Assembly (NCBI RefSeq): GCF_900112005.1
Contig: NZ_FOKK01000012.1
Coordinates: 62,001 to 126,000, forward strand
Length of the DNA: 64,000 nucleotides
From: Algoriphagus aquimarinus
Lineage (GTDB): Bacteria > Bacteroidota > Bacteroidia > Cytophagales > Cyclobacteriaceae
Direction: 5' to 3'
The notes under the pieces are model-generated. The model made no database searches, was not told the origin of the DNA, and saw nothing but the letters and a program-made list of their open reading frames with translations. Shown here in pieces: positions 1-64,000 of the stretch (the first letter of the stretch is position 1; each line of letters begins with the position of its first letter). A program made the translations under genes and the position numbers.

Positions 1-244
1 TGTAGGTCTCAGGCGGTTCTCCATGGGCACGAATCAACACCTTGCAATCACGCAATTCTGACAACTGCTCCCGATCGATCACCACCAAACCCTTTGCGCT
101 GAGGCGAGAAACCTCCATATCATTGTGCACTATATCACCCAGGCAATACAGCTGATCGCTTTGCTCCATCTCATCCTCTGCCATTTTGATGGCAAATTCT
201 ACTCCGAAGCAATACCCAGAGTTTTTATCAATGCTTACCTGCAT
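1..244 (-). CDS. ispH: 4-hydroxy-3-methylbut-2-enyl diphosphate reductase (IspH/LytB), N-terminal part
   Basis: The gene is cut by the left edge, so only about the first 81 codons are present, read from the ATG at 242-244. The product begins MQVSIDKNSGYCFGV. The SGYCFGV stretch with Cys12 matches the first iron-sulfur cysteine region of IspH, and a downstream IRAHGEPP stretch is also typical. IspH makes IPP and DMAPP from HMBPP in the last step of the MEP isoprenoid pathway, using a 4Fe-4S cluster. The start lies inside the 3' end of cmk (17-nt overlap), so the two are probably cotranscribed and translationally coupled. ispE of the same pathway lies elsewhere in this window (38.1-38.9 kb). 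Confidence 0.9.
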   Translation of the reverse strand, partial: MQVSIDKNSGYCFGVEFAIKMAEDEMEQSDQLYCLGDIVHNDMEVSRLSAKGLVVIDREQLSELRDCKVLIRAHGEPPETY

Positions 245-932
245 AGCTCTCTTGTTTATCAATGATTTGTCTTGCTGCGTGGACAATCTTTCCCACTTGC
301 TCCGCAAAGGTAATATTACTGGTATCTACCTCCACAGCATCTGGCATTTTCTTTAGAGGACTTTCTGCACGGGAAGAATCCACTCGATCCCGCTCTGCGA
401 GATTGGTTCTGATATCCTCCAGATCAACTAGCTCGCCTTTTTCCAAAAGCTCCTCTTGCCTTCTAACAGCTCGGGTATCCAAATCCGCAGTCATAAATAC
501 TTTCAGATCCGCATTAGGAAAAACCACTGAACCAATATCCCTACCGTCCATGACTACTCCTTTTTTCTTTCCTAGGCGTTGCTGTTGAGCTACCAACTCT
601 TTTCTGATACCCGCGATAGTTGCGATTTCAGATACTTTATTAGAAATACGCATGGTGCGAATTTCATTTTCCACATTCAATCCATTCAGATAAGTCTCTT
701 GCTTGAGCGTATCTGGATTAAGGTGAAAAGAAATTTCTAGTGATTTTAGCCCCTTTTCCACATCATGTGGATTGGCTGGAGAAAGGAAGTTGTTCAAAAA
801 GTGTAGAGTCGCCGCTCTATACATGGCTCCGGAATCGATGTAAGTATATCCCAAATCCTTTGCAACTGCTTTGGCCGTGGAACTCTTGCCACATCCCGAA
901 TATCCATCAATGGCGATGACGATTTTATTCAT
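228..932 (-). CDS. cmk: cytidylate kinase
   Basis: This 234-residue protein phosphorylates CMP and dCMP with ATP in the cytoplasm. It opens with a P-loop, GYSGCGKSS (residues 10-18), followed by the YIDSGAMYRA substrate motif near residue 30. DGRDIGSVVFP around residue 129 is the conserved CMP-binding segment of Cmk. Length and motif order fit the family. A TATATTTG -7 element lies about 40 nt upstream. The 3' end overlaps the start of ispH, a cmk-ispH arrangement common in Bacteroidota. Confidence 0.97.
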   Translation of the reverse strand: MNKIVIAIDGYSGCGKSSTAKAVAKDLGYTYIDSGAMYRAATLHFLNNFLSPANPHDVEKGLKSLEISFHLNPDTLKQETYLNGLNVENEIRTMRISNKVSEIATIAGIRKELVAQQQRLGKKKGVVMDGRDIGSVVFPNADLKVFMTADLDTRAVRRQEELLEKGELVDLEDIRTNLAERDRVDSSRAESPLKKMPDAVEVDTSNITFAEQVGKIVHAARQIIDKQESYAGKH

Positions 933-969
933 TCAAAAAACCCGCTTGATTCGTTTTTTTATTACTGCG

Positions 970-977
970 CAAATATA
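970..977 (-). promoter_or_regulatory. -7 element of a Bacteroidota-type promoter for cmk-ispH
   Basis: The minus strand reads TATATTTG, an exact match to TAnnTTTG, 38 nt before the cmk ATG. No convincing TTTG box is seen at the usual 19-21 nt upstream, so the assignment rests on the -7 element and its position in the 130-bp gap between the divergent cmk and ade genes. Confidence 0.55.
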
Positions 978-1062
978 GTAGTTTTAATCTAAACCTATCC
1001 CCAACACATGGAAACGAATCTCTTATACAGATTCTCTCCAATTAATTTCACCCTACATTTTT

Positions 1063-2727
1063 ATGCAGATCCAAGGTCAATTCGTAGATATCCCAAATCG
1101 TGAAATCTATGCTGTTTCTATCAATATCCTAAATGGGGAAATTGCCAAACTGACAAAAATCGAATCGGATACTTCTTTGCCCTATTTGATGCCAGGCTTT
1201 ATCGATGCGCATGTGCATGTGGAAAGCTCCATGCTTGTCCCTTCAGAATTCGCAAGACTTGCCGTAGTTCATGGTACCGTGGCAACAGTCTCCGATCCAC
1301 ACGAGATCGCCAATGTCTGCGGAATGGAAGGCGTGGAATACATGATAGAAAACGGAAAGCAGGTTCCTTTCAAGTTCTACTTCGGCGCTCCTTCTTGTGT
1401 ACCAGCCACTCCTTTCGAGACGGCAGGTGGTGAAATCAATGCTCAGGACATAGAAAACCTAATGTCTCGCCCCGAGATTCATTACTTAGCAGAAATGATG
1501 AACTGGCCCGGGACGGTAAATCGGGATGAGCTGGTGATGGAGAAAATCCGAATCTCAAAGAAATACGGCAAACCCATCGATGGACATGCGCCAGGACTAA
1601 AAGGAGAACTGGCAGAGAAATACGTCAGTGCTGGCCCAAGCACCGATCATGAGTGTTTCACGGCTGAGGAAGCCTTAGGGAAATTAAAGCTGGGAATGAA
1701 AATCGCTATCCGAGAAGGTTCGGCTGCCAAAAACTTCGAAGCACTCATCGACCTGATCGATCAATACCCTGAGATGATCATGTTTTGTTCAGATGACAAG
1801 CATCCAGATAATCTAGCTATTTCTCATATCAATGACCTGGCAGCCAGAGCAGTCGAAAAAGGAAAGGATATCTTCAATGTGCTTCAGGCGGCCTGTCTAA
1901 ATCCCATCGCTCACTATGCGATGAATGTTGGACAACTAAGAGAAGGAGACCCAGCAGACTTTATTCTTGTAAAAGACTTGAAAAATTTTCAGGTCATTAG
2001 TACCTATATAGATGGAGAGAAAGTAGCTGAGAATGGGGAAACGCTGATTCAGCCAATCACAAACGAGATCATCAACAATTTTAATACTTCACTCAAGAAG
2101 CCTGAAGACTTCCAGATCACAGCCAATGGAAATAAAGTCAGAGTCATCGAAGCCTTAGACGGACAATTGATCACGCCGGAAATCTCCGGTGAAATCCTCA
2201 TCAAAAATGGTTTCGCAGAATCGAATCCAGATGAGGACATCTTGAAAATCACTGTGGTCAATCGCTACGAAGATGCTCCTCCAGCAGTGGCTTTTATTAA
2301 AAACTTTGGATTGAAAACCGGAGCAATCGCTTCCTCAGTTGGACACGACTCACATAATATCATAGCAGTCGGCATCGATGATGAATCCATTTGCAAAGCA
2401 GTCAATCTGATCATCGCTGCTAAAGGTGGAGTTTCTGCGGTCTCTGGAAATCAGGAAGAAATACTTCCACTTCCGGTTGGAGGAATTATGTCTGCTTCGG
2501 ATGGATACGAAGTAGCTGCCGCCTACACGAATATCGATAGACTAGCCAAAGAAATAGGAGCTACGCTTAACTCTCCCTTTATGACGCTAAGCTTTATGGC
2601 TTTGCTAGTCATTCCTGACCTGAAGCTAAGTGATAAGGGCTTGTTTAATGGACAAAGGTTTGAGTTTGAAGAGGTGTTTTTGGAAAGTCAGAAGACGGGA
2701 GACAGAAGTAACCAAAACCTCGAGTGA
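1063..2727 (+). CDS. ade: adenine deaminase
   Basis: This 554-residue amidohydrolase is predicted to convert adenine to hypoxanthine and ammonia in purine salvage. The HxH metal site is in [15 protein letters not shown] (His50, His52), followed by the adenine-deaminase-type [10 protein letters not shown]. Further metal-site stretches are DGHAPG and CSDDKHPDN. The C-terminal half, with GHDSHNI and PVGGIMS, is the Ade-specific domain that separates it from other amidohydrolases. The length is typical. It is transcribed away from cmk as an apparently single gene, with a small membrane protein gene 55 nt downstream. Confidence 0.95.
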
Positions 2728-2782
2728 CGCTTATTCTAAGACACTCCTTTTACTTTTTACTAAAAAAATCATTCATTCAATC

Positions 2783-3076
2783 ATGAAAGATCCAGACATT
2801 ACCATTTTATCTCAAATCCAAAAAGCCCATTCCATTGGAAGTGTAGTGACTCTGATTTCTTTTGCATTAAATGTATTTGCAAGTAGAATAAAGGAGCTAG
2901 AGTTTCTAATCATTCCATTGATCATCATCGTTTCATTGACGATTATAGCCTCGGCTTACTTCCTTTTTCAGAGTGTAAAGCATAAGGAAGGAATAGAGAA
3001 ACCAGTCAAGAATAATACTGCTTTCATTTTCAGGATAGGGATAAACCTTGTGTTGCTTGCGCTTATGTTACTTTGA
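2783..3076 (+). CDS. small three-helix membrane protein of unknown function
   Basis: I do not recognise a family. The reading frame is open from 2630, but the first 51 codons overlap the ade 3' end and look like shadow sequence. The ATG at 2783 gives a sensible 97-residue protein starting MKDPDITILSQIQKAHSIG. Three hydrophobic segments are visible: residues about 17-36, 43-63 and 82-97, with a short basic linker (KHKEGIEKPVK) between the last two. It begins 55 nt after ade on the same strand, so it may be cotranscribed, though nothing links it to purine metabolism. Confidence 0.7.
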   Translation: MKDPDITILSQIQKAHSIGSVVTLISFALNVFASRIKELEFLIIPLIIIVSLTIIASAYFLFQSVKHKEGIEKPVKNNTAFIFRIGINLVLLALMLL

Positions 3077-3206
3077 AAAGTGGAATTATATCCATAAGTA
3101 ATTGCTATACACCAATTAAAATAAGGCTTACTGTTTATCAAAATCATACAAACTAATACTCTAGATTATTCTTAAATATTTATCTTACTTAAGAACTAAA
3201 TTAAAG

Positions 3207-5648
3207 ATGAGGATTTTGATAAAACCAAAAAAAACAAAGTACCGCCTCGGAACACTGTTTGGGTTTATTGCCCTAGTCCTTATTTCCTTCTCTCCAGCTA
3301 CTGATCCTTTAGATAGAATCATTTCTTCCTTTGAGAAATATCTCGCTGAAAGTCCCCAAGAGAAAGTTTATATCCATATAGACAGAGATGACTATGCCGC
3401 TGGGGAAACTATTTGGCTTAAAGCTTACCTGACCGCTGGTCCATACCACGAAGCTTCTTTACTCAGCAACACTATTTATGTAGAGTTGATCAATAGTTCC
3501 GGTGAAGTTATACAGCAGCATCAGCTTTTTTCTCCAGAGGGTTTTGCCGCAGGTCAGGTAGAATTAGATGAATCACTTCCCTCAGGAAACTACCTAGTTC
3601 GCTCCTATACCAATTGGATGCGGAATGCCGATGCAGCTTATTTTTTTCATAAACAGATAAAAATCTGGAATACCCAAGACCCCATCAATAATGTGTTAAG
3701 TGATGAAGCCATAGCTCTTCAGTTTTTTCCCGAAGGAGGTAATTTAGTCAATGGGATCATGAGTAAAGTAGGCTTCAAAGCTATCGGAAAGGACGGATTG
3801 GGTAAATTGGTGAAAGGAAAAGTCCTTGAAGACGAACAGGAAGTTGCTACGTTTGAAAGCAATAAATTGGGTATGGGTGTTTTTGCCTTGATGCCCAAAG
3901 AAGGGAAGAAATACACAGCATTATTAGAGAATAGCGATGAAATAGTACCGCTGCCAAAAGCCCTTGATTCAGGAATAATTCTCTCTGTGACGAATTCGCC
4001 TACTACAGCAGATATCCTCGTGAAGGTTCAAGCTTCAGAGAATTCCAACCTTCAAACTGTCTATCTTTTGGCGCAAACACGTGGAATAGTCTGTGCATCT
4101 AGCCAAGCTGATCTATCAAAAAATGTTAGCTTTATCCGTATCCCAAAGAAAGAATTCCCATCTGGGATCGCTCAAATAACCGTTTTGGATGAAACAGGAA
4201 ATCCCTTGGCTGAGCGGCTAGTTTTCATAGATCATCAGGATCAGATGACGATCACAGCTTCCATGAACAAATCTATTTATAGGCCAAGAGAACAAGTTCA
4301 GGTTGATATCGAAGTAAAGGATAAAGAAGGAAAGCCAATGGAGGCCAACTTGTCAATGACTATTTTCGATGGCGGACAGGTAGCTGTGGATGTAAACAAG
4401 GAAACAATACAATCGAACCTTTTGCTTTCGTCCGAACTGAAAGGGCATATCGAATCACCCGGATACTATTTTAATCCCAGCAATCAGAATCGGGAAAAAG
4501 ACCTGGATATCCTCATGCTCACACAAGGCTGGAGAAAATTCACGATCAAACAGGCATTGAGCGAAAATGCGCTAGATCCTATTTATAGAGTTGAAAGAGG
4601 TTTGTCGATCAGAGGAGTTCTTACTGACTCTAAGAATAATCAGCCTTTAGAAGAAGGAACGGTTTCTTACCTGTCTTTATTTCCGATTGCTGAATCAAAA
4701 ACAGCCACAAGCAACTCAACTGGCGAATTTGAAATACACGATCTTATCTTTTTTGACTCAACTAAAGTAATCTTACAAGGGAATTCGCGCAACAGAAAAT
4801 CCGCTACTATTTTTATAGATAGATCCTACCATTCCCCTAGTCTAGCCTATCACATCCCTTCTACACCTATTCGACCTGGCGATTTAGAGCAGAGTTTCAT
4901 AACAAAAGCTACCGAGCGTACAGCGATTGAAAAAGCATTTGACTTTGATAACTCAGAACTGGCTCTTGAGGGAGTTGAGGTGAAGGGAAAAAGAATTGAT
5001 GCTCCTTCCCCAATTTCAAGTACTTATGGCGCTGGAACTGTTCAGATGCAAGTGGCAGGCAACATTGGACTTGAAAACCAACAGCACCCCCTAGATCTCG
5101 TCAAAGGAAGGGTATCTGGTGTTCAAATAACAGGCACTGGACCAAGTTCCAAGATTCTAATTCAGGGTGTAGGTTCCATCAACAGCAGTATGGAGCCTTT
5201 GATTTTGCTGAATGATTTCCCCATCAAACTGGAGAGTTTACAAACTTTACCCGTTCACGAAATTCAAAATTATACCGTATGGAAAGGCCCTGACACTGCA
5301 ATATTTGGTGCAAGAGGAGCAAATGGTGTGATAGGATTCTATACCAAAAAGGAAATTGGAGGCGCAATCGCAGCAAGTGAAAAAGATGAAAGACCTCCAG
5401 TAATAGGCTATCAGATTGCAAAAGAGTTTTATTCCCCAAAGTACCCTCTACAAGAACTTAATCAGGCAAAACCAGATCGGCGTGCAACTCTCCTGTGGGC
5501 TCCGAATATTCAATCAGATTCACTTGGAAAAGCATCCGTTTCCTTCTTCAATTCTGATGCCGAGAATGTGATTTATGGAGAGATTGAGGGTATTAGCAGC
5601 GGCGGTAAGCCTGGGATTTTAAGATTTAGCTACACTATTGAAAAATAG
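3207..5648 (+). CDS. macroglobulin (MG2)-like protein with TonB-receptor plug domain, no barrel
   Basis: An 813-residue exported protein. A hydrophobic N-terminal segment (about residues 13-30) acts as signal sequence or anchor. Next comes a macroglobulin-like region starting near residue 50, with the pattern EKVYIHIDRDDYAAGETIW, which is common to Bacteroidota MG2 proteins. Ig-like and carboxypeptidase-regulatory-like repeats follow. Around residues 625-715 there is a TonB-dependent-receptor plug-like domain (KGRVSGVQITG near its start, GARGANGVIGFYTKK at its end). The protein stops about 100 residues later, so no outer-membrane beta-barrel is possible. Envelope location is likely; function is unknown. 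It is transcribed alone and ends at a hairpin shared with prfC. Confidence 0.8.
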   Translation: MRILIKPKKTKYRLGTLFGFIALVLISFSPATDPLDRIISSFEKYLAESPQEKVYIHIDRDDYAAGETIWLKAYLTAGPYHEASLLSNTIYVELINSSGEVIQQHQLFSPEGFAAGQVELDESLPSGNYLVRSYTNWMRNADAAYFFHKQIKIWNTQDPINNVLSDEAIALQFFPEGGNLVNGIMSKVGFKAIGKDGLGKLVKGKVLEDEQEVATFESNKLGMGVFALMPKEGKKYTALLENSDEIVPLPKALDSGIILSVTNSPTTADILVKVQASENSNLQTVYLLAQTRGIVCASSQADLSKNVSFIRIPKKEFPSGIAQITVLDETGNPLAERLVFIDHQDQMTITASMNKSIYRPREQVQVDIEVKDKEGKPMEANLSMTIFDGGQVAVDVNKETIQSNLLLSSELKGHIESPGYYFNPSNQNREKDLDILMLTQGWRKFTIKQALSENALDPIYRVERGLSIRGVLTDSKNNQPLEEGTVSYLSLFPIAESKTATSNSTGEFEIHDLIFFDSTKVILQGNSRNRKSATIFIDRSYHSPSLAYHIPSTPIRPGDLEQSFITKATERTAIEKAFDFDNSELALEGVEVKGKRIDAPSPISSTYGAGTVQMQVAGNIGLENQQHPLDLVKGRVSGVQITGTGPSSKILIQGVGSINSSMEPLILLNDFPIKLESLQTLPVHEIQNYTVWKGPDTAIFGARGANGVIGFYTKKEIGGAIAASEKDERPPVIGYQIAKEFYSPKYPLQELNQAKPDRRATLLWAPNIQSDSLGKASVSFFNSDAENVIYGEIEGISSGGKPGILRFSYTIEK

Positions 5649-5660
5649 GTATATAAGTAA

Positions 5661-5692
5661 AAACCCTTCAGATTTTAAAATCTGGAGGGTTT
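5661..5692. terminator. bidirectional intrinsic terminator
   Basis: A near-perfect palindrome (AAACCCT-TCAGATTTT paired with AAAATCTGG-AGGGTTT, one mismatch) lies between the convergent ends of the plug-domain gene and prfC. A-rich sequence on one side and a T-run on the other let it serve both strands. Confidence 0.8.
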
Positions 5693-5696
5693 TCCA

Positions 5697-7277
5697 TCAA
5701 ATATCCGAAGTAAAATGGAATTCTATATCAGGGTAATTATCCATTACCATCTGAAGCCAGGCTTTTGACTCGGCCATAAAGACCAGCTTACCGTCTTTAT
5801 CATGGGCAATGTGACGGTTTTTGGAGCGGACAAATTCTTCCAGCTGATTTTTATCCTTACTGGTGATCCAGCAGGCTTTATACAGGTTCATAGGATGAAA
5901 CTCAACCGTGGCATTGTATTCGTTTTTCAGACGGAACTGGATTACTTCAAATTGAAGTTGACCGACAGTTCCGACTACTTTTCTCGAACCCATATCAAAG
6001 GTGAACATCTGTGCTACTCCTTCTTCCATGAGTTGCTTCAAGCCTTTTTCGAGTTGCTTGGTCTTCATCGCATCCTTATTCACCACTTCACGGAAAATCT
6101 CCGGAGAGAAACTCGGAATACCTACAAACTGCATGTCTTCGCCATCCGTCAGCGTATCGCCAATCTTTAGATTCCCTGTATCATAAAGACCTACTATATC
6201 TCCTGGAAATGCCTCATCGACCATTTCCTTGTCCTGCGCCATAAACTGCGTCACATTGGAAAAGCGCAATGGCTTTGGCCCACGCACGTGATTGTAAGGC
6301 TTATTTCGCTCAAATGTACCTGAGCATATTCTCAAGAAAGCAATTCTATTTCGGTGATTCGGATCCATATTGGCGTGGATCTTAAATATAAAACCTGAAA
6401 ATTTCTTCTCATCCGGCTTCACTTCACGATCTTCCGTTCTACGGCTTTTAGGTGCCGGAGCTATTTTGATAAAAGTATCTAGCATCTCGTTGATACCGAA
6501 GTTATTTACTGCTGAACCAAAGAATACCGGCGCTACTTTTCCCTCCAAATACTCTGTAGGATCGAAATCAGGATATACTCCATTAATCAACTCCACATCT
6601 TCTCGAAGTTGCTTGGCAAAGTTACTCCCAATTAGCCCATCCAATTCTGGGTCATTCACATCTTCAAATGACTGACGTACATCACTTAGCTTTCGCTGAG
6701 AGGGAGTAAATAGATTCAGCTTTTGATCGTATAAATTGTAAACACCCTTGAAGCTTTTGCCCATACCTATAGGCCAAGAAAGCGGACGGCATTGAATATT
6801 TAGCTTTTGCTCCACTTCTTCGATCAACTCGTACGGATCACGACCTTCTCTATCGAGTTTGTTGATAAAGCAGATCACTGGAGTATTTCTCATCCGGCAA
6901 ACTTCCATGAGTTTCTCCGTCTGAATCTCCACACCTTTTACGCAGTCAATCACCATAATTACTGAATCGACCGCAGTCAATGTACGGTAGGTATCTTCTG
7001 CAAAGTCCTGGTGACCGGGAGTATCGAGCAAGTTGATTTTGATGTCCTTGTATTCAAATCCCATAACAGAAGTCGCCACAGAGATACCTCTTTGCTTCTC
7101 TATCGCCATCCAATCTGACTTGGTTCCCGTATCGATTTTATTCGACTTCACGGCACCGGCAGTCTGTATCGCACCACCAAAAAGCAACAACTTCTCAGTT
7201 AGCGTGGTCTTACCCGCATCAGGGTGAGCAATAATGGCAAAGGTTCTACGCTTCTGGATTTCTTCTTTCAAACTCAT
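5697..7277 (-). CDS. prfC: peptide chain release factor 3
   Basis: A translational GTPase of 526 residues from this start, which recycles RF1/RF2 from the ribosome after termination. G1 (AHPDAGKTT), a switch region with [10 protein letters not shown]3 (DTPGH) and G4 (NKLD) are all present near the N-terminus. The C-terminal part contains the RF3-type stretch QFEVIQFRL. The frame is open to an ATG at 7289, but the promoter -7 element at 7300-7307 would leave almost no leader for that start. The ATG at 7277 ([13 protein letters not shown]) matches the usual family start, so I chose it. It stands 210 nt downstream of a histidine kinase gene on the same strand. Confidence 0.96.
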
Positions 7278-7299
7278 GGGAGACATCAAATTAAGGGTG

Positions 7300-7307
7300 C
7301 AAAGGTA
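7300..7307 (-). promoter_or_regulatory. -7 element for prfC
   Basis: The minus strand reads TACCTTTG (TAnnTTTG consensus). The predicted transcription start near 7295 supports translation from the ATG at 7277 rather than the one at 7289. Confidence 0.55.
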
Positions 7308-7499
7308 GGGAAAAAAGCCTGAAGGGAATTTAAAATTGAAGAATTGAAAATTGAGATTTCTGTGCTGCCCCCTTCATCATTGTATATTCTTCATTCGACA
7401 TTCATCATTGAATAAGCGAAAGGGTTTACTGTAGGAAGTAATGACTGAAGTCCAAATTGCCCTCGTAAATCGTAATTCAAAATTCGTAAATACAACGAG

Positions 7500-8735
7500 T
7501 TAATATTCCAAGATTCCTTCTGTAATAAACTGTGATGCTCCCTCGTGACTTCCATGGAGCAGAATCCGGAAGGTAGTTCCTTTGCCTACTTCGGAATGTT
7601 TGACGAAGATTTTACCTCCGTGATAACCTTCCACAATTCTTTTGGCGAGAGTCAGCCCAAGTCCCCAGCCTCTTTGCCGAGTGGAAAATCCAGGATTGAA
7701 AACACGGCGGTACATGCGCTTTTCCATTCCTTTGCCCGTATCTGTGATGTCAATGATCACAAATTTGTCGCTGTCCTGAAGTATTTCAATGTCAATTTTC
7801 CCTTTACCCTTCATCGCATCCACGGCATTTTTGCAAATGTTCTCGATCACCCATTCAAAAAGTGGCTTATTCATCATCGCATCCAGATCCTTGGCATCTG
7901 CATAAATATTCATTTCCACTTTAGTAGAAATCCTCGGACGGAGGTAATTAATAGTGTCTTCTATCGTCTCAAATACATTTCCTGATTGGATCACTGGTTT
8001 GGATCCTATGCTACTAAATCGCTCCGTCACCATCCTCAACTTCACCACATCCTTGTCCATTTCGGTGATGATTTCTTTGTTTTCATCCCAGACGGGTGAA
8101 TTGCGCAGGTAATCTATCCAAGCCATCAATGAGGCAATCGGGGTTCCAAGCTGATGAGCTGTTTCCTTGGTCAGTCCAGCCCACACTCGATTTTGCTCTG
8201 CAATTTTGCTTTGGTTGAAAAGCGCATAGGCCAGTACTCCAAAAATCAAAATAACTCCCAACTGTACGTAGGGGTAGTATTTTAAATTAATCAGTAATTC
8301 TGAGTTCCTATAAAAAATCTGAATATCCGCTTCAGGAAGTAAGATAGGCTCGTATTCAGCACGCATCTCAGCCAGCTCCTTTTTCAACGTTTCTACAGAA
8401 TCCTCAGCACTTGCATTATTCTTAAAAGGGATATTTCTGAATTCGATGGGATTTTCAGTATCATCCACCATGATGATAGGTATGGAATAATTCTGTTGGA
8501 TAATTTCCTGATTGATAAAAGTCAGATTTTCCATCGTGGTAGCCGCATATTCCAAGGCGCTGGAAAGCAGTTCTATTTGACGCCTTTCGCGCTCCCGCAA
8601 TTCCTCCACCAAACTATTTGTATACCAGATTGAACCTGCTCCTATGAATAAGGATGCAGCAACAACAATCCATTTGACCTGCTTCTTGTTGGTGTAAAAG
8701 TCTAAGGAGGTAAGGTCTTGAAATCTTTTTTTCAT
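7500..8735 (-). CDS. membrane sensor histidine kinase
   Basis: A 411-residue kinase with two transmembrane helices (about residues 20-40 and 157-174) that flank a periplasmic sensor region of roughly 115 residues. The phospho-acceptor is His194 in ETAHQLGTPIASL. The ATPase domain follows with an N box (ENICKNAVDAM), G1 (DTGKGM) and G2 (RGWGLGL). No receiver domain or response regulator gene is adjacent, so it is an orphan whose partner cannot be named. The flanking genes (dps upstream and divergent, prfC downstream) give no clear functional hint. Confidence 0.92.
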   Translation of the reverse strand: MKKRFQDLTSLDFYTNKKQVKWIVVAASLFIGAGSIWYTNSLVEELRERERRQIELLSSALEYAATTMENLTFINQEIIQQNYSIPIIMVDDTENPIEFRNIPFKNNASAEDSVETLKKELAEMRAEYEPILLPEADIQIFYRNSELLINLKYYPYVQLGVILIFGVLAYALFNQSKIAEQNRVWAGLTKETAHQLGTPIASLMAWIDYLRNSPVWDENKEIITEMDKDVVKLRMVTERFSSIGSKPVIQSGNVFETIEDTINYLRPRISTKVEMNIYADAKDLDAMMNKPLFEWVIENICKNAVDAMKGKGKIDIEILQDSDKFVIIDITDTGKGMEKRMYRRVFNPGFSTRQRGWGLGLTLAKRIVEGYHGGKIFVKHSEVGKGTTFRILLHGSHEGASQFITEGILEY

Positions 8736-8972
8736 TAATCGAACTTGATTACTATCGTTACTAACTTCCTAATCACATAGATAGTATGACTTGGAGATAG
8801 ATTTTATCAGTTGGGAAGGCGTAGGCCTATTGAGTAAATTTATACTTTAATTCAAGTAGAGAAAATTAAACAACTTAAATATGAAATCGAGCATCCCTCG
8901 GGCGTCACACACCGGGATAATTAAATTGCATGCGAGATTCCATATGACAATTGAAAAACAAACAATAAACAT

Positions 8973-9443
8973 ATGAAAACGAACGACATCGGATTAGAAA
9001 TCAAAGAAAGTAAGGTTTTAGTAGAAAAGCTTAATGACTTGCTTGCTAATTATCAGGTTTACTATCAGAATTTGAGAAATTTTCATTGGAATGTATCAGG
9101 CCCGAATTTCTTTGAACTTCACGCTAAATTCGAAGAACTTTACAATGCTGCTAATTTAGCTGTGGATGAAACTGCGGAACGCATCTTGACCTTGGGAGCC
9201 AGACCTCTTTCTTCCTATCAAGAATATATAGAAACAGCTACTATAAAGGAAGCAAAAGAGATCCAAGAGCCTACCAAAATGGTGGAGACGGTGAAAAGTA
9301 ATTTGAACACCTTATTACAATTAGAAAGAGAAACGCTGGAAGCCGCAGAATCTTCGAATGACGAAGGAACTGCCTCGTTGATGAGTGATTACATCACTGC
9401 AAAGGAAAAGGTAGTTTGGATGCTTTCTGCATACCTTAGATAA
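8973..9443 (+). CDS. dps: Dps-family ferritin-like protein
   Basis: A 156-residue protein of the Dps family, dodecameric mini-ferritins that oxidise and store iron and protect DNA under oxidative stress. The ferroxidase ligands line up by spacing: His38 (NFHWNVSGPNF), His50, Asp65 and Glu69. Glu54 stands where the E. coli protein has an Asp. The N-terminal tail is short with few lysines, so DNA binding through that tail is uncertain. The gene is monocistronic, with a strong terminator directly behind it. A 237-bp gap upstream holds no recognisable perfect TAnnTTTG element. Confidence 0.93.
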   Translation: MKTNDIGLEIKESKVLVEKLNDLLANYQVYYQNLRNFHWNVSGPNFFELHAKFEELYNAANLAVDETAERILTLGARPLSSYQEYIETATIKEAKEIQEPTKMVETVKSNLNTLLQLERETLEAAESSNDEGTASLMSDYITAKEKVVWMLSAYLR

Positions 9444-9450
9444 AATACAA

Positions 9451-9480
9451 AAACCCGGCTCCATAAGGAACCGGGTTTTT
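9451..9480. terminator. intrinsic terminator shared by dps and the OmpA-family gene
   Basis: A 12-bp stem with one mismatch (AAACCCGGCTCC / GGAACCGGGTTT), loop ATAA and a five-T run on the plus strand. It lies between convergent genes and is A/T-flanked on both sides. Confidence 0.85.
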
Positions 9481-9500
9481 CATTTAAGGTTATAAAAACC

Positions 9501-10793
9501 TTATTTCACTTCGAAGCTAGCTCTTCTAGCCAATTGTCTTGCGTCAGCAGAGGTTTTATCCACGCTAGTATCTTCACCATAGCCTTTGTAAGAAAGCCTT
9601 GAAGCATCAACACCGGAAGCTACGAGAACATCATATACTGACTTAGCTCTTTTTTCTGAAAGCTTCCTATTGTAATCTTCAGGCCCCAATTCGTCTGCAT
9701 ATCCTTTGATCTCGACACGTACTCCTGGGTTCTTTTTCAAGAAGTTTGACACATAGTTAGCAGCGCTAATAGAGTATCCAAGTGGCTTGGCACTATCGAA
9801 TGCATAATACACATTTACATATCCATCATTAATAGCTTTCCTGAAGAAGTCAATTTGCTCTGTCACTTCTTCTACCGGACATCCGTTTGTCGATGATGGA
9901 CCAGGAAGGAATGGGCATTTGTCAACGTGATCTGGAGTACCATCTCCGTCAGAATCCATCGTTGAGCCATGCGAATCTACTCTAGCTCCCGCAGGAGTAT
10001 TAGGTTCTTTGTCCAAGTAATCAGGAATGCCATCACCATCAGAATCTTTCAACATGTCTTTGATGCCATTGATCTGCGTGGCCAGCTCTTCCTTAGTAGC
10101 ATATTTATCTGCAGCTATATACCAATCAGCATGCTCTTCATTTTTACCTAAATAGAAGTTAAGACCAAGAGTTCCTGTCCACCAAGTGGCAGGTGCATGA
10201 ACTAGTGGATTGGTATTAGGCTGTGCGGGCTGCACGTCGGCGTTGTACTGATTCCCATCCAAAGTATAAGTCTGTCTGCCATTTAGAATCATGGAAATAT
10301 CACCTGTAAGCGCCACTCGACGACCTAACTTTAATTGACCAGTCACACCTGTAATGAAGTTATAAACGTAATCAGGCTCAGTGTTGAGGACCGTATACTC
10401 GTAGCTAACTCTTCCAGCTCCTGCTCCAAAATGGCTAAGAAGTCCAATATTTCTAGAAAAAGATTCAAAATTCATGATCCTACCAATGTTGGCAACACCC
10501 TGCAGATCCGCTCTAAAATAGTTAGTGGTAAAGGATGGACTGTGACCTTTAGCCTCCGAAAATGAACCGAACCCTATGTCTCCTTTGAAACCAAATTTCT
10601 CATTAAGCATGTAGCGCACGCCGAAATCTAGGTGCCCAACATTTAAAGTAGGCGTAAGGAAACCCGGAGTGAGGGGAGCCATGGCTTTGTTGAAACCGGC
10701 ATTTGTTTCTAGAGACCAGTGATTAAACTCATTTTGGGCCAGAACAAGATTCGTAAGTACCAAAAGAACAAGGGTGAGGAATTGTTTTTTCAT
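9501..10793 (-). CDS. OmpA-family outer membrane protein with thrombospondin type 3 repeats
   Basis: A 430-residue protein that anchors the outer membrane to peptidoglycan. It has a signal peptide (MKKQFLTLVLLVLTNLVLA), an N-terminal beta-barrel-like region of about 220 residues, two calcium-binding TSP3-type repeats (DSDGDGIPDYLD and DSDGDGTPDHVDKCP), and a C-terminal OmpA domain carrying GYADELGPEDYNRKLSEKRA. The frame extends upstream to 10871, but those 26 codons precede the signal peptide and overlap the flotillin terminator, so I use the ATG at 10793. A TAGTTTTG -7 element just upstream supports this start. Confidence 0.93.
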   Translation of the reverse strand: MKKQFLTLVLLVLTNLVLAQNEFNHWSLETNAGFNKAMAPLTPGFLTPTLNVGHLDFGVRYMLNEKFGFKGDIGFGSFSEAKGHSPSFTTNYFRADLQGVANIGRIMNFESFSRNIGLLSHFGAGAGRVSYEYTVLNTEPDYVYNFITGVTGQLKLGRRVALTGDISMILNGRQTYTLDGNQYNADVQPAQPNTNPLVHAPATWWTGTLGLNFYLGKNEEHADWYIAADKYATKEELATQINGIKDMLKDSDGDGIPDYLDKEPNTPAGARVDSHGSTMDSDGDGTPDHVDKCPFLPGPSSTNGCPVEEVTEQIDFFRKAINDGYVNVYYAFDSAKPLGYSISAANYVSNFLKKNPGVRVEIKGYADELGPEDYNRKLSEKRAKSVYDVLVASGVDASRLSYKGYGEDTSVDKTSADARQLARRASFEVK

Positions 10794-10823
10794 TATAGGA
10801 TGAAGGTGATTAGAATGACTGAG

Positions 10824-10831
10824 CAAAACTA
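10824..10831 (-). promoter_or_regulatory. -7 element for the OmpA-family gene
   Basis: The minus strand reads TAGTTTTG, about 30 nt before the chosen ATG at 10793. No clear -33 TTTG partner was found. Confidence 0.45.
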
Positions 10832-10870
10832 CACAAAATCCATGCTCGATGAGAGCTAAGCTTAAGCACA

Positions 10871-10894
10871 AAAAAGCCCGAAAATTCGGGCTTT
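10871..10894 (-). terminator. intrinsic terminator of the flotillin/NfeD operon
   Basis: On the minus strand a perfect stem AAAGCCCGAA / TTCGGGCTTT is followed by a T-run, just after the flotillin stop codon. Confidence 0.85.
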
Positions 10895-10907
10895 CATTTA
10901 TTGTAGG

Positions 10908-12422
10908 TTATTCCTTTTCAGGTTTTGGTTCTTCTTTCGCTTTAGTAGGCTCATTTAGATCTTCTCCTTTCAAGTAAGTAGGGAGATTTAACCCCGCCAT
11001 ATTAAAGAGATCATTGAGAGGTGGGACAGTCTTCATCATACCAGAAACAAAATTGGCTGTGGAGCCATTCCCGTTTTCATTATTTCCTGAATCCCAAACA
11101 GTAATCTTATCGATTTTGATGTTTTTCACTGCTTCCACCTGAGTTCTGACTAACTCCGGAAGTTTCTCAATTAAAAGTAATTGGAATGCTTTGGTAGGAT
11201 CTCCACCTGCCGCACTTACTACCTCACGATAACCTTCTGCTTGCTTTGTCAATATTTCATAAAGGCCCTTCGCCTCAGCTTCCATTTTTGCAAAGATAGC
11301 GTCAGCCTCGCCTTTTGCTTGTTCTCTGATTCGCTCAGCCTCTGCTTGAGCATCTATGATTGCCCGTTGCTTAGCGATTTGGGCAGGTATCACCACATTG
11401 GCATGCTGAGTAGATCGCTCACGCTCAGCTCTAGCATCTTCAGCTTTTTGCTCAGCCACATAAGACTCTTCGAGTGCTCTTGCACTTTGGACTTTCTCTG
11501 ATGCTAAGGCAGTTCTTAAGGCTTCCGCTTCTTTTTCTCTTCTCAGTGCATCAGATTGTGCAATTGAGATTTTAGCCTCATTCTCTCCTTTGATAGCAAT
11601 AGCATTCGCTTCCGAGGTTTTCACCCGAGTATCTCTTTGCGCTTCAGCTTTACCTATGCTCTCGTCTTTTGCTGCTTCCGCTATGCTGACTTCCCGGTTT
11701 TTATGGGTTATAGCTATTTTCACATCACGGTCACGCTGGGTATCGGCTATCTGAACGTCCTTTTCCCGATCAGCAAGTGCTTTACCAGTTTCACCTATTT
11801 TCTCCTGCTCAGCCACAGAGATTTTTGCCTCGTTGATTGCTTTAGCAGCAGCTTCTTTTCCAAGCGCCTCTATATAACCTGACTCATCCTTGATATCCGT
11901 TACGTTTACGTTTATCAGTTTCAAGCCGATTTTCTTCAATTCGCTGTCTACATTTTTAGAAATACTCTCCAGAAATTTATCACGATCAGAGTTGATTTCC
12001 TCAATAGTCATCGTAGCAATCACCAAACGCAACTGACCAAAAAGAATGTCTTTTGAAAGCTCTTGGATTTGCTCATGAGCCAAGCCAAGCAAACGCTCGG
12101 CAGCGGTATTCATCGTATCCGTATCGGTAGAAATAGCAATGGTAAATCTACAAGGAACGTCTACCCGAATATTTTGACGGCTTAGTGCATTAGTCAAATT
12201 GGCTTCAATAGAAATAGGCTTTAAGTCCAGATAAGCATAATCCTGAATCACTGGCCAGATAAAAGCTCCACCACCATGAATACATCTTGCCGAAGTACCA
12301 CCGGTTTTACCATAAACGACGAGGATTTTATCTGAAGGGCAGCGTTTGTATCGGGAGACAAGTGCCAGAATAGTCACAAAGGTGACGATCGTCGCGACGA
12401 CGATGAGAATTAAAGGATCCAT
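10908..12422 (-). CDS. flotillin-like SPFH-domain membrane protein (YqiK/FloT type)
   Basis: A 504-residue protein with one N-terminal transmembrane helix (residues 4-23), then an SPFH/band-7 domain. A long alanine/glutamate-rich coiled coil (about residues 210-400) follows, built from repeats such as KISVAEQEKIGE, DVKIAITHKNRE and EAEALRTALASEK. The tail is proline- and lysine-rich. Flotillins organise membrane microdomains and oligomerise through this coiled coil. The gene lies 12 nt downstream of an NfeD-family gene, the standard partner of prokaryotic flotillins. The pair ends at a strong terminator. Confidence 0.9.
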   Translation of the reverse strand: MDPLILIVVATIVTFVTILALVSRYKRCPSDKILVVYGKTGGTSARCIHGGGAFIWPVIQDYAYLDLKPISIEANLTNALSRQNIRVDVPCRFTIAISTDTDTMNTAAERLLGLAHEQIQELSKDILFGQLRLVIATMTIEEINSDRDKFLESISKNVDSELKKIGLKLINVNVTDIKDESGYIEALGKEAAAKAINEAKISVAEQEKIGETGKALADREKDVQIADTQRDRDVKIAITHKNREVSIAEAAKDESIGKAEAQRDTRVKTSEANAIAIKGENEAKISIAQSDALRREKEAEALRTALASEKVQSARALEESYVAEQKAEDARAERERSTQHANVVIPAQIAKQRAIIDAQAEAERIREQAKGEADAIFAKMEAEAKGLYEILTKQAEGYREVVSAAGGDPTKAFQLLLIEKLPELVRTQVEAVKNIKIDKITVWDSGNNENGNGSTANFVSGMMKTVPPLNDLFNMAGLNLPTYLKGEDLNEPTKAKEEPKPEKE

Positions 12423-12434
12423 AAAAGAATTAAG

Positions 12435-13001
12435 TTAAAGCTTTTCTACGATGAGGATATTACCACTTTCTACACGTTTGATTTTAACGGTGGCGTTTGT
12501 TTCTATTTTATCTTGTTCAGTCATTGCATCGATCTCACGGACAGAACCATTCAGGCTCACCATGATTTTACCTTTTCCCTGCATTCTGCCAGGGATAGCT
12601 AAGTAAACGTCCGCGATTTTGTCCAATGTTTTTTCTAAGCGAAAAGTATTGTCTTCTCCCAGCTTTTGAATCTGTTTGATGATTAGAAAAAAGAAGTAAA
12701 CAAAAGCAAAACCTACTGCTAGACTAATGAATATGAGTAATTTGGAATTTGGAATAAGCTTATAAAATGAGATTCCCGTCCAGCTAAAACCAAGTAAGAA
12801 ATTGATCAAATTTCTTAGAGAAAACATCTGAAATGGAGCTTCAGCCCCATCTAGGTCACCATCGAAATCAGCTTCTAAACCATCCGAGCCGCCTCCACCC
12901 ACAAACGTCAAAATCGTCTGTAACACGAAAATCAAGGAAACAGGTATCGCGATATACCAGAATATCTTGAGTTGAGGGTCTAATCCATTTAAGAATTCCA
13001 T
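12435..13001 (-). CDS. NfeD-family membrane protein paired with flotillin
   Basis: A 188-residue membrane protein. An N-terminal helix (about 13-34) is followed by a short glycine/aspartate-rich loop (VGGGGSDGLEADFDGDLDG). Two further hydrophobic segments (about 62-80 and 86-108) precede a C-terminal beta-rich OB-fold-like domain of about 70 residues (GRMQGKGKIMVSLNGS, then VESGNILIVEKL). This layout fits the YqiJ/YuaF branch of NfeD proteins, which lie next to flotillin genes as here. The aspartate-rich loop may bind cations, but that is a guess. Confidence 0.82.
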   Translation of the reverse strand: MEFLNGLDPQLKIFWYIAIPVSLIFVLQTILTFVGGGGSDGLEADFDGDLDGAEAPFQMFSLRNLINFLLGFSWTGISFYKLIPNSKLLIFISLAVGFAFVYFFFLIIKQIQKLGEDNTFRLEKTLDKIADVYLAIPGRMQGKGKIMVSLNGSVREIDAMTEQDKIETNATVKIKRVESGNILIVEKL

Positions 13002-13191
13002 GACACTTGAAGTTTAGATTTGATTCAACACCACTTTGTTTCTTTCAATGGTTGAATTAACTCTAATTATATCGAAAAATCTCCTAATTCCGCCGTTTGG
13101 GGAAGGTTTATTTTAAAGGAAGATCTCGTAAAAAAATATTACTCAGGCTAGGCACCTGTTTTGGTTGGACAAAAGCACCTCATTCTGGAAA

Positions 13192-13223
13192 ACAAAAGCC
13201 CAAATATTCAATATATCTGGGCT
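13192..13223 (-). terminator. probable terminator after the lipocalin gene
   Basis: On the minus strand AGCCCA...TGGGCT encloses a second small AT stem and is followed by TTTTGTTTT. It sits just behind the lipocalin stop codon. Confidence 0.65.
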
Positions 13224-13239
13224 AATTCAAGTATTATAC

Positions 13240-13788
13240 TCAATCACACTGAATGGTCTTCTCTAGTTTAGAGGGGTCAAAACCTTTTTCTGTTACTGAA
13301 GCTACTAGCTTTTGGTAGACCTCTTCATTCATCACTGGCGTCCTCGACAAAATCCAGAGATACTTACGATTTGGATGACCTACTACTGCATAGGAATAAT
13401 CATCCGCCAAATCGATGATCCAGTACTTCCCTTTAAATGGCCAGAAGAACTGAACTTTGAGCTTGGCATTTCCAGACCCCTCTTCCACAAATGCCTTTGC
13501 TGTTGCAGTTTTCGTGGTTCCTTTATCAGGAAGGTTACATGTATTTTCTACGTTTATTGTTCCATCCTCATTAGCAGAATAGGTGGCTTTGGTACAGGTA
13601 CATCCTCTTTGGAAGGATTGAGGAAAAGAAGCTATTTCAAACCATTCTCCAGCATACTTTTCTAAATCCACATAAGGAACTGTTTCCAAATGTTGAGCTT
13701 GAGCTTTCTGTGAAAAGAACATAATGCCGGCAGCAGCCAAAATTGGTAATGCTAAGGCTAATTTTTCAGATCTATTTAAAATTCTCAT
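13240..13788 (-). CDS. blc: bacterial lipocalin (Blc-like)
   Basis: A 182-residue secreted or membrane-associated lipocalin. The signal sequence is MRILNRSEKLALALPILAAAG. The family motifs are YAGEWFEIASFP (the GxW motif), then CTCTKATYSANEDG, and the C-terminal WIIDLADDYSYAVVGHPN and YLWILSRTP. Such proteins bind fatty acids or lysophospholipids and are linked to envelope stress. The frame is open 18 codons further upstream, but those overlap the end of the TspO-like gene. The ATG at 13788 gives a proper signal peptide. It begins 10 nt after the TspO-like frame ends, the third gene of an oxidoreductase-TspO-lipocalin cluster. Confidence 0.9.
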   Translation of the reverse strand: MRILNRSEKLALALPILAAAGIMFFSQKAQAQHLETVPYVDLEKYAGEWFEIASFPQSFQRGCTCTKATYSANEDGTINVENTCNLPDKGTTKTATAKAFVEEGSGNAKLKVQFFWPFKGKYWIIDLADDYSYAVVGHPNRKYLWILSRTPVMNEEVYQKLVASVTEKGFDPSKLEKTIQCD

Positions 13789-13798
13789 GTTAGTTAGT

Positions 13799-14584
13799 TT
13801 AGTTAAAATTAAACGGCGCCGTTGCTCTGTTTTTATACCCATGATAACTGATCGCTATAAAAAGCAGGATTGCTCCCAAGAGCGCTGTCCACTGTAGCTC
13901 GGGTATACTTCCCCAATGTCTAACTGAAATTGCAATCAATGCCCAAACTCCAACACAAGCAAATTCCCTTAGGTTTCTTGTGAAGATCATAAAGAGGTTG
14001 AGGATTACGGCTACGATTATCATAACTATAGCCTAAGTGATCTCTGAGTCCCCAGCTCCCCAACCGGCTTTTCCAAGGTAAGCTGAAATGTTAGCAATAG
14101 TAGCCACAGCAATCCACCCACTGTAAAGTGCAATAGGCCACCATAGCCAAAAGATAATTGGTCGAGGCGCATCCCACCGCTCCATGTTTGTATTCAGAAT
14201 AGTTATAATAAGATTAGCTAAAATCCCCAACATAACGATTACGCTGATACCCGTATATTCCATCAGCCACATGTAAACCCACAGGCCATTCCCGATATTT
14301 GCCATGATCAAATAGGGACCGATTTGAGTCAGAAAATCAGAATCTTTAGTGGAGCTAAAAGCACGAGAAATAAAGAAGATCGCCTGTGCGAAAAGCGCTA
14401 AAAATATCAATCCCCAAATAGAAAATGCATAACCTGCTGGCGTGAATAGATTTTCATAGTCCGCACTAAGCGAACTAACGGTTTTGCCATCCAGGCCTTT
14501 TGCATTCACCCAGTAATTCCAAAATATTACTACGATCAGCACGATCATATTCAGGATGGCATATGCTTTATGTGATTTTTTCAT
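13799..14584 (-). pseudogene. TspO/MBR-like tryptophan-rich membrane protein interrupted by an in-frame TAG
   Basis: Two open stretches, 14584-14033 (183 codons) and 14023-13799 (74 codons), are in the same frame, separated by one TAG at 14033-14035 and three sense codons. Joined, they give about 261 residues, the length I expect for Bacteroidota TspO/MBR-related proteins. The features fit too: LFTPAGYAFSIWGLIF, a WLWWPIALYSGWIAVATIAN segment, and a C-terminal REFACVGVWALIAI helix. The stop sits where a tryptophan (TGG) would be natural, so one G-to-A change explains it. TAG ends other genes here, so genetic recoding is unlikely. It may be a nonsense mutant, a sequencing error, or a truncated protein lacking the last helices. 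Confidence 0.8.
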
Positions 14585-14586
14585 AG

Positions 14587-15978
14587 TTATTTCTTAACTG
14601 GGGTTAGTTGCTGAAGTAGTGTAGGAATTAGCTCCGTGACCGTAGGATGAGTTTGCACAGAATTCATCAGGGTTTTGTAACTCATTTTGCCATACATAGC
14701 GGTTAAAAAAGTCCCGATGATTTCATCTCCTCCTGTTCCCAAAACTGCTGCTCCGAGGATTTGTTCAGAATCTGCATCTACAATGACCTCCATTTTCCCC
14801 TGAGTTTCTCCTTTCTCCTTAGCCCGCGAAATATCACTCATCGCCATACGGGCAAAGAGTAAATTTTTACCAGATTCCTTTGCTTGAGAAAGTGTCATAC
14901 CCGCCCGTCCAAGTGGGGGATCTATGTATAAAGCATAGTTGATAATTCTATCGTTGACAGTTTTTTTCTTATCACCAAAAAGCTGATCTACCATGATCTC
15001 ATAGTCGTTGTATGAAGTGTGCGTAAAAGCCCCTCTGCCATTGCAATCTCCCAAAGCGTAAATGCTTTTAATAGTTGTTTCAAGCTTCGAGTTCACTTCT
15101 ACATAGCCTCTATCGTTGACCGTGAGATCCGCATTTTCGGGATTAAGAAGATCGGAGTTGGGTATTCTTCCTGTCGCAATGAGCAGATGTGATCCACTGA
15201 CTTGCTTATCTTTTCCTTCCTTGTGAAAAGTAACTGTGGCGCCACCAGATTTCTTGTTTTTACCTCGCAGACATTTGGCTCCGCAAATCACTTTTATCCC
15301 TTCATTTTCTAAGATTCCCCTGACAAGGTCTGACGTGTCATGGTCCTCTTTTGAAATCAGATAATTACCCATTTCCAAAACTGTAACTTTAGATCCGAAT
15401 CTTCTGAAAATCTGTGCGAACTCTAGTCCGATATAACTTCCGCCCACAACGATTAGGTGCTCAGGAATCTTTTCCAACTGAAGTATTGAGGTATTTGTGA
15501 GGTAACCCACATCAGCAAACCCCTCTGGAATTCTAGCTCTAGCTCCTACATTGAGGAATATTTTGGATGACTTCAGTACTCGAGAACCTACTTTTACCCG
15601 AGTTTTATCCAGAAGAGTAGCTGTCCCTCTGATCATGGAAATTTGAGGCGAATCAGCAAGCGCCTTTCTTAATCCTAACCTAGAGCTAGAAACAATTTTA
15701 TCTTTTCTCTTCTTGATAGCTTTCAAGTTGACTTTGGGCGACTTGGGCACTTCAATTCCCAGATTATGCGCGTTAGCTATTGCCCAAGCAGCTCTTGCAC
15801 TGGCGACGTAGGCTTTCGTGGGCGTACAACCTGTGTTGACACAGGTGCCTCCAAGGACTGCTTTTTCCACTATAGCAACTTTCCACTTTTCTTTGGCTAG
15901 AGCCAATGCAAGCGGATTTCCAGCTTGGCCAGAACCAATTATGATGGCATCAAAAGTTTCTACTCTGTCCTCTGTCAT
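14587..15978 (-). CDS. FAD-dependent pyridine nucleotide-disulfide oxidoreductase (mercuric reductase-like)
   Basis: A protein of 463 residues from this start. The FAD-binding motif is IIGSGQAGNPLA, followed by the redox disulfide motif GGTCVNTGCTPTK. A second NAD(P)-binding fold (VVGGSYIGLEFA), the FAD motif with ALGDCNGRGAFTH, and a C-terminal dimerisation domain complete the family pattern. The C-terminal cysteine pair of true MerA is absent, so mercury reduction is not supported; the substrate is unknown. An upstream ATG at 16014 would add 12 residues. It lies two nucleotides before the TspO-like gene, so they form one transcription unit with the lipocalin. Confidence 0.88.
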   Translation of the reverse strand: MTEDRVETFDAIIIGSGQAGNPLALALAKEKWKVAIVEKAVLGGTCVNTGCTPTKAYVASARAAWAIANAHNLGIEVPKSPKVNLKAIKKRKDKIVSSSRLGLRKALADSPQISMIRGTATLLDKTRVKVGSRVLKSSKIFLNVGARARIPEGFADVGYLTNTSILQLEKIPEHLIVVGGSYIGLEFAQIFRRFGSKVTVLEMGNYLISKEDHDTSDLVRGILENEGIKVICGAKCLRGKNKKSGGATVTFHKEGKDKQVSGSHLLIATGRIPNSDLLNPENADLTVNDRGYVEVNSKLETTIKSIYALGDCNGRGAFTHTSYNDYEIMVDQLFGDKKKTVNDRIINYALYIDPPLGRAGMTLSQAKESGKNLLFARMAMSDISRAKEKGETQGKMEVIVDADSEQILGAAVLGTGGDEIIGTFLTAMYGKMSYKTLMNSVQTHPTVTELIPTLLQQLTPVKK

Positions 15979-16042
15979 GCTCAAAAAATTTTTGGTGAGT
16001 AATTTTCGTTTCACTAAAAGTTACAAACAGAAAGCCAAAGAC

Positions 16043-16073
16043 AAAAAAAAGGAGCCCGATATCCAGACTCCTT
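16043..16073 (-). terminator. intrinsic terminator after the 16.1-16.8 kb gene
   Basis: On the minus strand AAGGAG...CTCCTT encloses a loop containing GATATC and is followed by eight T residues. It is located 27 nt after the stop of the hypothetical gene and before the oxidoreductase gene. Confidence 0.7.
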
Positions 16074-16099
16074 CCCTTTAATTCACTAAAAATATATGC

Positions 16100-16810
16100 T
16101 TAGATTTTTGATAGAATCAAGCTCCTTACATTTCCATGAAATTCATTAATGGCTTTTGTATGAAAATAGGGATAGATGAATTTATCTCTGAACATGGAAC
16201 CACTTCGATAGAAGGTCTTATGAGAAACTTCAGTTTTTCCATTTGGCAATGTTTTAAATCTGATCAACTGGGATCCTTCTGACTTTGAATTTTCCAAATA
16301 GCATATTTTAATCAGGTGGTTTTTCTTGTTCACTTCCTTTACTTCATGTCCTACTACTAATTTCACAGCCCCGCTGAAGACATGAAGAGTTAGCAAAATC
16401 ACTTGTCCTACACCTATACCTCCAGTGTATACTTGCCCAGGAAAAACTTCTTCACCGTTTATTCTTGAATACAATTGCTTGAATCGGACCATTTTACCTC
16501 CCCAGGCTTTTTCAGGTGAGATATTGACATAACTATCCCAAACACTATCAAAATCCTCATCATATATATAGGTTTCTAGGTGTTCGTGATAATTTGAATC
16601 CATTTCCTGATGGCATATTGACTTGAGGTTGGCAATATCAAGATCTGAGTCAACTATCTTTTCTGTGGTGATTTCTTGCATGGGTTGTATTGATTCTCTT
16701 TTGCGATTGGTTTTTAAATAAAGCGAAAGTGAAACGATTACCCAACCGTTTGGCCATAATAGGGGTGATTTGATGAAAATCTGATAAATTTTATCCATCA
16801 TAAGTCCCAA
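16100..16810 (-). CDS. hypothetical protein, possibly SRPBCC-like
   Basis: I do not recognise this protein with confidence. The frame encodes up to 236 residues, but an internal ATG at 16681 (MQEITTEKI) gives a cleaner 193-residue soluble protein, and the first 43 codons look non-conserved. The core alternates beta-like strands (GGIGVGQVILLTL, KLVVGHEV, GSQLIRFKTLPNGKTEVSH) and ends with a helix (HTKAINEFHGNVRSLI). This pattern resembles a lipid-binding SRPBCC fold, but that is only an impression. It is a single gene between two terminators. Confidence 0.6.
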   Translation of the reverse strand: MGLMMDKIYQIFIKSPLLWPNGWVIVSLSLYLKTNRKRESIQPMQEITTEKIVDSDLDIANLKSICHQEMDSNYHEHLETYIYDEDFDSVWDSYVNISPEKAWGGKMVRFKQLYSRINGEEVFPGQVYTGGIGVGQVILLTLHVFSGAVKLVVGHEVKEVNKKNHLIKICYLENSKSEGSQLIRFKTLPNGKTEVSHKTFYRSGSMFRDKFIYPYFHTKAINEFHGNVRSLILSKI

Positions 16811-16813
16811 CGC

Positions 16814-16844
16814 AAAAAAAAGAGGAGCCTTTTACAGCTCCTCT
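16814..16844 (-). terminator. intrinsic terminator of the S9 peptidase gene
   Basis: The minus strand has a perfect 8-bp stem AGAGGAGC / GCTCCTCT followed by a seven-T run, directly behind the peptidase stop codon. Confidence 0.85.
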
Positions 16845-16848
16845 ATAA

Positions 16849-19782
16849 TTAAAATGCTCTTTTTTCTAGATGCTCATCCAGATCAACCTTGTCAATGCCT
16901 TTAGACATCCAAACTGGTGCATTAGCTCCTTTCAGATGATGATCGAAGAATTCCATCATTCTTACGGAGTAATCCTTTCTGTTTTCGAGTTTGCCCAAAC
17001 CGTGATTCTCACCTTTGTACTGAACCAAAATCACTGGCTTTTTCAATCTTCTTAACGCTGAGTAATACTCAATTCCCTGAGTGAAATCTACCGCTCCATC
17101 TTTATCATTATGAAGCATCAACAGTGGCGTAGTTACATTCTTCACATGATAAACTGGGCTATTACGTTCGTAAGACTCCCAGTTTTCCCAAGGCGCACCA
17201 GTAAATCTACCCTGAGAAGCTTCGAAAATCGACATATTTCCTCCACCTGAATTCCAGTAGATCAAATCGTACATAGAAATCATATTGGTTAGCGGAGCAC
17301 CTGCTGCCGCTGCTTTGAACATATCCGTCTGAGTAATCAAGAATGCCGTCTGATACCCACCCCAAGAGTGACCATGGATCCCGATATTTTCCTCATCGAT
17401 TACGCCTGTAGCTATAGCTGCTTTCACACCAGGGATCACACACCAAACTGCTGACATTCCTGGATCATCCATCGTATAGACGATATCTGGAATAAATACA
17501 GCAAAGCCATTACTGGTGTATATATTTGGATTCCAGCCCGTGCCGCTGTATCCAGGATTCACCCAGTTGTGACGGGTCTGAGAAAGCTTTTCGTAGTAAT
17601 AAACTACCGTTGGGTATTTCTCTCCTTCTACATAATTGGCTGGAAGGAAAAGTGCTCCCTGAAGCGTATCACCTTTATCCGAAACATAATCCACTAATCT
17701 GGTTCCTGATGACCAAGCATAATTGCCAGCATCAGGAGCATTTTCTGTCACTTTCTTAGGTGAAGAAAGCGAAGCATCTGCCGTGTAAATCTGATCTGGT
17801 TGGTTGAATGTTTCCTTGTTGAAGAAATACACTTCAACATCCTCAGCTTTCTTCAAAGACCCTACGCTTGCATCTTCCCAAACCAAAGCTTTCGCGCCTG
17901 GTAACAATCCTTTTTTTGAATTACTGATTACAGATATACCGCTTTTCTTAGTCCACTCACCGTAAGTTTGGATGTAAAGTGGCTTACTTAGATTTACACC
18001 TTTTTCATCTGGATCAAGAGAAAAGCGATACTGATATCTAATTTTATCTGTTCTCCCGTTTTGGGTCAAATTCATTGCCTTAGCTTTCCCCGTAACTGGT
18101 ACTTGCCAGATATCCCAGCCATCATTGAGTAATACATACTGACTATCACTACTCCAGCCAAGTGAGCCTTCAAGTGGCTTTATCACATTGTGATCATCAT
18201 CTACATTCACAAATGTCACTGGCAAACTAGCTGTCAAATTCATTTCCTCACCAGACGCGATATCATAACTGTAATAGTTACCATCGTATCCATACATCAA
18301 CTTCGTACCGTCCGGCGAACTGCGAGGGTAAGAAGAATAACCCGGAAGATAGAAATTGGTAAACAAGGTCTTTTTCTCACCTGTCATTAGATCTACGATA
18401 TAGAAGTCACGGTAATTTTGACCATCCAAATTAGACTCTAACTCATAAGCCTGATTGTCTGAACCAATCGCATATTTCTCTTTGTCTTGAATGCTCAAAT
18501 CACGCATCGTGCTATCCTGAAGCTGAATATGCTTGCCTGTAGCTACATTATACATTGCGTAGAAACTGTAATTCTTGTCTTGATTTTCCAGCACCTGCTG
18601 GCGTGACTGAAGACGGCTATCGTTCCAGTGCCAGATAGTCATATCTGGTTTATCTGCATCGTTGTCTTTTGGACTTACTTTTCCAGAGTCCAATTTGGAA
18701 AGTGCTTTCTTAAGATCTGCGATGGAATTCATAGAAGTGTCTGCCATGATCCTCTTCATTGCTTCCGCTTCTGCTAGTTTCACTGAATCCTTATCTACCT
18801 CTTTCTTCGCCTCTTCTTTTTTGGCTAAAACGAGCGGATGAATACCATAAAAAAGTCTAGTCAAATCCTCGGACCACATTGGGCGACGGTTAGGACTGAT
18901 CGTATATTCTTTCGAAAAGCCTGTAGAATCTTTAGCTGGATCATACACTGTCACTTGAGGACTTGATAGGTTTTTCACCCCAACTAATTTCCCTTGATCT
19001 TGCTTGTATTTTTTGTCCTTGACCATTTTCAGCGCAGCGAAAGCCTCTCCGCTTTCGGTCCAGTTGATAGACTTATAAGCAGCCTTGTCCGAGTCTAGCA
19101 CAGAAATGCTGTTGTTGTTCAAGTTGAATAAGTAGATACCATTTCCAGATTCGTTGGCAGCATCTACTGTATATGCCAAGTAGTTGCCACTCTTATTGAA
19201 AGAGAATTCAGCAACGTTTCCGAGATTCTGCGTTTTTTTTGTGTTAAGATGATAGATCAAAAGATCAGATCCTTTGGCATCTCCGCCACCGTCTTTGGTC
19301 AGGTTGACAGCAAGATGAGTGGAAGCATCTTCGTTGAAGGAGAAATTGCTTACGTTCTCAAAAGTCAACTTGTCTTCTTTCTCCTTTGATCCCAATTTCA
19401 TTAAGGTGAGCTTGTCGTGAAGCGGTTTGCCCTTAGACTTTTTGTTTGCTTCCTTCTCCTTAAAAGTTGGATATTCTTTGAAAGCAATCCACTTGCTGTC
19501 CTCACTGAATTCAATGGATGGATAAGTTGTGAACCCAATTTTAAATCTCTGCGTGGAATCGGGATCACTTACATATTGAAGAATAACTTCTCCATCAGCC
19601 TCTAAGGCAGTCATTCCGTAGGCAATCCATTTCCCGTCAGGAGAGATTTTGAAAGAACCATTGTTCATATATTTCCAAGTTGGAATATCCTTCCAAGTCA
19701 TTGGCTTGGGCGCATCATCCTGAGCAATTGCAAAGTTGCATATCAGGCAAAAAAGCCATAAAAATGTAAAGAGTTTTTTCAT
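16849..19782 (-). CDS. exported S9-family serine peptidase (prolyl oligopeptidase/acylaminoacyl-peptidase type)
   Basis: A 977-residue protein with a signal peptide ending near AIAQDD. The N-terminal two thirds form a beta-propeller-like region with WD-type phrases (SPDGKWIAYG, SSPDGTKLMYGYDG, SSDSQYVLLNDG). The C-terminal alpha/beta-hydrolase domain contains the nucleophile Ser806 in GHSWGG. The remaining catalytic residues are likely the Asp in HNDKDGAVDF and the His in GENHGL. A lysine/glutamate-rich insert is visible around residues 310-370. It probably cleaves peptides in the periplasm. It is monocistronic with its own terminator. Confidence 0.93.
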   Translation of the reverse strand: MKKLFTFLWLFCLICNFAIAQDDAPKPMTWKDIPTWKYMNNGSFKISPDGKWIAYGMTALEADGEVILQYVSDPDSTQRFKIGFTTYPSIEFSEDSKWIAFKEYPTFKEKEANKKSKGKPLHDKLTLMKLGSKEKEDKLTFENVSNFSFNEDASTHLAVNLTKDGGGDAKGSDLLIYHLNTKKTQNLGNVAEFSFNKSGNYLAYTVDAANESGNGIYLFNLNNNSISVLDSDKAAYKSINWTESGEAFAALKMVKDKKYKQDQGKLVGVKNLSSPQVTVYDPAKDSTGFSKEYTISPNRRPMWSEDLTRLFYGIHPLVLAKKEEAKKEVDKDSVKLAEAEAMKRIMADTSMNSIADLKKALSKLDSGKVSPKDNDADKPDMTIWHWNDSRLQSRQQVLENQDKNYSFYAMYNVATGKHIQLQDSTMRDLSIQDKEKYAIGSDNQAYELESNLDGQNYRDFYIVDLMTGEKKTLFTNFYLPGYSSYPRSSPDGTKLMYGYDGNYYSYDIASGEEMNLTASLPVTFVNVDDDHNVIKPLEGSLGWSSDSQYVLLNDGWDIWQVPVTGKAKAMNLTQNGRTDKIRYQYRFSLDPDEKGVNLSKPLYIQTYGEWTKKSGISVISNSKKGLLPGAKALVWEDASVGSLKKAEDVEVYFFNKETFNQPDQIYTADASLSSPKKVTENAPDAGNYAWSSGTRLVDYVSDKGDTLQGALFLPANYVEGEKYPTVVYYYEKLSQTRHNWVNPGYSGTGWNPNIYTSNGFAVFIPDIVYTMDDPGMSAVWCVIPGVKAAIATGVIDEENIGIHGHSWGGYQTAFLITQTDMFKAAAAGAPLTNMISMYDLIYWNSGGGNMSIFEASQGRFTGAPWENWESYERNSPVYHVKNVTTPLLMLHNDKDGAVDFTQGIEYYSALRRLKKPVILVQYKGENHGLGKLENRKDYSVRMMEFFDHHLKGANAPVWMSKGIDKVDLDEHLEKRAF

Positions 19783-19983
19783 CTGTTTATATTTTGATTT
19801 TCAAAGGTCAGATGGAATCTCGCATTGTTAATAATTTCCCCAGATTATGTGGATTTCAACTTGCTCGATTTCATAGTGAATTATGTTTAGGAGTGTAAAA
19901 TAAGTTTTTTTAGAAGAAGTCGGTTGTCAAATTGATGGATGAATTAATAAATGGGATGAAATTCTGGATTCAGGTCTCTGTAA

Positions 19984-20019
19984 AAAGCAAAAAGTCCCAA
20001 ATCTTTCGATTTGAGACTT
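19984..20019 (-). terminator. intrinsic terminator of the amidohydrolase gene
   Basis: The minus strand reads AAGTCTCAAATC, loop GAAA, GATTTGGGACTT (one mismatch), then TTTTGCTTTTT. It lies 55 nt after the amidohydrolase stop. The remaining sequence of the 290-bp gap up to the peptidase gene shows no gene. Confidence 0.8.
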
Positions 20020-20073
20020 CTCTTAAATTCATTTATTCTGACAAGTAATCCACTTCCTGAAATCTGACCACTA

Positions 20074-21777
20074 TTATTTCTTATAAACCACTTTTCCAGC
20101 TACCACTGTCATTGCCACTGTGGTTTCCAATATTTCATCCTCCGGAACTTCCATGATATTCTTATCGAAAACCGTGAAATCTGCAGCTTTACCTACTTCA
20201 ATGGAACCTTTGAAATTTTCTTCAAATTCTGCAAATGCGCCATCTAAAGTATAAGATTTTAGCGCCTCTGCACGCGTCATTTTCTGATCTCCTTCGTAGC
20301 CTCCATCAGGCAATCCCTGCAAAGTCTTGCGTGTCACAGAAGCATAAAAGGAAGGAATAGGATCAACTGGCTCTACTGGAGCATCCGTTCCGTTGGTCAC
20401 TACCGCTCCGGATTGCATCAATTTCTGCCATACGTAAGCTCCATCTATAATACGCTTTTCACCCAATCTATCGATAGCCCACGGACGATCTGAGCTCAGG
20501 TGAATGGCTTGCATAGCTGCAATCACTCCTAACTCACCGAACCTAGGAATATCATCTGGATGAATATGCTGCGCGTGCTCGATACGAAATCTCAGTTTTT
20601 TGGAATCTGGATAATTAGCAAAAGCAGCCTCGTAGCGATCAAGAATCTCCTGATTTGCTCGGTCACCGATGGCATGCGCACAAACTTGAAAACCTGCTGG
20701 AATAGCTTTCTCGGACACCTCCGTCACTACCTCCATAGGTAGAGTTTCATGACCACGATGTCCTGCCCTATCTGTATAATCTTCCAAAAGCCATGCTCCC
20801 CGCGATCCTAGCGCTCCATCACAATTCAATTTAATAGATCGAACTGTCAATAGGTGATCAACCGAATCGATCATAGGTCCTCTTTCATACCATTTCTCCA
20901 AAAGTGCAGGTTGAGTACCTGTAAGCATCACATATTGGCGAACTGTAAGCTTTCCTTCGTTTTTAAATTTCTGAATAAGGTCGATCGTAGCTTGCCCGCT
21001 TCCAGCATCATGGAAACTTGTGATTCCCTTTTCATTCAATTCCTTCAGAGCTAAAGTCAACGCTTGCTCAGCTCTCTCTGGAGTCTCTGCTGGAATCAAT
21101 CGACCTACTAACCCTGCTGCTCTTTCAGAAAGTATTCCTGTAGGATTTCCCAATTCGTCTAGAATAATTTCACCTCCTTCGACTTGTCCTGGTCTTTCAC
21201 CTTTTAGATTACTGATGCCCGCAAGTTCTAGGGCTTTGCCATTGGCAAAAGCTGCGTGTCCACTTGCGTGAGAAAGGTAAACAGGGTTGTCAGGAGAAAC
21301 TTCGTTCAGCTGCTCATTAGTCTGAAATCCTTTCACCATTTTTTCAGGCTTCTCTATCCATTTGTCCTGATGCCATCCCCGACCAGTGATCCAATCGCCA
21401 GGTTTTGCTTTGGCAACAGCCTCAGCCACTTTCTCGACTAGTTCATCGTATGTTTTGACATACATGAGGTCAAGTTCTAGCTTGTTGTAACCTATTCCCA
21501 TCAAGTGGGCGTGGGATTCGATGATACCAGGAGTCATTGTTTCCCCTTGGAGATCGATAACCTCCGTGTTTTCTGATTTATGTTTTTCGATTTCTTCGGT
21601 TGTGCCTACGGCCAAAATCATCCCGTCTTTCACAGCGACTGCTTCAGCTGTGGGCTGAGATTCATTGACGGTGTAGATTATCCCATTGGTAAAAATTAGA
21701 TCAGCGGGCTCGGCCTTATCCGAGGAGCAAGAAATGAGGAATATCCCCAAGATTGCAAGTAAGTATATGTTCTTCAT
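20074..21777 (-). CDS. amidohydrolase-family lipoprotein (YtcJ-like)
   Basis: A 567-residue metal-dependent hydrolase. It begins with a lipoprotein signal (LLAILGIFLISCSS, lipidated Cys17), so it should be membrane-anchored. The composite beta domain is followed by the HxH metal motif in TPGIIESHAHLMG (His89, His91). Further metal-site motifs are VCAHAIGDRANQ and FRIEHAQHI, and NGTDAPVEP supplies the acidic residue. This order is typical of the YtcJ subfamily, whose substrates are mostly unknown. It is monocistronic, with a Bacteroidota promoter at 21794-21823 and its own terminator. Confidence 0.9.
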   Translation of the reverse strand: MKNIYLLAILGIFLISCSSDKAEPADLIFTNGIIYTVNESQPTAEAVAVKDGMILAVGTTEEIEKHKSENTEVIDLQGETMTPGIIESHAHLMGIGYNKLELDLMYVKTYDELVEKVAEAVAKAKPGDWITGRGWHQDKWIEKPEKMVKGFQTNEQLNEVSPDNPVYLSHASGHAAFANGKALELAGISNLKGERPGQVEGGEIILDELGNPTGILSERAAGLVGRLIPAETPERAEQALTLALKELNEKGITSFHDAGSGQATIDLIQKFKNEGKLTVRQYVMLTGTQPALLEKWYERGPMIDSVDHLLTVRSIKLNCDGALGSRGAWLLEDYTDRAGHRGHETLPMEVVTEVSEKAIPAGFQVCAHAIGDRANQEILDRYEAAFANYPDSKKLRFRIEHAQHIHPDDIPRFGELGVIAAMQAIHLSSDRPWAIDRLGEKRIIDGAYVWQKLMQSGAVVTNGTDAPVEPVDPIPSFYASVTRKTLQGLPDGGYEGDQKMTRAEALKSYTLDGAFAEFEENFKGSIEVGKAADFTVFDKNIMEVPEDEILETTVAMTVVAGKVVYKK

Positions 21778-21793
21778 GGATTTATATTATATC

Positions 21794-21823
21794 CAAAACT
21801 ACCCTATTTCAAACAATCCCAAA
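21794..21823 (-). promoter_or_regulatory. promoter of the amidohydrolase gene
   Basis: On the minus strand TTTG (21820-21823) is followed after 18 nt by TAGTTTTG (21794-21801), matching the -33/-7 pattern with a spacer slightly shorter than usual. The ATG is 17 nt further on. Confidence 0.6.
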
Positions 21824-21837
21824 AGCCAATCCTGTAA

Positions 21838-23919
21838 TTAGCGTATCCAGATCTTGCCAGATTTGGTGACTTTCCCATCTATCTCCAGATTTAATATATA
21901 AAGTCCCGGAGCCAAAAATCCTGCTTGAATCTCCACTTCTATATTTGCTGGAATATCAATATCCGTGAGTAGAATTTGTCCAAGTGAGTTGATCAATCGC
22001 GCTTTGGCAGGCGCATTCGAAATCACTTTGATGGGGCCATCCGTAGGATTTGGATATATTTTGAATTGATACTCTCCATCTGGAAGTTGCGAAGAATCCG
22101 TAGAGCTCAGATAAATCAAACCACCAGCACGAGTACCAAGCACCAAGTCTGGAGAGCCAGATAAAGGCGGACTTACTAAGGCAATCCAGGTATTTCTCCC
22201 CAGTTTCGTCGGCAGATTCTGTTCACCTACTTGAACCAAAACTTCCTGACGCGTATCTGAATTCATGAAGTCATCAATTTTCATCAAGAAGCCATTTCGA
22301 TCCACTGCGTAAAGATTAGGCTTGGGTAGTAGTTCTACTGCGATGGAGAGATTTCGATTGGCAGGATTGTCCACAAAGCCCAGAAAATTTTCCTGTAGCA
22401 AGGTCGTCTGATAAGTAGTGAAATCCACTTCATACAGATCTAAGCTTCCATTTTGCGAAGCCACTAAGAGGTGGTCTTTTTGTTGGTAGGTGAAAAACTG
22501 AAGAAAATCACCACGCTGTGGATTGTAACCTGAAAAAGTAAGTGGATCGGATTGCATGTCATTCAGATCAAAAATCACCTGAGTAGGTATGCTAGCATTG
22601 TAATCTATCCCTGAAGCTAACACCTGAAGCGCTCCACTTTTATCCCTGAAATGTATATACTGGGCATCCACCAAATCTAACTGAGTGAGATTTACATATT
22701 CTCCTTGGACCAGCGAAAACATCCCATTGAAAACCTGAAATCTATTTCGAACAGATTTGACTTTACCTCCTTCAGTTACATTAGAAGTGACGAGTAATTC
22801 TCCAGAAGCTTTATTTCCTAAAAATATTGGGCGAGAATTTTCTCCCAGATCTATCATTTGATTTTGAAGAAATGCAGATGTATTTCCTCCGTCTTTTATC
22901 CTTAGGATAGAGTTTGAGAAATCAATCCCATAATTAACTGATGGTTCGTTGCTATTCAAAGAGATGATCAGCTCATTGTTTTGAAGCGTACCAATATGAA
23001 AAACAGGGAAGTCTGGCAGTGAACCGAAACCAGGAAGTTCATTGCTAAAACTCGTGAAAAAAGGAGTTTCATTTGTGCCTGAATTGGGTAAGAAATAAAG
23101 AACATTACACTCATCTCGACCAAGGAGCAAGTCGCTTATACCATCATCATCTAGGTCTTGATATAATATGGAATGCCCTCCTGAATGAAGGATTTTGTCA
23201 TTTCCGTCAGCAAATTTGCGAGTATTTAAGTCTTGTCCCGAGCAAGTTTTGCCAAAAGAAATATCTCCACAGCCACAAAACTCAAAGTTTCCCCAGTGAT
23301 TTTCTCCAAAGGCAAAACCATCAATATCCGCAGTCCCCTTACGCTCTACGCTGGTGTTTTTGTAAAACTCCATGTAATCGCCACCGGCAAAATTGAAAAT
23401 GACTAAGTCCAAATCTCCATCTCCATCCAAGTCCTGAATCAGAGGAGTGTCCAAATTATTCGTTTGTATATTTCCTGAGCCATCAATTTTCAAGAAGTTT
23501 TGAGCTAACCCCCACGATACCTGATTGCCAGTAGTCGTATTTTTATATGCTTTAATACCTAGTGCCGTGGAAGTGAACAAATCCTTTTTACCATCTCCGT
23601 CAAAATCCTTGAACACCAGAAATCCAGAGATGTCGGTAGGAAAAGAATAGCTCATTTCTGGAAGGTGAGTAAAGGTTTCTCCTTCTTTTTTGAAAACTAG
23701 AAGCTGACGCGAGTTAATATCCCAGGTCACCCATTCCTCCACCTGATCTCCATTGAGATCTATAGTTTGAATCTGGGCAGAATTGATTCCACCTGCGAAA
23801 GCAGCACTTAGGTTTACGCCGTCAATTTCTACATGAGGAGACTGATTTATTTGAAAAATTTCTTGTGCGCTCAGCTTAAAACTGAAGAGTAGAAAAGTGA
23901 AAATCCAGATTTTTCTCAT
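21838..23919 (-). CDS. secreted FG-GAP/VCBS-repeat protein with type IX sorting domain
   Basis: A 693-residue exported protein. A signal peptide (MRKIWIFTFLLFSFKLSA) is followed by FG-GAP/VCBS-type repeats carrying calcium-loop motifs (DLNGDQVEEW, DFDGDGKKDLF, DLDGDGDLDLV, DLDDDGISDLL). The C-terminal 75 residues start with YPNPTDGPIKV and end in a short basic KSGKIWIR. That is a type A T9SS C-terminal sorting domain, so the protein is expected on the cell surface or released. Partner and substrate are unknown. It is divergent from murF, and the 94-bp gap contains no perfect promoter match. Confidence 0.88.
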   Translation of the reverse strand: MRKIWIFTFLLFSFKLSAQEIFQINQSPHVEIDGVNLSAAFAGGINSAQIQTIDLNGDQVEEWVTWDINSRQLLVFKKEGETFTHLPEMSYSFPTDISGFLVFKDFDGDGKKDLFTSTALGIKAYKNTTTGNQVSWGLAQNFLKIDGSGNIQTNNLDTPLIQDLDGDGDLDLVIFNFAGGDYMEFYKNTSVERKGTADIDGFAFGENHWGNFEFCGCGDISFGKTCSGQDLNTRKFADGNDKILHSGGHSILYQDLDDDGISDLLLGRDECNVLYFLPNSGTNETPFFTSFSNELPGFGSLPDFPVFHIGTLQNNELIISLNSNEPSVNYGIDFSNSILRIKDGGNTSAFLQNQMIDLGENSRPIFLGNKASGELLVTSNVTEGGKVKSVRNRFQVFNGMFSLVQGEYVNLTQLDLVDAQYIHFRDKSGALQVLASGIDYNASIPTQVIFDLNDMQSDPLTFSGYNPQRGDFLQFFTYQQKDHLLVASQNGSLDLYEVDFTTYQTTLLQENFLGFVDNPANRNLSIAVELLPKPNLYAVDRNGFLMKIDDFMNSDTRQEVLVQVGEQNLPTKLGRNTWIALVSPPLSGSPDLVLGTRAGGLIYLSSTDSSQLPDGEYQFKIYPNPTDGPIKVISNAPAKARLINSLGQILLTDIDIPANIEVEIQAGFLAPGLYILNLEIDGKVTKSGKIWIR

Positions 23920-24013
23920 GAATTAGAAAAGGGCAAGTCAAAAATTAATACGTGAGTCGCAGTTCAAAGATGTGAATGATTCCTTTATTTTGGGATTAAT
24001 TTCTTCAGAAACG

Positions 24014-25309
24014 ATGAATGTCTCCATTTTATATACGATCTTCAAAAATAGTACTGGTGTCAGCACAGACACCCGGAAAATCGAAAAGGGCAATATCTTC
24101 TTTGCACTTAAAGGTCCAAATTTCGATGCCAATTCCTTTGCACCAACCGCTTTGGAAATGGGCGCATCGGTAGTTGTGATCGACGATATCAAGTATTTTG
24201 TGGAGGAAGACGAGCGTTATTTTTTAGCAGAAGATGGACTGAAGATGCTTCAGGATTTGGCGAATTATCATCGTAAAACTTTGAATATCCCAATCATAGG
24301 CTTGACAGGATCGAATGGAAAAACGACTACTAAGGAGCTAATGAAGGCTGTTTTGAGTCAGAAATTAAACGTATCCGCGACAGTCGGAAATCTTAATAAC
24401 CACATCGGCGTACCGCTTACTTTATTGGAAATTGGCACAGATGCACAGATCGCTATTGTGGAAATGGGTGCAAACAAGCCAGGCGATATTGAAGAACTAT
24501 GTCTCATCGCTGAGCCAACTCATGGTGTGATTACGAATATAGGCAGAGCACATCTGGAAGGAATGGGCGGGCCGGAAGGCGTGTTGAAAACCAAGACAGA
24601 ATTATTTCAGTTTCTGAGATCCAATGGTGGAAAGGCCTTTATCAATTCTCAAGACCCAATACTTTCAAACCTAAGTAAGAGATTCGAAGACCCTATTCTT
24701 TATCCAGCAAAAGGTGATTACTGTGAAGTGACTTTTGAAGAGGCAAATCCCTTTGTAAAATTCTCTGTGGATGGTAAAGACGAAGTGTTTTTGAGCCACT
24801 TGATCGGAGCTTATAATTTTGGAAATATCGCTACAGCTTTGACGATAGGCAAGTTTTTTGGTGTGGAGATAGAAAAGGCTGTGAAGGCACTAGTTGAATA
24901 TCAGCCTTCGAATATGCGCTCTCAGCTAGTCGAAAAGCGAAGTAACCTGATCATCCTCGACGCCTATAATGCTAATCCGTCAAGCATGGAAGTAGCTATT
25001 CGCACGTTTGGCGAAATGACTGGCAAAAAACATAAAATGCTGATCATCGGTGATATGTTTGAGTTGGGAGAGCATGCGGAAGCGGAACATGCGCGACTTG
25101 GAGAAATCATCAGTGAATATGAGATTGAAAAGGTCTGCTTCACAGGACAGTTAATAGTATCTGCCTTAGCCAAATACCCAAAGGCATTGTACTTCCCAGA
25201 TCCTTTTTCGTTCCGCGTTTGGCTTCAGGATAGCAAGCTAGAAGATTACCTGATTCTGATCAAAGGTAGCCGTGGGATGAAGCTGGAAGGTTTGGTGGAT
25301 TTTATTTAA
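24014..25309 (+). CDS. murF: UDP-N-acetylmuramoyl-tripeptide--D-alanyl-D-alanine ligase
   Basis: A Mur ligase of 431 residues that adds D-Ala-D-Ala to the peptidoglycan precursor in the cytoplasm, using ATP. The N-terminal domain has STDTRKIEKGNIFFALKG, the MurF-type UDP-precursor binding region. The ATP loop is GLTGSNGKTTTK (about residues 96-107), followed by NLNNHIGVPLTLL and the later DAYNANPSSM and GDMFELG motifs. The frame is open from 23972, but the ATG at 24014 gives the usual N-terminus. The 3' end overlaps the convergent PIN-domain gene by 8 nt. It is isolated from other mur genes. Confidence 0.96.
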   Translation: MNVSILYTIFKNSTGVSTDTRKIEKGNIFFALKGPNFDANSFAPTALEMGASVVVIDDIKYFVEEDERYFLAEDGLKMLQDLANYHRKTLNIPIIGLTGSNGKTTTKELMKAVLSQKLNVSATVGNLNNHIGVPLTLLEIGTDAQIAIVEMGANKPGDIEELCLIAEPTHGVITNIGRAHLEGMGGPEGVLKTKTELFQFLRSNGGKAFINSQDPILSNLSKRFEDPILYPAKGDYCEVTFEEANPFVKFSVDGKDEVFLSHLIGAYNFGNIATALTIGKFFGVEIEKAVKALVEYQPSNMRSQLVEKRSNLIILDAYNANPSSMEVAIRTFGEMTGKKHKMLIIGDMFELGEHAEAEHARLGEIISEYEIEKVCFTGQLIVSALAKYPKALYFPDPFSFRVWLQDSKLEDYLILIKGSRGMKLEGLVDFI

Positions 25310-25721
25310 AGAGGGCTAATAGTTCGGCCGGAGTAATTACTACAATAGTTGATAATCGATAATCCTTGGTATTCCGAGTCACAATGGCTTTGATAGCGGG
25401 ATTTTGAAGTGCAACCTGATGCTGAATACCATCTTCAAAGTCTGAAAAGCCACTCTTGATTGAATTTTTGATTTCAAGTTCACCGACTGGAAGTACTTTA
25501 AAATATCCAAGTAATTTGTCGATGGAACTGTATGCTCGGTTTGAATTGAATTGTTTTTTTACTAGATAAAAAACATTTGTAACAATAATAGAACTGCAAA
25601 AGACTTCAATTTCTCTACTTGCAACCAGTTTAAAAATATTTCTAGCGTTTGCCGCGAAAGGCTCTCTGTCTAACAACGCATCTAAAATGACGTCGGAGTC
25701 GATGAAAAAACTAGAGGCCAT
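25302..25721 (-). CDS. PIN-domain ribonuclease toxin (VapC-like)
   Basis: A 139-residue PIN-domain protein. The acidic active-site residues are visible: Asp8 and Asp10 in FFIDSDVILD, an acidic patch at FSDFEDGIQ (Asp94, Glu96, Asp97), and the C-terminal TRNTKDY (Asp120). PIN toxins cut RNA, and this one is the probable toxin of the pair with the upstream antitoxin gene, which it overlaps by 11 nt. It also overlaps the 3' end of murF by 8 nt on the opposite strand. The frame appears intact. Confidence 0.88.
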   Translation of the reverse strand: MASSFFIDSDVILDALLDREPFAANARNIFKLVASREIEVFCSSIIVTNVFYLVKKQFNSNRAYSSIDKLLGYFKVLPVGELEIKNSIKSGFSDFEDGIQHQVALQNPAIKAIVTRNTKDYRLSTIVVITPAELLALFK

Positions 25722-26016
25722 GTTTTTCTTTTAGGTGCTCCCATTTTGCGTTCTCAACATCGTCCTCAGACATTCCTTTTAAAATACCGAAAAAATCTTT
25801 TAGATCTTTTGGGATCGGCTCAGTCCCATCTAATATCCTCTTCACAAGTTCAGGGTTCTTGGGCTTTATTTTCTCTAAAACTTTTTCCTTAGGTTCAGTT
25901 ACATCCGATAAAAGCGTTTCTACCAAAGCAGATAAACTTTGCCCTTGCTCTTCGGCATACTTTTTTGCTTTTTCGGCAAGTTTTTCGTTGATGTCTAATG
26001 TTACCTTCGTTGTCAT
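25711..26016 (-). CDS. ribbon-helix-helix antitoxin (DUF6364-like)
   Basis: A 101-residue protein. The first 40 residues (VTLDINEKLAEKAKKYAEEQG, then SLSALVETLL) match a ribbon-helix-helix DNA-binding domain: one strand and two helices. The rest is charged and probably unstructured until it meets the toxin. As the first gene of a two-gene overlapping unit with a PIN toxin it fits an antitoxin that represses its own operon. No operator palindrome was identified upstream. Confidence 0.82.
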   Translation of the reverse strand: MTTKVTLDINEKLAEKAKKYAEEQGQSLSALVETLLSDVTEPKEKVLEKIKPKNPELVKRILDGTEPIPKDLKDFFGILKGMSEDDVENAKWEHLKEKHGL

Positions 26017-26149
26017 GACTTCTGGATTATTCGATATAATTTAAGAAGATTTCTTTCCTAATTGAAATCAATTTTGCTTCAATAAAGTTTACTCCCATGT
26101 CAGAGCATTGACGATTTTAAGGTTTCATTAATCACAAAAAACAAAAATA

Positions 26150-26827
26150 ATGCGTCCATACTTGCCTTTTCTAGCCGCCCTAGCCGAACATAACTCCAAA
26201 GAATGGATGGATGCCAACAAGAAGTGGTACTTGGAAACAAGAGCTGAGTTTCTGGAAGACGTGGGAGTTCTGCTCAAAGGGATTGGTGAGTGGGAACCGG
26301 CTATGCTGGTTTTTCAGCCCAAAGAATGTGTGTTCAGGCAAAATAGAGACATTCGCTTCTCAGCGAATAAAGCCCCCTATAAATCCAATTTTGGGGCATA
26401 CTTTTCTCCAAAAGGAAAGAAGTCGGAGGGGCCAGGATATTACCTCCAGATCCAACCAAACAATTCATTTTTGGCGGGAGGAATTTGGATGCCTCAAGCT
26501 GAGACCTTGAAAAAAATCCGAAAGGAAATTGATTACTCAGGAGCAGAACTCGCCAAAATTGAAAGCAATGCAGCATTCAAATCACTTTTTGGTCAAATCG
26601 AAGGAGAAAAACTCAAGACCAGTCCCCGAGATTACGAGGCTGATCACGAGTTTATAGAATACTTGAGGTTGAAGAGCTTTACAGTTTCTTCCAAAATCTC
26701 AGATCGTGACATAGAATCAGGAAACTTCCTCAACATCGCTTTAGATGGCTTTCAGAAAATGAGACCTCTTCAGGAGTTTTTGACTCAGGCAATTGAGGAT
26801 GTAGAAGGTGGATCGGGAATATTATAG
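26150..26827 (+). CDS. DUF2461 (TIGR02453) family protein
   Basis: A 225-residue protein of a widespread but uncharacterised family. The family motifs are clear: FLAALAEHNSKEWMDANKKW near the N-terminus, RQNRDIRFSANKAPYKSNFG in the middle and GGIWMP further on. The biochemical function is unknown. It is a single gene between the toxin-antitoxin pair and a convergent HAD hydrolase gene; only 24 nt separate the two stop codons. Confidence 0.9.
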   Translation: MRPYLPFLAALAEHNSKEWMDANKKWYLETRAEFLEDVGVLLKGIGEWEPAMLVFQPKECVFRQNRDIRFSANKAPYKSNFGAYFSPKGKKSEGPGYYLQIQPNNSFLAGGIWMPQAETLKKIRKEIDYSGAELAKIESNAAFKSLFGQIEGEKLKTSPRDYEADHEFIEYLRLKSFTVSSKISDRDIESGNFLNIALDGFQKMRPLQEFLTQAIEDVEGGSGIL

Positions 26828-26851
26828 ATCCAAGATTTTAGAATCAAGAAC

Positions 26852-27688
26852 CTAGAATCCCGAGCCAACTACAAATTTCAAATCTCGAATTTTCTCCAGC
26901 GTAGCAGCTACTCCATCTTCTTTGTTGTGGTGAGTAATTTCGTTGGCTACAGCTTTGACTTCCATTCGTGCATTATCTACTGCGACTCCCCAACCTACCG
27001 ATTGCAGCAAGTCTATGTCGTTATAATTGTCTCCAAAAGCGACAACTGAGTCCATCCCAAAATCATAGGAATGTGATAGAATCTTCTTCAAACCTGTGGC
27101 TTTAGAAATAGCTTTTGGGGCAATTTCCAGATAGGTTTCACTGGATCTATACAAATGCAAGTCAAGCGAATGTTCTGAGTGCAATTCTCCAAAAAGCCAG
27201 GCCATCTCATTAGATTCTCCCATGCACATTACTTTGTGAGCACCAGAATTGTCCTTTGACCAAAGATCCAACACGTCCTGGCCAGGAAGCCAACTACATT
27301 GAACTTTTGTGTTTTTTACCTCACGCTGGGACCAGTAATCATCTTTTTCCTCATACCAATTTTCACCCTGATACAAACTCACATGGATATCCGTTTTTTG
27401 TGTGAGTTGAAGGATTTTGGAAACCAAACCCACAGGAATGCTAACGTCTTCAAGCACTTCTCCATCCGCACTGAGCACATAGCCACCGTTGTAGGAAATC
27501 AAAGGCTGTGGAGTTCGCTTTAAGTCATGAAGTAAATGGCGCATGGCATCCGGCATGCGAGAACTGGCAAGAATCACAGGAAAATTTACGGGTAAATCTG
27601 CCACTACGGCTTTGAGGCGAGGTGATAGATCGCGCACTGAATTGAGGAGTGTGCCGTCAATATCAGAGCAAAAAGCTTTTATTTCCAT
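26852..27688 (-). CDS. HAD-superfamily hydrolase, Cof type
   Basis: A 278-residue phosphatase of the Cof/YidA branch. Motif I is CSDIDGTLLNS (Asp9 nucleophile, Asp11). Motif II is near VILASSRMP, and motif III/IV is VVAFGDNYNDIDLL. The large cap domain between is typical of type IIB members, which dephosphorylate sugar phosphates or flavin precursors; the substrate cannot be read from the sequence. Its ATG overlaps the stop codon of the upstream membrane-protein gene (TAATG), so the two are translationally coupled. Confidence 0.92.
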   Translation of the reverse strand: MEIKAFCSDIDGTLLNSVRDLSPRLKAVVADLPVNFPVILASSRMPDAMRHLLHDLKRTPQPLISYNGGYVLSADGEVLEDVSIPVGLVSKILQLTQKTDIHVSLYQGENWYEEKDDYWSQREVKNTKVQCSWLPGQDVLDLWSKDNSGAHKVMCMGESNEMAWLFGELHSEHSLDLHLYRSSETYLEIAPKAISKATGLKKILSHSYDFGMDSVVAFGDNYNDIDLLQSVGWGVAVDNARMEVKAVANEITHHNKEDGVAATLEKIRDLKFVVGSGF

Positions 27689-27960
27689 TAATCGAAGTCG
27701 GACCAGTTGACATCATCAGCAAAATTGGCAAATACACCAAAGCCAATAACAGCTATAAAAATTATTACTGCAGCGAAGATTATAAGTTTGACTATCAATT
27801 CCGCCTTGACCCATTTGGCCTTCTCTGGATCAGTCTCTTTGTCCGTCGCCCATATGATCAGCATGATGAGACCGATCAAAGGAATGCGTTTTATCAGAAC
27901 GGCTATTATCCAATCCCCCAATGAGGTAGGTGGCTTTTTGTATTCGTTTGGTAATTCCAT
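27688..27960 (-). CDS. small membrane protein of unknown function
   Basis: A 90-residue protein with two hydrophobic segments, about residues 17-43 (WIIAVLIKRIPLIGLIMLII) and 55-79. The connecting loop (ATDKETDPEKAKWVKAEL) is conspicuously hydrophilic. The WIIAVLIKRIPLIGLIM pattern occurs in small Bacteroidota membrane proteins of unknown role. Its stop overlaps the start of the HAD hydrolase gene. Confidence 0.75.
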   Translation of the reverse strand: MELPNEYKKPPTSLGDWIIAVLIKRIPLIGLIMLIIWATDKETDPEKAKWVKAELIVKLIIFAAVIIFIAVIGFGVFANFADDVNWSDFD

Positions 27961-27973
27961 GGATTAAATAGGT

Positions 27974-28399
27974 TTAGTTAAAATCTTTTGTGTCAAACAT
28001 GTACTCCTGCATGGCAACATTCTCAGGATTTGTAGGGTCTGTTTGAATAAACTGCACAGTAATTTGCTGATATTCTGTCGCTTTTTCAAAATCTCGGAGA
28101 TAAAGTTCTGCACACTTTCGGGCAAGAATTTCTGGCTGATTTCCTAGAATAAGCGGGTCGCCATTTTGTAATTTCAGATAAATGGTAGAAGTAGTTGAAT
28201 CATCTGTAGTTGATTTACTCAGATTTACATTCATTCCTTGGAAATTCCCCAGCATCCTGATTTCCTCAGAAGGCATAAATCCTTCACCCATCATTGCTTC
28301 CATTCCTTTGAAAGCGAATTTTGCGATGTTCTCAGGATTGCATGAGCACGAACTGATTGCTGCTAGTAAAAATAGAAGGATAAAAATTCGATTTCGCAT
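27974..28399 (-). CDS. putative lipoprotein of unknown function
   Basis: A 141-residue protein with a lipoprotein-type signal (MRNRIFILLFLLAAISSCSC). Cys18 or Cys20 is the likely lipidation site. The mature part has a strand-rich segment (MNVNLSKSTTDDSTTSTIYLKL) and no recognisable domain. It lies 13 nt upstream of the small membrane-protein gene on the same strand, so cotranscription with that gene and the HAD hydrolase gene is possible. Confidence 0.72.
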   Translation of the reverse strand: MRNRIFILLFLLAAISSCSCNPENIAKFAFKGMEAMMGEGFMPSEEIRMLGNFQGMNVNLSKSTTDDSTTSTIYLKLQNGDPLILGNQPEILARKCAELYLRDFEKATEYQQITVQFIQTDPTNPENVAMQEYMFDTKDFN

Positions 28400-28443
28400 G
28401 TTGATTTCCAGTTAGAAATAAAGTCATGCGAATTTAAACAATC

Positions 28444-28863
28444 TTAAGTAGATCTCTTGGTGACGATTAAAATGGCTCTTTTGTCTTCAGGGTTGTGAGG
28501 GTTGTTAAGGTCTGGATAAGGGATGGCATCGATCAACCTTACTGCATATTCTTCGGTGGAAAATTGGACAGGATATCCACTGAATAACTCTTCTGTGCTG
28601 AGTTTAAGCTGATAATCTTTTCCGTCAATTGTAAGCATTCCTTCGATCATAATCATTCCTTGCCAAATGCATTCCCCTCCAGTTGGACATCTAGAATCTT
28701 GAATATCTATAAGTGTAATGGATATATTTTTAGGGCAGTTTTCAAGAGTCTCACCAATGGCCATTTCAAACTCCTTCGCCAGATCAAACCCTTCACACTC
28801 ATTCTTATCATCGCAAGAAAACATAAGCGAAACAGACAAGAATAGAATCAATAGGTTGCGCAT
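28444..28863 (-). CDS. putative lipoprotein of unknown function
   Basis: A 139-residue protein with a lipoprotein signal (MRNLLILFLSVSLMFSCDD, Cys17). The mature part contains a paired-cysteine segment, DSRCPTGGECIWQG, seen in many small Bacteroidota lipoproteins. A beta-rich remainder ends in RAILIVTK. No function is known to me. It precedes the other lipoprotein gene by 44 nt and may share its transcript. Confidence 0.75.
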   Translation of the reverse strand: MRNLLILFLSVSLMFSCDDKNECEGFDLAKEFEMAIGETLENCPKNISITLIDIQDSRCPTGGECIWQGMIMIEGMLTIDGKDYQLKLSTEELFSGYPVQFSTEEYAVRLIDAIPYPDLNNPHNPEDKRAILIVTKRST

Positions 28864-28971
28864 GGCGATTCGATTTATAGATTGCTCAGAAGTATTATCT
28901 ATACGGATTTGAGGAAGGAAGTGCTACAAAGTGCTCTGCGCGAGCTAGAGATTAGCGGCATCCTAAAAAAA

Positions 28972-29000
28972 CAAAAAAGCTTCACATTTCTGTAAAGCTT
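28972..29000 (-). terminator. terminator of the decayed tRNA copy
   Basis: On the minus strand AAGCTTTACA, loop GAAA, TGTGAAGCTT, then a T-run. It is almost the same sequence as the terminator at 29086-29114 behind the intact tRNA-Ala, so it belongs to the duplicated unit. Confidence 0.75.
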
Positions 29001-29008
29001 TTCAAAAG

Positions 29009-29079
29009 TGAATCCCGAATACTATTGGGAGAAACGTTGACCTTTCGGGATGCTCTAGCTAACTGAGCTAAATAGAGAA
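29009..29079 (-). pseudogene. degenerate tRNA-Ala copy
   Basis: Read on the minus strand, the sequence keeps the tRNA D-arm (TAGCTCAGTTAGCTAGAGCA, one change from the intact gene) and the GGTCAACG stretch that follows the anticodon arm. The anticodon stem-loop is lost, the T-arm is replaced by a palindrome-like TCCCAATAGTATTCGGGA, and the acceptor strands no longer pair. It is flanked by a near copy of the intact gene's terminator, which points to a tandem duplication that decayed. Confidence 0.75.
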
Positions 29080-29085
29080 TAAATA

Positions 29086-29114
29086 CAAAAAGCTCCACAT
29101 TTCTGTGAAGCTTT
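29086..29114 (-). terminator. intrinsic terminator of tRNA-Ala
   Basis: On the minus strand AAGCTTCACA, loop GAAA, TGTGGAGCTT (one G-T pair), followed by T residues. It begins 8 nt past the tRNA 3' end. Confidence 0.8.
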
Positions 29115-29121
29115 TCAAAAG

Positions 29122-29195
29122 TGGAGAATAACGGATTCGAACCGTTGACCCCTTCACTGCCAGCGAAGTGCTCTAGCCAACTGAGCTAATCCCCC
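29122..29195 (-). tRNA. tRNA-Ala (anticodon GGC)
   Basis: The minus strand folds as a standard 74-nt tRNA. The acceptor is GGGGGAT with ATTCTCC and the D-arm is GCTC...GAGC. The anticodon stem CTTCG/CGAAG encloses loop CTGGCAG (anticodon GGC), and the T-arm is AACGG-TTCGAAT-CCGTT. The acceptor contains the G3-U70 wobble pair, the main identity element for alanyl-tRNA synthetase. The 3' CCA is not encoded. Confidence 0.97.
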
Positions 29196-29205
29196 TTTTG
29201 GTTTG

Positions 29206-29236
29206 CAAATATAGACGTAGGTTTTTGCTGTGCAAA
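29206..29236 (-). promoter_or_regulatory. promoter of tRNA-Ala
   Basis: On the minus strand TTTG (29233-29236) and TATATTTG (29206-29213) are spaced by 19 nt, a full match to the Bacteroidota consensus. The tRNA starts 11 nt past the -7 box. Confidence 0.8.
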
Positions 29237-29243
29237 GGAAATT

Positions 29244-29864
29244 TTACTCGGTAGAATAATTAATTCGAGTCATGATGCTGCGACCAAGTGTGACTTCATC
29301 TGTAAATTCCAATTCTCCGCCTACAGGGATTCCCCGCGCGATGGAACTTACCCTAATTCCTTTTTCCTTTAGCTTTTTTGCCAGATAGAATGAGGTGGTA
29401 TCGCCTTCCATCGTGGCGCTAAGCGCCAAAATCACTTCTTGAATAGGTTCGCTTTGCGAAGCCACTTCCACTCTAGAAAGCAAAGATTCTATCTTCAATT
29501 CCTCCGGCCCAATACCTTGAATGGGAGAAATCACTCCTCCTAGCACATGGTATTTCCCCTGAAACTGATTCGTATTTTCTATAGCCAGCACATCACGAAT
29601 ATCCTCTACCACGCAAAGAATGGCACCGTCTCGGCGATGACTGATGCAAATACTGCATTCTTCTGCATCCGAAATATTATGGCAGGTTTTGCAATATTGG
29701 ATCTCAGTACGCATACGAGTGATTGCCAAAGCCAAAGCTTCAGTGTTTGCCTCGTGCTGCTTGAGAAGATGAAGTGCTAGGCGAAGTGCGGTCTTCTTAC
29801 CAATTCCCGGAAGTCGGGAGATTTCGGTGACAGCATCTTCTATCAGTTTGGAAGGGAAATTCAA
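29244..29864 (-). CDS. recR: recombination mediator protein RecR
   Basis: A 206-residue protein that works with RecF/RecO to load RecA on gapped DNA. The N-terminal helix-hairpin-helix (SRLPGIGKKTALRLALHLL) is followed by a zinc finger with Cys58, Cys61, Cys70 and Cys73. A Toprim domain follows, with ILCVVEDIRDVLAIE and the QGKYHVLGGVISP segment. The length is typical. It starts 12 nt after clpS ends on the same strand, so the two are probably cotranscribed. Confidence 0.97.
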   Translation of the reverse strand: MNFPSKLIEDAVTEISRLPGIGKKTALRLALHLLKQHEANTEALALAITRMRTEIQYCKTCHNISDAEECSICISHRRDGAILCVVEDIRDVLAIENTNQFQGKYHVLGGVISPIQGIGPEELKIESLLSRVEVASQSEPIQEVILALSATMEGDTTSFYLAKKLKEKGIRVSSIARGIPVGGELEFTDEVTLGRSIMTRINYSTE

Positions 29865-29876
29865 TTGTGAGTGGTT

Positions 29877-30170
29877 TTAAACGATTTCGGCTTGGATTCC
29901 AGCATCTAATATAGCCTCACACATAGGTTTTAGCTCTGTAATACTGCCTTTTTTTACTGCACATTTTCCCCTGTAGTGGATCGTGATCGTGCATTGCTCT
30001 GCTTGCTCTATGTTGTGCTTGCAGACTTTCATCAATATCTTGATGACATGATCGAATGTGTTGAATTCGTCATTGTACACAATCAGGTCGTTGGATTCAA
30101 CATCTATCAAATCCTCCACCAGAACTTCTGATTCTTCGATATATGGAAATGGGTCGTTTGAATGATTCAT
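29877..30170 (-). CDS. clpS: ATP-dependent Clp protease adaptor ClpS
   Basis: A 97-residue adaptor that delivers N-degron substrates to ClpAP-type proteases. The family motif LIVYNDEFNTFDHVI is present, with the YNDE residues that contact substrate. The C-terminal HYRGKCAVKKGS and MCEAILDAGIQAEI complete the fold. The acidic N-terminal extension is variable in the family. It is first in a clpS-recR unit, divergent from the symporter gene, whose start is 53 nt away. Confidence 0.95.
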   Translation of the reverse strand: MNHSNDPFPYIEESEVLVEDLIDVESNDLIVYNDEFNTFDHVIKILMKVCKHNIEQAEQCTITIHYRGKCAVKKGSITELKPMCEAILDAGIQAEIV

Positions 30171-30223
30171 TTTGCAAAATTAAGAATATTGGACAACTTA
30201 GCGAACCCACTTCAATACGATTT

Positions 30224-31672
30224 ATGAATTCCCAATTAGTCCTCCTGGTAATCTGTTGTTATTTTTTACTTCTATTCCTTATTTCCTGGTTCACTTCACG
30301 TAAAGTTTCTGCCGATACTTTCTTCACGGGAGATCGCCAATCTCCTTGGTTCCTGGTAGCATTTGGAATGATAGGCGCCTCACTATCAGGAGTTACGTTC
30401 ATCTCGGTTCCCGGAGAAGTCGGTAATTCTAACTTCTTTTACTTCCAAGTTGTTTTGGGCTATACGCTTGGATATTTCGTGATTGCCAAAGTGCTGTTGC
30501 CTCTCTATTATCGGCTAAATTTAGTGTCGATCTATTCCTACCTAGAAGATAGATTTGGCTTTTGGTCTTATAAGACCGGTGCTTTTTTCTTTATTCTTTC
30601 AAGAACTTTAGGTTCATCGATTCGCGTGTTTTTAGTCGCGAGTGTCTTGCAACTTATTCTGTTCGATTCATTAGGCATTCCATTTTGGGTCTCAGTGTTG
30701 ATCACAGTCGGCTTGATCTGGCTATATACGCACCGTGGAGGCATCAAAACTGTCGTTTGGACGGATACGCTGCAGACATTCTTTATGCTTGCTGCAGTCG
30801 TGGTTTGCGTGATTACCGTGGGAAATGCTTTGAACTTCGACGGAGTGAGTGATTATGTGAAAACAGTCTCGAATGACCCGCGCTCCCAGATATTCAATTG
30901 GGACTGGAAATCAGGCACGAATTTCTTCAAGCAATTTATCTCTGGTGCATTTATTACTATCGTGATGACTGGCTTAGATCAGGACATGATGCAAAAGAAT
31001 TTGACTTGCAAAAATATCGGCGATGCTCAGAAAAATATGTTCTGGTTTACGACAATTCTGGTCTTCGTAAACTTACTTTTCTTGGCTTTGGGCGTGTTGC
31101 TTTTTCTATATGCTGAAACTCAGGGCGTGCAGATACCAACTAAAACGGATGAGCTTTTCCCTCTTCTGGCTACAGAATATTTCTCACCTTTTGCAGGAAT
31201 TGTGTTCGTGTTAGGTATCACAGCGGCAGCTTATTCCAGCGCTGACTCTACACTGACAGCCTTGACAACCTCATTTTGCATAGATTTTCTAGAGATTGAA
31301 AAAAGATATCCTGCGGAAAAGCGTGTTTCCGTTCGCAAGAAAGTTCACATCGTATTCACCTTTGTAATGTTCTTAGTGATTATGGCTTTTCACTGGATCA
31401 ATAATCAGAGTGTGATCAATTCCGTCTTTGTGATTGCGGGATACACTTATGGCCCGCTGCTTGGGCTTTATGCTTTTGGCTTATTCACGAAGTATCAGGT
31501 CAAAGACAAGTTCGTGCCTTACCTAGCTATATTTGCTCCATTACTGACTTTTGCGATAGCATCCAATTCAGAAGAACTATTCTGGGGCTACAAGTTTGGC
31601 TTTGAAGCGCTGATCTTGAACGGACTGATCATGTTTGTTGGCTTGTATTTGCTTCGCAAAAATAAATCATAG
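30224..31672 (+). CDS. sodium:solute symporter family protein
   Basis: A 482-residue inner membrane transporter with about 13 hydrophobic helices. SSS family signatures are SRKVSADTFFTGDRQSPWF near residue 25, GMIGASLSGVTFISVPG, the YRLNLVSIYSYLEDRFG segment and the sodium-site region GITAAAYSSADSTLTALT. The solute is unknown. The frame is open 27 codons upstream, but that part overlaps clpS and is hydrophilic, so I start at the ATG at 30224. It ends about 90 nt before a strong bidirectional terminator. Confidence 0.93.
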   Translation: MNSQLVLLVICCYFLLLFLISWFTSRKVSADTFFTGDRQSPWFLVAFGMIGASLSGVTFISVPGEVGNSNFFYFQVVLGYTLGYFVIAKVLLPLYYRLNLVSIYSYLEDRFGFWSYKTGAFFFILSRTLGSSIRVFLVASVLQLILFDSLGIPFWVSVLITVGLIWLYTHRGGIKTVVWTDTLQTFFMLAAVVVCVITVGNALNFDGVSDYVKTVSNDPRSQIFNWDWKSGTNFFKQFISGAFITIVMTGLDQDMMQKNLTCKNIGDAQKNMFWFTTILVFVNLLFLALGVLLFLYAETQGVQIPTKTDELFPLLATEYFSPFAGIVFVLGITAAAYSSADSTLTALTTSFCIDFLEIEKRYPAEKRVSVRKKVHIVFTFVMFLVIMAFHWINNQSVINSVFVIAGYTYGPLLGLYAFGLFTKYQVKDKFVPYLAIFAPLLTFAIASNSEELFWGYKFGFEALILNGLIMFVGLYLLRKNKS

Positions 31673-31761
31673 CATTAATTACGTTTCAGGCTGTTAGAAA
31701 AAATTTGATATTTCAAGACCAAGAGCACTGTCCAAAGAAAATCAGCTTTCTTGAAAAAAAT

Positions 31762-31810
31762 AAAAGTGGCCTACATAAGAAATAGTGAAAATCTTATGTA
31801 GGCCACTTTT
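31762..31810. terminator. strong bidirectional terminator
   Basis: A perfect 19-bp inverted repeat (AAAAGTGGCCTACATAAGA and its complement) around an 11-nt loop lies between the convergent symporter and rsmG genes. T-runs are available on either strand. Confidence 0.92.
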
Positions 31811-31842
31811 GGTTAGCCCTCTTAATTGATCAAGCCGATTAT

Positions 31843-32487
31843 TTATCTCTTCTCCTCCCAAGGAATATAGATCACTTTTTTGGTCTCAAAATATGCCTCT
31901 TTGAAGTAGTCCTGCATGTGATAAACCACGTAAGATTTGTCCAATTCCTCCATTTCCTCGTCTACCTCTCCGCCTTTCAGATAGAGAATGCCATTGGCAA
32001 ATTCGCTTACATCTTCCTTACGGATTTTGTTTTTCACCCAAGGATAAAAATTAGCCATTCGAGTCACTGCCCGACTGATCACAAAGTCATATTTTCTAAC
32101 CAACTCCTCAGCTCTGGCTTGCTGTGCTTCTACATTGGTAAGTCCAAGCTGCTTCACCACGTCCTTTACTACCGTGATCTTTTTCCCAATAGAATCGACC
32201 AAATGAAAATGTGTCTCAGGAAACATGATCGCTAGAGGAATTCCTGGGAAACCACCTCCAGTGCCAATATCAAGGATTTTGGTGTCTGGTTCGAAGGGCA
32301 TCACTTTCACTATCCCTAGGGAATGCAACACATGATGCACATAGAAATGCTCCATGTCCTTGCGAGATATCACGTTGATCTTGGAGTTCCAATCTTCGTA
32401 TAGCTCCTGAAGGTTGTCGAATTGCGCTAACTGAACCTCAGTAAGGTCTGGGAAATAAGACTGGATAAGTTGAGTACCGGAGTTCAT
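31843..32487 (-). CDS. rsmG: 16S rRNA (guanine-N7) methyltransferase RsmG
   Basis: A 214-residue SAM-dependent methyltransferase that modifies G527 of 16S rRNA. The SAM motif is DIGTGGGFPGIPLA (residues 73-86), followed by HLVDSIGKKITVVKD and the SRAVTRMANFYPW region typical of RsmG/GidB. Its ATG overlaps the stop codon of the sigma factor gene (TAATG). Here rsmG is not next to mnmG or parAB; it ends a glycosyltransferase-sigma-rsmG unit. Confidence 0.96.
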   Translation of the reverse strand: MNSGTQLIQSYFPDLTEVQLAQFDNLQELYEDWNSKINVISRKDMEHFYVHHVLHSLGIVKVMPFEPDTKILDIGTGGGFPGIPLAIMFPETHFHLVDSIGKKITVVKDVVKQLGLTNVEAQQARAEELVRKYDFVISRAVTRMANFYPWVKNKIRKEDVSEFANGILYLKGGEVDEEMEELDKSYVVYHMQDYFKEAYFETKKVIYIPWEEKR

Positions 32488-33098
32488 TAAATGTGTTTTT
32501 CTTTGCCTGCGGCAATTTCGTATAGTAATTCTCTAGAGCGGTGAAGTTGTGCTTTCACTGTCCCTAGCGGTTTTTCCAATTCTTGGGCTATCTCTTCGTA
32601 GGACAGCTCGTCAAAGTAGCGGAGCTGTACGAGTTTTCTGTATTTCGCAGGAAGCTTATCCACAAAGATCCGCACCATCTCGATCCGCTGTGTACGGATG
32701 AATTCATCTTGCGGATTGTTATCATCATCTTCCACATCGATCGTTACGGAATTCCCTCCATCATCCGACATGGTTGTATTCAAGCTCATGGTTTTGAGCT
32801 TCTTCTTACGGATAAAATCAATGGTATTATTCGTGGCAATTCTAAAAAGCCAAGTAGAAAAGGTGTAATCTTTTTTGAAGCGATGCAGATTTTTGAACGC
32901 TTTTGCGAAAGCCTCCATCGTCAAATCCTCTGCATCATCTGCATCTCGGATCATTTTCAAGATCATGTAATAAACGGCCTTTTTGTAGCGCTTCATCAAA
33001 GAAGCGTACGCTTGCTGATCTTGGTGCTGTACGGCCTGATCGATTAACTCAAAATCTTCGAGTGCTTTCTTAGAAAAACCGCGTTCGTTTATTTCCAT
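32487..33098 (-). CDS. ECF-type RNA polymerase sigma factor
   Basis: A sigma-70 family protein of 203 residues from the ATG at 33098 (an upstream ATG at 33140 adds 14 residues). Region 2 runs from about residue 30 to 100 (DDAEDLTMEAFAKAFKNL, then YTFSTWLFRIATNNTIDF). Region 4 (about 145-195) has RKLVQLRYFDELSYEEIAQ and GTVKAQLHRSR. An acidic insert (DVEDDDNNPQDE) links them. No anti-sigma gene is adjacent. The gene overlaps the end of the upstream glycosyltransferase by 10 nt and the start of rsmG by one. Confidence 0.92.
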   Translation of the reverse strand: MEINERGFSKKALEDFELIDQAVQHQDQQAYASLMKRYKKAVYYMILKMIRDADDAEDLTMEAFAKAFKNLHRFKKDYTFSTWLFRIATNNTIDFIRKKKLKTMSLNTTMSDDGGNSVTIDVEDDDNNPQDEFIRTQRIEMVRIFVDKLPAKYRKLVQLRYFDELSYEEIAQELEKPLGTVKAQLHRSRELLYEIAAGKEKHI

Positions 33099-34225
33099 TG
33101 GATGTCTTTTGCCTGGTGGGATATAGTCCCTAAAATCCAAAAGTAACCTAAATACAAGAAATCAAGCATCCAGATGTTTTTCGGTGGTTTAGTTCCTTGG
33201 ATCTTCCTTTCTGCCGCTTTGAAAATTCGGACAACAAGAATAGATCTCAATAGGATAATACCGAAAACAACGGAAAAATGTTCCCAGCTTTCCGCTAAAC
33301 CGAAATAAATAAGCAATCCTACCCCTCCAATCCAGAATAATGCATGAGAAAAGGTATATAATCCAATCTTTCTCTTGTCTTCACTCCGGTAATACTTTCC
33401 AGCATTCATATGCCTTTTCTTTTGAATCAAGTATTCCTTACTGGTCTCTTTTGGCTTGGAAATCGTATTCGCTTCAGGATCTATAACAATTGTAGTGTTT
33501 CTCCCACTGGCATACTGATTTATAAAAAGATCATCATCCCCACCTTCTATATGCCAAAGTCCTTTGAATGCTTTTACTTCCATAAAGAACTCTTTGCGAT
33601 AGCATAAATTCCTTCCAATTGCCATGAAAGGTCTTCTCCATAGACCGAAGGACATGTAATAAAGTGCTGTCAGCAAGGTTTCGAATTGAATCCAGTTATT
33701 TAAAAATCCTGGTTTTTGTTCATATCCAGAGAAACCAACAGCAAAAGTTTTATTGTGATTTCTTACCGGCGCAGTCATTTTCCGAATCCATTGATCAGAT
33801 TGCGGCAGACAATCTGCATCAGTCAACAAAATAATATCGTTTTTGGCTACTTTGATACCAAGGGTGAGCGCGTACTTCTTTGCAGTCAGGTGTGCTGGTG
33901 TGTATTTGACTGTGACAGATCGAAGTTTTGGATAATTCTCCATCATTTTCTCCAGCAATCTCTTGGTACTATCGGAGGAACGATCATTGACTACCATTAC
34001 ATCGAAAGCGGGATAATCCTGTTCGAATATCTTGGGAATGAGCGTCTTAAGATTTGAAAACTCATTGTGAGCACAAATGACCACGGTCACCCCTTCTTCA
34101 TTTGGCGAAGTAGATTGAGATTTATTGCCCGAGTAAAAGGCAGTCTTACCAAAAATAAATAACAGGTAAACTACCTGAACAAGTATTCCGATACCGAAGA
34201 ATAACCAAAGTAAAAATAGGCCCAT
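33089..34225 (-). CDS. membrane-associated family 2 glycosyltransferase
   Basis: A 378-residue inner-membrane glycosyltransferase. One N-terminal transmembrane helix (residues 3-25) is followed by the GT2 domain: VTVVICAHNEFSNL, VNDRSSDSTKRL and the metal-binding LLTDADCLP. Later motifs GGDDDLFINQ and QKKRHMNAGKYY are the processive-type acceptor region. Two or three C-terminal hydrophobic helices complete it. The product (polysaccharide or lipid) is unknown. The frame is open to 34384, but the ATG at 34225 gives the membrane helix at the N-terminus and lies 18 nt after a promoter element. Confidence 0.88.
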   Translation of the reverse strand: MGLFLLWLFFGIGILVQVVYLLFIFGKTAFYSGNKSQSTSPNEEGVTVVICAHNEFSNLKTLIPKIFEQDYPAFDVMVVNDRSSDSTKRLLEKMMENYPKLRSVTVKYTPAHLTAKKYALTLGIKVAKNDIILLTDADCLPQSDQWIRKMTAPVRNHNKTFAVGFSGYEQKPGFLNNWIQFETLLTALYYMSFGLWRRPFMAIGRNLCYRKEFFMEVKAFKGLWHIEGGDDDLFINQYASGRNTTIVIDPEANTISKPKETSKEYLIQKKRHMNAGKYYRSEDKRKIGLYTFSHALFWIGGVGLLIYFGLAESWEHFSVVFGIILLRSILVVRIFKAAERKIQGTKPPKNIWMLDFLYLGYFWILGTISHQAKDIQWK

Positions 34226-34242
34226 AGGTCGATTTTGCTGCG

Positions 34243-34250
34243 CAAATATA
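34243..34250 (-). promoter_or_regulatory. -7 element for the glycosyltransferase-sigma-rsmG unit
   Basis: The minus strand reads TATATTTG, 18 nt before the ATG at 34225. The usual upstream TTTG spacing is not met. Confidence 0.5.
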
Positions 34251-34286
34251 AAATCAAAATCAGCAAACCATTTAAGAATAAGCGTA

Positions 34287-34294
34287 TATTTTTG
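34287..34294 (+). promoter_or_regulatory. -7 element for tgt
   Basis: The plus strand reads TATTTTTG, 53 nt before the chosen tgt start, in the gap between divergent genes. No -33 box was identified. Confidence 0.45.
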
Positions 34295-34346
34295 TGGGCT
34301 GAACGGGACAGTCTGTAGAATGTCTCTCCAGCAACCCTTTATAGAT

Positions 34347-35477
34347 ATGAAGTTTACCTTAGAATACAGTGATTCCAAAAGCAAAGCCAGAGCAGGTGTA
34401 GTAAAAACCGATCATGGTGATATTCAAACTCCCATTTTTATGCCCGTGGGCACTGCTGGTTCTGTGAAGGCCGTTCATCAGCGGGAATTAGATCAGGATA
34501 TCAAGGCTCAAATCATCCTTGGAAACACCTACCATTTATATTTGAGACCAGGACTGGACGTGCTGGAGAAAGCTGGAGGCCTCCATAAGTTCAATGGTTG
34601 GGAAAAACCAATCTTGACAGACAGCGGAGGATACCAGGTTTTTTCTCTTTCCGGAACACGCAAAATCAAGGAAGATGGTGTGATGTTCAAGTCACATATA
34701 GATGGCTCCAAGCATCATTTCACTCCAGAGAATGTCATGGATATTCAGCGTACAATCGGTGCTGATATCATTATGGCTTTTGATGAATGCACTCCTTATC
34801 CATGCGAGTACGGCTATGCAAGAAATTCTATGGAAATGACGCATCGCTGGTTGACACGTTGTATTGGCAGATTTGATGAGACAGAAGGGAAATACGGCTA
34901 CAATCAAACACTTTTTCCTATCGTTCAAGGATCTGTCTACAAGGATTTGCGTACCCAAAGTGCAGAATTCATCGCATCGACCAATCAACAAGGAAATGCA
35001 ATCGGTGGGCTTTCGGTAGGAGAGCCGGCTGAGATGATGTACGAGATGACGGAATTAGTCACTGATATTCTACCTAAGGACAAGCCGCGCTACTTGATGG
35101 GAGTAGGAACTCCGGCAAATATTCTGGAATGCATCGCTCTGGGAGTGGATATGTTTGACTGCGTAATGCCTACCCGTAATGCCAGAAACGGCATGCTTTT
35201 CACTTCTGAAGGATTTATCAATATCCGAAACGAAAAGTGGAAGGATGACTTTACCGGCATAGATCCAGCCATCGGAGGTTACGTGAGCACCTTTTACACT
35301 AAAGCATATTTGAGGCATTTGACCATCAGTAAGGAAATATTGGCTGCGCAAATTGCCAGTATACATAATCTGAGTTTTTACCTGTGGCTTGTTGGCCAAG
35401 CTAGAGAACATATCCTAGCAGGCGATTTTGCCGTTTGGAAGGATCAAATGGTAAAGAAAGTGAGCACCAGACTCTAA
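34347..35477 (+). CDS. tgt: queuine/preQ1 tRNA-guanine transglycosylase
   Basis: A protein of 376 residues from the ATG at 34347 that exchanges G34 of GUN tRNAs for preQ1 on the way to queuosine. The substrate motif is LTDSGGYQVFSLS (Asp92), with later MAFDECTPYPCEYGYA and the nucleophile segment DMFDCVMPTRNARNG. The usual C-terminal zinc motif CxCxxC is missing: the region before FYTKAYLRHL has no cysteines. As I recall, other Bacteroidota Tgt proteins share this. A second ATG nine codons upstream (34320) is less likely. It is first in a tight tgt-permease-EamA unit. Confidence 0.96.
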   Translation: MKFTLEYSDSKSKARAGVVKTDHGDIQTPIFMPVGTAGSVKAVHQRELDQDIKAQIILGNTYHLYLRPGLDVLEKAGGLHKFNGWEKPILTDSGGYQVFSLSGTRKIKEDGVMFKSHIDGSKHHFTPENVMDIQRTIGADIIMAFDECTPYPCEYGYARNSMEMTHRWLTRCIGRFDETEGKYGYNQTLFPIVQGSVYKDLRTQSAEFIASTNQQGNAIGGLSVGEPAEMMYEMTELVTDILPKDKPRYLMGVGTPANILECIALGVDMFDCVMPTRNARNGMLFTSEGFINIRNEKWKDDFTGIDPAIGGYVSTFYTKAYLRHLTISKEILAAQIASIHNLSFYLWLVGQAREHILAGDFAVWKDQMVKKVSTRL

Positions 35478-35478
35478 T

Positions 35479-36552
35479 ATGAAGATACTCGACAACCTGA
35501 TCATCAAGGATTTTCTCAAGACCTACTTCTTCGTAGTGGTCATGTTGATTCTGGTGGTTTTGGTTTTGGATTTCACCGAGAAGAATGACTCCTACATCCG
35601 AAATGAGGTGCCTTCTAGTGAGATATTCAAGTACATGATTAATTACGGTTTGTATTTGAATAACCTATTGACTCCTATCACGGTCTTTATCTCTGTTATT
35701 TTTATCACTTCCAAAATGGCTGGAAGAACTGAGATCATTGCCATACTGAGCAGCGGAGTAAGCTTCATGAGAATGCTAAGACCCTTTCTCTTTGCTGCAA
35801 TTATGATCGGTAGCGTGAGTTTTTTATTGAATGGCTGGGTGTTGCCTGGAGCAACAGAAGGCGTAACAAAGTTCCGAATCACCTATTTAGATAAGGAAAA
35901 AACCTCTTCTGAATCCAATTCTCATATCAAAGTTGGAGAATACTCTTATGCATTTATCAGTCGGTTTTACAAGATTACAAATACCGGACATAGTTTCACG
36001 CTTGAGACCATCAAGGATGGAGAATTAGTGGATAAGCTCTCTGCAGATAGAATAGAATGGGATACTGCCAAGCGAGTCTGGACTCTTCGGAACTGGAAAC
36101 TTAGGGAATTAAGGGAACGAAAGGAGATTTATTCTTATGGGGAAGAACTAGATACTACACTTTCTATTCGGCCTGAGGACTTTGACTTACCTCCAAATCA
36201 TCATGAGACATTAACACTTCCTGAACTAAGCAAACAGATTAAAATCTTGGAAGCAAGGGGAGCGGACAATGTTGGCTTTTATAAAATTGAGCGCTATGTG
36301 CGCTTTATGTCTCCTTTTGCCGCCATCATTTTAACTTTTATAGGCGTAATTATGTCCGCAAGAAAAACTCGTGGTGGGTCTGGTTTCCAGATCGCGATGG
36401 GCTTTTTGTTGGCATTCGTATACATTATCTTATTTATCCTATCCAGAACTTTCGCGGAAAATGGAGCAACCTATCCCATTTTTGCAGTTTGGCTACCAAA
36501 TATTATTTTTGGTTTGACAGGTCTTCTACTTTACAAAACAGTCCCGCGCTAG
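35479..36552 (+). CDS. LptF/LptG-family permease (LPS export)
   Basis: A 357-residue inner-membrane protein of the YjgP/YjgQ family, the transmembrane part of the LPS transport ABC complex. Three hydrophobic segments stand at the N-terminus (about 12-30, 53-72, 93-115). A periplasmic beta-jellyroll-like domain follows, and three more helices close the protein (about 275-290, 300-320, 330-350). LptF and LptG cannot be told apart here. It starts one nucleotide after tgt and ends directly at the EamA gene, so the three are cotranscribed. Pairing with tgt is common in Bacteroidota. Confidence 0.9.
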   Translation: MKILDNLIIKDFLKTYFFVVVMLILVVLVLDFTEKNDSYIRNEVPSSEIFKYMINYGLYLNNLLTPITVFISVIFITSKMAGRTEIIAILSSGVSFMRMLRPFLFAAIMIGSVSFLLNGWVLPGATEGVTKFRITYLDKEKTSSESNSHIKVGEYSYAFISRFYKITNTGHSFTLETIKDGELVDKLSADRIEWDTAKRVWTLRNWKLRELRERKEIYSYGEELDTTLSIRPEDFDLPPNHHETLTLPELSKQIKILEARGADNVGFYKIERYVRFMSPFAAIILTFIGVIMSARKTRGGSGFQIAMGFLLAFVYIILFILSRTFAENGATYPIFAVWLPNIIFGLTGLLLYKTVPR

Positions 36553-37461
36553 ATGAACGCTACGATCAAGGATTACTTGATGCTCCATTTGATTGTACTC
36601 ATTTGGGGATTCACCGCTATTCTGGGTCTGCTGATCAGCCTCCCTGCTATAGAACTGGTATTTTATAGAACTCTGATTGCAGCTATTGGAGTTGCTGGCC
36701 TTTTCCTCTTGAAAAAGAAAAACTTACTCATGCCTTTTCCAGACATGATCAAAGTCACTGGGGTTGGATTTGTCATTGCCATGCACTGGATTTTGTTTTT
36801 CTGGTCCGCACAGGTTTCTACCGCGTCTGTTTGCTTAGCAGGAATGGCGACAACCTCACTTTGGACTGCTTTCGTGGAGCCTCTCTTCAATCGTACCAAG
36901 ATCAAATGGTATGAAGTTGGGCTTGGCTTGATGGTGATTTCGGGTCTTTTGGTGATTTTCAGCTTTGAGTCCGGCTATTGGCTTGGACTAAGTATGGCAT
37001 TGGCATCTTCTTTCTTGGCGGCAGTTTTTTCAGTTCTGAATAGTAAGCTAGCACACAAACACCATCCTTATCAGATCACTTTCTACGAGATGGCTGGAGC
37101 CTGTTTGTTTACACTTCTGTTTATGCCCATCTATTCTAATTTCATGACAGATGAAGGCCTAAAGTTAACTTGGGTTGGTTACGACTGGTTTTGGCTTTTT
37201 ATACTTGGAGGGATTTGTACGGTCTACGCATTTTCGGTTTCAGTGGAATTGATGAAGAGACTTTCAGTCTTTTCGATCAACCTAACCGTAAACCTTGAGC
37301 CAGTTTACGGAATAATTTTGGCCGTTCTCATTTTTGGAGAAAGCGAAAAAATGACTCCACAATTTTACTTAGGGACTGGGATTATCCTGGTATCAGTGCT
37401 GACTTACCCTGTACTGAATTATATAAATAAAAGAAGGAAGCCAGTGAGGCCGCTAGGTTGA
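36553..37461 (+). CDS. EamA/DMT-family membrane transporter
   Basis: A 302-residue protein with about ten hydrophobic helices arranged as two EamA repeats. Typical signatures are LIWGFTAILGLLISLPAIEL at the start and the second-repeat ending SVFSINLTVNLEPVYGIILA, followed by FGESEKMTPQFYLGTGIIL. Substrates of this family range from amino acids to nucleotide sugars and cannot be assigned. The gene directly follows the LptF/G permease and closes the operon. A dead toxin gene on the opposite strand lies 6 nt away. Confidence 0.9.
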   Translation: MNATIKDYLMLHLIVLIWGFTAILGLLISLPAIELVFYRTLIAAIGVAGLFLLKKKNLLMPFPDMIKVTGVGFVIAMHWILFFWSAQVSTASVCLAGMATTSLWTAFVEPLFNRTKIKWYEVGLGLMVISGLLVIFSFESGYWLGLSMALASSFLAAVFSVLNSKLAHKHHPYQITFYEMAGACLFTLLFMPIYSNFMTDEGLKLTWVGYDWFWLFILGGICTVYAFSVSVELMKRLSVFSINLTVNLEPVYGIILAVLIFGESEKMTPQFYLGTGIILVSVLTYPVLNYINKRRKPVRPLG

Positions 37462-37467
37462 AAGGTT

Positions 37468-37764
37468 CTAAAGCGTTGTAATATCCTTCAGAGTTGCTAG
37501 CGCCGTTTTCAATTCATCAGTTGATATTTCCCCTATTTTTTCGATAAGTCTATCCTTTGAAATTGATCGGACATGAAATACCATGAGTTCAGACTCGATC
37601 TTCAAACCATTTTTCGGAGATGGTTTTAGAATTGGATTTCCCTGATAGCTTTTGATTTTGGAAGTTAGAGGAGCCGTGATTACCACTTAGGATCACTAAT
37701 GGCCCGATTGCTCCGAGCCTATTACAGGATTTAGATCAGTCATCCAGATATCACCCTGCTTCAT
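37468..37764 (-). pseudogene. MazF/PemK-type toxin gene, disrupted
   Basis: From the ATG at 37764 the minus strand reads MKQGDIWMTDLNPVIGSEQSG, a classic MazF N-terminus, then runs into TAG, TGA and TAA. A middle piece (PLVILSGN) survives in a shifted frame. The C-terminal part (VVITAPLTSKIKSYQGN through IRSISKDRLIEKIG-like sequence) is intact from about 37686. At 99 codons the locus is shorter than the usual 105-115, so it has lost sequence as well as frame. The toxin should be inactive. Its start overlaps the 3' end of the antitoxin remnant. Confidence 0.85.
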
Positions 37765-37993
37765 CTTCGATTTGCTTTAGATAATTTTCCATTCCTTCTT
37801 CTGCCACCATTAGAATATCATCATCCTGAGCTGCTTTGTTGTAAGATTTGACATATTCAGCTCTTTTTAGATGATCCAAATAGAGATTCAGCGCATTTTA
37901 CATCAATTTATTCTTTGGCAGAGAAAGCTTTTTAGCATAATCGGCGAGCCTTTGAAGGAGGTCGTCGGGAAGTGTACTAGTGTAAGTTGCCAT
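37751..37993 (-). pseudogene. RHH antitoxin gene with a nonsense codon (MazE role)
   Basis: The minus strand from the ATG at 37993 encodes MATYTSTLPDDLLQRLADYA and on to LPKNKLM, then a TAA at 37898-37900. It continues in the same frame as NALNLYLDHLKRAEYVKSY to a TGA at 37751-37753, 80 codons in all. A ribbon-helix-helix core followed by an acidic tail fits the antitoxin of a mazEF-like pair. The TAA most simply replaces GAA (Glu), which is usual at that helix position. The reading frame overlaps the toxin start by 14 nt, as in intact modules. Confidence 0.82.
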
Positions 37994-38075
37994 TGCGTTT
38001 TATATTTATGATTTAAAAATATAAACAACAAAACTCTGAACCAACAGTCTGACTAACTCTTTTATTTTTAGTGTT

Positions 38076-38885
38076 TTATAACAATTCCTCAACTTGAAAA
38101 TAGCTCTTATCCCAACCAATCTGACGTGGCTTCTCATCAAACAATCCGAATACCGAAGAGCCAGAACCCGACATAGCCGCGTAATAAGCTCCATTTTCAT
38201 ATAGCTTCTCTTTTATAGAGACGATCTCGGGATGATTAGGAAATATGCTTGCCTCAAAGTCATTTACTAGCTCGTTTCTCCATCTACTTTTGTCTGCCAA
38301 AACCTCTTCAAGCTTTACTTTTGCCGCAGCTGGAGTCACCCCTGCATATGCTTCTTTGGTCCCAATGTGAATTCCTGGATTAATCAAAACCAGGTGAGTC
38401 CCTTTCAAGTCTAGTTCCACTGTTTCCAAAAGTTCTCCTCTCCCTCTGGCGATTTTCGGCGTATTCTCTATAAAGAAAGCACAGTCAGATCCGAGTTGGG
38501 CAGCATACTCTTCGAGAAAGAAATCATCCAAGATCAGATCAAAGAGATTATTCATGAGATTCAACGCAAATGCTGCGTCCGCTGACCCGCCTCCAAGTCC
38601 AGCACCCATCGGAATGTTTTTATGAAGGTGAATCGCTAGATGAGGCAAGTTTGGAAAGTCTTTCTTGAGAAGCTGATAAGCCTTGAGGATAAGATTGTCT
38701 TTGGAATCGCCAGGGACTTCCAGCCCAGTAGTGGTAAAAGTGGTTTTCTTGGTATCGATGACCATTTCCAGAGCATCCAAAAGAGGAATAGGATACATAC
38801 AGCTCTCTATATCGTGGTATCCATCTTTTCTTTTAGCAGTAATATGGAGACCTAAGTTGATCTTAGCGTTTGGAAATGAAATCAT
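38076..38885 (-). CDS. ispE: 4-diphosphocytidyl-2-C-methyl-D-erythritol kinase
   Basis: A 269-residue GHMP kinase that phosphorylates CDP-ME in the MEP isoprenoid pathway. The N-terminus FPNAKINLGLHI contains the catalytic lysine (Lys8). The ATP motif is PMGAGLGGGSADAAFAL (residues 92-108), with the catalytic aspartate in LGSDCAFF (Asp134). The C-terminal GHMP motif is AAMSGSGSSVFGLF. It is a single gene, with a TATTTTTG -7 element 18 nt upstream. A divergent 527-bp gap separates it from the ilv-leu operon. Confidence 0.96.
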   Translation of the reverse strand: MISFPNAKINLGLHITAKRKDGYHDIESCMYPIPLLDALEMVIDTKKTTFTTTGLEVPGDSKDNLILKAYQLLKKDFPNLPHLAIHLHKNIPMGAGLGGGSADAAFALNLMNNLFDLILDDFFLEEYAAQLGSDCAFFIENTPKIARGRGELLETVELDLKGTHLVLINPGIHIGTKEAYAGVTPAAAKVKLEEVLADKSRWRNELVNDFEASIFPNHPEIVSIKEKLYENGAYYAAMSGSGSSVFGLFDEKPRQIGWDKSYFQVEELL

Positions 38886-38902
38886 TGAATTGAATGTTTG
38901 CT

Positions 38903-38910
38903 CAAAAATA
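38903..38910 (-). promoter_or_regulatory. -7 element for ispE
   Basis: The minus strand reads TATTTTTG, 18 nt before the ispE ATG. There is no clear -33 partner. Confidence 0.45.
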
Positions 38911-39116
38911 GAATAAAAATCAGGGGATTTGAATTTTTCTCCAATTGAGAATTCGGTAAAAAATCTAGCATTTATTGAAGTAAATGTGGTATATCATTTT
39001 TCTTATTAAAAAAAAGAGAATAACTTTTGCATTAAGTTGAAGAAACTTGAAATCAGTACAAAATTTTGAAAATCGAAAATTTAGACAAATCATTTGCTGT
39101 AAAACAGGGGTAAATA

Positions 39117-39168
39117 GCAGGTATTGAAGATTTTTATTTTGAAAAAATAAATTTTACCTGCATTTTTT
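39117..39168 (+). other. long-loop hairpin with T-run upstream of the ilv-leu promoter
   Basis: GCAGGTA (39117-39123) pairs with TACCTGC (39155-39161) around a 31-nt A/T-rich loop that can itself partly fold. Six T residues follow (39163-39168). It looks like a terminator, but no gene on this strand lies upstream within the ispE-ilvD gap. It may end a short untracked transcript or be chance in very AT-rich DNA. The rest of the gap from 38911 to 39116 shows nothing I can name. Confidence 0.35.
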
Positions 39169-39200
39169 ATCTGAGTAACTTGAAAAATGTAAAATTAAAT

Positions 39201-39232
39201 ATTGTAAGTCTGAAAATTCGGTTTTAAGTTTG
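39201..39232 (+). promoter_or_regulatory. promoter of the ilv-leu operon
   Basis: ATTG (39201-39204), a 20-nt spacer and TAAGTTTG (39225-39232) match the Bacteroidota -33/-7 pattern. The predicted start near 39237-39240 puts the leader peptide ATG about 40 nt into the transcript. Confidence 0.7.
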
Positions 39233-39276
39233 TCATGTACTTCGGCATCAAGTCGGAGGTAACCTCGAAAAATAGT

Positions 39277-39327
39277 ATGTATAAAGTAGTCATTTTGCTA
39301 AGCGTAATTATTCTCATTGGATTTTAA
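39277..39327 (+). CDS. ilv-leu operon leader peptide
   Basis: A 16-codon ORF encodes MYKVVILLSVIILIGF. Ten of the 16 residues are valine, isoleucine or leucine, the three end products of the operon. The TAA stop (39325-39327) lies 2 nt before the first arm of the antiterminator. In ribosome-mediated attenuation, a ribosome short of charged tRNA-Val/Ile/Leu would stall within this ORF. An in-frame ATG at 39235 could extend it by 14 codons, but it probably lies at or before the transcription start. Confidence 0.85.
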   Translation: MYKVVILLSVIILIGF

Positions 39328-39329
39328 AT

Positions 39330-39405
39330 GTGAGGCACTAGACTATTCTTTATAATGAAATAAAAAAAAATCTGAAGTGCCTCACTAACCTGAGGCACTT
39401 TTTTT
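39330..39405 (+). promoter_or_regulatory. attenuator: antiterminator and intrinsic terminator before ilvD
   Basis: Three segments compete. Segment 2, GTGAGGCACT (39330-39339), is perfectly complementary to segment 3, AGTGCCTCAC (39376-39385). Segment 3 also pairs within the terminator, where AAGTGCCTCA (39375-39384) pairs with TGAGGCACTT (39391-39400), loop CTAACC, followed by Ts to 39405. Segments 2 and 4 share the nine bases TGAGGCACT, so only one hairpin can form. A ribosome finishing the leader peptide would cover segment 2 and favour termination. A ribosome stalled on Val/Ile/Leu codons would free it and let transcription reach ilvD, whose ATG lies 8 nt beyond the T-run. Confidence 0.88.
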
Positions 39406-39412
39406 ATACCCC

Positions 39413-41098
39413 ATGAATATGACCCTGAAAAAACACAGTTGGGAAATAAGCGACAATGACGAGCATCCAGCAGGTAAAGCCATGCTTTACGCTACTGGTA
39501 TGAGCGATAAGAAAATGAAACAGCCATTTGTAGGGATAGCCAGTTGTGGTTATGAAAGTAACCCCTGCAACATGCACTTGAACGACTTTGCCGGTCTGAT
39601 CAAAGCCTCCTCTCAAGAGCATGATCTGACCGGTTTGGTTTTTAATACCATTGGGATCTCTGACGGAACCACTATGGGTACGCTGGGAATGCGCTATTCC
39701 TTGGTTTCGAGAGAAATCATCGCTGATTCTATTGAGTCGTTTATCATTGGCCACTCGTTCGATGGTTGTGTATCTGTGGCTGGCTGTGATAAGAATATGC
39801 CAGGCGCGGTTATGGGAATGATACGTACTGACAGACCGGGTATTTTGGTCTATGGTGGTACTATCGCCTCCGGTAATTACAAGGGAGAAAAGCTGAACAT
39901 CGTCTCAGCATTCGAAGCTTTTGGAAAAAGAGTCAATGGCAACATCTCAGATGAGGACTACGATGGAGTGATGCGTAATTCTTGTCCTGGACAAGGTGCT
40001 TGCGGCGGAATGTACACGGCAAATACCATGTCATCTGCTATTGAAGCAATGGGCATGTCGTTGCCTTACTCTTCTTCTTATCCGGCAAATTCTCCAGAGA
40101 AACTTAGAGAATGTCGTGAAGTAAACAAATACATGAGAGTCCTATTGGAAAAGGACATCAAGCCTAGCGACATCATTACTAGAAAAAGTATTGAGAATGC
40201 AGTCACTGTTGCGATCGCTTTAGGCGGAAGTACCAATGCAGTAATGCACATCATCGCGATAGCAAGAACTGCCAAAGTGGATTTTAACATTGAGGATTTC
40301 AAAGCGATCAATGCGAAAACGCCGATGCTTGGTGATTTCAAACCATCAGGAAAATTCATGATGGAAGACCTTCACGAGCAAGGTGGTGTACCTGCTTTCA
40401 TGAAGTACATGTTGCAAAACGGTTTCTTACATGGAGACTGTATGACTGTGACGGGAAAAACAGTAGAAGAAAATCTAAAAGATATAGAACCAGTGACTGT
40501 TTCCATGGTGAACGTAATTCATCCATTAGAAACTCCTATCAAAGCTACTGGACACTTGTGTATCCTAGATGGCAATTTGGCACCAGAAGGAGCAGTAGCT
40601 AAAATCACAGGTAAGGAAGGTAATGCCTTTACTGGCCCAGCTCATGTATTTGATTCAGAGCAAGAGGCAAATGATGCAATTCGAGATCATAAAGTGCAAA
40701 AAGGCGAAGTACTTGTCATTAGAAATATTGGTCCAAAAGGAGGTCCTGGAATGCCAGAAATGCTAAAGCCTACTTCAATGATTATTGGAGCTGGATTAGG
40801 GGCAGACGTGGCCTTGATCACAGATGGAAGGTTCTCAGGTGGCACGCACGGATTTGTAGTAGGACACGTGACTCCTGAAGCTTGGAGTGGTGGGCCGATA
40901 GGATTAGTACAGAATGGAGATATTATAACTATTGATGCTGTAGGATTGAAGCTTTCTGTAGCCGTCTCCGATGAAGAGTTAGCCGAAAGAAAGAAATCCT
41001 GGAAACAAAAAGACGTCTCCGATTTGCAGGGAACATTAAAGAAATACAACAAATTAGTATCGACCGCATCCGAAGGTTGCGTAACAGACAAATTCTAA
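39413..41098 (+). CDS. ilvD: dihydroxy-acid dehydratase
   Basis: A 561-residue iron-sulfur dehydratase that makes the keto acid precursors of valine/leucine and isoleucine. Cluster and active-site cysteines are in [21 protein letters not shown] and [17 protein letters not shown]. The C-terminal [17 protein letters not shown] is the family signature. There are two candidate ATGs (39413 and 39419), both just after the attenuator T-run. It is the first structural gene of the operon, with 4 nt to ilvB. Confidence 0.97.
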
Positions 41099-41102
41099 AC
41101 CC

Positions 41103-42797
41103 ATGAAGGATTCAATGATAAGAGGAGCTGACATCGTTGTTAGATCACTCATTGCCGAGAATGCGGAAATAATCTTCGGATATCCCGGAGGGGCAATAAT
41201 GCCAGTTTATGATGCATTACATGATTATCATGATCAACTAAGACATGTCCTGACACGCCATGAGCAAGGAGCTATCCATGCTGCACAAGGATATGCTAGA
41301 GTATCAGGTAAAGTAGGAGTCTGTATTGCCACATCAGGACCTGGTGCTACTAATTTGATTACAGGATTGGCAGATGCTCAAATCGATAGTACACCTTTGG
41401 TTTGTATCACGGGACAAGTTGCTTCCCATCTACTTGGCACAGATGCTTTTCAGGAAACTGACGTAGTAGGCATCTCTATGCCTGCGACCAAATGGAATAT
41501 CCAGGTCAGAAGAGTAGAGGACATCGCTCCAGCTATAGCCAAAGGCTTTTATATAGCTAAGTCAGGAAGACCAGGGCCAGTATTGATTGACATTACTAAA
41601 GATGCTCAGACTAATTTTGGCGAGTTCAATTATAGCAAATGCTTAGGTTTCAGATCTTATAGGACGCATATTCCTGTGGAGAAGTCAGCAATCCAAGAAG
41701 CTGCATTTTTGATCAATATGGCTAAGAGACCTTATTTGCTTTTTGGTCAAGGAGTAGTTCTGGGAGAAGCAGAGGAAGAACTGAAAGCTTTCTTGGATAA
41801 GTCAGGCATACCTGCAGCATCTACGCTGCTTGGATCAGGAGCCCTTTCTGAAGATCACCCAAATTATGTTGGTAAACTTGGTATGCATGGAAACTATGCT
41901 CCAAATTTACTGACTAATCAATGCGACGTTTTAATCGCAGTTGGGATGAGGTTTGATGATCGAGTAACTGGTGACTTGAAGCGCTACGCTAAACAGGCAA
42001 AAGTGATTCACCTGGAGCTTGACCCTGCAGAAATCAATAAGATCGTAAAATGCGAAGTAGCCGTGCTTGGTAGCTGTAAAGATAGTTTAAGTTTACTTGC
42101 TGACGCTGTTAATGTAAATGCTTATCCAGACTGGATGGCTAAATTCCAAGAGTTGGCTGATCAAGAGAATGCGACTGTAATACAGCCTGATTTGAAGCCT
42201 ACCAAGGCTGGCTTGACTATGGGAGAAGTAATTCACCAAATCAACCAATACAAAGCAGACGATGCGATATTAGTAACTGACGTTGGTCAGCACCAAATGA
42301 TTGCTTGGCGATATTTCAATTACAAAAAACCAAGAACTCAAGTTACTTCTGGCGGTTTGGGAACCATGGGATTTGCACTTCCAGCAGCACTGGGAGCTCA
42401 GATGTATGATTTCTCCAGACAGGTGGTTTGTGTGGTAGGTGATGGAGGTATTCAGATGACTATCCAGGAACTAGGTACGATTATGCAGACCAAAGCTCCA
42501 GTGAAGATTGTTTTGCTTAATAACAACTTCCTTGGAATGGTAAGACAGTGGCAGCAAATGTTCTTTGACAAGCGCTACTCATTTACCGAACTTGATAACC
42601 CTGATTTTGTCAAAATAGCTGAGGCATATAATATTCAAGCTCAGAAAGTCACCGAACGTGGTGATCTACAGGAAGCAATTGAAGATATGCTGATTCACGA
42701 TGGACCTTATTTCCTCGAAGTAGTAGTGGAAAAAGAAGATAATGTATTCCCAATGATTGCCACTGGCTGTTCAGTGGAAGAGGTTAGACTTAGCTAA
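41103..42797 (+). CDS. ilvB: acetolactate synthase large (catalytic) subunit
   Basis: A 564-residue ThDP enzyme that condenses two pyruvates to acetolactate, or pyruvate with 2-oxobutyrate to acetohydroxybutyrate. The catalytic glutamate is in TRHEQGAIHAAQGYAR, the FAD-binding middle domain follows, and the ThDP motif begins GDGGIQMTIQELGT and ends in LNNN. Length and order are normal. The regulatory subunit ilvN follows after 11 nt, as usual. Confidence 0.97.
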   Translation: MKDSMIRGADIVVRSLIAENAEIIFGYPGGAIMPVYDALHDYHDQLRHVLTRHEQGAIHAAQGYARVSGKVGVCIATSGPGATNLITGLADAQIDSTPLVCITGQVASHLLGTDAFQETDVVGISMPATKWNIQVRRVEDIAPAIAKGFYIAKSGRPGPVLIDITKDAQTNFGEFNYSKCLGFRSYRTHIPVEKSAIQEAAFLINMAKRPYLLFGQGVVLGEAEEELKAFLDKSGIPAASTLLGSGALSEDHPNYVGKLGMHGNYAPNLLTNQCDVLIAVGMRFDDRVTGDLKRYAKQAKVIHLELDPAEINKIVKCEVAVLGSCKDSLSLLADAVNVNAYPDWMAKFQELADQENATVIQPDLKPTKAGLTMGEVIHQINQYKADDAILVTDVGQHQMIAWRYFNYKKPRTQVTSGGLGTMGFALPAALGAQMYDFSRQVVCVVGDGGIQMTIQELGTIMQTKAPVKIVLLNNNFLGMVRQWQQMFFDKRYSFTELDNPDFVKIAEAYNIQAQKVTERGDLQEAIEDMLIHDGPYFLEVVVEKEDNVFPMIATGCSVEEVRLS

Positions 42798-42808
42798 ACC
42801 AACCCTAA

Positions 42809-43309
42809 ATGAAACGATATACCATATTCGTTATTACCGAGAATTTCATCGGTATTCTAAATCGCATCACCATTATTTTTACCCGTAGAGGTATCAATAT
42901 CGATGCACTTACAGCCTCAGAAAGTCGCCTGGAAGGGATCCATCGGATCACGATAGAGGTGACCGCTTCGGAAGACACGGTCATTCAGCTAGTCAATCAG
43001 ATCGAAAAAATCATCGATGTGATCAAGGCTTTTTACCATGAAGATGAAAGCGTAGTCTATCAGGAGATCGCATTGTACAAAATCCCTGTTTCGAGATTAG
43101 ACGGAGGATTGGAAAAAATAATTCGCCAGCATAACGCCAAGATCATCGCCGCAGAACCAGACTTTGTTGTCTTGGAACTGACAGGTCACAAGGAGCAAAC
43201 CCAGGAATTGCTGGAAATCTTAAAAGGTTACGGCCTCTTAGAGTTTGCGAGATCTGGCAGAGTAGCTGTCGCAAAAAGAATGTTGACAATTGACAGTTTT
43301 GTCAAATAA
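42809..43309 (+). CDS. ilvN: acetolactate synthase small (regulatory) subunit
   Basis: A 166-residue regulatory subunit with an N-terminal ACT domain (TIFVITENFIGILNRITIIFT, residues 4-24, then RRGINIDALTASES). A C-terminal ALS-specific domain contains EPDFVVLELTGHKEQ. In this family the ACT domain binds valine for feedback inhibition. It lies between ilvB and ilvC, with 62 nt before ilvC. Confidence 0.95.
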   Translation: MKRYTIFVITENFIGILNRITIIFTRRGINIDALTASESRLEGIHRITIEVTASEDTVIQLVNQIEKIIDVIKAFYHEDESVVYQEIALYKIPVSRLDGGLEKIIRQHNAKIIAAEPDFVVLELTGHKEQTQELLEILKGYGLLEFARSGRVAVAKRMLTIDSFVK

Positions 43310-43371
43310 TAATAAACCAAAAAAGGATTCCGAGGGAACCTATTAAACACTAGTAATAAATAAAAAAGCTC

Positions 43372-44415
43372 ATGAAATTAAAATTCGGCTCAACAGAAGA
43401 AAACGTAGTAACTAGGGAAGAATTTCCACTAGAAAAAGCAAGAGAAGTACTCAAGGACGAAGTGATCGCAGTATTAGGTTACGGTGTTCAAGGTCCAGGT
43501 CAGGCGCTTAACTTGAAAGACAACGGATTCAACGTGATTGTAGGTCAGCGTAAAGGCTCCAAAACTTGGGACAAAGCTGTAGCTGATGGCTGGGTTCCTG
43601 GCGAAACACTTTTCGAATTGGAAGAAGCTTGTGAAAAAGGCACTATCCTTCAATTCCTTCTTTCTGATGCAGGGCAGATTGCTCTTTGGCCAACAGTAAA
43701 GAAGCACCTTACTCCAGGTAAAGCTTTGTATTTCTCTCACGGTTTCGGTGTGACTTACAAAGACAAAACTGGCATCATCCCTCCAGCTGACGTAGATGTA
43801 ATCTTGGTAGCTCCAAAAGGTTCTGGTACTTCATTGAGAAGAATGTTTGTAGAAGGTAGAGGCTTGAACTCTTCTTATGCAATCTATCAGGATGGAACTG
43901 GCAAAGCTTATGACCGTGTTGTAGCTCTAGGTATCGGTGTTGGTTCAGGGTATTTGTTCGAGACAGATTTCTACCGTGAAGTAACTTCCGATTTGACTGG
44001 AGAAAGAGGTACCTTGATGGGTGCTATCCAGGGTATTTTCGCAGCTCAGTATGAGGTACTTAGATCAAATGGTCACACTCCTTCAGAAGCGTTCAACGAA
44101 ACAGTGGAAGAATTGACTCAGTCATTGATGCCATTGGTAGCTGAAAATGGTATGGATTGGATGTACGCCAACTGCTCCACTACTGCACAAAGAGGTGCTT
44201 TGGATTGGTGGAAACCTTTCAGAGATGCTACTAAGCCAGTATTCGAAGAATTATATGCTAGTGTAAAATCTGGACAAGAGGCTCAGAAGTCTATCGACTC
44301 TAACTCTAAAGATGATTACAGAGTGAAATTGGAAGCTGAATTGAAAGAATTGAGAGATTCTGAAATGTGGCAGGCAGGTGCTGTCGTCCGTCAATTGAGA
44401 CCAGAAAATAATTAA
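43372..44415 (+). CDS. ilvC: ketol-acid reductoisomerase
   Basis: A 347-residue NADPH-dependent enzyme that isomerises and reduces acetolactate or acetohydroxybutyrate. The Rossmann motif is VLGYGVQGPGQALNLKDNG. VILVAPKGSGTSLRR and the metal-site region SDLTGERGTLMGAIQG are characteristic. The protein is close to the class I length and lacks the duplicated C-terminal domain of class II. Codon use and spacing suit the surrounding operon. Confidence 0.97.
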   Translation: MKLKFGSTEENVVTREEFPLEKAREVLKDEVIAVLGYGVQGPGQALNLKDNGFNVIVGQRKGSKTWDKAVADGWVPGETLFELEEACEKGTILQFLLSDAGQIALWPTVKKHLTPGKALYFSHGFGVTYKDKTGIIPPADVDVILVAPKGSGTSLRRMFVEGRGLNSSYAIYQDGTGKAYDRVVALGIGVGSGYLFETDFYREVTSDLTGERGTLMGAIQGIFAAQYEVLRSNGHTPSEAFNETVEELTQSLMPLVAENGMDWMYANCSTTAQRGALDWWKPFRDATKPVFEELYASVKSGQEAQKSIDSNSKDDYRVKLEAELKELRDSEMWQAGAVVRQLRPENN

Positions 44416-44435
44416 TATAAAAACCCCCAAGAATT

Positions 44436-45944
44436 ATGAGTGAGAAGCTATGGATATTTGACACTACCCTGAGAGATGGGGAGCAAGTACCCGGGTGTCA
44501 GCTGAATACCCAGGAGAAGATTGTGGTAGCAAAAGCGCTGGAAGAACTAGGTGTAGATATTATCGAAGCCGGCTTTCCTATTTCGAGTCCAGGAGATTTC
44601 AATTCTGTCCTCGAGATTTCAAAGGCAGTATCAAACCCGATTATCTGTGCCCTCTCCAGAGCTGTTGAAAAAGATATCGAAGTAGCGGCTCAGTCCCTCA
44701 AATTCGCTAAAAAAGGCAGGATTCACACGGGTATTGGTGTTTCTCCTTATCATATTCAATTCAAACTGCGCTCCACTCCCGAGGATATCATTGCTCGGGG
44801 TGTGGCAGCAGTGAAGTTTGCCAGACGATTTGTAGACGACGTGGAGTTTTATGCTGAAGATGCAGGACGTGCAGATGAAGACTTCTTGAACAAGATCATT
44901 GAGGAAGTGATCAAAGCTGGAGCTACAGTTGTCAATATTCCTGATACGACTGGATATTGCCTTCCAGAGCAATACGGTGCTATTATCGCTAGTTTGAGAA
45001 ATAATGTGCCAAATATCGATAAAGCTATCATTGCTACCCATTGTCATAATGACCTCGGGATGGCTACTGCCAATACCGTATCTGGTGTACAACATGGAGC
45101 ACGTCAGGTAGAAGTGACTATCAATGGTATAGGCGAGAGAGCTGGCAATACTTCTATGGAGGAAGTGGTAATGGCAATCAAATGTCATAAATCAATTGAT
45201 GTCCATACTGAAATCGTCACTCCTAGAATCTACAATACCAGCCGATTGGTTTCCAAATTGATGAATATGCCTGTGCAGCCAAACAAGGCTATTGTAGGCA
45301 GAAACGCTTTTGCCCACTCATCAGGAATTCACCAAGATGGTGTATTGAAGCATAGAGAAAATTACGAAATCATCGACCCTAAAGATGTGGGTGTAGGTGA
45401 GTCAACTATCGTATTGACAGCCAGATCTGGAAGAGCTGCCTTGAAGCATCACTTGGATGCATTAGGAGTAGAATTAGAAGGTGAAGCACTTCGTGAAGTA
45501 TATGAGGAATTCTTGATTCTTGCTGATAGCAAGAGAGATATTGGCCGAAAAGATCTTTTAGGATTGGTAGGCAAATACGTAGAAGACTCAAATTTCATTG
45601 AACTAGGTAAAGTTACTTATTCTTCCAACGGGACTATCCAAGCTCAGGTATCTTTGAAGATAGGTGATGAGGAACATACCTCTACCGCTCATGGCAACGG
45701 ACCTGTGGATGCTGTACTCAAGGCAATTGAAAAAAGCGCCAAGCCAGCAGTTGAACTGGAAGAATTCCTAATCCAAGCCATTACACATGGAAGTGATGAC
45801 GTGGCTAAAGTTCACATGAGATTAATCAAAGGAGACAAGCCTTACTATGGTTTTGCTTCTCATACTGACATCGTTTTGGCATCAGCTCAGGCTTTTGTCG
45901 ATGCACTCAATAAAATACCGGTCAAAGAATACGCGACCGCATAA
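44436..45944 (+). CDS. leuA: 2-isopropylmalate synthase
   Basis: A 502-residue synthase that condenses acetyl-CoA with 2-oxoisovalerate, the first step to leucine. It has a TIM-barrel domain with [17 protein letters not shown], the [13 protein letters not shown] metal-site motif and [14 protein letters not shown], then the C-terminal LeuA dimerisation/regulatory domain that usually binds leucine. The sequence [10 protein letters not shown] is typical of LeuA type 1 and absent from the second synthase-like gene at 48 kb. It lies 20 nt after ilvC and 2 nt before leuC. Confidence 0.95.
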
Positions 45945-45946
45945 TT

Positions 45947-47353
45947 ATGGAAAAGACAACATTATTTGATAAAATCTGGGATGCTCACGTAGTGAAATCC
46001 GTTCCTGCTGGGCCAGATGTATTCTTCATCGATAAGCATTTTATCCATGAAGTGACTTCTCCAGTAGCTTTCCTTAATCTGGAAAAGCGTGGAATAGGAG
46101 TTAAAAATCCAAGCAGAACAGTAGCTACACCTGATCACAACGTTCCTACGGTAGATCAGGACAAAACTATAAAAGACAAGCTTTCCCGCATGCAGGTAGA
46201 AAGACTTCGTGAGAACTGTGCCAAACACGGCATCGAACTTCACGATTTAGGATCTGCACATCACGGGATTGTACACGTGATCGGTCCAGAACTAGGCATC
46301 ACCCAGCCTGGTATGACGATCGTATGTGGCGATAGCCATACATCTACTCACGGTGCCTTCGGAGCTATTGCTTTCGGCATCGGTACTTCTGAAGTAGAGA
46401 TGGTACTTGCTACACAGTGTATCATGCAGTCCAAAGCCAAGAAAATGAAAATCTCCATTGATGGAGTGGCTGGTAAAGGAGTGACATCTAAAGATTTGAT
46501 TCTTTATGTGATCGCTCAGATTTCAGCAGCAGGTGCTACGGGATACTTTGTGGAATATGCTGGATCAGCAATTCGAAGCCTTTCTATGGAAGCAAGAATG
46601 ACTGTGTGTAACATGTCTATTGAGATGGGTGCACGTGGTGGTTTGATCGCTCCTGATGAGACTACTTTCGAGTATCTAAAAGGTAAAGACTACGCTCCAA
46701 AAGGTGAAGACTGGGATAAAGCTGTTGCTTACTGGAAAACTTTGAAAACAGACGAAGGTGCTGTTTTCGACAAAGAATATCACTTCGATGCTGCGGATAT
46801 TGAGCCGATGATCACCTACGGTACTAATCCAGGTATGGGTATCAAAGTGAAAGGAAATATCCCGACTACTGAAGGAATGGAAGGAAGTAACAAAACTTCT
46901 TACCTAAAGTCTCTAGCCTACATGGGCTTTGAGCCAGGTGAAGCCATCAAAGGTAAAAAGGTTGATTTCGTATTCGTAGGGTCTTGTACCAACGGAAGAA
47001 TTGAAGATATCAGATCTGTAGCTGAATATGTAAAAGGCCATAAGAAAGCTGACAACATCACTGCTTGGATTGTACCAGGTTCTCGCGAAGTTGAGAAAAT
47101 GGCCCATGAAGAAGGATTGGTGAAAATCTTGGAAGAAGCAGGATTCGAACTTCGTCAGCCGGGCTGTTCAGCTTGTCTAGCGATGAACGATGACAAAATT
47201 CCTTCTGGAAAATATGCAGTTTCTACGTCTAACAGAAACTTCGAAGGTCGTCAAGGACCTGGAGCTAGAACAATGCTCGCATCTCCTTTGACTGTAGCAG
47301 CAGTCGCCATTGCTGGCGTAATCTGCGACCCAAGAGAAGTATTTCAAAATTAA
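45947..47353 (+). CDS. leuC: 3-isopropylmalate dehydratase large subunit
   Basis: A 468-residue aconitase-family subunit. The motif [13 protein letters not shown] and the cluster cysteines in [11 protein letters not shown] and [11 protein letters not shown] (4Fe-4S ligands) are present. With LeuD it isomerises 2- to 3-isopropylmalate, and in the citramalate route it would also isomerise citramalate. A 108-nt spacer separates it from leuD, unusual in this tight operon. Confidence 0.97.
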
Positions 47354-47461
47354 AAATACGAAGTCAGAAATGGGAAGTACGAGTTTGAATCGGTAAGCAA
47401 GGCTTAAGTACCGATCAAATCTTTCAATTTTCCAATGTTTCAATCTTTCAATCAATAAAAA
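47354..47461 (+). repeat. low-complexity spacer between leuC and leuD
   Basis: The 108 nt contain a 7-bp inverted repeat (ATCGGTA 47389-47395, TACCGAT 47409-47415). A pyrimidine-rich tract in which TTTCAAT recurs three or four times follows. No ORF is evident. Similar low-complexity sequence fills 7320-7499. It may be neutral spacer, an RNA-processing site or an mRNA stability element. Confidence 0.5.
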
Positions 47462-48052
47462 ATGGCTTACGATAAATTTACTGTTCTCACGAGCACTGCG
47501 GTTCCTTTACCGACAGACAATGTGGATACAGATCAGATCATCCCAGCTCGATTCCTGAAGGCTACTGAGCGTGAAGGTTTCGGAGACAATCTATTCCGTG
47601 ACTGGAGATATGATGTGGAAGGCAATCCTAAAAAGGATTTTGTCTTGAACGATCCAACTTACAGTGGTAAAATCTTGGTTTCTGGCAGAAATTTCGGTTC
47701 TGGATCTAGCCGAGAGCACGCAGTTTGGGCATTGTATGATTACGGATTCAGATGTGTAGTCTCCAGCTTTTTCGCAGATATCTTCAAAAATAACTGCTTG
47801 AATATTGGAGTATTGCCAGTGACAGTTTCGCCAGAGTTTTCTGACAAACTGATGGATGCAGTTACAGCGAATCCTGCTGAAACTATCACCGTTGATATTC
47901 CTTCTCAGAAGATCACATTGGATTCCACAGGCGAATCTGAATCTTTTGACATCAATGAATACAAAAAAGACAACATGCAAAATGGCTTCGACGACATCGA
48001 CTACTTGTTGAGTATGTCTGATGAAATCGAGGCTTTCGCAGCAGATAAATAA
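47462..48052 (+). CDS. leuD: 3-isopropylmalate dehydratase small subunit
   Basis: A 196-residue swivel-domain subunit that completes the LeuCD isomerase. The family motifs DNVDTDQIIPARFLK near the N-terminus and GRNFGSGSSREHAVWAL around residue 75 are clear. The stop codon directly abuts the next gene. Confidence 0.97.
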   Translation: MAYDKFTVLTSTAVPLPTDNVDTDQIIPARFLKATEREGFGDNLFRDWRYDVEGNPKKDFVLNDPTYSGKILVSGRNFGSGSSREHAVWALYDYGFRCVVSSFFADIFKNNCLNIGVLPVTVSPEFSDKLMDAVTANPAETITVDIPSQKITLDSTGESESFDINEYKKDNMQNGFDDIDYLLSMSDEIEAFAADK

Positions 48053-48058
48053 GTGGAA

Positions 48059-49645
48059 ATGACCGCAGGGAAGCGCATAGAAATAATGGATACAACGCTG
48101 AGGGATGGAGAACAGACCTCAAGCGTTTCCTTTTTGCCTTCTGAAAAGCTGCAAATCGCTAAACTTTTGCTGGATGAATTGAAGGTGGACCGTATAGAGG
48201 TGGCTTCAGCAAGAGTTTCAGATGGAGAGTTGGCAGGTGTACAGAAAATCACCCATTGGGCGGCCGAAAAAGGCTACCTAGACCGGGTGGAAGTATTGGG
48301 CTTTGTAGATACTCCCGCTTCGGTGGACTGGTTACTTAAAGCCGGTGCCAAAGTGATGAACCTACTCACCAAAGGCTCGCTAAATCACCTAACTCATCAA
48401 CTCAAAAAAACACCAGAGCAGCATTTTGAAGACATACAAAAGAGCATAGAATATGCTCAGGAGAATGGAATCGACATAAATGTCTACCTAGAAGACTGGT
48501 CAAATGGTATGCGTAATTCTCCGGAATACACAATCGATTTGATCGCGTTTTTGACTACGCAACCGGTGAAAAGAATCATGCTTCCGGATACTTTAGGACT
48601 ACTTTCTCCTGAAGAAACCAAAACATATTTCATACAAATCACCACGGAGTTTCCTAATACGCATTTTGATTTCCATGCGCACAATGACTATGATCTCTCG
48701 ATCGCAAATGTCATGGAAGCTATTATGCACGGTGCCTCCGGGATTCATACGACAGTGAATGGTTTAGGAGAAAGAGCAGGAAATGCTCCTCTAGAATCAG
48801 TAGTGGCAGTGATCAAAGATTTCACTGATTTAGAAATCGGTGTGAAAGAGCAAAAAATCTACCGTGTAAGTAAACTAGTAGAGCAATTTTCTGGTCAACA
48901 TATCCCGGCAAATAAGCCTGTGGTAGGCGAAAATGTGTTCACTCAAACAGCAGGAATTCATGCCGATGGGGATAATAAGAAGAATCTATATTTCAATGAT
49001 CTCCTTCCAGAGCGATTTGGTAGGCAGAGGAAATATGCCCTTGGCAAAACTTCCGGTAAAGCCAATATCCTAAAGAATCTCGAAGAACTTGGGATTTCTT
49101 TGGAGCAGGATGAATTAACCAAAGTAACTCAGCGCATAATTGAGCTGGGAGACAAGAAAGAGCGAGTGACTACGGAAGATTTGCCATACATCATTTCTGA
49201 TGTGCTACAGAACAATTCCATTTCCAAAAATATCCACATCGAAGGCTATCACATGACTCATTCCAAGGGATTGAAGCCATCTGTGCAACTTAGATTAAAT
49301 ATTTATGGAAAATCATACGATGCCACAGCCACTGGAGATGGACAGTATGATTCATTCATGCGAGCTATCAAAAAGATCTACAAATCACGAAAAAGACAAC
49401 TACCAAAGTTGATCGATTACCATGTTTCCATTCCTCCTGGAGGAAAAACCGATGCTTTCGTAGAGACTGTCATCACGTGGGATTATGGAAAAATATTTAA
49501 GACAAAGGGGTTAGACCCTGATCAAACAGTGGCTGCGATGATGGCCACAGAGAAAATGCTGAACATCGTCGAATCATTCAATCAAACACCAACGAAAGAA
49601 GAATCCAAGTTTTATGGAAATGAATATCGCGCTGTTGCCGGGTGA
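48059..49645 (+). CDS. cimA: (R)-citramalate synthase (LeuA-like)
   Basis: A protein of 528 residues from the ATG at 48059 (an in-frame GTG at 48053 would abut leuD). It has the acyltransferase barrel ([20 protein letters not shown]) and a C-terminal LeuA-type regulatory domain. It departs from LeuA in the way Leptospira CimA does: [26 protein letters not shown]-like sequence, [17 protein letters not shown] and [17 protein letters not shown] infer that it condenses pyruvate with acetyl-CoA to citramalate, opening a threonine-independent route to isoleucine. LeuC, LeuD and LeuB, encoded around it, perform the next steps. It could instead be a second LeuA. It overlaps leuB. Confidence 0.82.
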
Positions 49646-50681
49646 CGGCATCGGACCTGAAGTAATCGACCAGGCTGTGAAAGTAGTGAAAGCTATCGGC
49701 CAGAAATTCGGACACAAAATCACTTTTAAGGAGGCAATAGTAGGTGCTGCCGCAATTGACGCGACTGGCCAGCCTTATCCAGATGCTACTCATGAAATCG
49801 CTGCAGCTTCGGATGCGGTTCTTTTCGGAGCAATCGGAGATCCTAAATATGATAATGATCCTAAGGCAAAGGTTCGTCCTGAGCAAGGATTGTTGTTGAT
49901 GCGTCAGAAACTTGGCTTGTTTGCCAACGTAAGACCTACGTTCACTTTTCCTTCTTTGGTACACAAATCTCCTTTGAAGTTGGATCGTGTGGATGGTGTG
50001 GATTTGGTGTTCTTCAGAGAATTAACTGGCGGGATTTACTTCGGCGAGCCAAGAGGAAGAAACGAGCAAGGCGACAAGGCATTTGACACTAATGTGTACA
50101 GCAAATTTGAGATTGTACGCTTGGCGAGAATGGGCTTTGAAGCTGCGCAAAAAAGAAGAAAACTCCTGACTTGCGTGGATAAAGCAAACGTGATGGCGAC
50201 TTCCAGACTTTGGAGAGAGACCGTACAGGAGCTTGCTCCAGAATATCCAGATGTGAAGGTAGAATATGAATTCGTAGATGCGGTAGCGATGCGCTTGATT
50301 CAGTGGCCAAAAGCTTACGATGTGTTAATTACAGAAAACTTATTCGGTGATATCTTGACTGACGAGGCTTCTGTGATCTCAGGATCTATGGGCTTGATGC
50401 CATCTGCTTCTTTAGGTTTAGGTGTGAAATTATTCGAGCCAATTCACGGATCTTATCCACAAGCGAAAGGGAAGAATATTGCTAACCCGTTAGCAACGAT
50501 ACTTTCTGCTGCAATGATGTTTGATTATGCTTTTGATTTGAAAGAAGAATCTGAACTAATTTCCAATGTGGTTAATCTTTCCCTAGAGGAAGGATATGTC
50601 ACTGAAGATATCGCAGATGGCGGTACAGCTTACAAAACTTCGGAAGTTGGCGACTGGTTAGCTGCTAAGATTTTGGCATAA
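49620..50681 (+). CDS. leuB: 3-isopropylmalate dehydrogenase
   Basis: A protein of 353 residues from the ATG at 49620 (another ATG is two codons earlier) that oxidises and decarboxylates 3-isopropylmalate with NAD. It starts with [14 protein letters not shown]. It contains the substrate segment [14 protein letters not shown] and the metal-binding [21 protein letters not shown], with [20 protein letters not shown] at the cofactor site. The start overlaps cimA by 26 nt. It is the last gene of the operon and is followed by a terminator. Confidence 0.97.
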
Positions 50682-50734
50682 GCTTCAACTTATATACTTG
50701 AACTACTCGAGATTTGTAATCTCGAACTTCATTA

Positions 50735-50766
50735 AAAAAAACCACCTTGACAGAGGTGGTTTTTTT
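50735..50766. terminator. intrinsic terminator at the end of the ilv-leu operon
   Basis: AAAAAACCACCT pairs with AGGTGGTTTTTT around a short loop (TGACAG). A-run and T-run on opposite sides make it usable by both leuB and the convergent VOC gene. Confidence 0.85.
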
Positions 50767-50769
50767 CAT

Positions 50770-51636
50770 TTAAGCATTTTTAAGCTCCTCGATATCAAAC
50801 TTGTTCATTTTCATAAAAGCCTGAACCACTCGACCGGATCGTTCGGGATCTGACATTAATTCAGAAAGAATTTCAGGGACTATCTGCCAAGAAACACCAA
50901 ATTTGTCTTTCAACCAGCCACACTGACTTTCCTTCCCTCCTTCTACCAATTTCTCCCAGAAATAATCGATCTGATCCTGATCCCTGCATTCTATTACAAA
51001 TGAAAGTGCCTCGTTGAAATCAAAATCATGCACGAGCGCACTGTCCATCGCTGCAAATAACTTTCCATTCAGCTCGAACTGCGCATGATTAATAGACCCA
51101 TCTTGGCCATTAGCATCATTTGCTCCATATCTAGAAATCATCTTGATATTAGAATCTTCAAAGATGCTCGTGTAGAAATTAATTGCCTCTTCGGCTTTTC
51201 CAAAATTAGTCCCAGAGAACAATAAAGCCGGGATGAATTTCTGGTCAGAAAACTCAGGCTTGTCGATTGTGAGTTGCCAAGTGACTCCAAACTCATCCTG
51301 TAACCAACCATACTTTTGGCTCCAAGGATAAGTATCTAGAGGTATCAGCGCTCGTCCGTTAACAATCAGTTTATCCCACACTTCCTGAATATCCACTTCA
51401 TTTTGAACAATCGTATAAAATGAAATCGCTGGCGTAAACTTAAATTGTGGACCGCCATTGAGGCACATAAATTTTTGGCCAGCGGCGATAAAAGTCACCA
51501 CCATTGGGTTTTCGTCAACAATCGCTGAATCCGAAAACACAGAGCAATAAAATTTCGCAGCTTCTTTTGCATTCCCATCAAACCACAAACATGGGTAGAT
51601 GGGCTTATTCAGCGCATTAACATGTTGATTACCCAT
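50770..51636 (-). CDS. VOC-superfamily protein with two PhnB-like domains
   Basis: A 288-residue protein made of two similar halves of the PhnB/3-demethylubiquinone methyltransferase-like VOC type. Both halves carry the pattern of a field [WF]F[DS]GNAKEAAKFY or KAEEAINFYTSIFEDS, and both end in YGWLQDEFGVTWQL or CGWLKDKFGVSWQI. The metal ligands of catalytic VOC enzymes are not clearly retained, so it may be a binding or resistance protein. It overlaps the upstream SRPBCC gene by 8 nt. Confidence 0.87.
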   Translation of the reverse strand: MGNQHVNALNKPIYPCLWFDGNAKEAAKFYCSVFSDSAIVDENPMVVTFIAAGQKFMCLNGGPQFKFTPAISFYTIVQNEVDIQEVWDKLIVNGRALIPLDTYPWSQKYGWLQDEFGVTWQLTIDKPEFSDQKFIPALLFSGTNFGKAEEAINFYTSIFEDSNIKMISRYGANDANGQDGSINHAQFELNGKLFAAMDSALVHDFDFNEALSFVIECRDQDQIDYFWEKLVEGGKESQCGWLKDKFGVSWQIVPEILSELMSDPERSGRVVQAFMKMNKFDIEELKNA

Positions 51637-52516
51637 TTCTTTTTTCGCAGATTTCTTTGAGTTTGTCTAAAGCTTTTGGCCATATCCCCGTGAAATAATC
51701 ATCAAATTCCATAGAGGAATCCAAGTCAATCAAGAGTAAGGTATTATCTCCTTGTCCTTCAAAAGTATACTTCTCGTGAGCGCCTTTCCACATTTCTACT
51801 TCTTTTCCCTCCATTATTTCCACTCCCTCTTTTAGTTCGCCGAGATGTTCGATATCGATGTGCTTATTTGGCTCATTTTTCACAACTTTACTTACCAAAC
51901 CATTTTGATTTCCCTCCTCACCTAGAGAGACGAAAAGGATTTTGCTTCCCTTTTCCCAAGAGCCGATGTAGGTAGAACCTGGAGAAAAGACATCGGTCCA
52001 TTCTTCATAAGTCGGCTTTTCCAGCATTATTCTATAAACCTCTGCAGGAGTATTCTTAATCAAAATCTGAAAATTCAATCGAACCAATTTTGCATCTGAT
52101 TCTGTGTAAGTTTTGAAATTATCTAAAATAGACTGCCAGCCACTTTTTTGCACTTCCATCGAATTTTCCATCTCAGCATCAAAAGTCTCAGTGACTTCTA
52201 CTCCATCAGGTACCTTTTTGAATGAAACTGCCGCCTGACGCCCGTCATCCATGATGTACGAGAAAAACGAATGCTTTTGCACCTCCTGATATACACCTCC
52301 GAAATCGAAGCCCATACTACCATCCTTAGCTTCCATTGTAGTTGTAAAACTCCCGCCGGGCTGCAGGTCATTTTCTGCACTAGGTGAATGCCAGTCAGGG
52401 GAGGCATTATTCCAATGTATGATATGCTTGGGCTGCGTAAAGTAATCCCAGACTTTTTCTAATGGAGAATCAACTATTGTCTTTACGGTAATTTTGATTT
52501 TTTGAGTAGTTGTCAT
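51629..52516 (-). CDS. tandem SRPBCC (AHSA1-like) domain protein
   Basis: A 295-residue protein with two SRPBCC-like halves. The first has SPLEKVWDYFTQPKHIIHWN, and the second starts at NTPAEVYRIMLEKPTYEEW. The fold binds hydrophobic ligands, and the AHSA1-like branch is common in small regulator-linked operons. Ligand and role are unknown. It precedes and overlaps the VOC gene and is divergent from an AraC-family regulator, which may control the pair. Confidence 0.85.
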   Translation of the reverse strand: MTTTQKIKITVKTIVDSPLEKVWDYFTQPKHIIHWNNASPDWHSPSAENDLQPGGSFTTTMEAKDGSMGFDFGGVYQEVQKHSFFSYIMDDGRQAAVSFKKVPDGVEVTETFDAEMENSMEVQKSGWQSILDNFKTYTESDAKLVRLNFQILIKNTPAEVYRIMLEKPTYEEWTDVFSPGSTYIGSWEKGSKILFVSLGEEGNQNGLVSKVVKNEPNKHIDIEHLGELKEGVEIMEGKEVEMWKGAHEKYTFEGQGDNTLLLIDLDSSMEFDDYFTGIWPKALDKLKEICEKRNG

Positions 52517-52548
52517 GGTCTTCTGATTTTTTATAAAAATTTACTTTA

Positions 52549-52556
52549 CAAAAGTA
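52549..52556 (-). promoter_or_regulatory. -7 element for the SRPBCC-VOC pair
   Basis: The minus strand reads TACTTTTG, 33 nt before the SRPBCC start, in the gap shared with the divergent regulator gene. Confidence 0.5.
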
Positions 52557-52725
52557 TCTAGTGATTGACTGAACCAGCCTGTTCAATTCAGACAAATGAT
52601 GGGCGAAATACGACAGGAAACATTAAATTCAAGTTATGAAATCGAGCCTAACTTAGCGTAATGCACTGAGCTGATTATTAACTAGGTAAGATTCCATGTG
52701 GTCAAATAAAATCAATTATTCTCAC

Positions 52726-53706
52726 ATGAAAAATATTGCCATTCTCGTTCCAGAACAATCTGTTTTGCAAGCAATTGCGGATCCTCAATACTGCTTTTCA
52801 GCTGTTAATGATTTTATGGTCAAGTCTGGAGGAGATCCACTTTTTCACGTTGAACTTGTAGGCCTGAACCCAGAGGTCAAATTAAACGACAAACGTTATT
52901 CCGTATTCCCCGACCAGCTTTTGCTTACGGCTACATCACCAGATTTAGTTGTGATTCCAGCACTTTTTGGAGACATGAAACAGGCTATAAAAGCGAATGA
53001 AGGGTATATTCCCTGGATCAAAGCTCAATATGAATCTGGGACCGAAATTGCTTCGCTTTGTGTAGGCGCATTTCTGCTTGGAGCAACTGGCCTGCTTGAT
53101 GGTAAAAAATGTTCTACACATTGGGGATTTACAAATCAATTTCGAGAGCTTTATCCTGAAGTGGACGTTCAGGATGGGGCTATTGTCACAGAAGAAAACG
53201 GAATATATTCCAGTGGTGGAGCAAATTCATACTGGAATCTACTACTGCATTTGGTGGAAAAATTTGCAGATAGGGAAATAGCGATTTTGACAGCAAAATA
53301 TTTCGCAATAGACATAGACAGAGATAGTCAGACTGCTTTCTCCATATTCAACGGCCAAAAATCCCATCAGGATGAAGCTGTGAAAAAAGCACAAGAATAC
53401 ATAGAAAGAAGGCTGGAAGAACGCATTACCGTAGATGTGCTAGCGGATGAAGTCGCAGTTGGTCGTAGAAGCTTCGAGCGTAGATTTAAACGGGTAACCA
53501 ATAACTCCGTGCTCGAATATATCCAACGAGTGAAAGTAGAGGCCGCGAAGCGCAGTTTTGAAACCACCATGAAAAACATCACCGAAGTGATGTTCGATGT
53601 AGGCTACTCAGACACCAAAGCCTTTCGAACAACTTTTAAAAAAATCACTGGCCTCACACCAATTGAGTACAGAAATAAGTACAATAAGTGGGTTAGGATG
53701 AATTGA
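52726..53706 (+). CDS. AraC-family regulator with DJ-1/PfpI-like domain (GlxA type)
   Basis: A protein of 326 residues from the ATG at 52726 (another ATG lies 10 codons upstream). The N-terminal DJ-1/PfpI-like domain has IASLCVGAFLLGATGLLDG, with a cysteine at the nucleophile-elbow position, and ends near residue 190. The C-terminal AraC domain follows, with two helix-turn-helix motifs (VDVLADEVAVGRRSFERRF and ITEVMFDVGYSDTKAFRTTF). It is divergent from the SRPBCC-VOC pair with 209 nt between the starts, so it is the natural candidate to regulate them; the signal is unknown. Confidence 0.9.
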   Translation: MKNIAILVPEQSVLQAIADPQYCFSAVNDFMVKSGGDPLFHVELVGLNPEVKLNDKRYSVFPDQLLLTATSPDLVVIPALFGDMKQAIKANEGYIPWIKAQYESGTEIASLCVGAFLLGATGLLDGKKCSTHWGFTNQFRELYPEVDVQDGAIVTEENGIYSSGGANSYWNLLLHLVEKFADREIAILTAKYFAIDIDRDSQTAFSIFNGQKSHQDEAVKKAQEYIERRLEERITVDVLADEVAVGRRSFERRFKRVTNNSVLEYIQRVKVEAAKRSFETTMKNITEVMFDVGYSDTKAFRTTFKKITGLTPIEYRNKYNKWVRMN

Positions 53707-53747
53707 GACTAGGGCTTCTAAGTTTAGTTGATAACACGTTGGGGCAA

Positions 53748-53774
53748 TAAAAAAGCCCATCATTTCTGATCGGC
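53748..53774 (-). terminator. possible second terminator downstream of tRNA-fMet
   Basis: The minus strand has GCCGATCA, loop GAAA, TGATGGGC (one mismatch), then TTTTTT. No gene on this strand ends close by except the tRNA about 130 nt upstream, which already has its own terminator. Confidence 0.45.
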
Positions 53775-53865
53775 GTCGTGTAGTAAAGAAATCCTTTAGA
53801 CCTATCCAGAGTAGATCCAGCGACCATTCTTCAAGAAATTACTCTAAAAATTTACGGATTTTTTG

Positions 53866-53898
53866 AAAAAGAAAAAGGACACCATTCCTAGTGTCCTT
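53866..53898 (-). terminator. intrinsic terminator of tRNA-fMet
   Basis: The minus strand has AAGGACAC, an 8-nt loop, GTGTCCTT, then TTTCTTTTT, just behind the tRNA 3' end. Confidence 0.8.
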
Positions 53899-53903
53899 CA
53901 ATG

Positions 53904-53976
<73 letters not shown>

Positions 53977-54042
53977 ATATATTTTTAAAGCTTAAAGCTT
54001 CTTTTTTCTTATCTAAATCTGCCCTTGCGGCTAATTGTGATA

Positions 54043-54073
54043 CAAAAGTAGGCGTTTTATTTTGTAATGCAAA
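54043..54073 (-). promoter_or_regulatory. promoter of tRNA-fMet
   Basis: On the minus strand TTTG (54070-54073), a 19-nt spacer and TACTTTTG (54043-54050) match the consensus. The tRNA begins 66 nt past the -7 box, so the primary transcript would carry a 5' leader of roughly 60 nt for processing. Confidence 0.7.
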
Positions 54074-54094
54074 CCTGTACACAAAAAAATATTT

Positions 54095-54145
54095 AATTCT
54101 TCATGTGAAATTTCGTCATCTAGGACATCTCACTCATGAAGAATT
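54095..54145. repeat. 11-bp perfect inverted repeat between tRNA-fMet and era
   Basis: AATTCTTCATG (54095-54105) and CATGAAGAATT (54135-54145) are separated by 29 nt. It sits in the 328-bp gap between the divergent tRNA-fMet and era transcripts; no ORF is credible there. It could be an operator pair or a hairpin. Confidence 0.5.
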
Positions 54146-54281
54146 GCATTTAAAACAAAGACAGCTATTTGTATACCAATGGATTACATCACTAGGATAG
54201 ACCATGGAACTTCAGCCCACAAGAAAGCCAAATTTTATTTCGCCAAATCACTTTAAACGTCAGGAGTGTCTAAAAATCAAG

Positions 54282-54289
54282 TACCTTTG
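54282..54289 (+). promoter_or_regulatory. -7 element for era-der
   Basis: The plus strand reads TACCTTTG, 15 nt before the era ATG at 54305, implying a very short 5' leader. Confidence 0.55.
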
Positions 54290-54304
54290 TAAAAAATTTC
54301 TACA

Positions 54305-55198
54305 ATGGATACACCAAAACATCAAGCGGGCTTTGTCAACATCATAGGAAAACCAAATGTGGGCAAGTCTACATTGATGAATATCCTTGTGGGTGAGCGA
54401 CTTTCGATCATTACATCCAAAGCTCAGACGACTAGACACCGAATTATAGGTTTGACGAATTCCGAAAATTATCAAATTGTCTTTTCGGACACGCCTGGAA
54501 TGCTTAAGCCTCAGTACGAACTTCAAAAGAACATGATGAGCTTCGTGAACATCTCTTTGGAAGATGCCGACATCATTCTGTTCGTCACAGATCTATATGA
54601 GACAGATGCCGATATCGAGCATGTAATCGAAAAAATCAACGCATCTGGCGTACCTGTATTATTGGTGATCAACAAGATTGACCTTGCCAAACCAGGACAA
54701 TTGGAAGAAATAACTACCTACTGGACTTCCAGAATCAAGTCTGAGTTAGTTATTCCTATTTCTGCAGGCGAGAAGTTCAACACCGAGAAGATTATGCAGG
54801 AAATTCTGGATAGACTTCCTGAGCATCCTGCGTTTTATGACAAAGCGGAACTTTCTGATCGATCAGAACGGTTCTTTGCCTCTGAGATTATTCGTGAGAA
54901 AATCTTTGAAAATTATAAAAAAGAGATCCCCTACAGCTCTGAAGTCTCTATCGAAGATTTCAAAGTGAAGAAAAACATAATCAGTGTTCGGGCAATCATT
55001 TACGTCGAAAGAGATAGCCAAAAAGGCATCATCATTGGAGACAAAGGTGCAGCACTGAAAAAAGTGGGAATACAAGCCCGTGAAGAACTTGAAAAGTTCT
55101 TCGGCAAGAAAGTCTTCCTCGAAACCTTCGTGAAGGTGGAGCAAGACTGGAGAAAAAATAAATTGAAACTGAAAAAATTTGGGTACGACCCAACCTAA
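54305..55198 (+). CDS. era: GTPase Era
   Basis: A 297-residue ribosome-assembly GTPase that binds the 3' end of 16S rRNA. G-domain motifs are GKPNVGKSTLMN (G1), DTPGM (G3) and VINKIDL (G4). The C-terminal KH domain contains VERDSQKGIIIGDKGAALKK. The length is standard. It lies 2 nt upstream of der, a pairing seen in many Bacteroidota. Confidence 0.98.
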   Translation: MDTPKHQAGFVNIIGKPNVGKSTLMNILVGERLSIITSKAQTTRHRIIGLTNSENYQIVFSDTPGMLKPQYELQKNMMSFVNISLEDADIILFVTDLYETDADIEHVIEKINASGVPVLLVINKIDLAKPGQLEEITTYWTSRIKSELVIPISAGEKFNTEKIMQEILDRLPEHPAFYDKAELSDRSERFFASEIIREKIFENYKKEIPYSSEVSIEDFKVKKNIISVRAIIYVERDSQKGIIIGDKGAALKKVGIQAREELEKFFGKKVFLETFVKVEQDWRKNKLKLKKFGYDPT

Positions 55199-55200
55199 TC

Positions 55201-56514
55201 ATGGCAAATATAGTAGCGATAGTAGGACGCCCTAACGTGGGCAAATCCACTCTTTTCAACCGACTGGTAGAAGAAAGAAAGGCGATTGAAGACAATATGA
55301 GTGGAGTAACCCGTGACCGTCATTACGGACATGCGCAGTGGGCCGGGAAGTTCTTTTCAGTAATTGATACTGGTGGATATGTAACCGGTTCAGACGACAT
55401 GTACGAGGCAGAGATTCGTAAGCAAGTAAAACTTGCTATCGAAGAAGCGGACGTTATACTTTTCATTGTAGATTGTCACACTGGACTTACAGATCTGGAT
55501 AGTGAATTCGCCAAAGAACTAAGAAGCAGTAAAAAACCCATCTATGTAGTCGCTAATAAGGCTGACAACATGGAAAAAAGCTTTGCCGCACATGAGTTTT
55601 ATGCTTTGGGCGTAAGCGATTTTGAAGTTTACCCAATTGCTTCTGCAAGTGGCAGTGGCACTGGAGAGCTTTTGGACGAAATGATCAAACATTTCGAAGA
55701 TGAAGGAATAGAAGATCCAGACGCAGACACACCGAAAATTTCTATTCTTGGTAGACCTAACGTTGGGAAATCGTCTTTCTTGAATGCCTTAATAGGCAAG
55801 GATCGCTCTATTGTAACTGATGAAGCGGGTACTACGAGAGATTCTATTCACACGCGATACCAACTTTTTGGGCAGGATTTCATCATTACGGATACCGCTG
55901 GAATTAGAAAGAAATCCAAGGTGACTGAGGATGTAGAATTCTACTCCGTTATGAGATCACTGAGAACATTGGAGGAGTCTGATGTAGTCATGGTCATGGT
56001 CGATGCAACTAGAGGTCTAGAATCGCAGGATATGAACTTGATTTCCTTAGCTATCAAGAATAACAAGGGAGTGATGATCATGGTGAACAAATGGGATTTG
56101 ATCGAAAAAGATCATAAAACCATGGGAAAAATCAAAGATGATATGATGGAAAAATTGGGCGAAAATAAATGGATCCCAATCATATTCACCTCTGTGGTAG
56201 AAAAACAAAGAATCTTTCAGGCAATTGAATTGGCAGTGAAAGTTTATGAAAATAAAACTCGACGTATTTCTACTTCAAAACTAAATGATGTCATGCTTGC
56301 CGAAATCGAAAGATATCCTCCGCCAGCATGGAAAGGGAAGTACATAAAAATTAAATATACTACCCAGCTGCCTACTAGAAACCCAGTGTTTGCATTTTTC
56401 TGTAACCTGCCTCAGTACATCAAATCGCCCTACACGAGATATCTAGAGAACCGTCTTCGTGAAAACTTTGATTTCGAGGGGGTTCCGGTAAAAATTATTT
56501 ACAAAAACAAATAA
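55201..56514 (+). CDS. der: GTPase Der (EngA)
   Basis: A 437-residue protein with two tandem GTPase domains: GRPNVGKSTLFN near residue 9 and GRPNVGKSSFLN near residue 183. G4 motifs are VANKADN and MVNKWDL. A C-terminal KH-like domain ends in VPVKIIYKNK. Der acts in 50S ribosome assembly. It is cotranscribed with era. Confidence 0.98.
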   Translation: MANIVAIVGRPNVGKSTLFNRLVEERKAIEDNMSGVTRDRHYGHAQWAGKFFSVIDTGGYVTGSDDMYEAEIRKQVKLAIEEADVILFIVDCHTGLTDLDSEFAKELRSSKKPIYVVANKADNMEKSFAAHEFYALGVSDFEVYPIASASGSGTGELLDEMIKHFEDEGIEDPDADTPKISILGRPNVGKSSFLNALIGKDRSIVTDEAGTTRDSIHTRYQLFGQDFIITDTAGIRKKSKVTEDVEFYSVMRSLRTLEESDVVMVMVDATRGLESQDMNLISLAIKNNKGVMIMVNKWDLIEKDHKTMGKIKDDMMEKLGENKWIPIIFTSVVEKQRIFQAIELAVKVYENKTRRISTSKLNDVMLAEIERYPPPAWKGKYIKIKYTTQLPTRNPVFAFFCNLPQYIKSPYTRYLENRLRENFDFEGVPVKIIYKNK

Positions 56515-56532
56515 AATATATTTGAACGGCTA

Positions 56533-56564
56533 TTGTTTTATTGATCAAAACTGTAATACATTTG
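56533..56564 (+). promoter_or_regulatory. promoter of the small lipoprotein gene
   Basis: TTG (56533-56535), a 21-nt spacer and TACATTTG (56557-56564) match the Bacteroidota consensus. The ATG is 26 nt past the -7 box. Confidence 0.7.
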
Positions 56565-56590
56565 CGTTGTAATTAAGAAAACCACAAAAA

Positions 56591-56785
56591 ATGAAAAAAG
56601 TATTTGCAATTTTCGCAATCGCTAGCATGTTCGCAGTAGCATCTTGCGGTAACAAAGAAGTTAAAGAAGAAGGCGTTGAGACTATCGAGGTAGTTGAAAC
56701 TCCAGCTGTAGAGGAAGAAATCATCATCGAAGCTGATACTACTGTAGTAGTTGAGGCGGCTGAGGTTGTTGAGCCTGCTCAATAA
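56591..56785 (+). CDS. small acidic lipoprotein
   Basis: A 64-residue protein. It has a lipoprotein signal (MKKVFAIFAIASMFAVASCG, Cys19) and a mature part of about 45 residues made almost entirely of Glu, Val, Ala and Thr, with no recognisable domain. A good promoter and a strong terminator frame it as a single gene, which suggests considerable expression. Similar acidic lipoproteins occur in this group, but I know of no function. Confidence 0.82.
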   Translation: MKKVFAIFAIASMFAVASCGNKEVKEEGVETIEVVETPAVEEEIIIEADTTVVVEAAEVVEPAQ

Positions 56786-56807
56786 ATCTTCCTTTTCTAA
56801 ATGTATT

Positions 56808-56837
56808 GAGTCCCGCTTAAGCGGGACTCTTTTTTTT
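56808..56837 (+). terminator. intrinsic terminator of the small lipoprotein gene
   Basis: A perfect 11-bp palindrome GAGTCCCGCTT / AAGCGGGACTC followed by eight T residues. Confidence 0.9.
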
Positions 56838-56849
56838 GTACTTTTCTTT

Positions 56850-57473
56850 ATGAGTAGCTCAGAACAACTGAAGCAAATATTAGAACAAAAACTTCCTACC
56901 TCTGCTGTCAATTATGCGGTAGAACTCTGGGAAAAAGAACCATTTACTTTTAAAACTACCGCGACACGAAAATCTAAGCTTGGAGACTTCAGATATCGAA
57001 GAGATAGACCAATCCAAACTATTACGATTAACGCAGATCTCAACCCTTACCAATTCCTACTAACCTATATTCATGAAGTCGCGCATCTTCATGCCTTTGT
57101 CAAGTTCGGAATCGACATTGCTCCTCACGGAAATCAATGGAAATCAACTTTCCAACAATTAATGGCACCCATGCTTTCGAGTTCGTTTTTCCCCATTGAC
57201 TTGCTAATTCCTTTGCGTAAGCATATGAAAAATCCAAAAGCTAGTTCTGCAGCCGACCTTTTTCTCATGAAGGAAATGAGCAAATACGATGAAAGAGGTA
57301 TCAATCAAGACGTAATTTTCTTGTCTGACCTGAAGCCTGGAAATAGATTTTTACTCTCTGGTAGAGAATTTGAAAAGGGAGAAACAAGAAGAACAAGAGT
57401 TCTATGTGAAGAGGTAAAATCCGGGAAAAAATTTTTGATTGCTCAACTAGCCAAAGTAAAACTAATCGCTTAA
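56850..57473 (+). CDS. SprT-like zinc metallopeptidase-domain protein
   Basis: A protein of 207 residues from the ATG at 56850 (the open frame further upstream covers the lipoprotein gene and terminator). The SprT-type zinc site is YIHEVAHLHAF (His75, Glu76, His79), with a downstream PHGNQWKSTF that supplies another typical SprT residue pattern. The C-terminal region has strand pairs such as GNRFLLSGREFEKGE. Eukaryotic relatives (Spartan) cut DNA-protein crosslinks; the role here is unknown. Its stop codon directly abuts the convergent scpB stop. Confidence 0.85.
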   Translation: MSSSEQLKQILEQKLPTSAVNYAVELWEKEPFTFKTTATRKSKLGDFRYRRDRPIQTITINADLNPYQFLLTYIHEVAHLHAFVKFGIDIAPHGNQWKSTFQQLMAPMLSSSFFPIDLLIPLRKHMKNPKASSAADLFLMKEMSKYDERGINQDVIFLSDLKPGNRFLLSGREFEKGETRRTRVLCEEVKSGKKFLIAQLAKVKLIA

Positions 57474-58034
57474 CTACTCACGCTCTTCACCAATCTGATT
57501 ATCTGGTTGTGAAAAATCTTTAGGCTGGGGAAGATCTTTAAGAGAATTGATACCGAAGTACTCCATAAACTTATGTGATGTACCATACAATATAGGCCTA
57601 CCAAGTCCCTCTGATTTTCCTTTGATGTCAACCAGCTCCTTTTCCAGAAGCTTCTGAACAGAGTAATCACTATTCACACCCCTGATTTGCTCAATATCTC
57701 CCTTAGTAACCGGTTGTTTGTAAGCAATAATCGACAAGGTCTCCAACTGAGCTGTAGACAATCTTTTCTGTGATTGCTGGCGCAAAAGAATCCCTATGGA
57801 AGTTTGATAAGCGGGTTTAGTCAAGAATTGATACCCTCCTCCTAAATGCTCTAACTGAAAAGAAAACTCTTCAGATTGATATTTTTGGCCAAGTTCATTA
57901 ATTGCCTGGATCACATGCTCATCAGGAATTTCGGCTTCAAACATTTCACTAAGGCACTTAATTATCTCTGCCTTCGGTAATGGTGAAGGAGCACAAAAAA
58001 TCAATGCTTCAATATGCCTGTGGAGAAAATCCAA
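57474..58034 (-). CDS. scpB: SMC-Scp complex subunit ScpB
   Basis: A 186-residue winged-helix protein that, with SMC and ScpA, condenses and segregates chromosomes. The family pattern is visible: HIEALIFCAPSPLPKAEI at the start, then LSTAQLETLSIIAYKQPVTKGDIEQIRG, VQKLLEKELVDIKGKSEGLGRP and YGTSHKFMEYFGINSLKDLP. The C-terminal tail is short. scpA is not adjacent. The gene follows the DksA-like gene by 3 nt. Confidence 0.95.
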   Translation of the reverse strand: MDFLHRHIEALIFCAPSPLPKAEIIKCLSEMFEAEIPDEHVIQAINELGQKYQSEEFSFQLEHLGGGYQFLTKPAYQTSIGILLRQQSQKRLSTAQLETLSIIAYKQPVTKGDIEQIRGVNSDYSVQKLLEKELVDIKGKSEGLGRPILYGTSHKFMEYFGINSLKDLPQPKDFSQPDNQIGEERE

Positions 58035-58037
58035 AAT

Positions 58038-58421
58038 TTACTTTTTGGCAAGTTTTGCTTCTATCGAATGCATCGTATGAGGCACAGCCATTAAACGCTC
58101 TTTAGAGATCAACTTACCCGTGTCTACACATACTCCATAGGTGCCATTCTTAATCCTGATTATGGCATTCTCCAAGTTGTAGATAAACTTCTGCTGCCTT
58201 GCAGCCAATTGATTTTGGCTCTCACGCTCCAAAGTATCTGCACCATCTTCTAGCAATTTCGAAGTAGAAGCAGTGAAATCAGTACCACTATCATTCTTTT
58301 TGCTCAATGATTCTTTCAAGGAAAGTAATTCTTCCTTAGCGCTTTCAAGTTTCTTCAAAATTATTACTTCGAATTCTTTCAATTCATCCTGAGAATATGC
58401 GGTCTTTTCTTCCTTGCTCAT
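58038..58421 (-). CDS. TraR/DksA-family protein without zinc cysteines
   Basis: A 127-residue protein. The first 100 residues are a helical hairpin (coiled coil), and the C-terminal part follows the DksA/TraR zinc finger pattern, NGTYGVCVDTGKLISKERLMAVPHT. Only one cysteine remains of the usual four, so zinc binding by that motif is improbable. Bacteroidota members commonly show this form. It probably acts in RNA polymerase regulation, though without zinc. It lies 3 nt before scpB and is likely cotranscribed. Confidence 0.87.
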   Translation of the reverse strand: MSKEEKTAYSQDELKEFEVIILKKLESAKEELLSLKESLSKKNDSGTDFTASTSKLLEDGADTLERESQNQLAARQQKFIYNLENAIIRIKNGTYGVCVDTGKLISKERLMAVPHTMHSIEAKLAKK

Positions 58422-58803
58422 AGCCAGCTAAAATTAGGTAATAGTATTGGGACGGTTCTTTTTAGAATTAGTTCTCTAAAATACAGTTACGCGTTGGATT
58501 TCCAAGAATTCCATTGACGGCTTTTAAATGAAAATCATGCTCTATTTTTTAATAATCAGGCTTTCTTCAGTGAATCCATACACTAAGAATTTTAGAATTG
58601 ATTTTAATTCTAAGCTAGTACTTCACCAAGAAAGCAATTATTCCCCAATCAAAAAGCTGATAATCAAAACACTACCCCATAACTCCCTCGCATATAAAAA
58701 GCACTTCTATCTCACATTTCAAGGATATATAGAATCCACAAAAATATATCACTCACAGCATAATTTTTCTAGCAATTGAATCTACTTTAAATAATTTTAG
58801 AGC
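58422..58803. other. intergenic region without supported gene
   Basis: About 380 bp, AT-rich. An 83-codon open frame (58528-58779, plus strand) has no recognisable domain, an atypical composition and no promoter match, and I do not call it a gene. Nothing else was found. Confidence 0.5.
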
Positions 58804-58826
58804 AAAAAAAACCGTCATGCGACGGC
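58804..58826 (-). terminator. intrinsic terminator overlapping the stop of a small ORF
   Basis: On the minus strand GCCGTC, loop GCAT, GACGGT is followed by a run of T. The stop codon of the 56-codon ORF lies inside the hairpin. Confidence 0.75.
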
Positions 58827-58985
58827 TTTTTCTTCCAATATCATTTTCTTCAATCTCTCTTGGAGGACCAAAGGATCAATATCTATTCGATACTTCATAT
58901 TTAAATACTGTGTAACCTCTTGAAGGTCTTTACCATTCTGCAGGTGAATTGCCTGAAGGGCTTGGGTGATTAGGTCTTTTTCCAT
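58815..58985 (-). CDS. small 56-residue protein of unknown function
   Basis: A 57-codon frame (with stop) on the minus strand starting at the ATG at 58985. The product starts MEKDLITQALQAIHLQNG and ends KMILEEKAVA. It is charged and mostly helical in pattern: one helix (about 3-15), a basic/polar turn, another helix (about 20-30) and a third (about 38-54). A perfect stop-in-terminator arrangement supports that it is a real gene: a stem-loop with T-run begins at the stop codon. I do not recognise a family. Gene callers may miss it because it is short. Confidence 0.6.
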   Translation of the reverse strand: MEKDLITQALQAIHLQNGKDLQEVTQYLNMKYRIDIDPLVLQERLKKMILEEKAVA

Positions 58986-59054
58986 GATTTTGGGGTGTTA
59001 AGCTTCTTAAGATACCATTTTCTGCTTTTGAAACCCATATATAAGGAGAAAAAA

Positions 59055-61583
59055 TTAAAGCTTTGTCGCAATGACAACAGTTTTTCGGATTGTTTTCACA
59101 TGACCAGACAAATCATATAGCTCAATCAATAAAACATAATAACCTGGCCTTACGACTCCTCCCCGACTATCTGTTCCTGTCCATGTAAATAAGCCAGAGG
59201 TGCCTAATATTTCATTTTGTGCCAAAATCTGGACCAACTGACCTGCTGTAGAATAAAGCCTAAAGCTTCCTATCCAACCAGACTGGTCAAGTTCATATCG
59301 GATAGTTGTAAAAGTATTCCCATTACTTCCTTCTGGATCAAAAATGGCTGGATCAATTTGAACCATACTCCCTTCAAATTCATCAGAAATCACTTGAGAG
59401 TTTTTTCTTCCTGGCGTTGCATATTCCTCCACAGCTGAAGCCGAATGCCAATTGGCAGACAAAGAAGCCGCTGAAGCCGTTGAGAGCCGTTCAAGTGAAA
59501 CACCCTTCGGGTCTCTCAATAGCGGATGGTGAAGATCTTCCGAATAAGTGAATGAATCGGAAATAGTGCCTGCAGAATCTAATAAAACCACTGTGCCTCC
59601 AGCAATCGGGTAACTGGGCAGTGTGGCTATTTTAGCAAAATTCCCAAATGCAGATTTTGGGTAATCAAGCTTGAGCATATCTGGATTAGTCGTGATGGCC
59701 AAAAAACCTCGTGGAGGTACGACCAACGAATTCACATTGAGCAGCTTTACTTGATCAATTTCACCAGAGTTATCTAGATGAGCTAGCTTCCAATCGTTGA
59801 TTTCAAGGAAATTATCCGTCACATTAATCAACTCTACAAATTTGGGTGAACCTGTTTTCGGATTGAATAAAAGCTCGTTAATCAACACATCTCCCTTTTT
59901 AGCCTGAACAGGCAAAACAAGCTTCAACGGGTCAGTTTGAGTATACTCATTTCCTGAGCAATCCAGCAACCCATTTATTTGTAGACTATAAATTTTATTG
60001 GCAGCAACTTCATAAGAAAAGAGAAATTCAATCTGTTTGGAACTAGGCTGTGAGACAGAGTCTATTTGCAGACTTGGCTCAAACACAAAATTTGCTTCAT
60101 CAAAGACTGCTAAAATTGGTTTGGAAAAAGTCAACAAAAGATTTTTCGGAGAAGTGAATTCTGCGGAGCTGAGTACTGGCAGATTAGTGTCAGGTGACAA
60201 ATCGAATATAGAATTTTGTTTCCCCGGCGTACCTCGAAGCGGATCAATAGATGGCCTTAGTAATTCAGTTTGTTCGCAAGCATAGAATGGATTTGCAACT
60301 TCTAGGCTATATCCTCCATTTGCAAACTCACTTCCTCTCCAGCTACTTGTTGAATAAGATACCATATCAATCAGATTTCCTTGATCATCTTTTAGACTTA
60401 GTCGATCAACAGCGTTCAACAAGGTTGGCCAGCTTTTTATAGGAATTACTTTTCCAAAACCTTTCAAAAGCACAGCTTGATTCTCAGGTGCTAAAAGCAA
60501 AAAATCTCCCGGCAAAACCCATTCATCTTGGAGATTTACAGAAGATCTGGAGTTTGCCAAAGAAATTCCGCTAAGCCTGACAGGATATTCACCAGCATGA
60601 AAGACCTCCACATATTCCACATTTGGCAAATCCAAATCAGCTTTAGGAGCCGGCATGATTTCATTAATCACAAGTGTTTTGGGAGGTATGAAAGTAGGAT
60701 CAAAAAACTGAAAGGCAATCAATGTGTCCTGCAGAAAATTTCCTTCCAAATCCGGTATTTGGGTTATCTGCAAAGTATACTGTTTTCCTAATTCTAGTTT
60801 TTCCTGAAAAGTCAAGTAAACCAAACTGTCCGCTTTCAACTTAACTGCAACTGGTTCTTGCCCATCCAACTTATAGTTAATCAGAAAGCCAGAAAAGACA
60901 GGATCAACTGCTTCATTAAACTGAACCTCTACTTCCCGCTCATCAAACCCTCTAATTCTAGTGACATTTGGGGCAATTTTATCCACCAAAAATTCTCCAA
61001 ACACGAAATCATCCATCAACCATTTTGCGCAGCTGCCAGAACCAGCACCGTAGCGGATTTCCAAACGGAGAAAAATCTCAGCATCCTCAGCAAATTCATT
61101 TGGCAAGATCAGCTCAAATAATCTGAACTCCTGATCCTCATTCCCAAATTCATTTGCTTCACCCAAGATTTTTCGTCCTGAATAATTACTATTCAATTGA
61201 TTCCCCCAACTATAATAAACTTGTGCGGCTCTATCACCGGTGCCATTTTTCATAGACCTCGCCCAAAAATGGACTTTGGGATCTATAAACTCTTGAGGAG
61301 ACAATCTTACTATAACTTCCCCATCAAAAGTAGAAATTGGCTGAACTGCTAAGGCTTTGCTTCCACTTCTGCCAAGTCCATTCGCCTGATAAATACGGGA
61401 TGACGTACTTCTTATCTCATTTGCATACCAGCCAGGCGAAAACTCAGAAGGATAGTTTTCAATGACAAAAGCACCTTCAAAATCCTGAATATCATTACTC
61501 GCATATTCTCGCGAAGGTTCACTCACTGTGAAAACAGCTAAAAAGATGAATTGCCAAATTAAAAATAAGCGAACCACAAGCAT
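59055..61583 (-). CDS. secreted lamin-tail-domain surface protein
   Basis: A protein of 842 residues from the ATG at 61583 (the frame is open 12 codons further). Its signal segment is MLVVRLFLIWQFIFLAVFTV. Two lamin-tail (LTD) domains are clear: LVINEIMPAPKADLDLPNVE followed by SWRGSEFANGGYSLE, and later DVLINELLFNPKTGSPKFVE. Between and around are Ig-like beta domains. The C-terminal about 85 residues end in a FlgD-type Ig motif (RPGYYVLLIELYDLSG), a pattern shared with gliding/secretion CTDs. Cell-surface display is likely. Its role is unknown. It is divergent from asd. Confidence 0.85.
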   Translation of the reverse strand: MLVVRLFLIWQFIFLAVFTVSEPSREYASNDIQDFEGAFVIENYPSEFSPGWYANEIRSTSSRIYQANGLGRSGSKALAVQPISTFDGEVIVRLSPQEFIDPKVHFWARSMKNGTGDRAAQVYYSWGNQLNSNYSGRKILGEANEFGNEDQEFRLFELILPNEFAEDAEIFLRLEIRYGAGSGSCAKWLMDDFVFGEFLVDKIAPNVTRIRGFDEREVEVQFNEAVDPVFSGFLINYKLDGQEPVAVKLKADSLVYLTFQEKLELGKQYTLQITQIPDLEGNFLQDTLIAFQFFDPTFIPPKTLVINEIMPAPKADLDLPNVEYVEVFHAGEYPVRLSGISLANSRSSVNLQDEWVLPGDFLLLAPENQAVLLKGFGKVIPIKSWPTLLNAVDRLSLKDDQGNLIDMVSYSTSSWRGSEFANGGYSLEVANPFYACEQTELLRPSIDPLRGTPGKQNSIFDLSPDTNLPVLSSAEFTSPKNLLLTFSKPILAVFDEANFVFEPSLQIDSVSQPSSKQIEFLFSYEVAANKIYSLQINGLLDCSGNEYTQTDPLKLVLPVQAKKGDVLINELLFNPKTGSPKFVELINVTDNFLEINDWKLAHLDNSGEIDQVKLLNVNSLVVPPRGFLAITTNPDMLKLDYPKSAFGNFAKIATLPSYPIAGGTVVLLDSAGTISDSFTYSEDLHHPLLRDPKGVSLERLSTASAASLSANWHSASAVEEYATPGRKNSQVISDEFEGSMVQIDPAIFDPEGSNGNTFTTIRYELDQSGWIGSFRLYSTAGQLVQILAQNEILGTSGLFTWTGTDSRGGVVRPGYYVLLIELYDLSGHVKTIRKTVVIATKL

Positions 61584-61708
61584 GTCAATTAAAAAGTCTA
61601 CACTAAATATAATTATCAAAATGATCTCAAACCATCACTTTTATTGAGTTTTCTACAGTTTTGGCTAAAATATTTGAATCACAAGCCTGATAATGATTCT
61701 ATAGCCCT

Positions 61709-61716
61709 TACTTTTG
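61709..61716 (+). promoter_or_regulatory. -7 element for asd
   Basis: The plus strand reads TACTTTTG, 35 nt before the ATG at 61752. It supports that start over the one at 61644. Confidence 0.5.
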
Positions 61717-61751
61717 TGCTTCAAAAATTTTCAACAACTACTTTATATCTG

Positions 61752-62741
61752 ATGAAATTAGCAGTGGTAGGAGCTACCGGCTTGGTAGGCTCAGAAATCC
61801 TAGAGGTGCTAGCAGAGCACAACTTCCCTTTTGACGAACTTCTATTAGTCGCCAGCGAGCGGTCTGTAGGTAAACAGATTGACTATAAGGGTAAACCTTA
61901 CACTGTCATCGGACTTGCAGAAGCTGTTTCATTAAAACCAGAAGTAGCTATATTTTCTGCAGGCGGAGGCACTTCTACAGAATGGGCTCCAAAATTCGCA
62001 GAAGTAGGAACTATCGTCATCGATAATTCTTCAGCGTGGAGAATGGATCCGACCAAAAAACTGATCGTTCCAGAAATCAACGCCAAAGAACTTACGAAAG
62101 AAGATAAGATCATCGCCAATCCTAATTGTTCTACCATTCAAATGGTACTTGCTCTAGCTCCTTTGCGTGAGCGCTACGGCATCAAAAGAGTAGTGGTGTC
62201 TACTTACCAGTCTGTGACGGGTACAGGCGTCGCAGCGGTAGAACAGATGATGGCTGAGCGTGCTGGTGAAAAGGCCAACATGGTCTATCCTCATAAAATT
62301 GACATGAACGTACTTCCTCACATCGACGTGTTCCAAGAAAATGGCTACACAAAGGAAGAGATGAAAATGATCAAGGAGACCAAGAAAATCTTCAGTGACG
62401 ATACAATCCAAGTAACTGCTACTACAGTGAGAATCCCAACTATGGGCGGACACTCTGAATCAGTAAACGTGGAATTCAAAGAAGACTTTGATTTGGCAGA
62501 AGTGCGTGAGCTACTTGCTGCTGCTCCTGGCGTGATCGTGCAGGACGACCCAGCAAACAACATCTATCCTATGCCAATCACTGCGCATAAAAAAGACGAG
62601 GTATTCGTAGGTCGCTTGAGAAGAGATGAGTCTCAGGCAAATACGCTAAATATGTGGATTGTAGCGGACAACCTTAGAAAAGGTGCTGCAACCAACGCCG
62701 TGCAAATCGCTGAATACGCGTTGGCAAACGGTTTGTTTTAA
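61752..62741 (+). CDS. asd: aspartate-semialdehyde dehydrogenase
   Basis: A protein of 329 residues that reduces aspartyl phosphate to aspartate semialdehyde in lysine, threonine and methionine synthesis. The NADP motif is VVGATGLVGSEILEVL at the N-terminus. The nucleophile is Cys126 in IANPNCSTIQM, and STYQSVTGTGVAAVEQ is the conserved following stretch. The frame is open 36 codons upstream, but that part is not family-like and precedes the promoter element. The stop codon overlaps the start of the methyltransferase gene (TAATG). Confidence 0.96.
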   Translation: MKLAVVGATGLVGSEILEVLAEHNFPFDELLLVASERSVGKQIDYKGKPYTVIGLAEAVSLKPEVAIFSAGGGTSTEWAPKFAEVGTIVIDNSSAWRMDPTKKLIVPEINAKELTKEDKIIANPNCSTIQMVLALAPLRERYGIKRVVVSTYQSVTGTGVAAVEQMMAERAGEKANMVYPHKIDMNVLPHIDVFQENGYTKEEMKMIKETKKIFSDDTIQVTATTVRIPTMGGHSESVNVEFKEDFDLAEVRELLAAAPGVIVQDDPANNIYPMPITAHKKDEVFVGRLRRDESQANTLNMWIVADNLRKGAATNAVQIAEYALANGLF

Positions 62742-63928
62742 TGGATTTGACCCACTATCATCGGGCCGACTTCCAACAATTTGTGCAGGATCATCTTACG
62801 GAAGATCCTGCACTTTTGCTTTTTAGATATCAGGGCAAAACTGATTTCGATCTAAAAGCTGCGGCGCAACAGATCTCTGCACGACAAAAAGCAGCCAAGA
62901 AACTCCCTTCTTGGGTATCCAATCCGCAATTAATTTTTCCAGCATCCATTTCTTTGGAGCAAAGCTCATCTGAGCTAACTGCTGAATTCAAGGCTAGAGA
63001 CAGAAAAGGCAAACTCATGATAGACCTCACTGGAGGCTTCGGAGTAGACAGCTATTTTCTAAGCAACCATTTTGAGAAAGCCATTTACTGCGAACAGCAG
63101 GAGGAATTAGCAGAGATTGCGGAACATAATTTAAAAGTGCTGGCAACTGAGAAATTTGACATCGTAAAAGGTGATGGTTTAGCATTTTTAGCTCAGACGG
63201 ATAAACATTTTGACTTGATCTATGCTGATCCAGCACGCAGGGGAAAAGGCAATCAGAAGCTATATAAACTCCAGGATTGCGAGCCTGATGTAGTCAGTTC
63301 TTGGGAGATGATGAAAAGTAAGGCTGATTCAATCTTGCTGAAATTATCGCCAATGCTTGACATTTCTCAGGCACTTTCTGAGCTTCCTGATATCCAGAAA
63401 GTACAAGTAGTCTCGGTGAAAAATGAAGTGAAAGAATTGCTTTTACACTGGAGGAAGGAAGGAATTGAATCTCCTTTGGGCACCGAAGCTATTGATCTAG
63501 GAGCCAAAGAAACCAATTTTTCATTTGAGTCATACAAGGAAGAAAGTGGCAGTTCCGTATTTGGAGATGTGGACAACTATCTGATTGAGCCATTTTCAGG
63601 AATATTAAAGGCTGGGGCATTTAAGACTTTCGGAGAGCGCTTTGGATTGAGCAAACTAGACCCAAATAGTCATTTATACACTTCATCTGAGGCTCCATCT
63701 GAAATCCCTGCTAGAGTATTCAAAGTGATTCAAGAAGTTCAGCCTAAGAAAGCTGAAATCAAAAAGCTATTTCCTTCCGGAAAGGTGAATGTGATCACAC
63801 GGAATTATGCAACTGGCTCAGAAACACTGAAGAAAAAACTAGGCGTAAAAGACGGTGGTGAAGATTTTTTGATTGGGACTAAAACCCAAATCGGTTTTAA
63901 GATCTATTGGTGTAAGTTAGCTAGGTAG
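62741..63928 (+). CDS. class I SAM-dependent methyltransferase with THUMP-like domain
   Basis: A 395-residue protein. The N-terminal region (about residues 1-85) is helical, followed by a Rossmann SAM domain with LMIDLTGGFGVDSYFLS (residues about 91-107) and DLIYADPARRGKG, an NPPY-like catalytic motif position. The C-terminal 120 residues resemble the THUMP-like domain of RNA-binding methyltransferases. It probably modifies RNA, but the target is unknown. It is coupled to asd by a one-nucleotide overlap. Confidence 0.85.
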   Translation: MDLTHYHRADFQQFVQDHLTEDPALLLFRYQGKTDFDLKAAAQQISARQKAAKKLPSWVSNPQLIFPASISLEQSSSELTAEFKARDRKGKLMIDLTGGFGVDSYFLSNHFEKAIYCEQQEELAEIAEHNLKVLATEKFDIVKGDGLAFLAQTDKHFDLIYADPARRGKGNQKLYKLQDCEPDVVSSWEMMKSKADSILLKLSPMLDISQALSELPDIQKVQVVSVKNEVKELLLHWRKEGIESPLGTEAIDLGAKETNFSFESYKEESGSSVFGDVDNYLIEPFSGILKAGAFKTFGERFGLSKLDPNSHLYTSSEAPSEIPARVFKVIQEVQPKKAEIKKLFPSGKVNVITRNYATGSETLKKKLGVKDGGEDFLIGTKTQIGFKIYWCKLAR

Positions 63929-64000
63929 TCTTAAAAAAATGAATGGATTTGGGATTACAAATTCCTAATAGCTTTTTAGGATCAATTTGAACCATATAAA
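63929..64000. other. right edge of window, no gene visible
   Basis: Seventy-two bases after the methyltransferase stop show no ORF start or RNA feature. The window ends here. Confidence 0.5.

Follow-up and report, generated by a model that had tools for sequence, protein, structure and literature searches.

What does a single in-frame stop codon mean for a gene that otherwise appears well preserved? This question is raised by a locus in the window, which is the whole stretch of 64,000 nucleotides analysed here, where a gene coding for a long TspO-like protein is interrupted by one TAG. The sequence-only reading had placed a broken gene at 13799-14584 without giving its strand; the location was confirmed and the strand identified as minus (Table 1), where the frame of 262 codons translates into 183 residues, TAG (14035-14033), 77 residues and TAA (13801-13799), with one internal stop and no frameshifts. 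The gene is present in a single copy in its own genome (G000; 5.1 Mb, 39 contigs).

TSPO has been described as a stress-linked membrane protein of ancient origin that binds porphyrin (PMC8243069), and predicted networks connect its Pseudomonas and Rhodobacter representatives with a photolyase (PMC4237140); the passages in question make no mention of the long form. A literature search returned no paper on 'tryptophan-rich sensory protein' in Algoriphagus.

Table 1. Coordinates of the interrupted gene, its parts and its neighbours in the window
Feature	Position	Strand	Remarks	Evidence
Long TspO-like ('tryptophan-rich sensory protein') gene	13799..14584	-	261 sense positions and TAA, broken at codon 184	Translation, relatives, predicted fold
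In-frame TAG	14033..14035	-	Codon 184, replaces a conserved Trp codon	Translation, relatives
Open part before TAG	14036..14584	-	183 residues, predicted five-helix TspO-like core	Fold comparison
Open part behind TAG	13802..14032	-	77 residues, still constrained; tail carrying the greater part of the three additional predicted helices	dN/dS, predicted fold
In-frame ATG, putative restart site	14021..14023	-	9 nt behind TAG, opens a 74-residue ORF	ORF list
FAD-containing pyridine-nucleotide-disulphide oxidoreductase	14587..16014	-	2 nt between its stop and the ATG of the TspO-like gene	
Blc-type lipocalin	13240..13788	-	Likely ATG 13788-13786, separated by 10 nt from the TAA of the TspO-like gene; longer frame from 13842	

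Codon 184 and the reading frame in relatives

The earlier proposal that the two open stretches are one gene split by a single TAG was borne out by comparison with relatives. Of these, 90 were confirmed in genome contigs and the best 80 were compared, each frame being read from where the match begins; they comprise ten Algoriphagus loci, the remainder coming, to judge from their titles, mainly from Flavobacteriaceae and related groups. In all 80 of these best 80 of 90 the frame crosses the site of codon 184, giving totals of 247-270 codons, and none ends there; relatives ending at this codon had been named beforehand as refuting the proposal. An alignment with relatives had been suggested as a check on whether tryptophan fits at the stop, and among the same best 80 of 90 the column is TGG (Trp) in 79 and TGT (Cys) in one. 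Tryptophan also occupies this column in 51 of the 52 rows of our alignment of the long form, A1 (98%), and, by eye, in all seven rows of a wider alignment (Algoriphagus, Zobellia, Aliifodinibius, the relative from genome G063, Thermus, Nostoc and Vagococcus). The single cysteine indicates that tryptophan is not absolutely required at this position. As judged from these sequences, TAG at codon 184 is neither ancestral nor common to the relatives.

The nearest of the best 80 of 90 relatives is A. aquimarinus ACAM 450, in which the gene is intact and which shares 96% identity over the first 183 residues. When the genus was sampled, the long gene was found in 25 of 60 genomes, the own genome G000 included, and G000 alone among these 25 carries an internal stop; on the rpoB tree it is the sister of G028 (97% identity), whose long gene has the same 96% identity and which we take to be the A. 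aquimarinus genome. Profile A1 matched 19 of the 198 genomes of a phylum sample, among them G000 with its TAG. In that sample we also observed two short A1-matching pieces in G167, which contain one TAA and one TAG, as well as a single piece of 52 positions in G249. Another interrupted copy occurs within the genus, in G050, where the long gene is split over two frames (contig L142, 4485-5277, minus strand) in a genome that has canonical TspO as well; the split reflects a break of independent origin or else an error of assembly.

The two open stretches had been said to reach together the full length of the family. This holds for the long subfamily of about 260 aa, but not for canonical TspO, whose strong PF03073 matches in the genus lie in frames of 155-206 codons.

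Constraint on both sides of the stop

Relative to A. aquimarinus, the part before TAG shows 44 synonymous and 7 non-synonymous differences (dN/dS 0.034), and the part behind it 14 and 3, respectively, in 77 codons (dN/dS 0.052); for comparison, dN/dS is 0.093 for the adjoining oxidoreductase gene, 0.128 for the lipocalin gene and 0.039 for the gene at 16103-16681. Constraint this strong on either side of TAG means that the change is either young or an artefact, which agrees with the sequence-only reading both in this alternative and in its remark that the downstream part keeps good coding sequence. Together with the continuous frame of the relatives, it also assigns the downstream stretch to this protein. 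For relaxation behind the break, the data are the dN/dS of 0.052 against 0.034 and three tail changes on the window branch, numbers too small to speak either way.

Changes were polarised with five other Algoriphagus species as outgroups, which placed four amino-acid changes besides the stop on the window branch (T86, L236, L240 and N259) and five on the A. aquimarinus branch, with one unclear. Had the whole gene been free along the window branch, about 135 changes would be expected against the 4 seen, so that the unconstrained share of that branch is about 3% (bound about 7%, one-sided at 95%). In the tail by itself, 3 changes were seen against about 40 expected, a share of 8% (bound 19%). Of the four window-branch changes, three fall in the tail, compared with none out of five on the branch of A. 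aquimarinus (Fisher p 0.048, in a test picked post hoc), a contrast to which we give small weight. Each of the three tail changes leads to a similar residue or to one that occurs often, and the positions concerned are variable.

Internal stops within the match affect 4 of the 47 G028 ORFs of at least 80 aa that match the window: the long TspO-like gene, two ORFs that form a decayed pair elsewhere, and an ORF of 101 aa whose reality is doubtful. The decayed pair, at 37471-37993 on the minus strand, is a remnant of a toxin-antitoxin-like two-gene unit with four stops inside its matches to two G028 ORFs; by eye, its first part resembles a ribbon-helix-helix protein and is followed by a PemK/MazF-like beginning.

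TAG as a stop codon in this genome

An open and constrained frame behind TAG is what would be expected if the codon were read as an amino acid by a suppressor tRNA or through recoding. Nevertheless, we rejected this explanation as very improbable. No CTA anticodon occurs among the 37 tRNA matches, and tRNA-Trp has CCA, although the list is incomplete (150 of 371 first-look candidates scored; tRNA-Ile is absent from the matches). Release factor RF1 (prfA) is present, with 486 bits against a cut-off of 423. Among the 39 window ORFs of at least 100 aa for which G028 has a counterpart, 36 terminate at the matching position, the TspO-like gene being one of the three that differ, and the stops at these 36 conserved ends are TAA in 25 cases, TGA in 6 and TAG in 5. 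TAG is thus in ordinary use as a stop, as had been argued before on the ground that it ends other genes here.

Predicted fold and the TspO label

Sequence comparison gave weak and mixed support for the TspO label. Neither half of the window gene matched PF03073, the Pfam family of canonical TspO (cut-off 24 bits), and searches of Pfam and NCBIfam with the halves and with the frame carrying X at the stop left the label unsupported; a weak NCBIfam match to AmaP (18.6 bits, cut-off 55) was dropped. PF03073 was found in none of the 52 whole members of A1, nor in seven additional long proteins of the genus that were scanned whole. The G063 relative scored 23.8 bits when whole and 26.8 as a core fragment, and that from G052 had no match when whole and scored 30.3 bits as a core fragment; both fragments pass the cut-off and speak for the label, having been picked where the match had appeared. 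PDB sequences yielded no match when searched with either profile A1 or the G063 relative, and hhalign against ten PF03073-matching genus sequences, one of them a divergent fragment, gave nothing (probability 0.12). The names that RefSeq gives to several long relatives also speak for the label: the 15 plasmid rows listed are named 'tryptophan-rich sensory protein' in seven cases and 'hypothetical protein' in seven, and one has no name.

The label is carried mainly by comparison of predicted folds. The intact A. aquimarinus protein, modelled with 52 aligned sequences, gave pLDDT 88.2 and pTM 0.85, with long helices at residues 3-29, 50-75, 84-107, 111-132, 141-172, 181-203, 206-222 and 228-251; the 183-residue product of the window gene, modelled with 53 sequences (itself among them), gave an unchanged confidence (pLDDT 88.1). 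With VIA-align, six TSPO entries came top for the intact model (Z 11.4-11.7 over 144-148 residues, model residues 3-176; next entry 7.7) and seven for the 183-residue product (Z 12.0-13.9 over 138-148 residues; next entry 9.0), to be read with the caveat that helical bundles may reach Z of about 13 by common arrangement without kinship. Sequence identity in the structural alignments to TSPO chains is 10-13%. With plain Foldseek, neither the intact nor the truncated model had a match at E <= 0.001; two TSPO chains were listed for the latter, at probability 0.96 and 0.92, above that threshold.

The five-helix TspO fold is thus present in the predicted models. From them we conclude that the protein would consist of a TspO-like core (about residues 5-176) and a three-helix C-terminal tail, and would not be a canonical TspO. 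The earlier name, TspO/MBR-like, stands as far as the predicted core fold is concerned; it does not extend to the whole protein, as no whole-length member scanned passes the Pfam cut-off and three further helices are predicted. With its 261 codons and these extra helices, the protein is filed as long TspO-like. In the structural alignments the TspO-like part ends at residue 172-176, and the stop follows after a further 8-12 residues, by which point the sixth long helix has run for three. Being situated just behind the predicted core, a point absent from the sequence-only reading, TAG would leave the core of a 183-residue product whole and remove the tail.

Comparison with known systems

The core resembles the TspO/MBR family (PF03073; solved structures BcTSPO and RsTSPO) over about 170 residues, which align best to solved TSPO chains. 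Canonical members, however, are proteins of about 18 kDa with five helices only, whereas the window protein has 261 aa and three more predicted helices. A second comparison is with the long proteins of 261-262 aa that RefSeq names 'tryptophan-rich sensory protein' in Thermus, Nostoc, Vagococcus and others, which can be aligned with it from end to end and have Trp184; the window copy differs in being stopped at that tryptophan, and in its neighbours. Recent bacterial nonsense pseudogenes offer a third comparison. Like them, the window gene has a single stop, intact orthologues, a single copy and an undecayed remainder, but here the stop happens to fall just behind a predicted core.

No match to PF03073 was found in genome G000. 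Across the genus sample, strong matches to this family occur in 5 of the 25 genomes with the long gene and in 32 of the 35 without it (Fisher p 1.5e-8), so that both genes are found together in 5 of 60 genomes. We rejected this as evidence that one gene replaces the other: on the rpoB tree, which holds 52 of the 60 genomes (8 were omitted for want of a full or near-full rpoB match), the pattern amounts to five changes of one trait and three of the other, it comes mainly from one clade, and an independent-pairs test gives no support.

Discussion

The most plausible explanation, to which we assign a probability of roughly 0.7, is that the long TspO-like gene, placed in a run of oxidoreductase, TspO-like and lipocalin genes, is a very young loss-of-function nonsense allele. 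A recent single-base nonsense change would have struck a strictly kept Trp codon. Translation would then stop after 183 residues and yield the predicted five-helix core devoid of the conserved three-helix tail; the function of the protein would likely be lost, and the lipocalin gene behind might be translated less because of a polar effect. One broken gene amid intact neighbours speaks for such an allele. Even distant long relatives retain Trp184 together with the helices of the tail, which suggests that their loss matters and makes loss of function likelier than a working core. On the other hand, the predicted core is intact, so the truncated product might work, and the remaining constraint is equally expected of an artefact. 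A base-call error in sequencing or assembly, with the gene of the strain intact, is indeed the next explanation in our ranking, though an unlikely one. It would account for the constraint persisting before and behind TAG and for a single substitution present in none of the best 80 of 90 relatives. Against it stand the assembly itself, rated 99.99% complete in 39 contigs, and the 36 of 39 compared window genes that keep the end of the relative, which argue that the sequence is not error-ridden; substitution errors are, moreover, less usual in sequencing than indel errors. The TAG could also be a mutation of the sequenced culture.

Ranked after an artefact, and improbable in our view, is a working truncated TspO, in which the 183-residue core would act like a canonical-size protein and the tail would be dispensable in this lineage. 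The position of the stop just behind the core, the unchanged confidence of the truncated model, the concentration of window-branch changes in the tail and a genome devoid of canonical TspO are all consistent with it. However, Trp184 and the tail occur in all long relatives compared, bar the one with Cys at 184, the three tail changes are conservative or common and lie at variable positions, and a stop at a domain boundary may be a matter of chance. Similarly improbable is a domain-respecting cut, by which an eight-helix TspO-like protein would be turned into a five-helix one of near-canonical size in a clade lacking canonical TspO, whether or not the tail piece is restarted. A gene in two pieces, with translation restarting at the ATG behind TAG and core and tail made separately and then assembling, is very hard to credit. 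The open 74-codon frame would permit a restart, and the tight gene spacing here suggests translational coupling; yet the same ATG lies by chance inside the intact frame of relatives, where methionine is common (A1 consensus), and the restarted piece would lack the initial portion of long helix six. Annotators should be cautioned in this respect: 13799-14023, the second half, is no gene of its own.

Taken alone, one young broken gene is of small importance. The young nonsense allele that we favour nonetheless offers a case from nature in which the long 'tryptophan-rich sensory protein' form is cut off just past its predicted TspO-like core, and comparing the window gene with the intact A. aquimarinus gene would be a direct test of the role of the tail. 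To our knowledge, no role has been assigned to this extra tail. If the domain-respecting cut were true, the locus would show, in nature and at the very start of the process, how a TspO-like core is released from its tail.

As to the job of the protein, published work on TspO and the neighbouring genes lead us to infer that it may sense or handle porphyrin or oxidative stress. The oxidoreductase gene lies upstream of the long gene in all ten Algoriphagus loci, and the lipocalin gene downstream in nine; the tenth, L008, ends 1.1 kb behind the match, with none visible. The lipocalin start at 13788-13786 was picked for its signal-peptide-like beginning and is the likely one. Alternative neighbours were found in 55 of the 80 loci (best 80 of 90), where a cluster exemplified in L012 by the ligase-associated endonuclease PdeM occurs; among the same 80 loci, a cluster of the associated DEXH helicase was found in 42 and one exemplified by a DNA-ligase fragment in 24, all names being taken from examples only. 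Given such neighbours, one may reasonably guess at oxidative or DNA-damage stress as the setting of the long TspO-like gene. In many Flavobacteriaceae (L012-L081), ligase-associated DNA-damage genes lie upstream, near the long gene, and on a Nostoc plasmid (L217, 7013-8437) a diversity-generating retroelement, annotated as reverse transcriptase and Avd, is situated near it.
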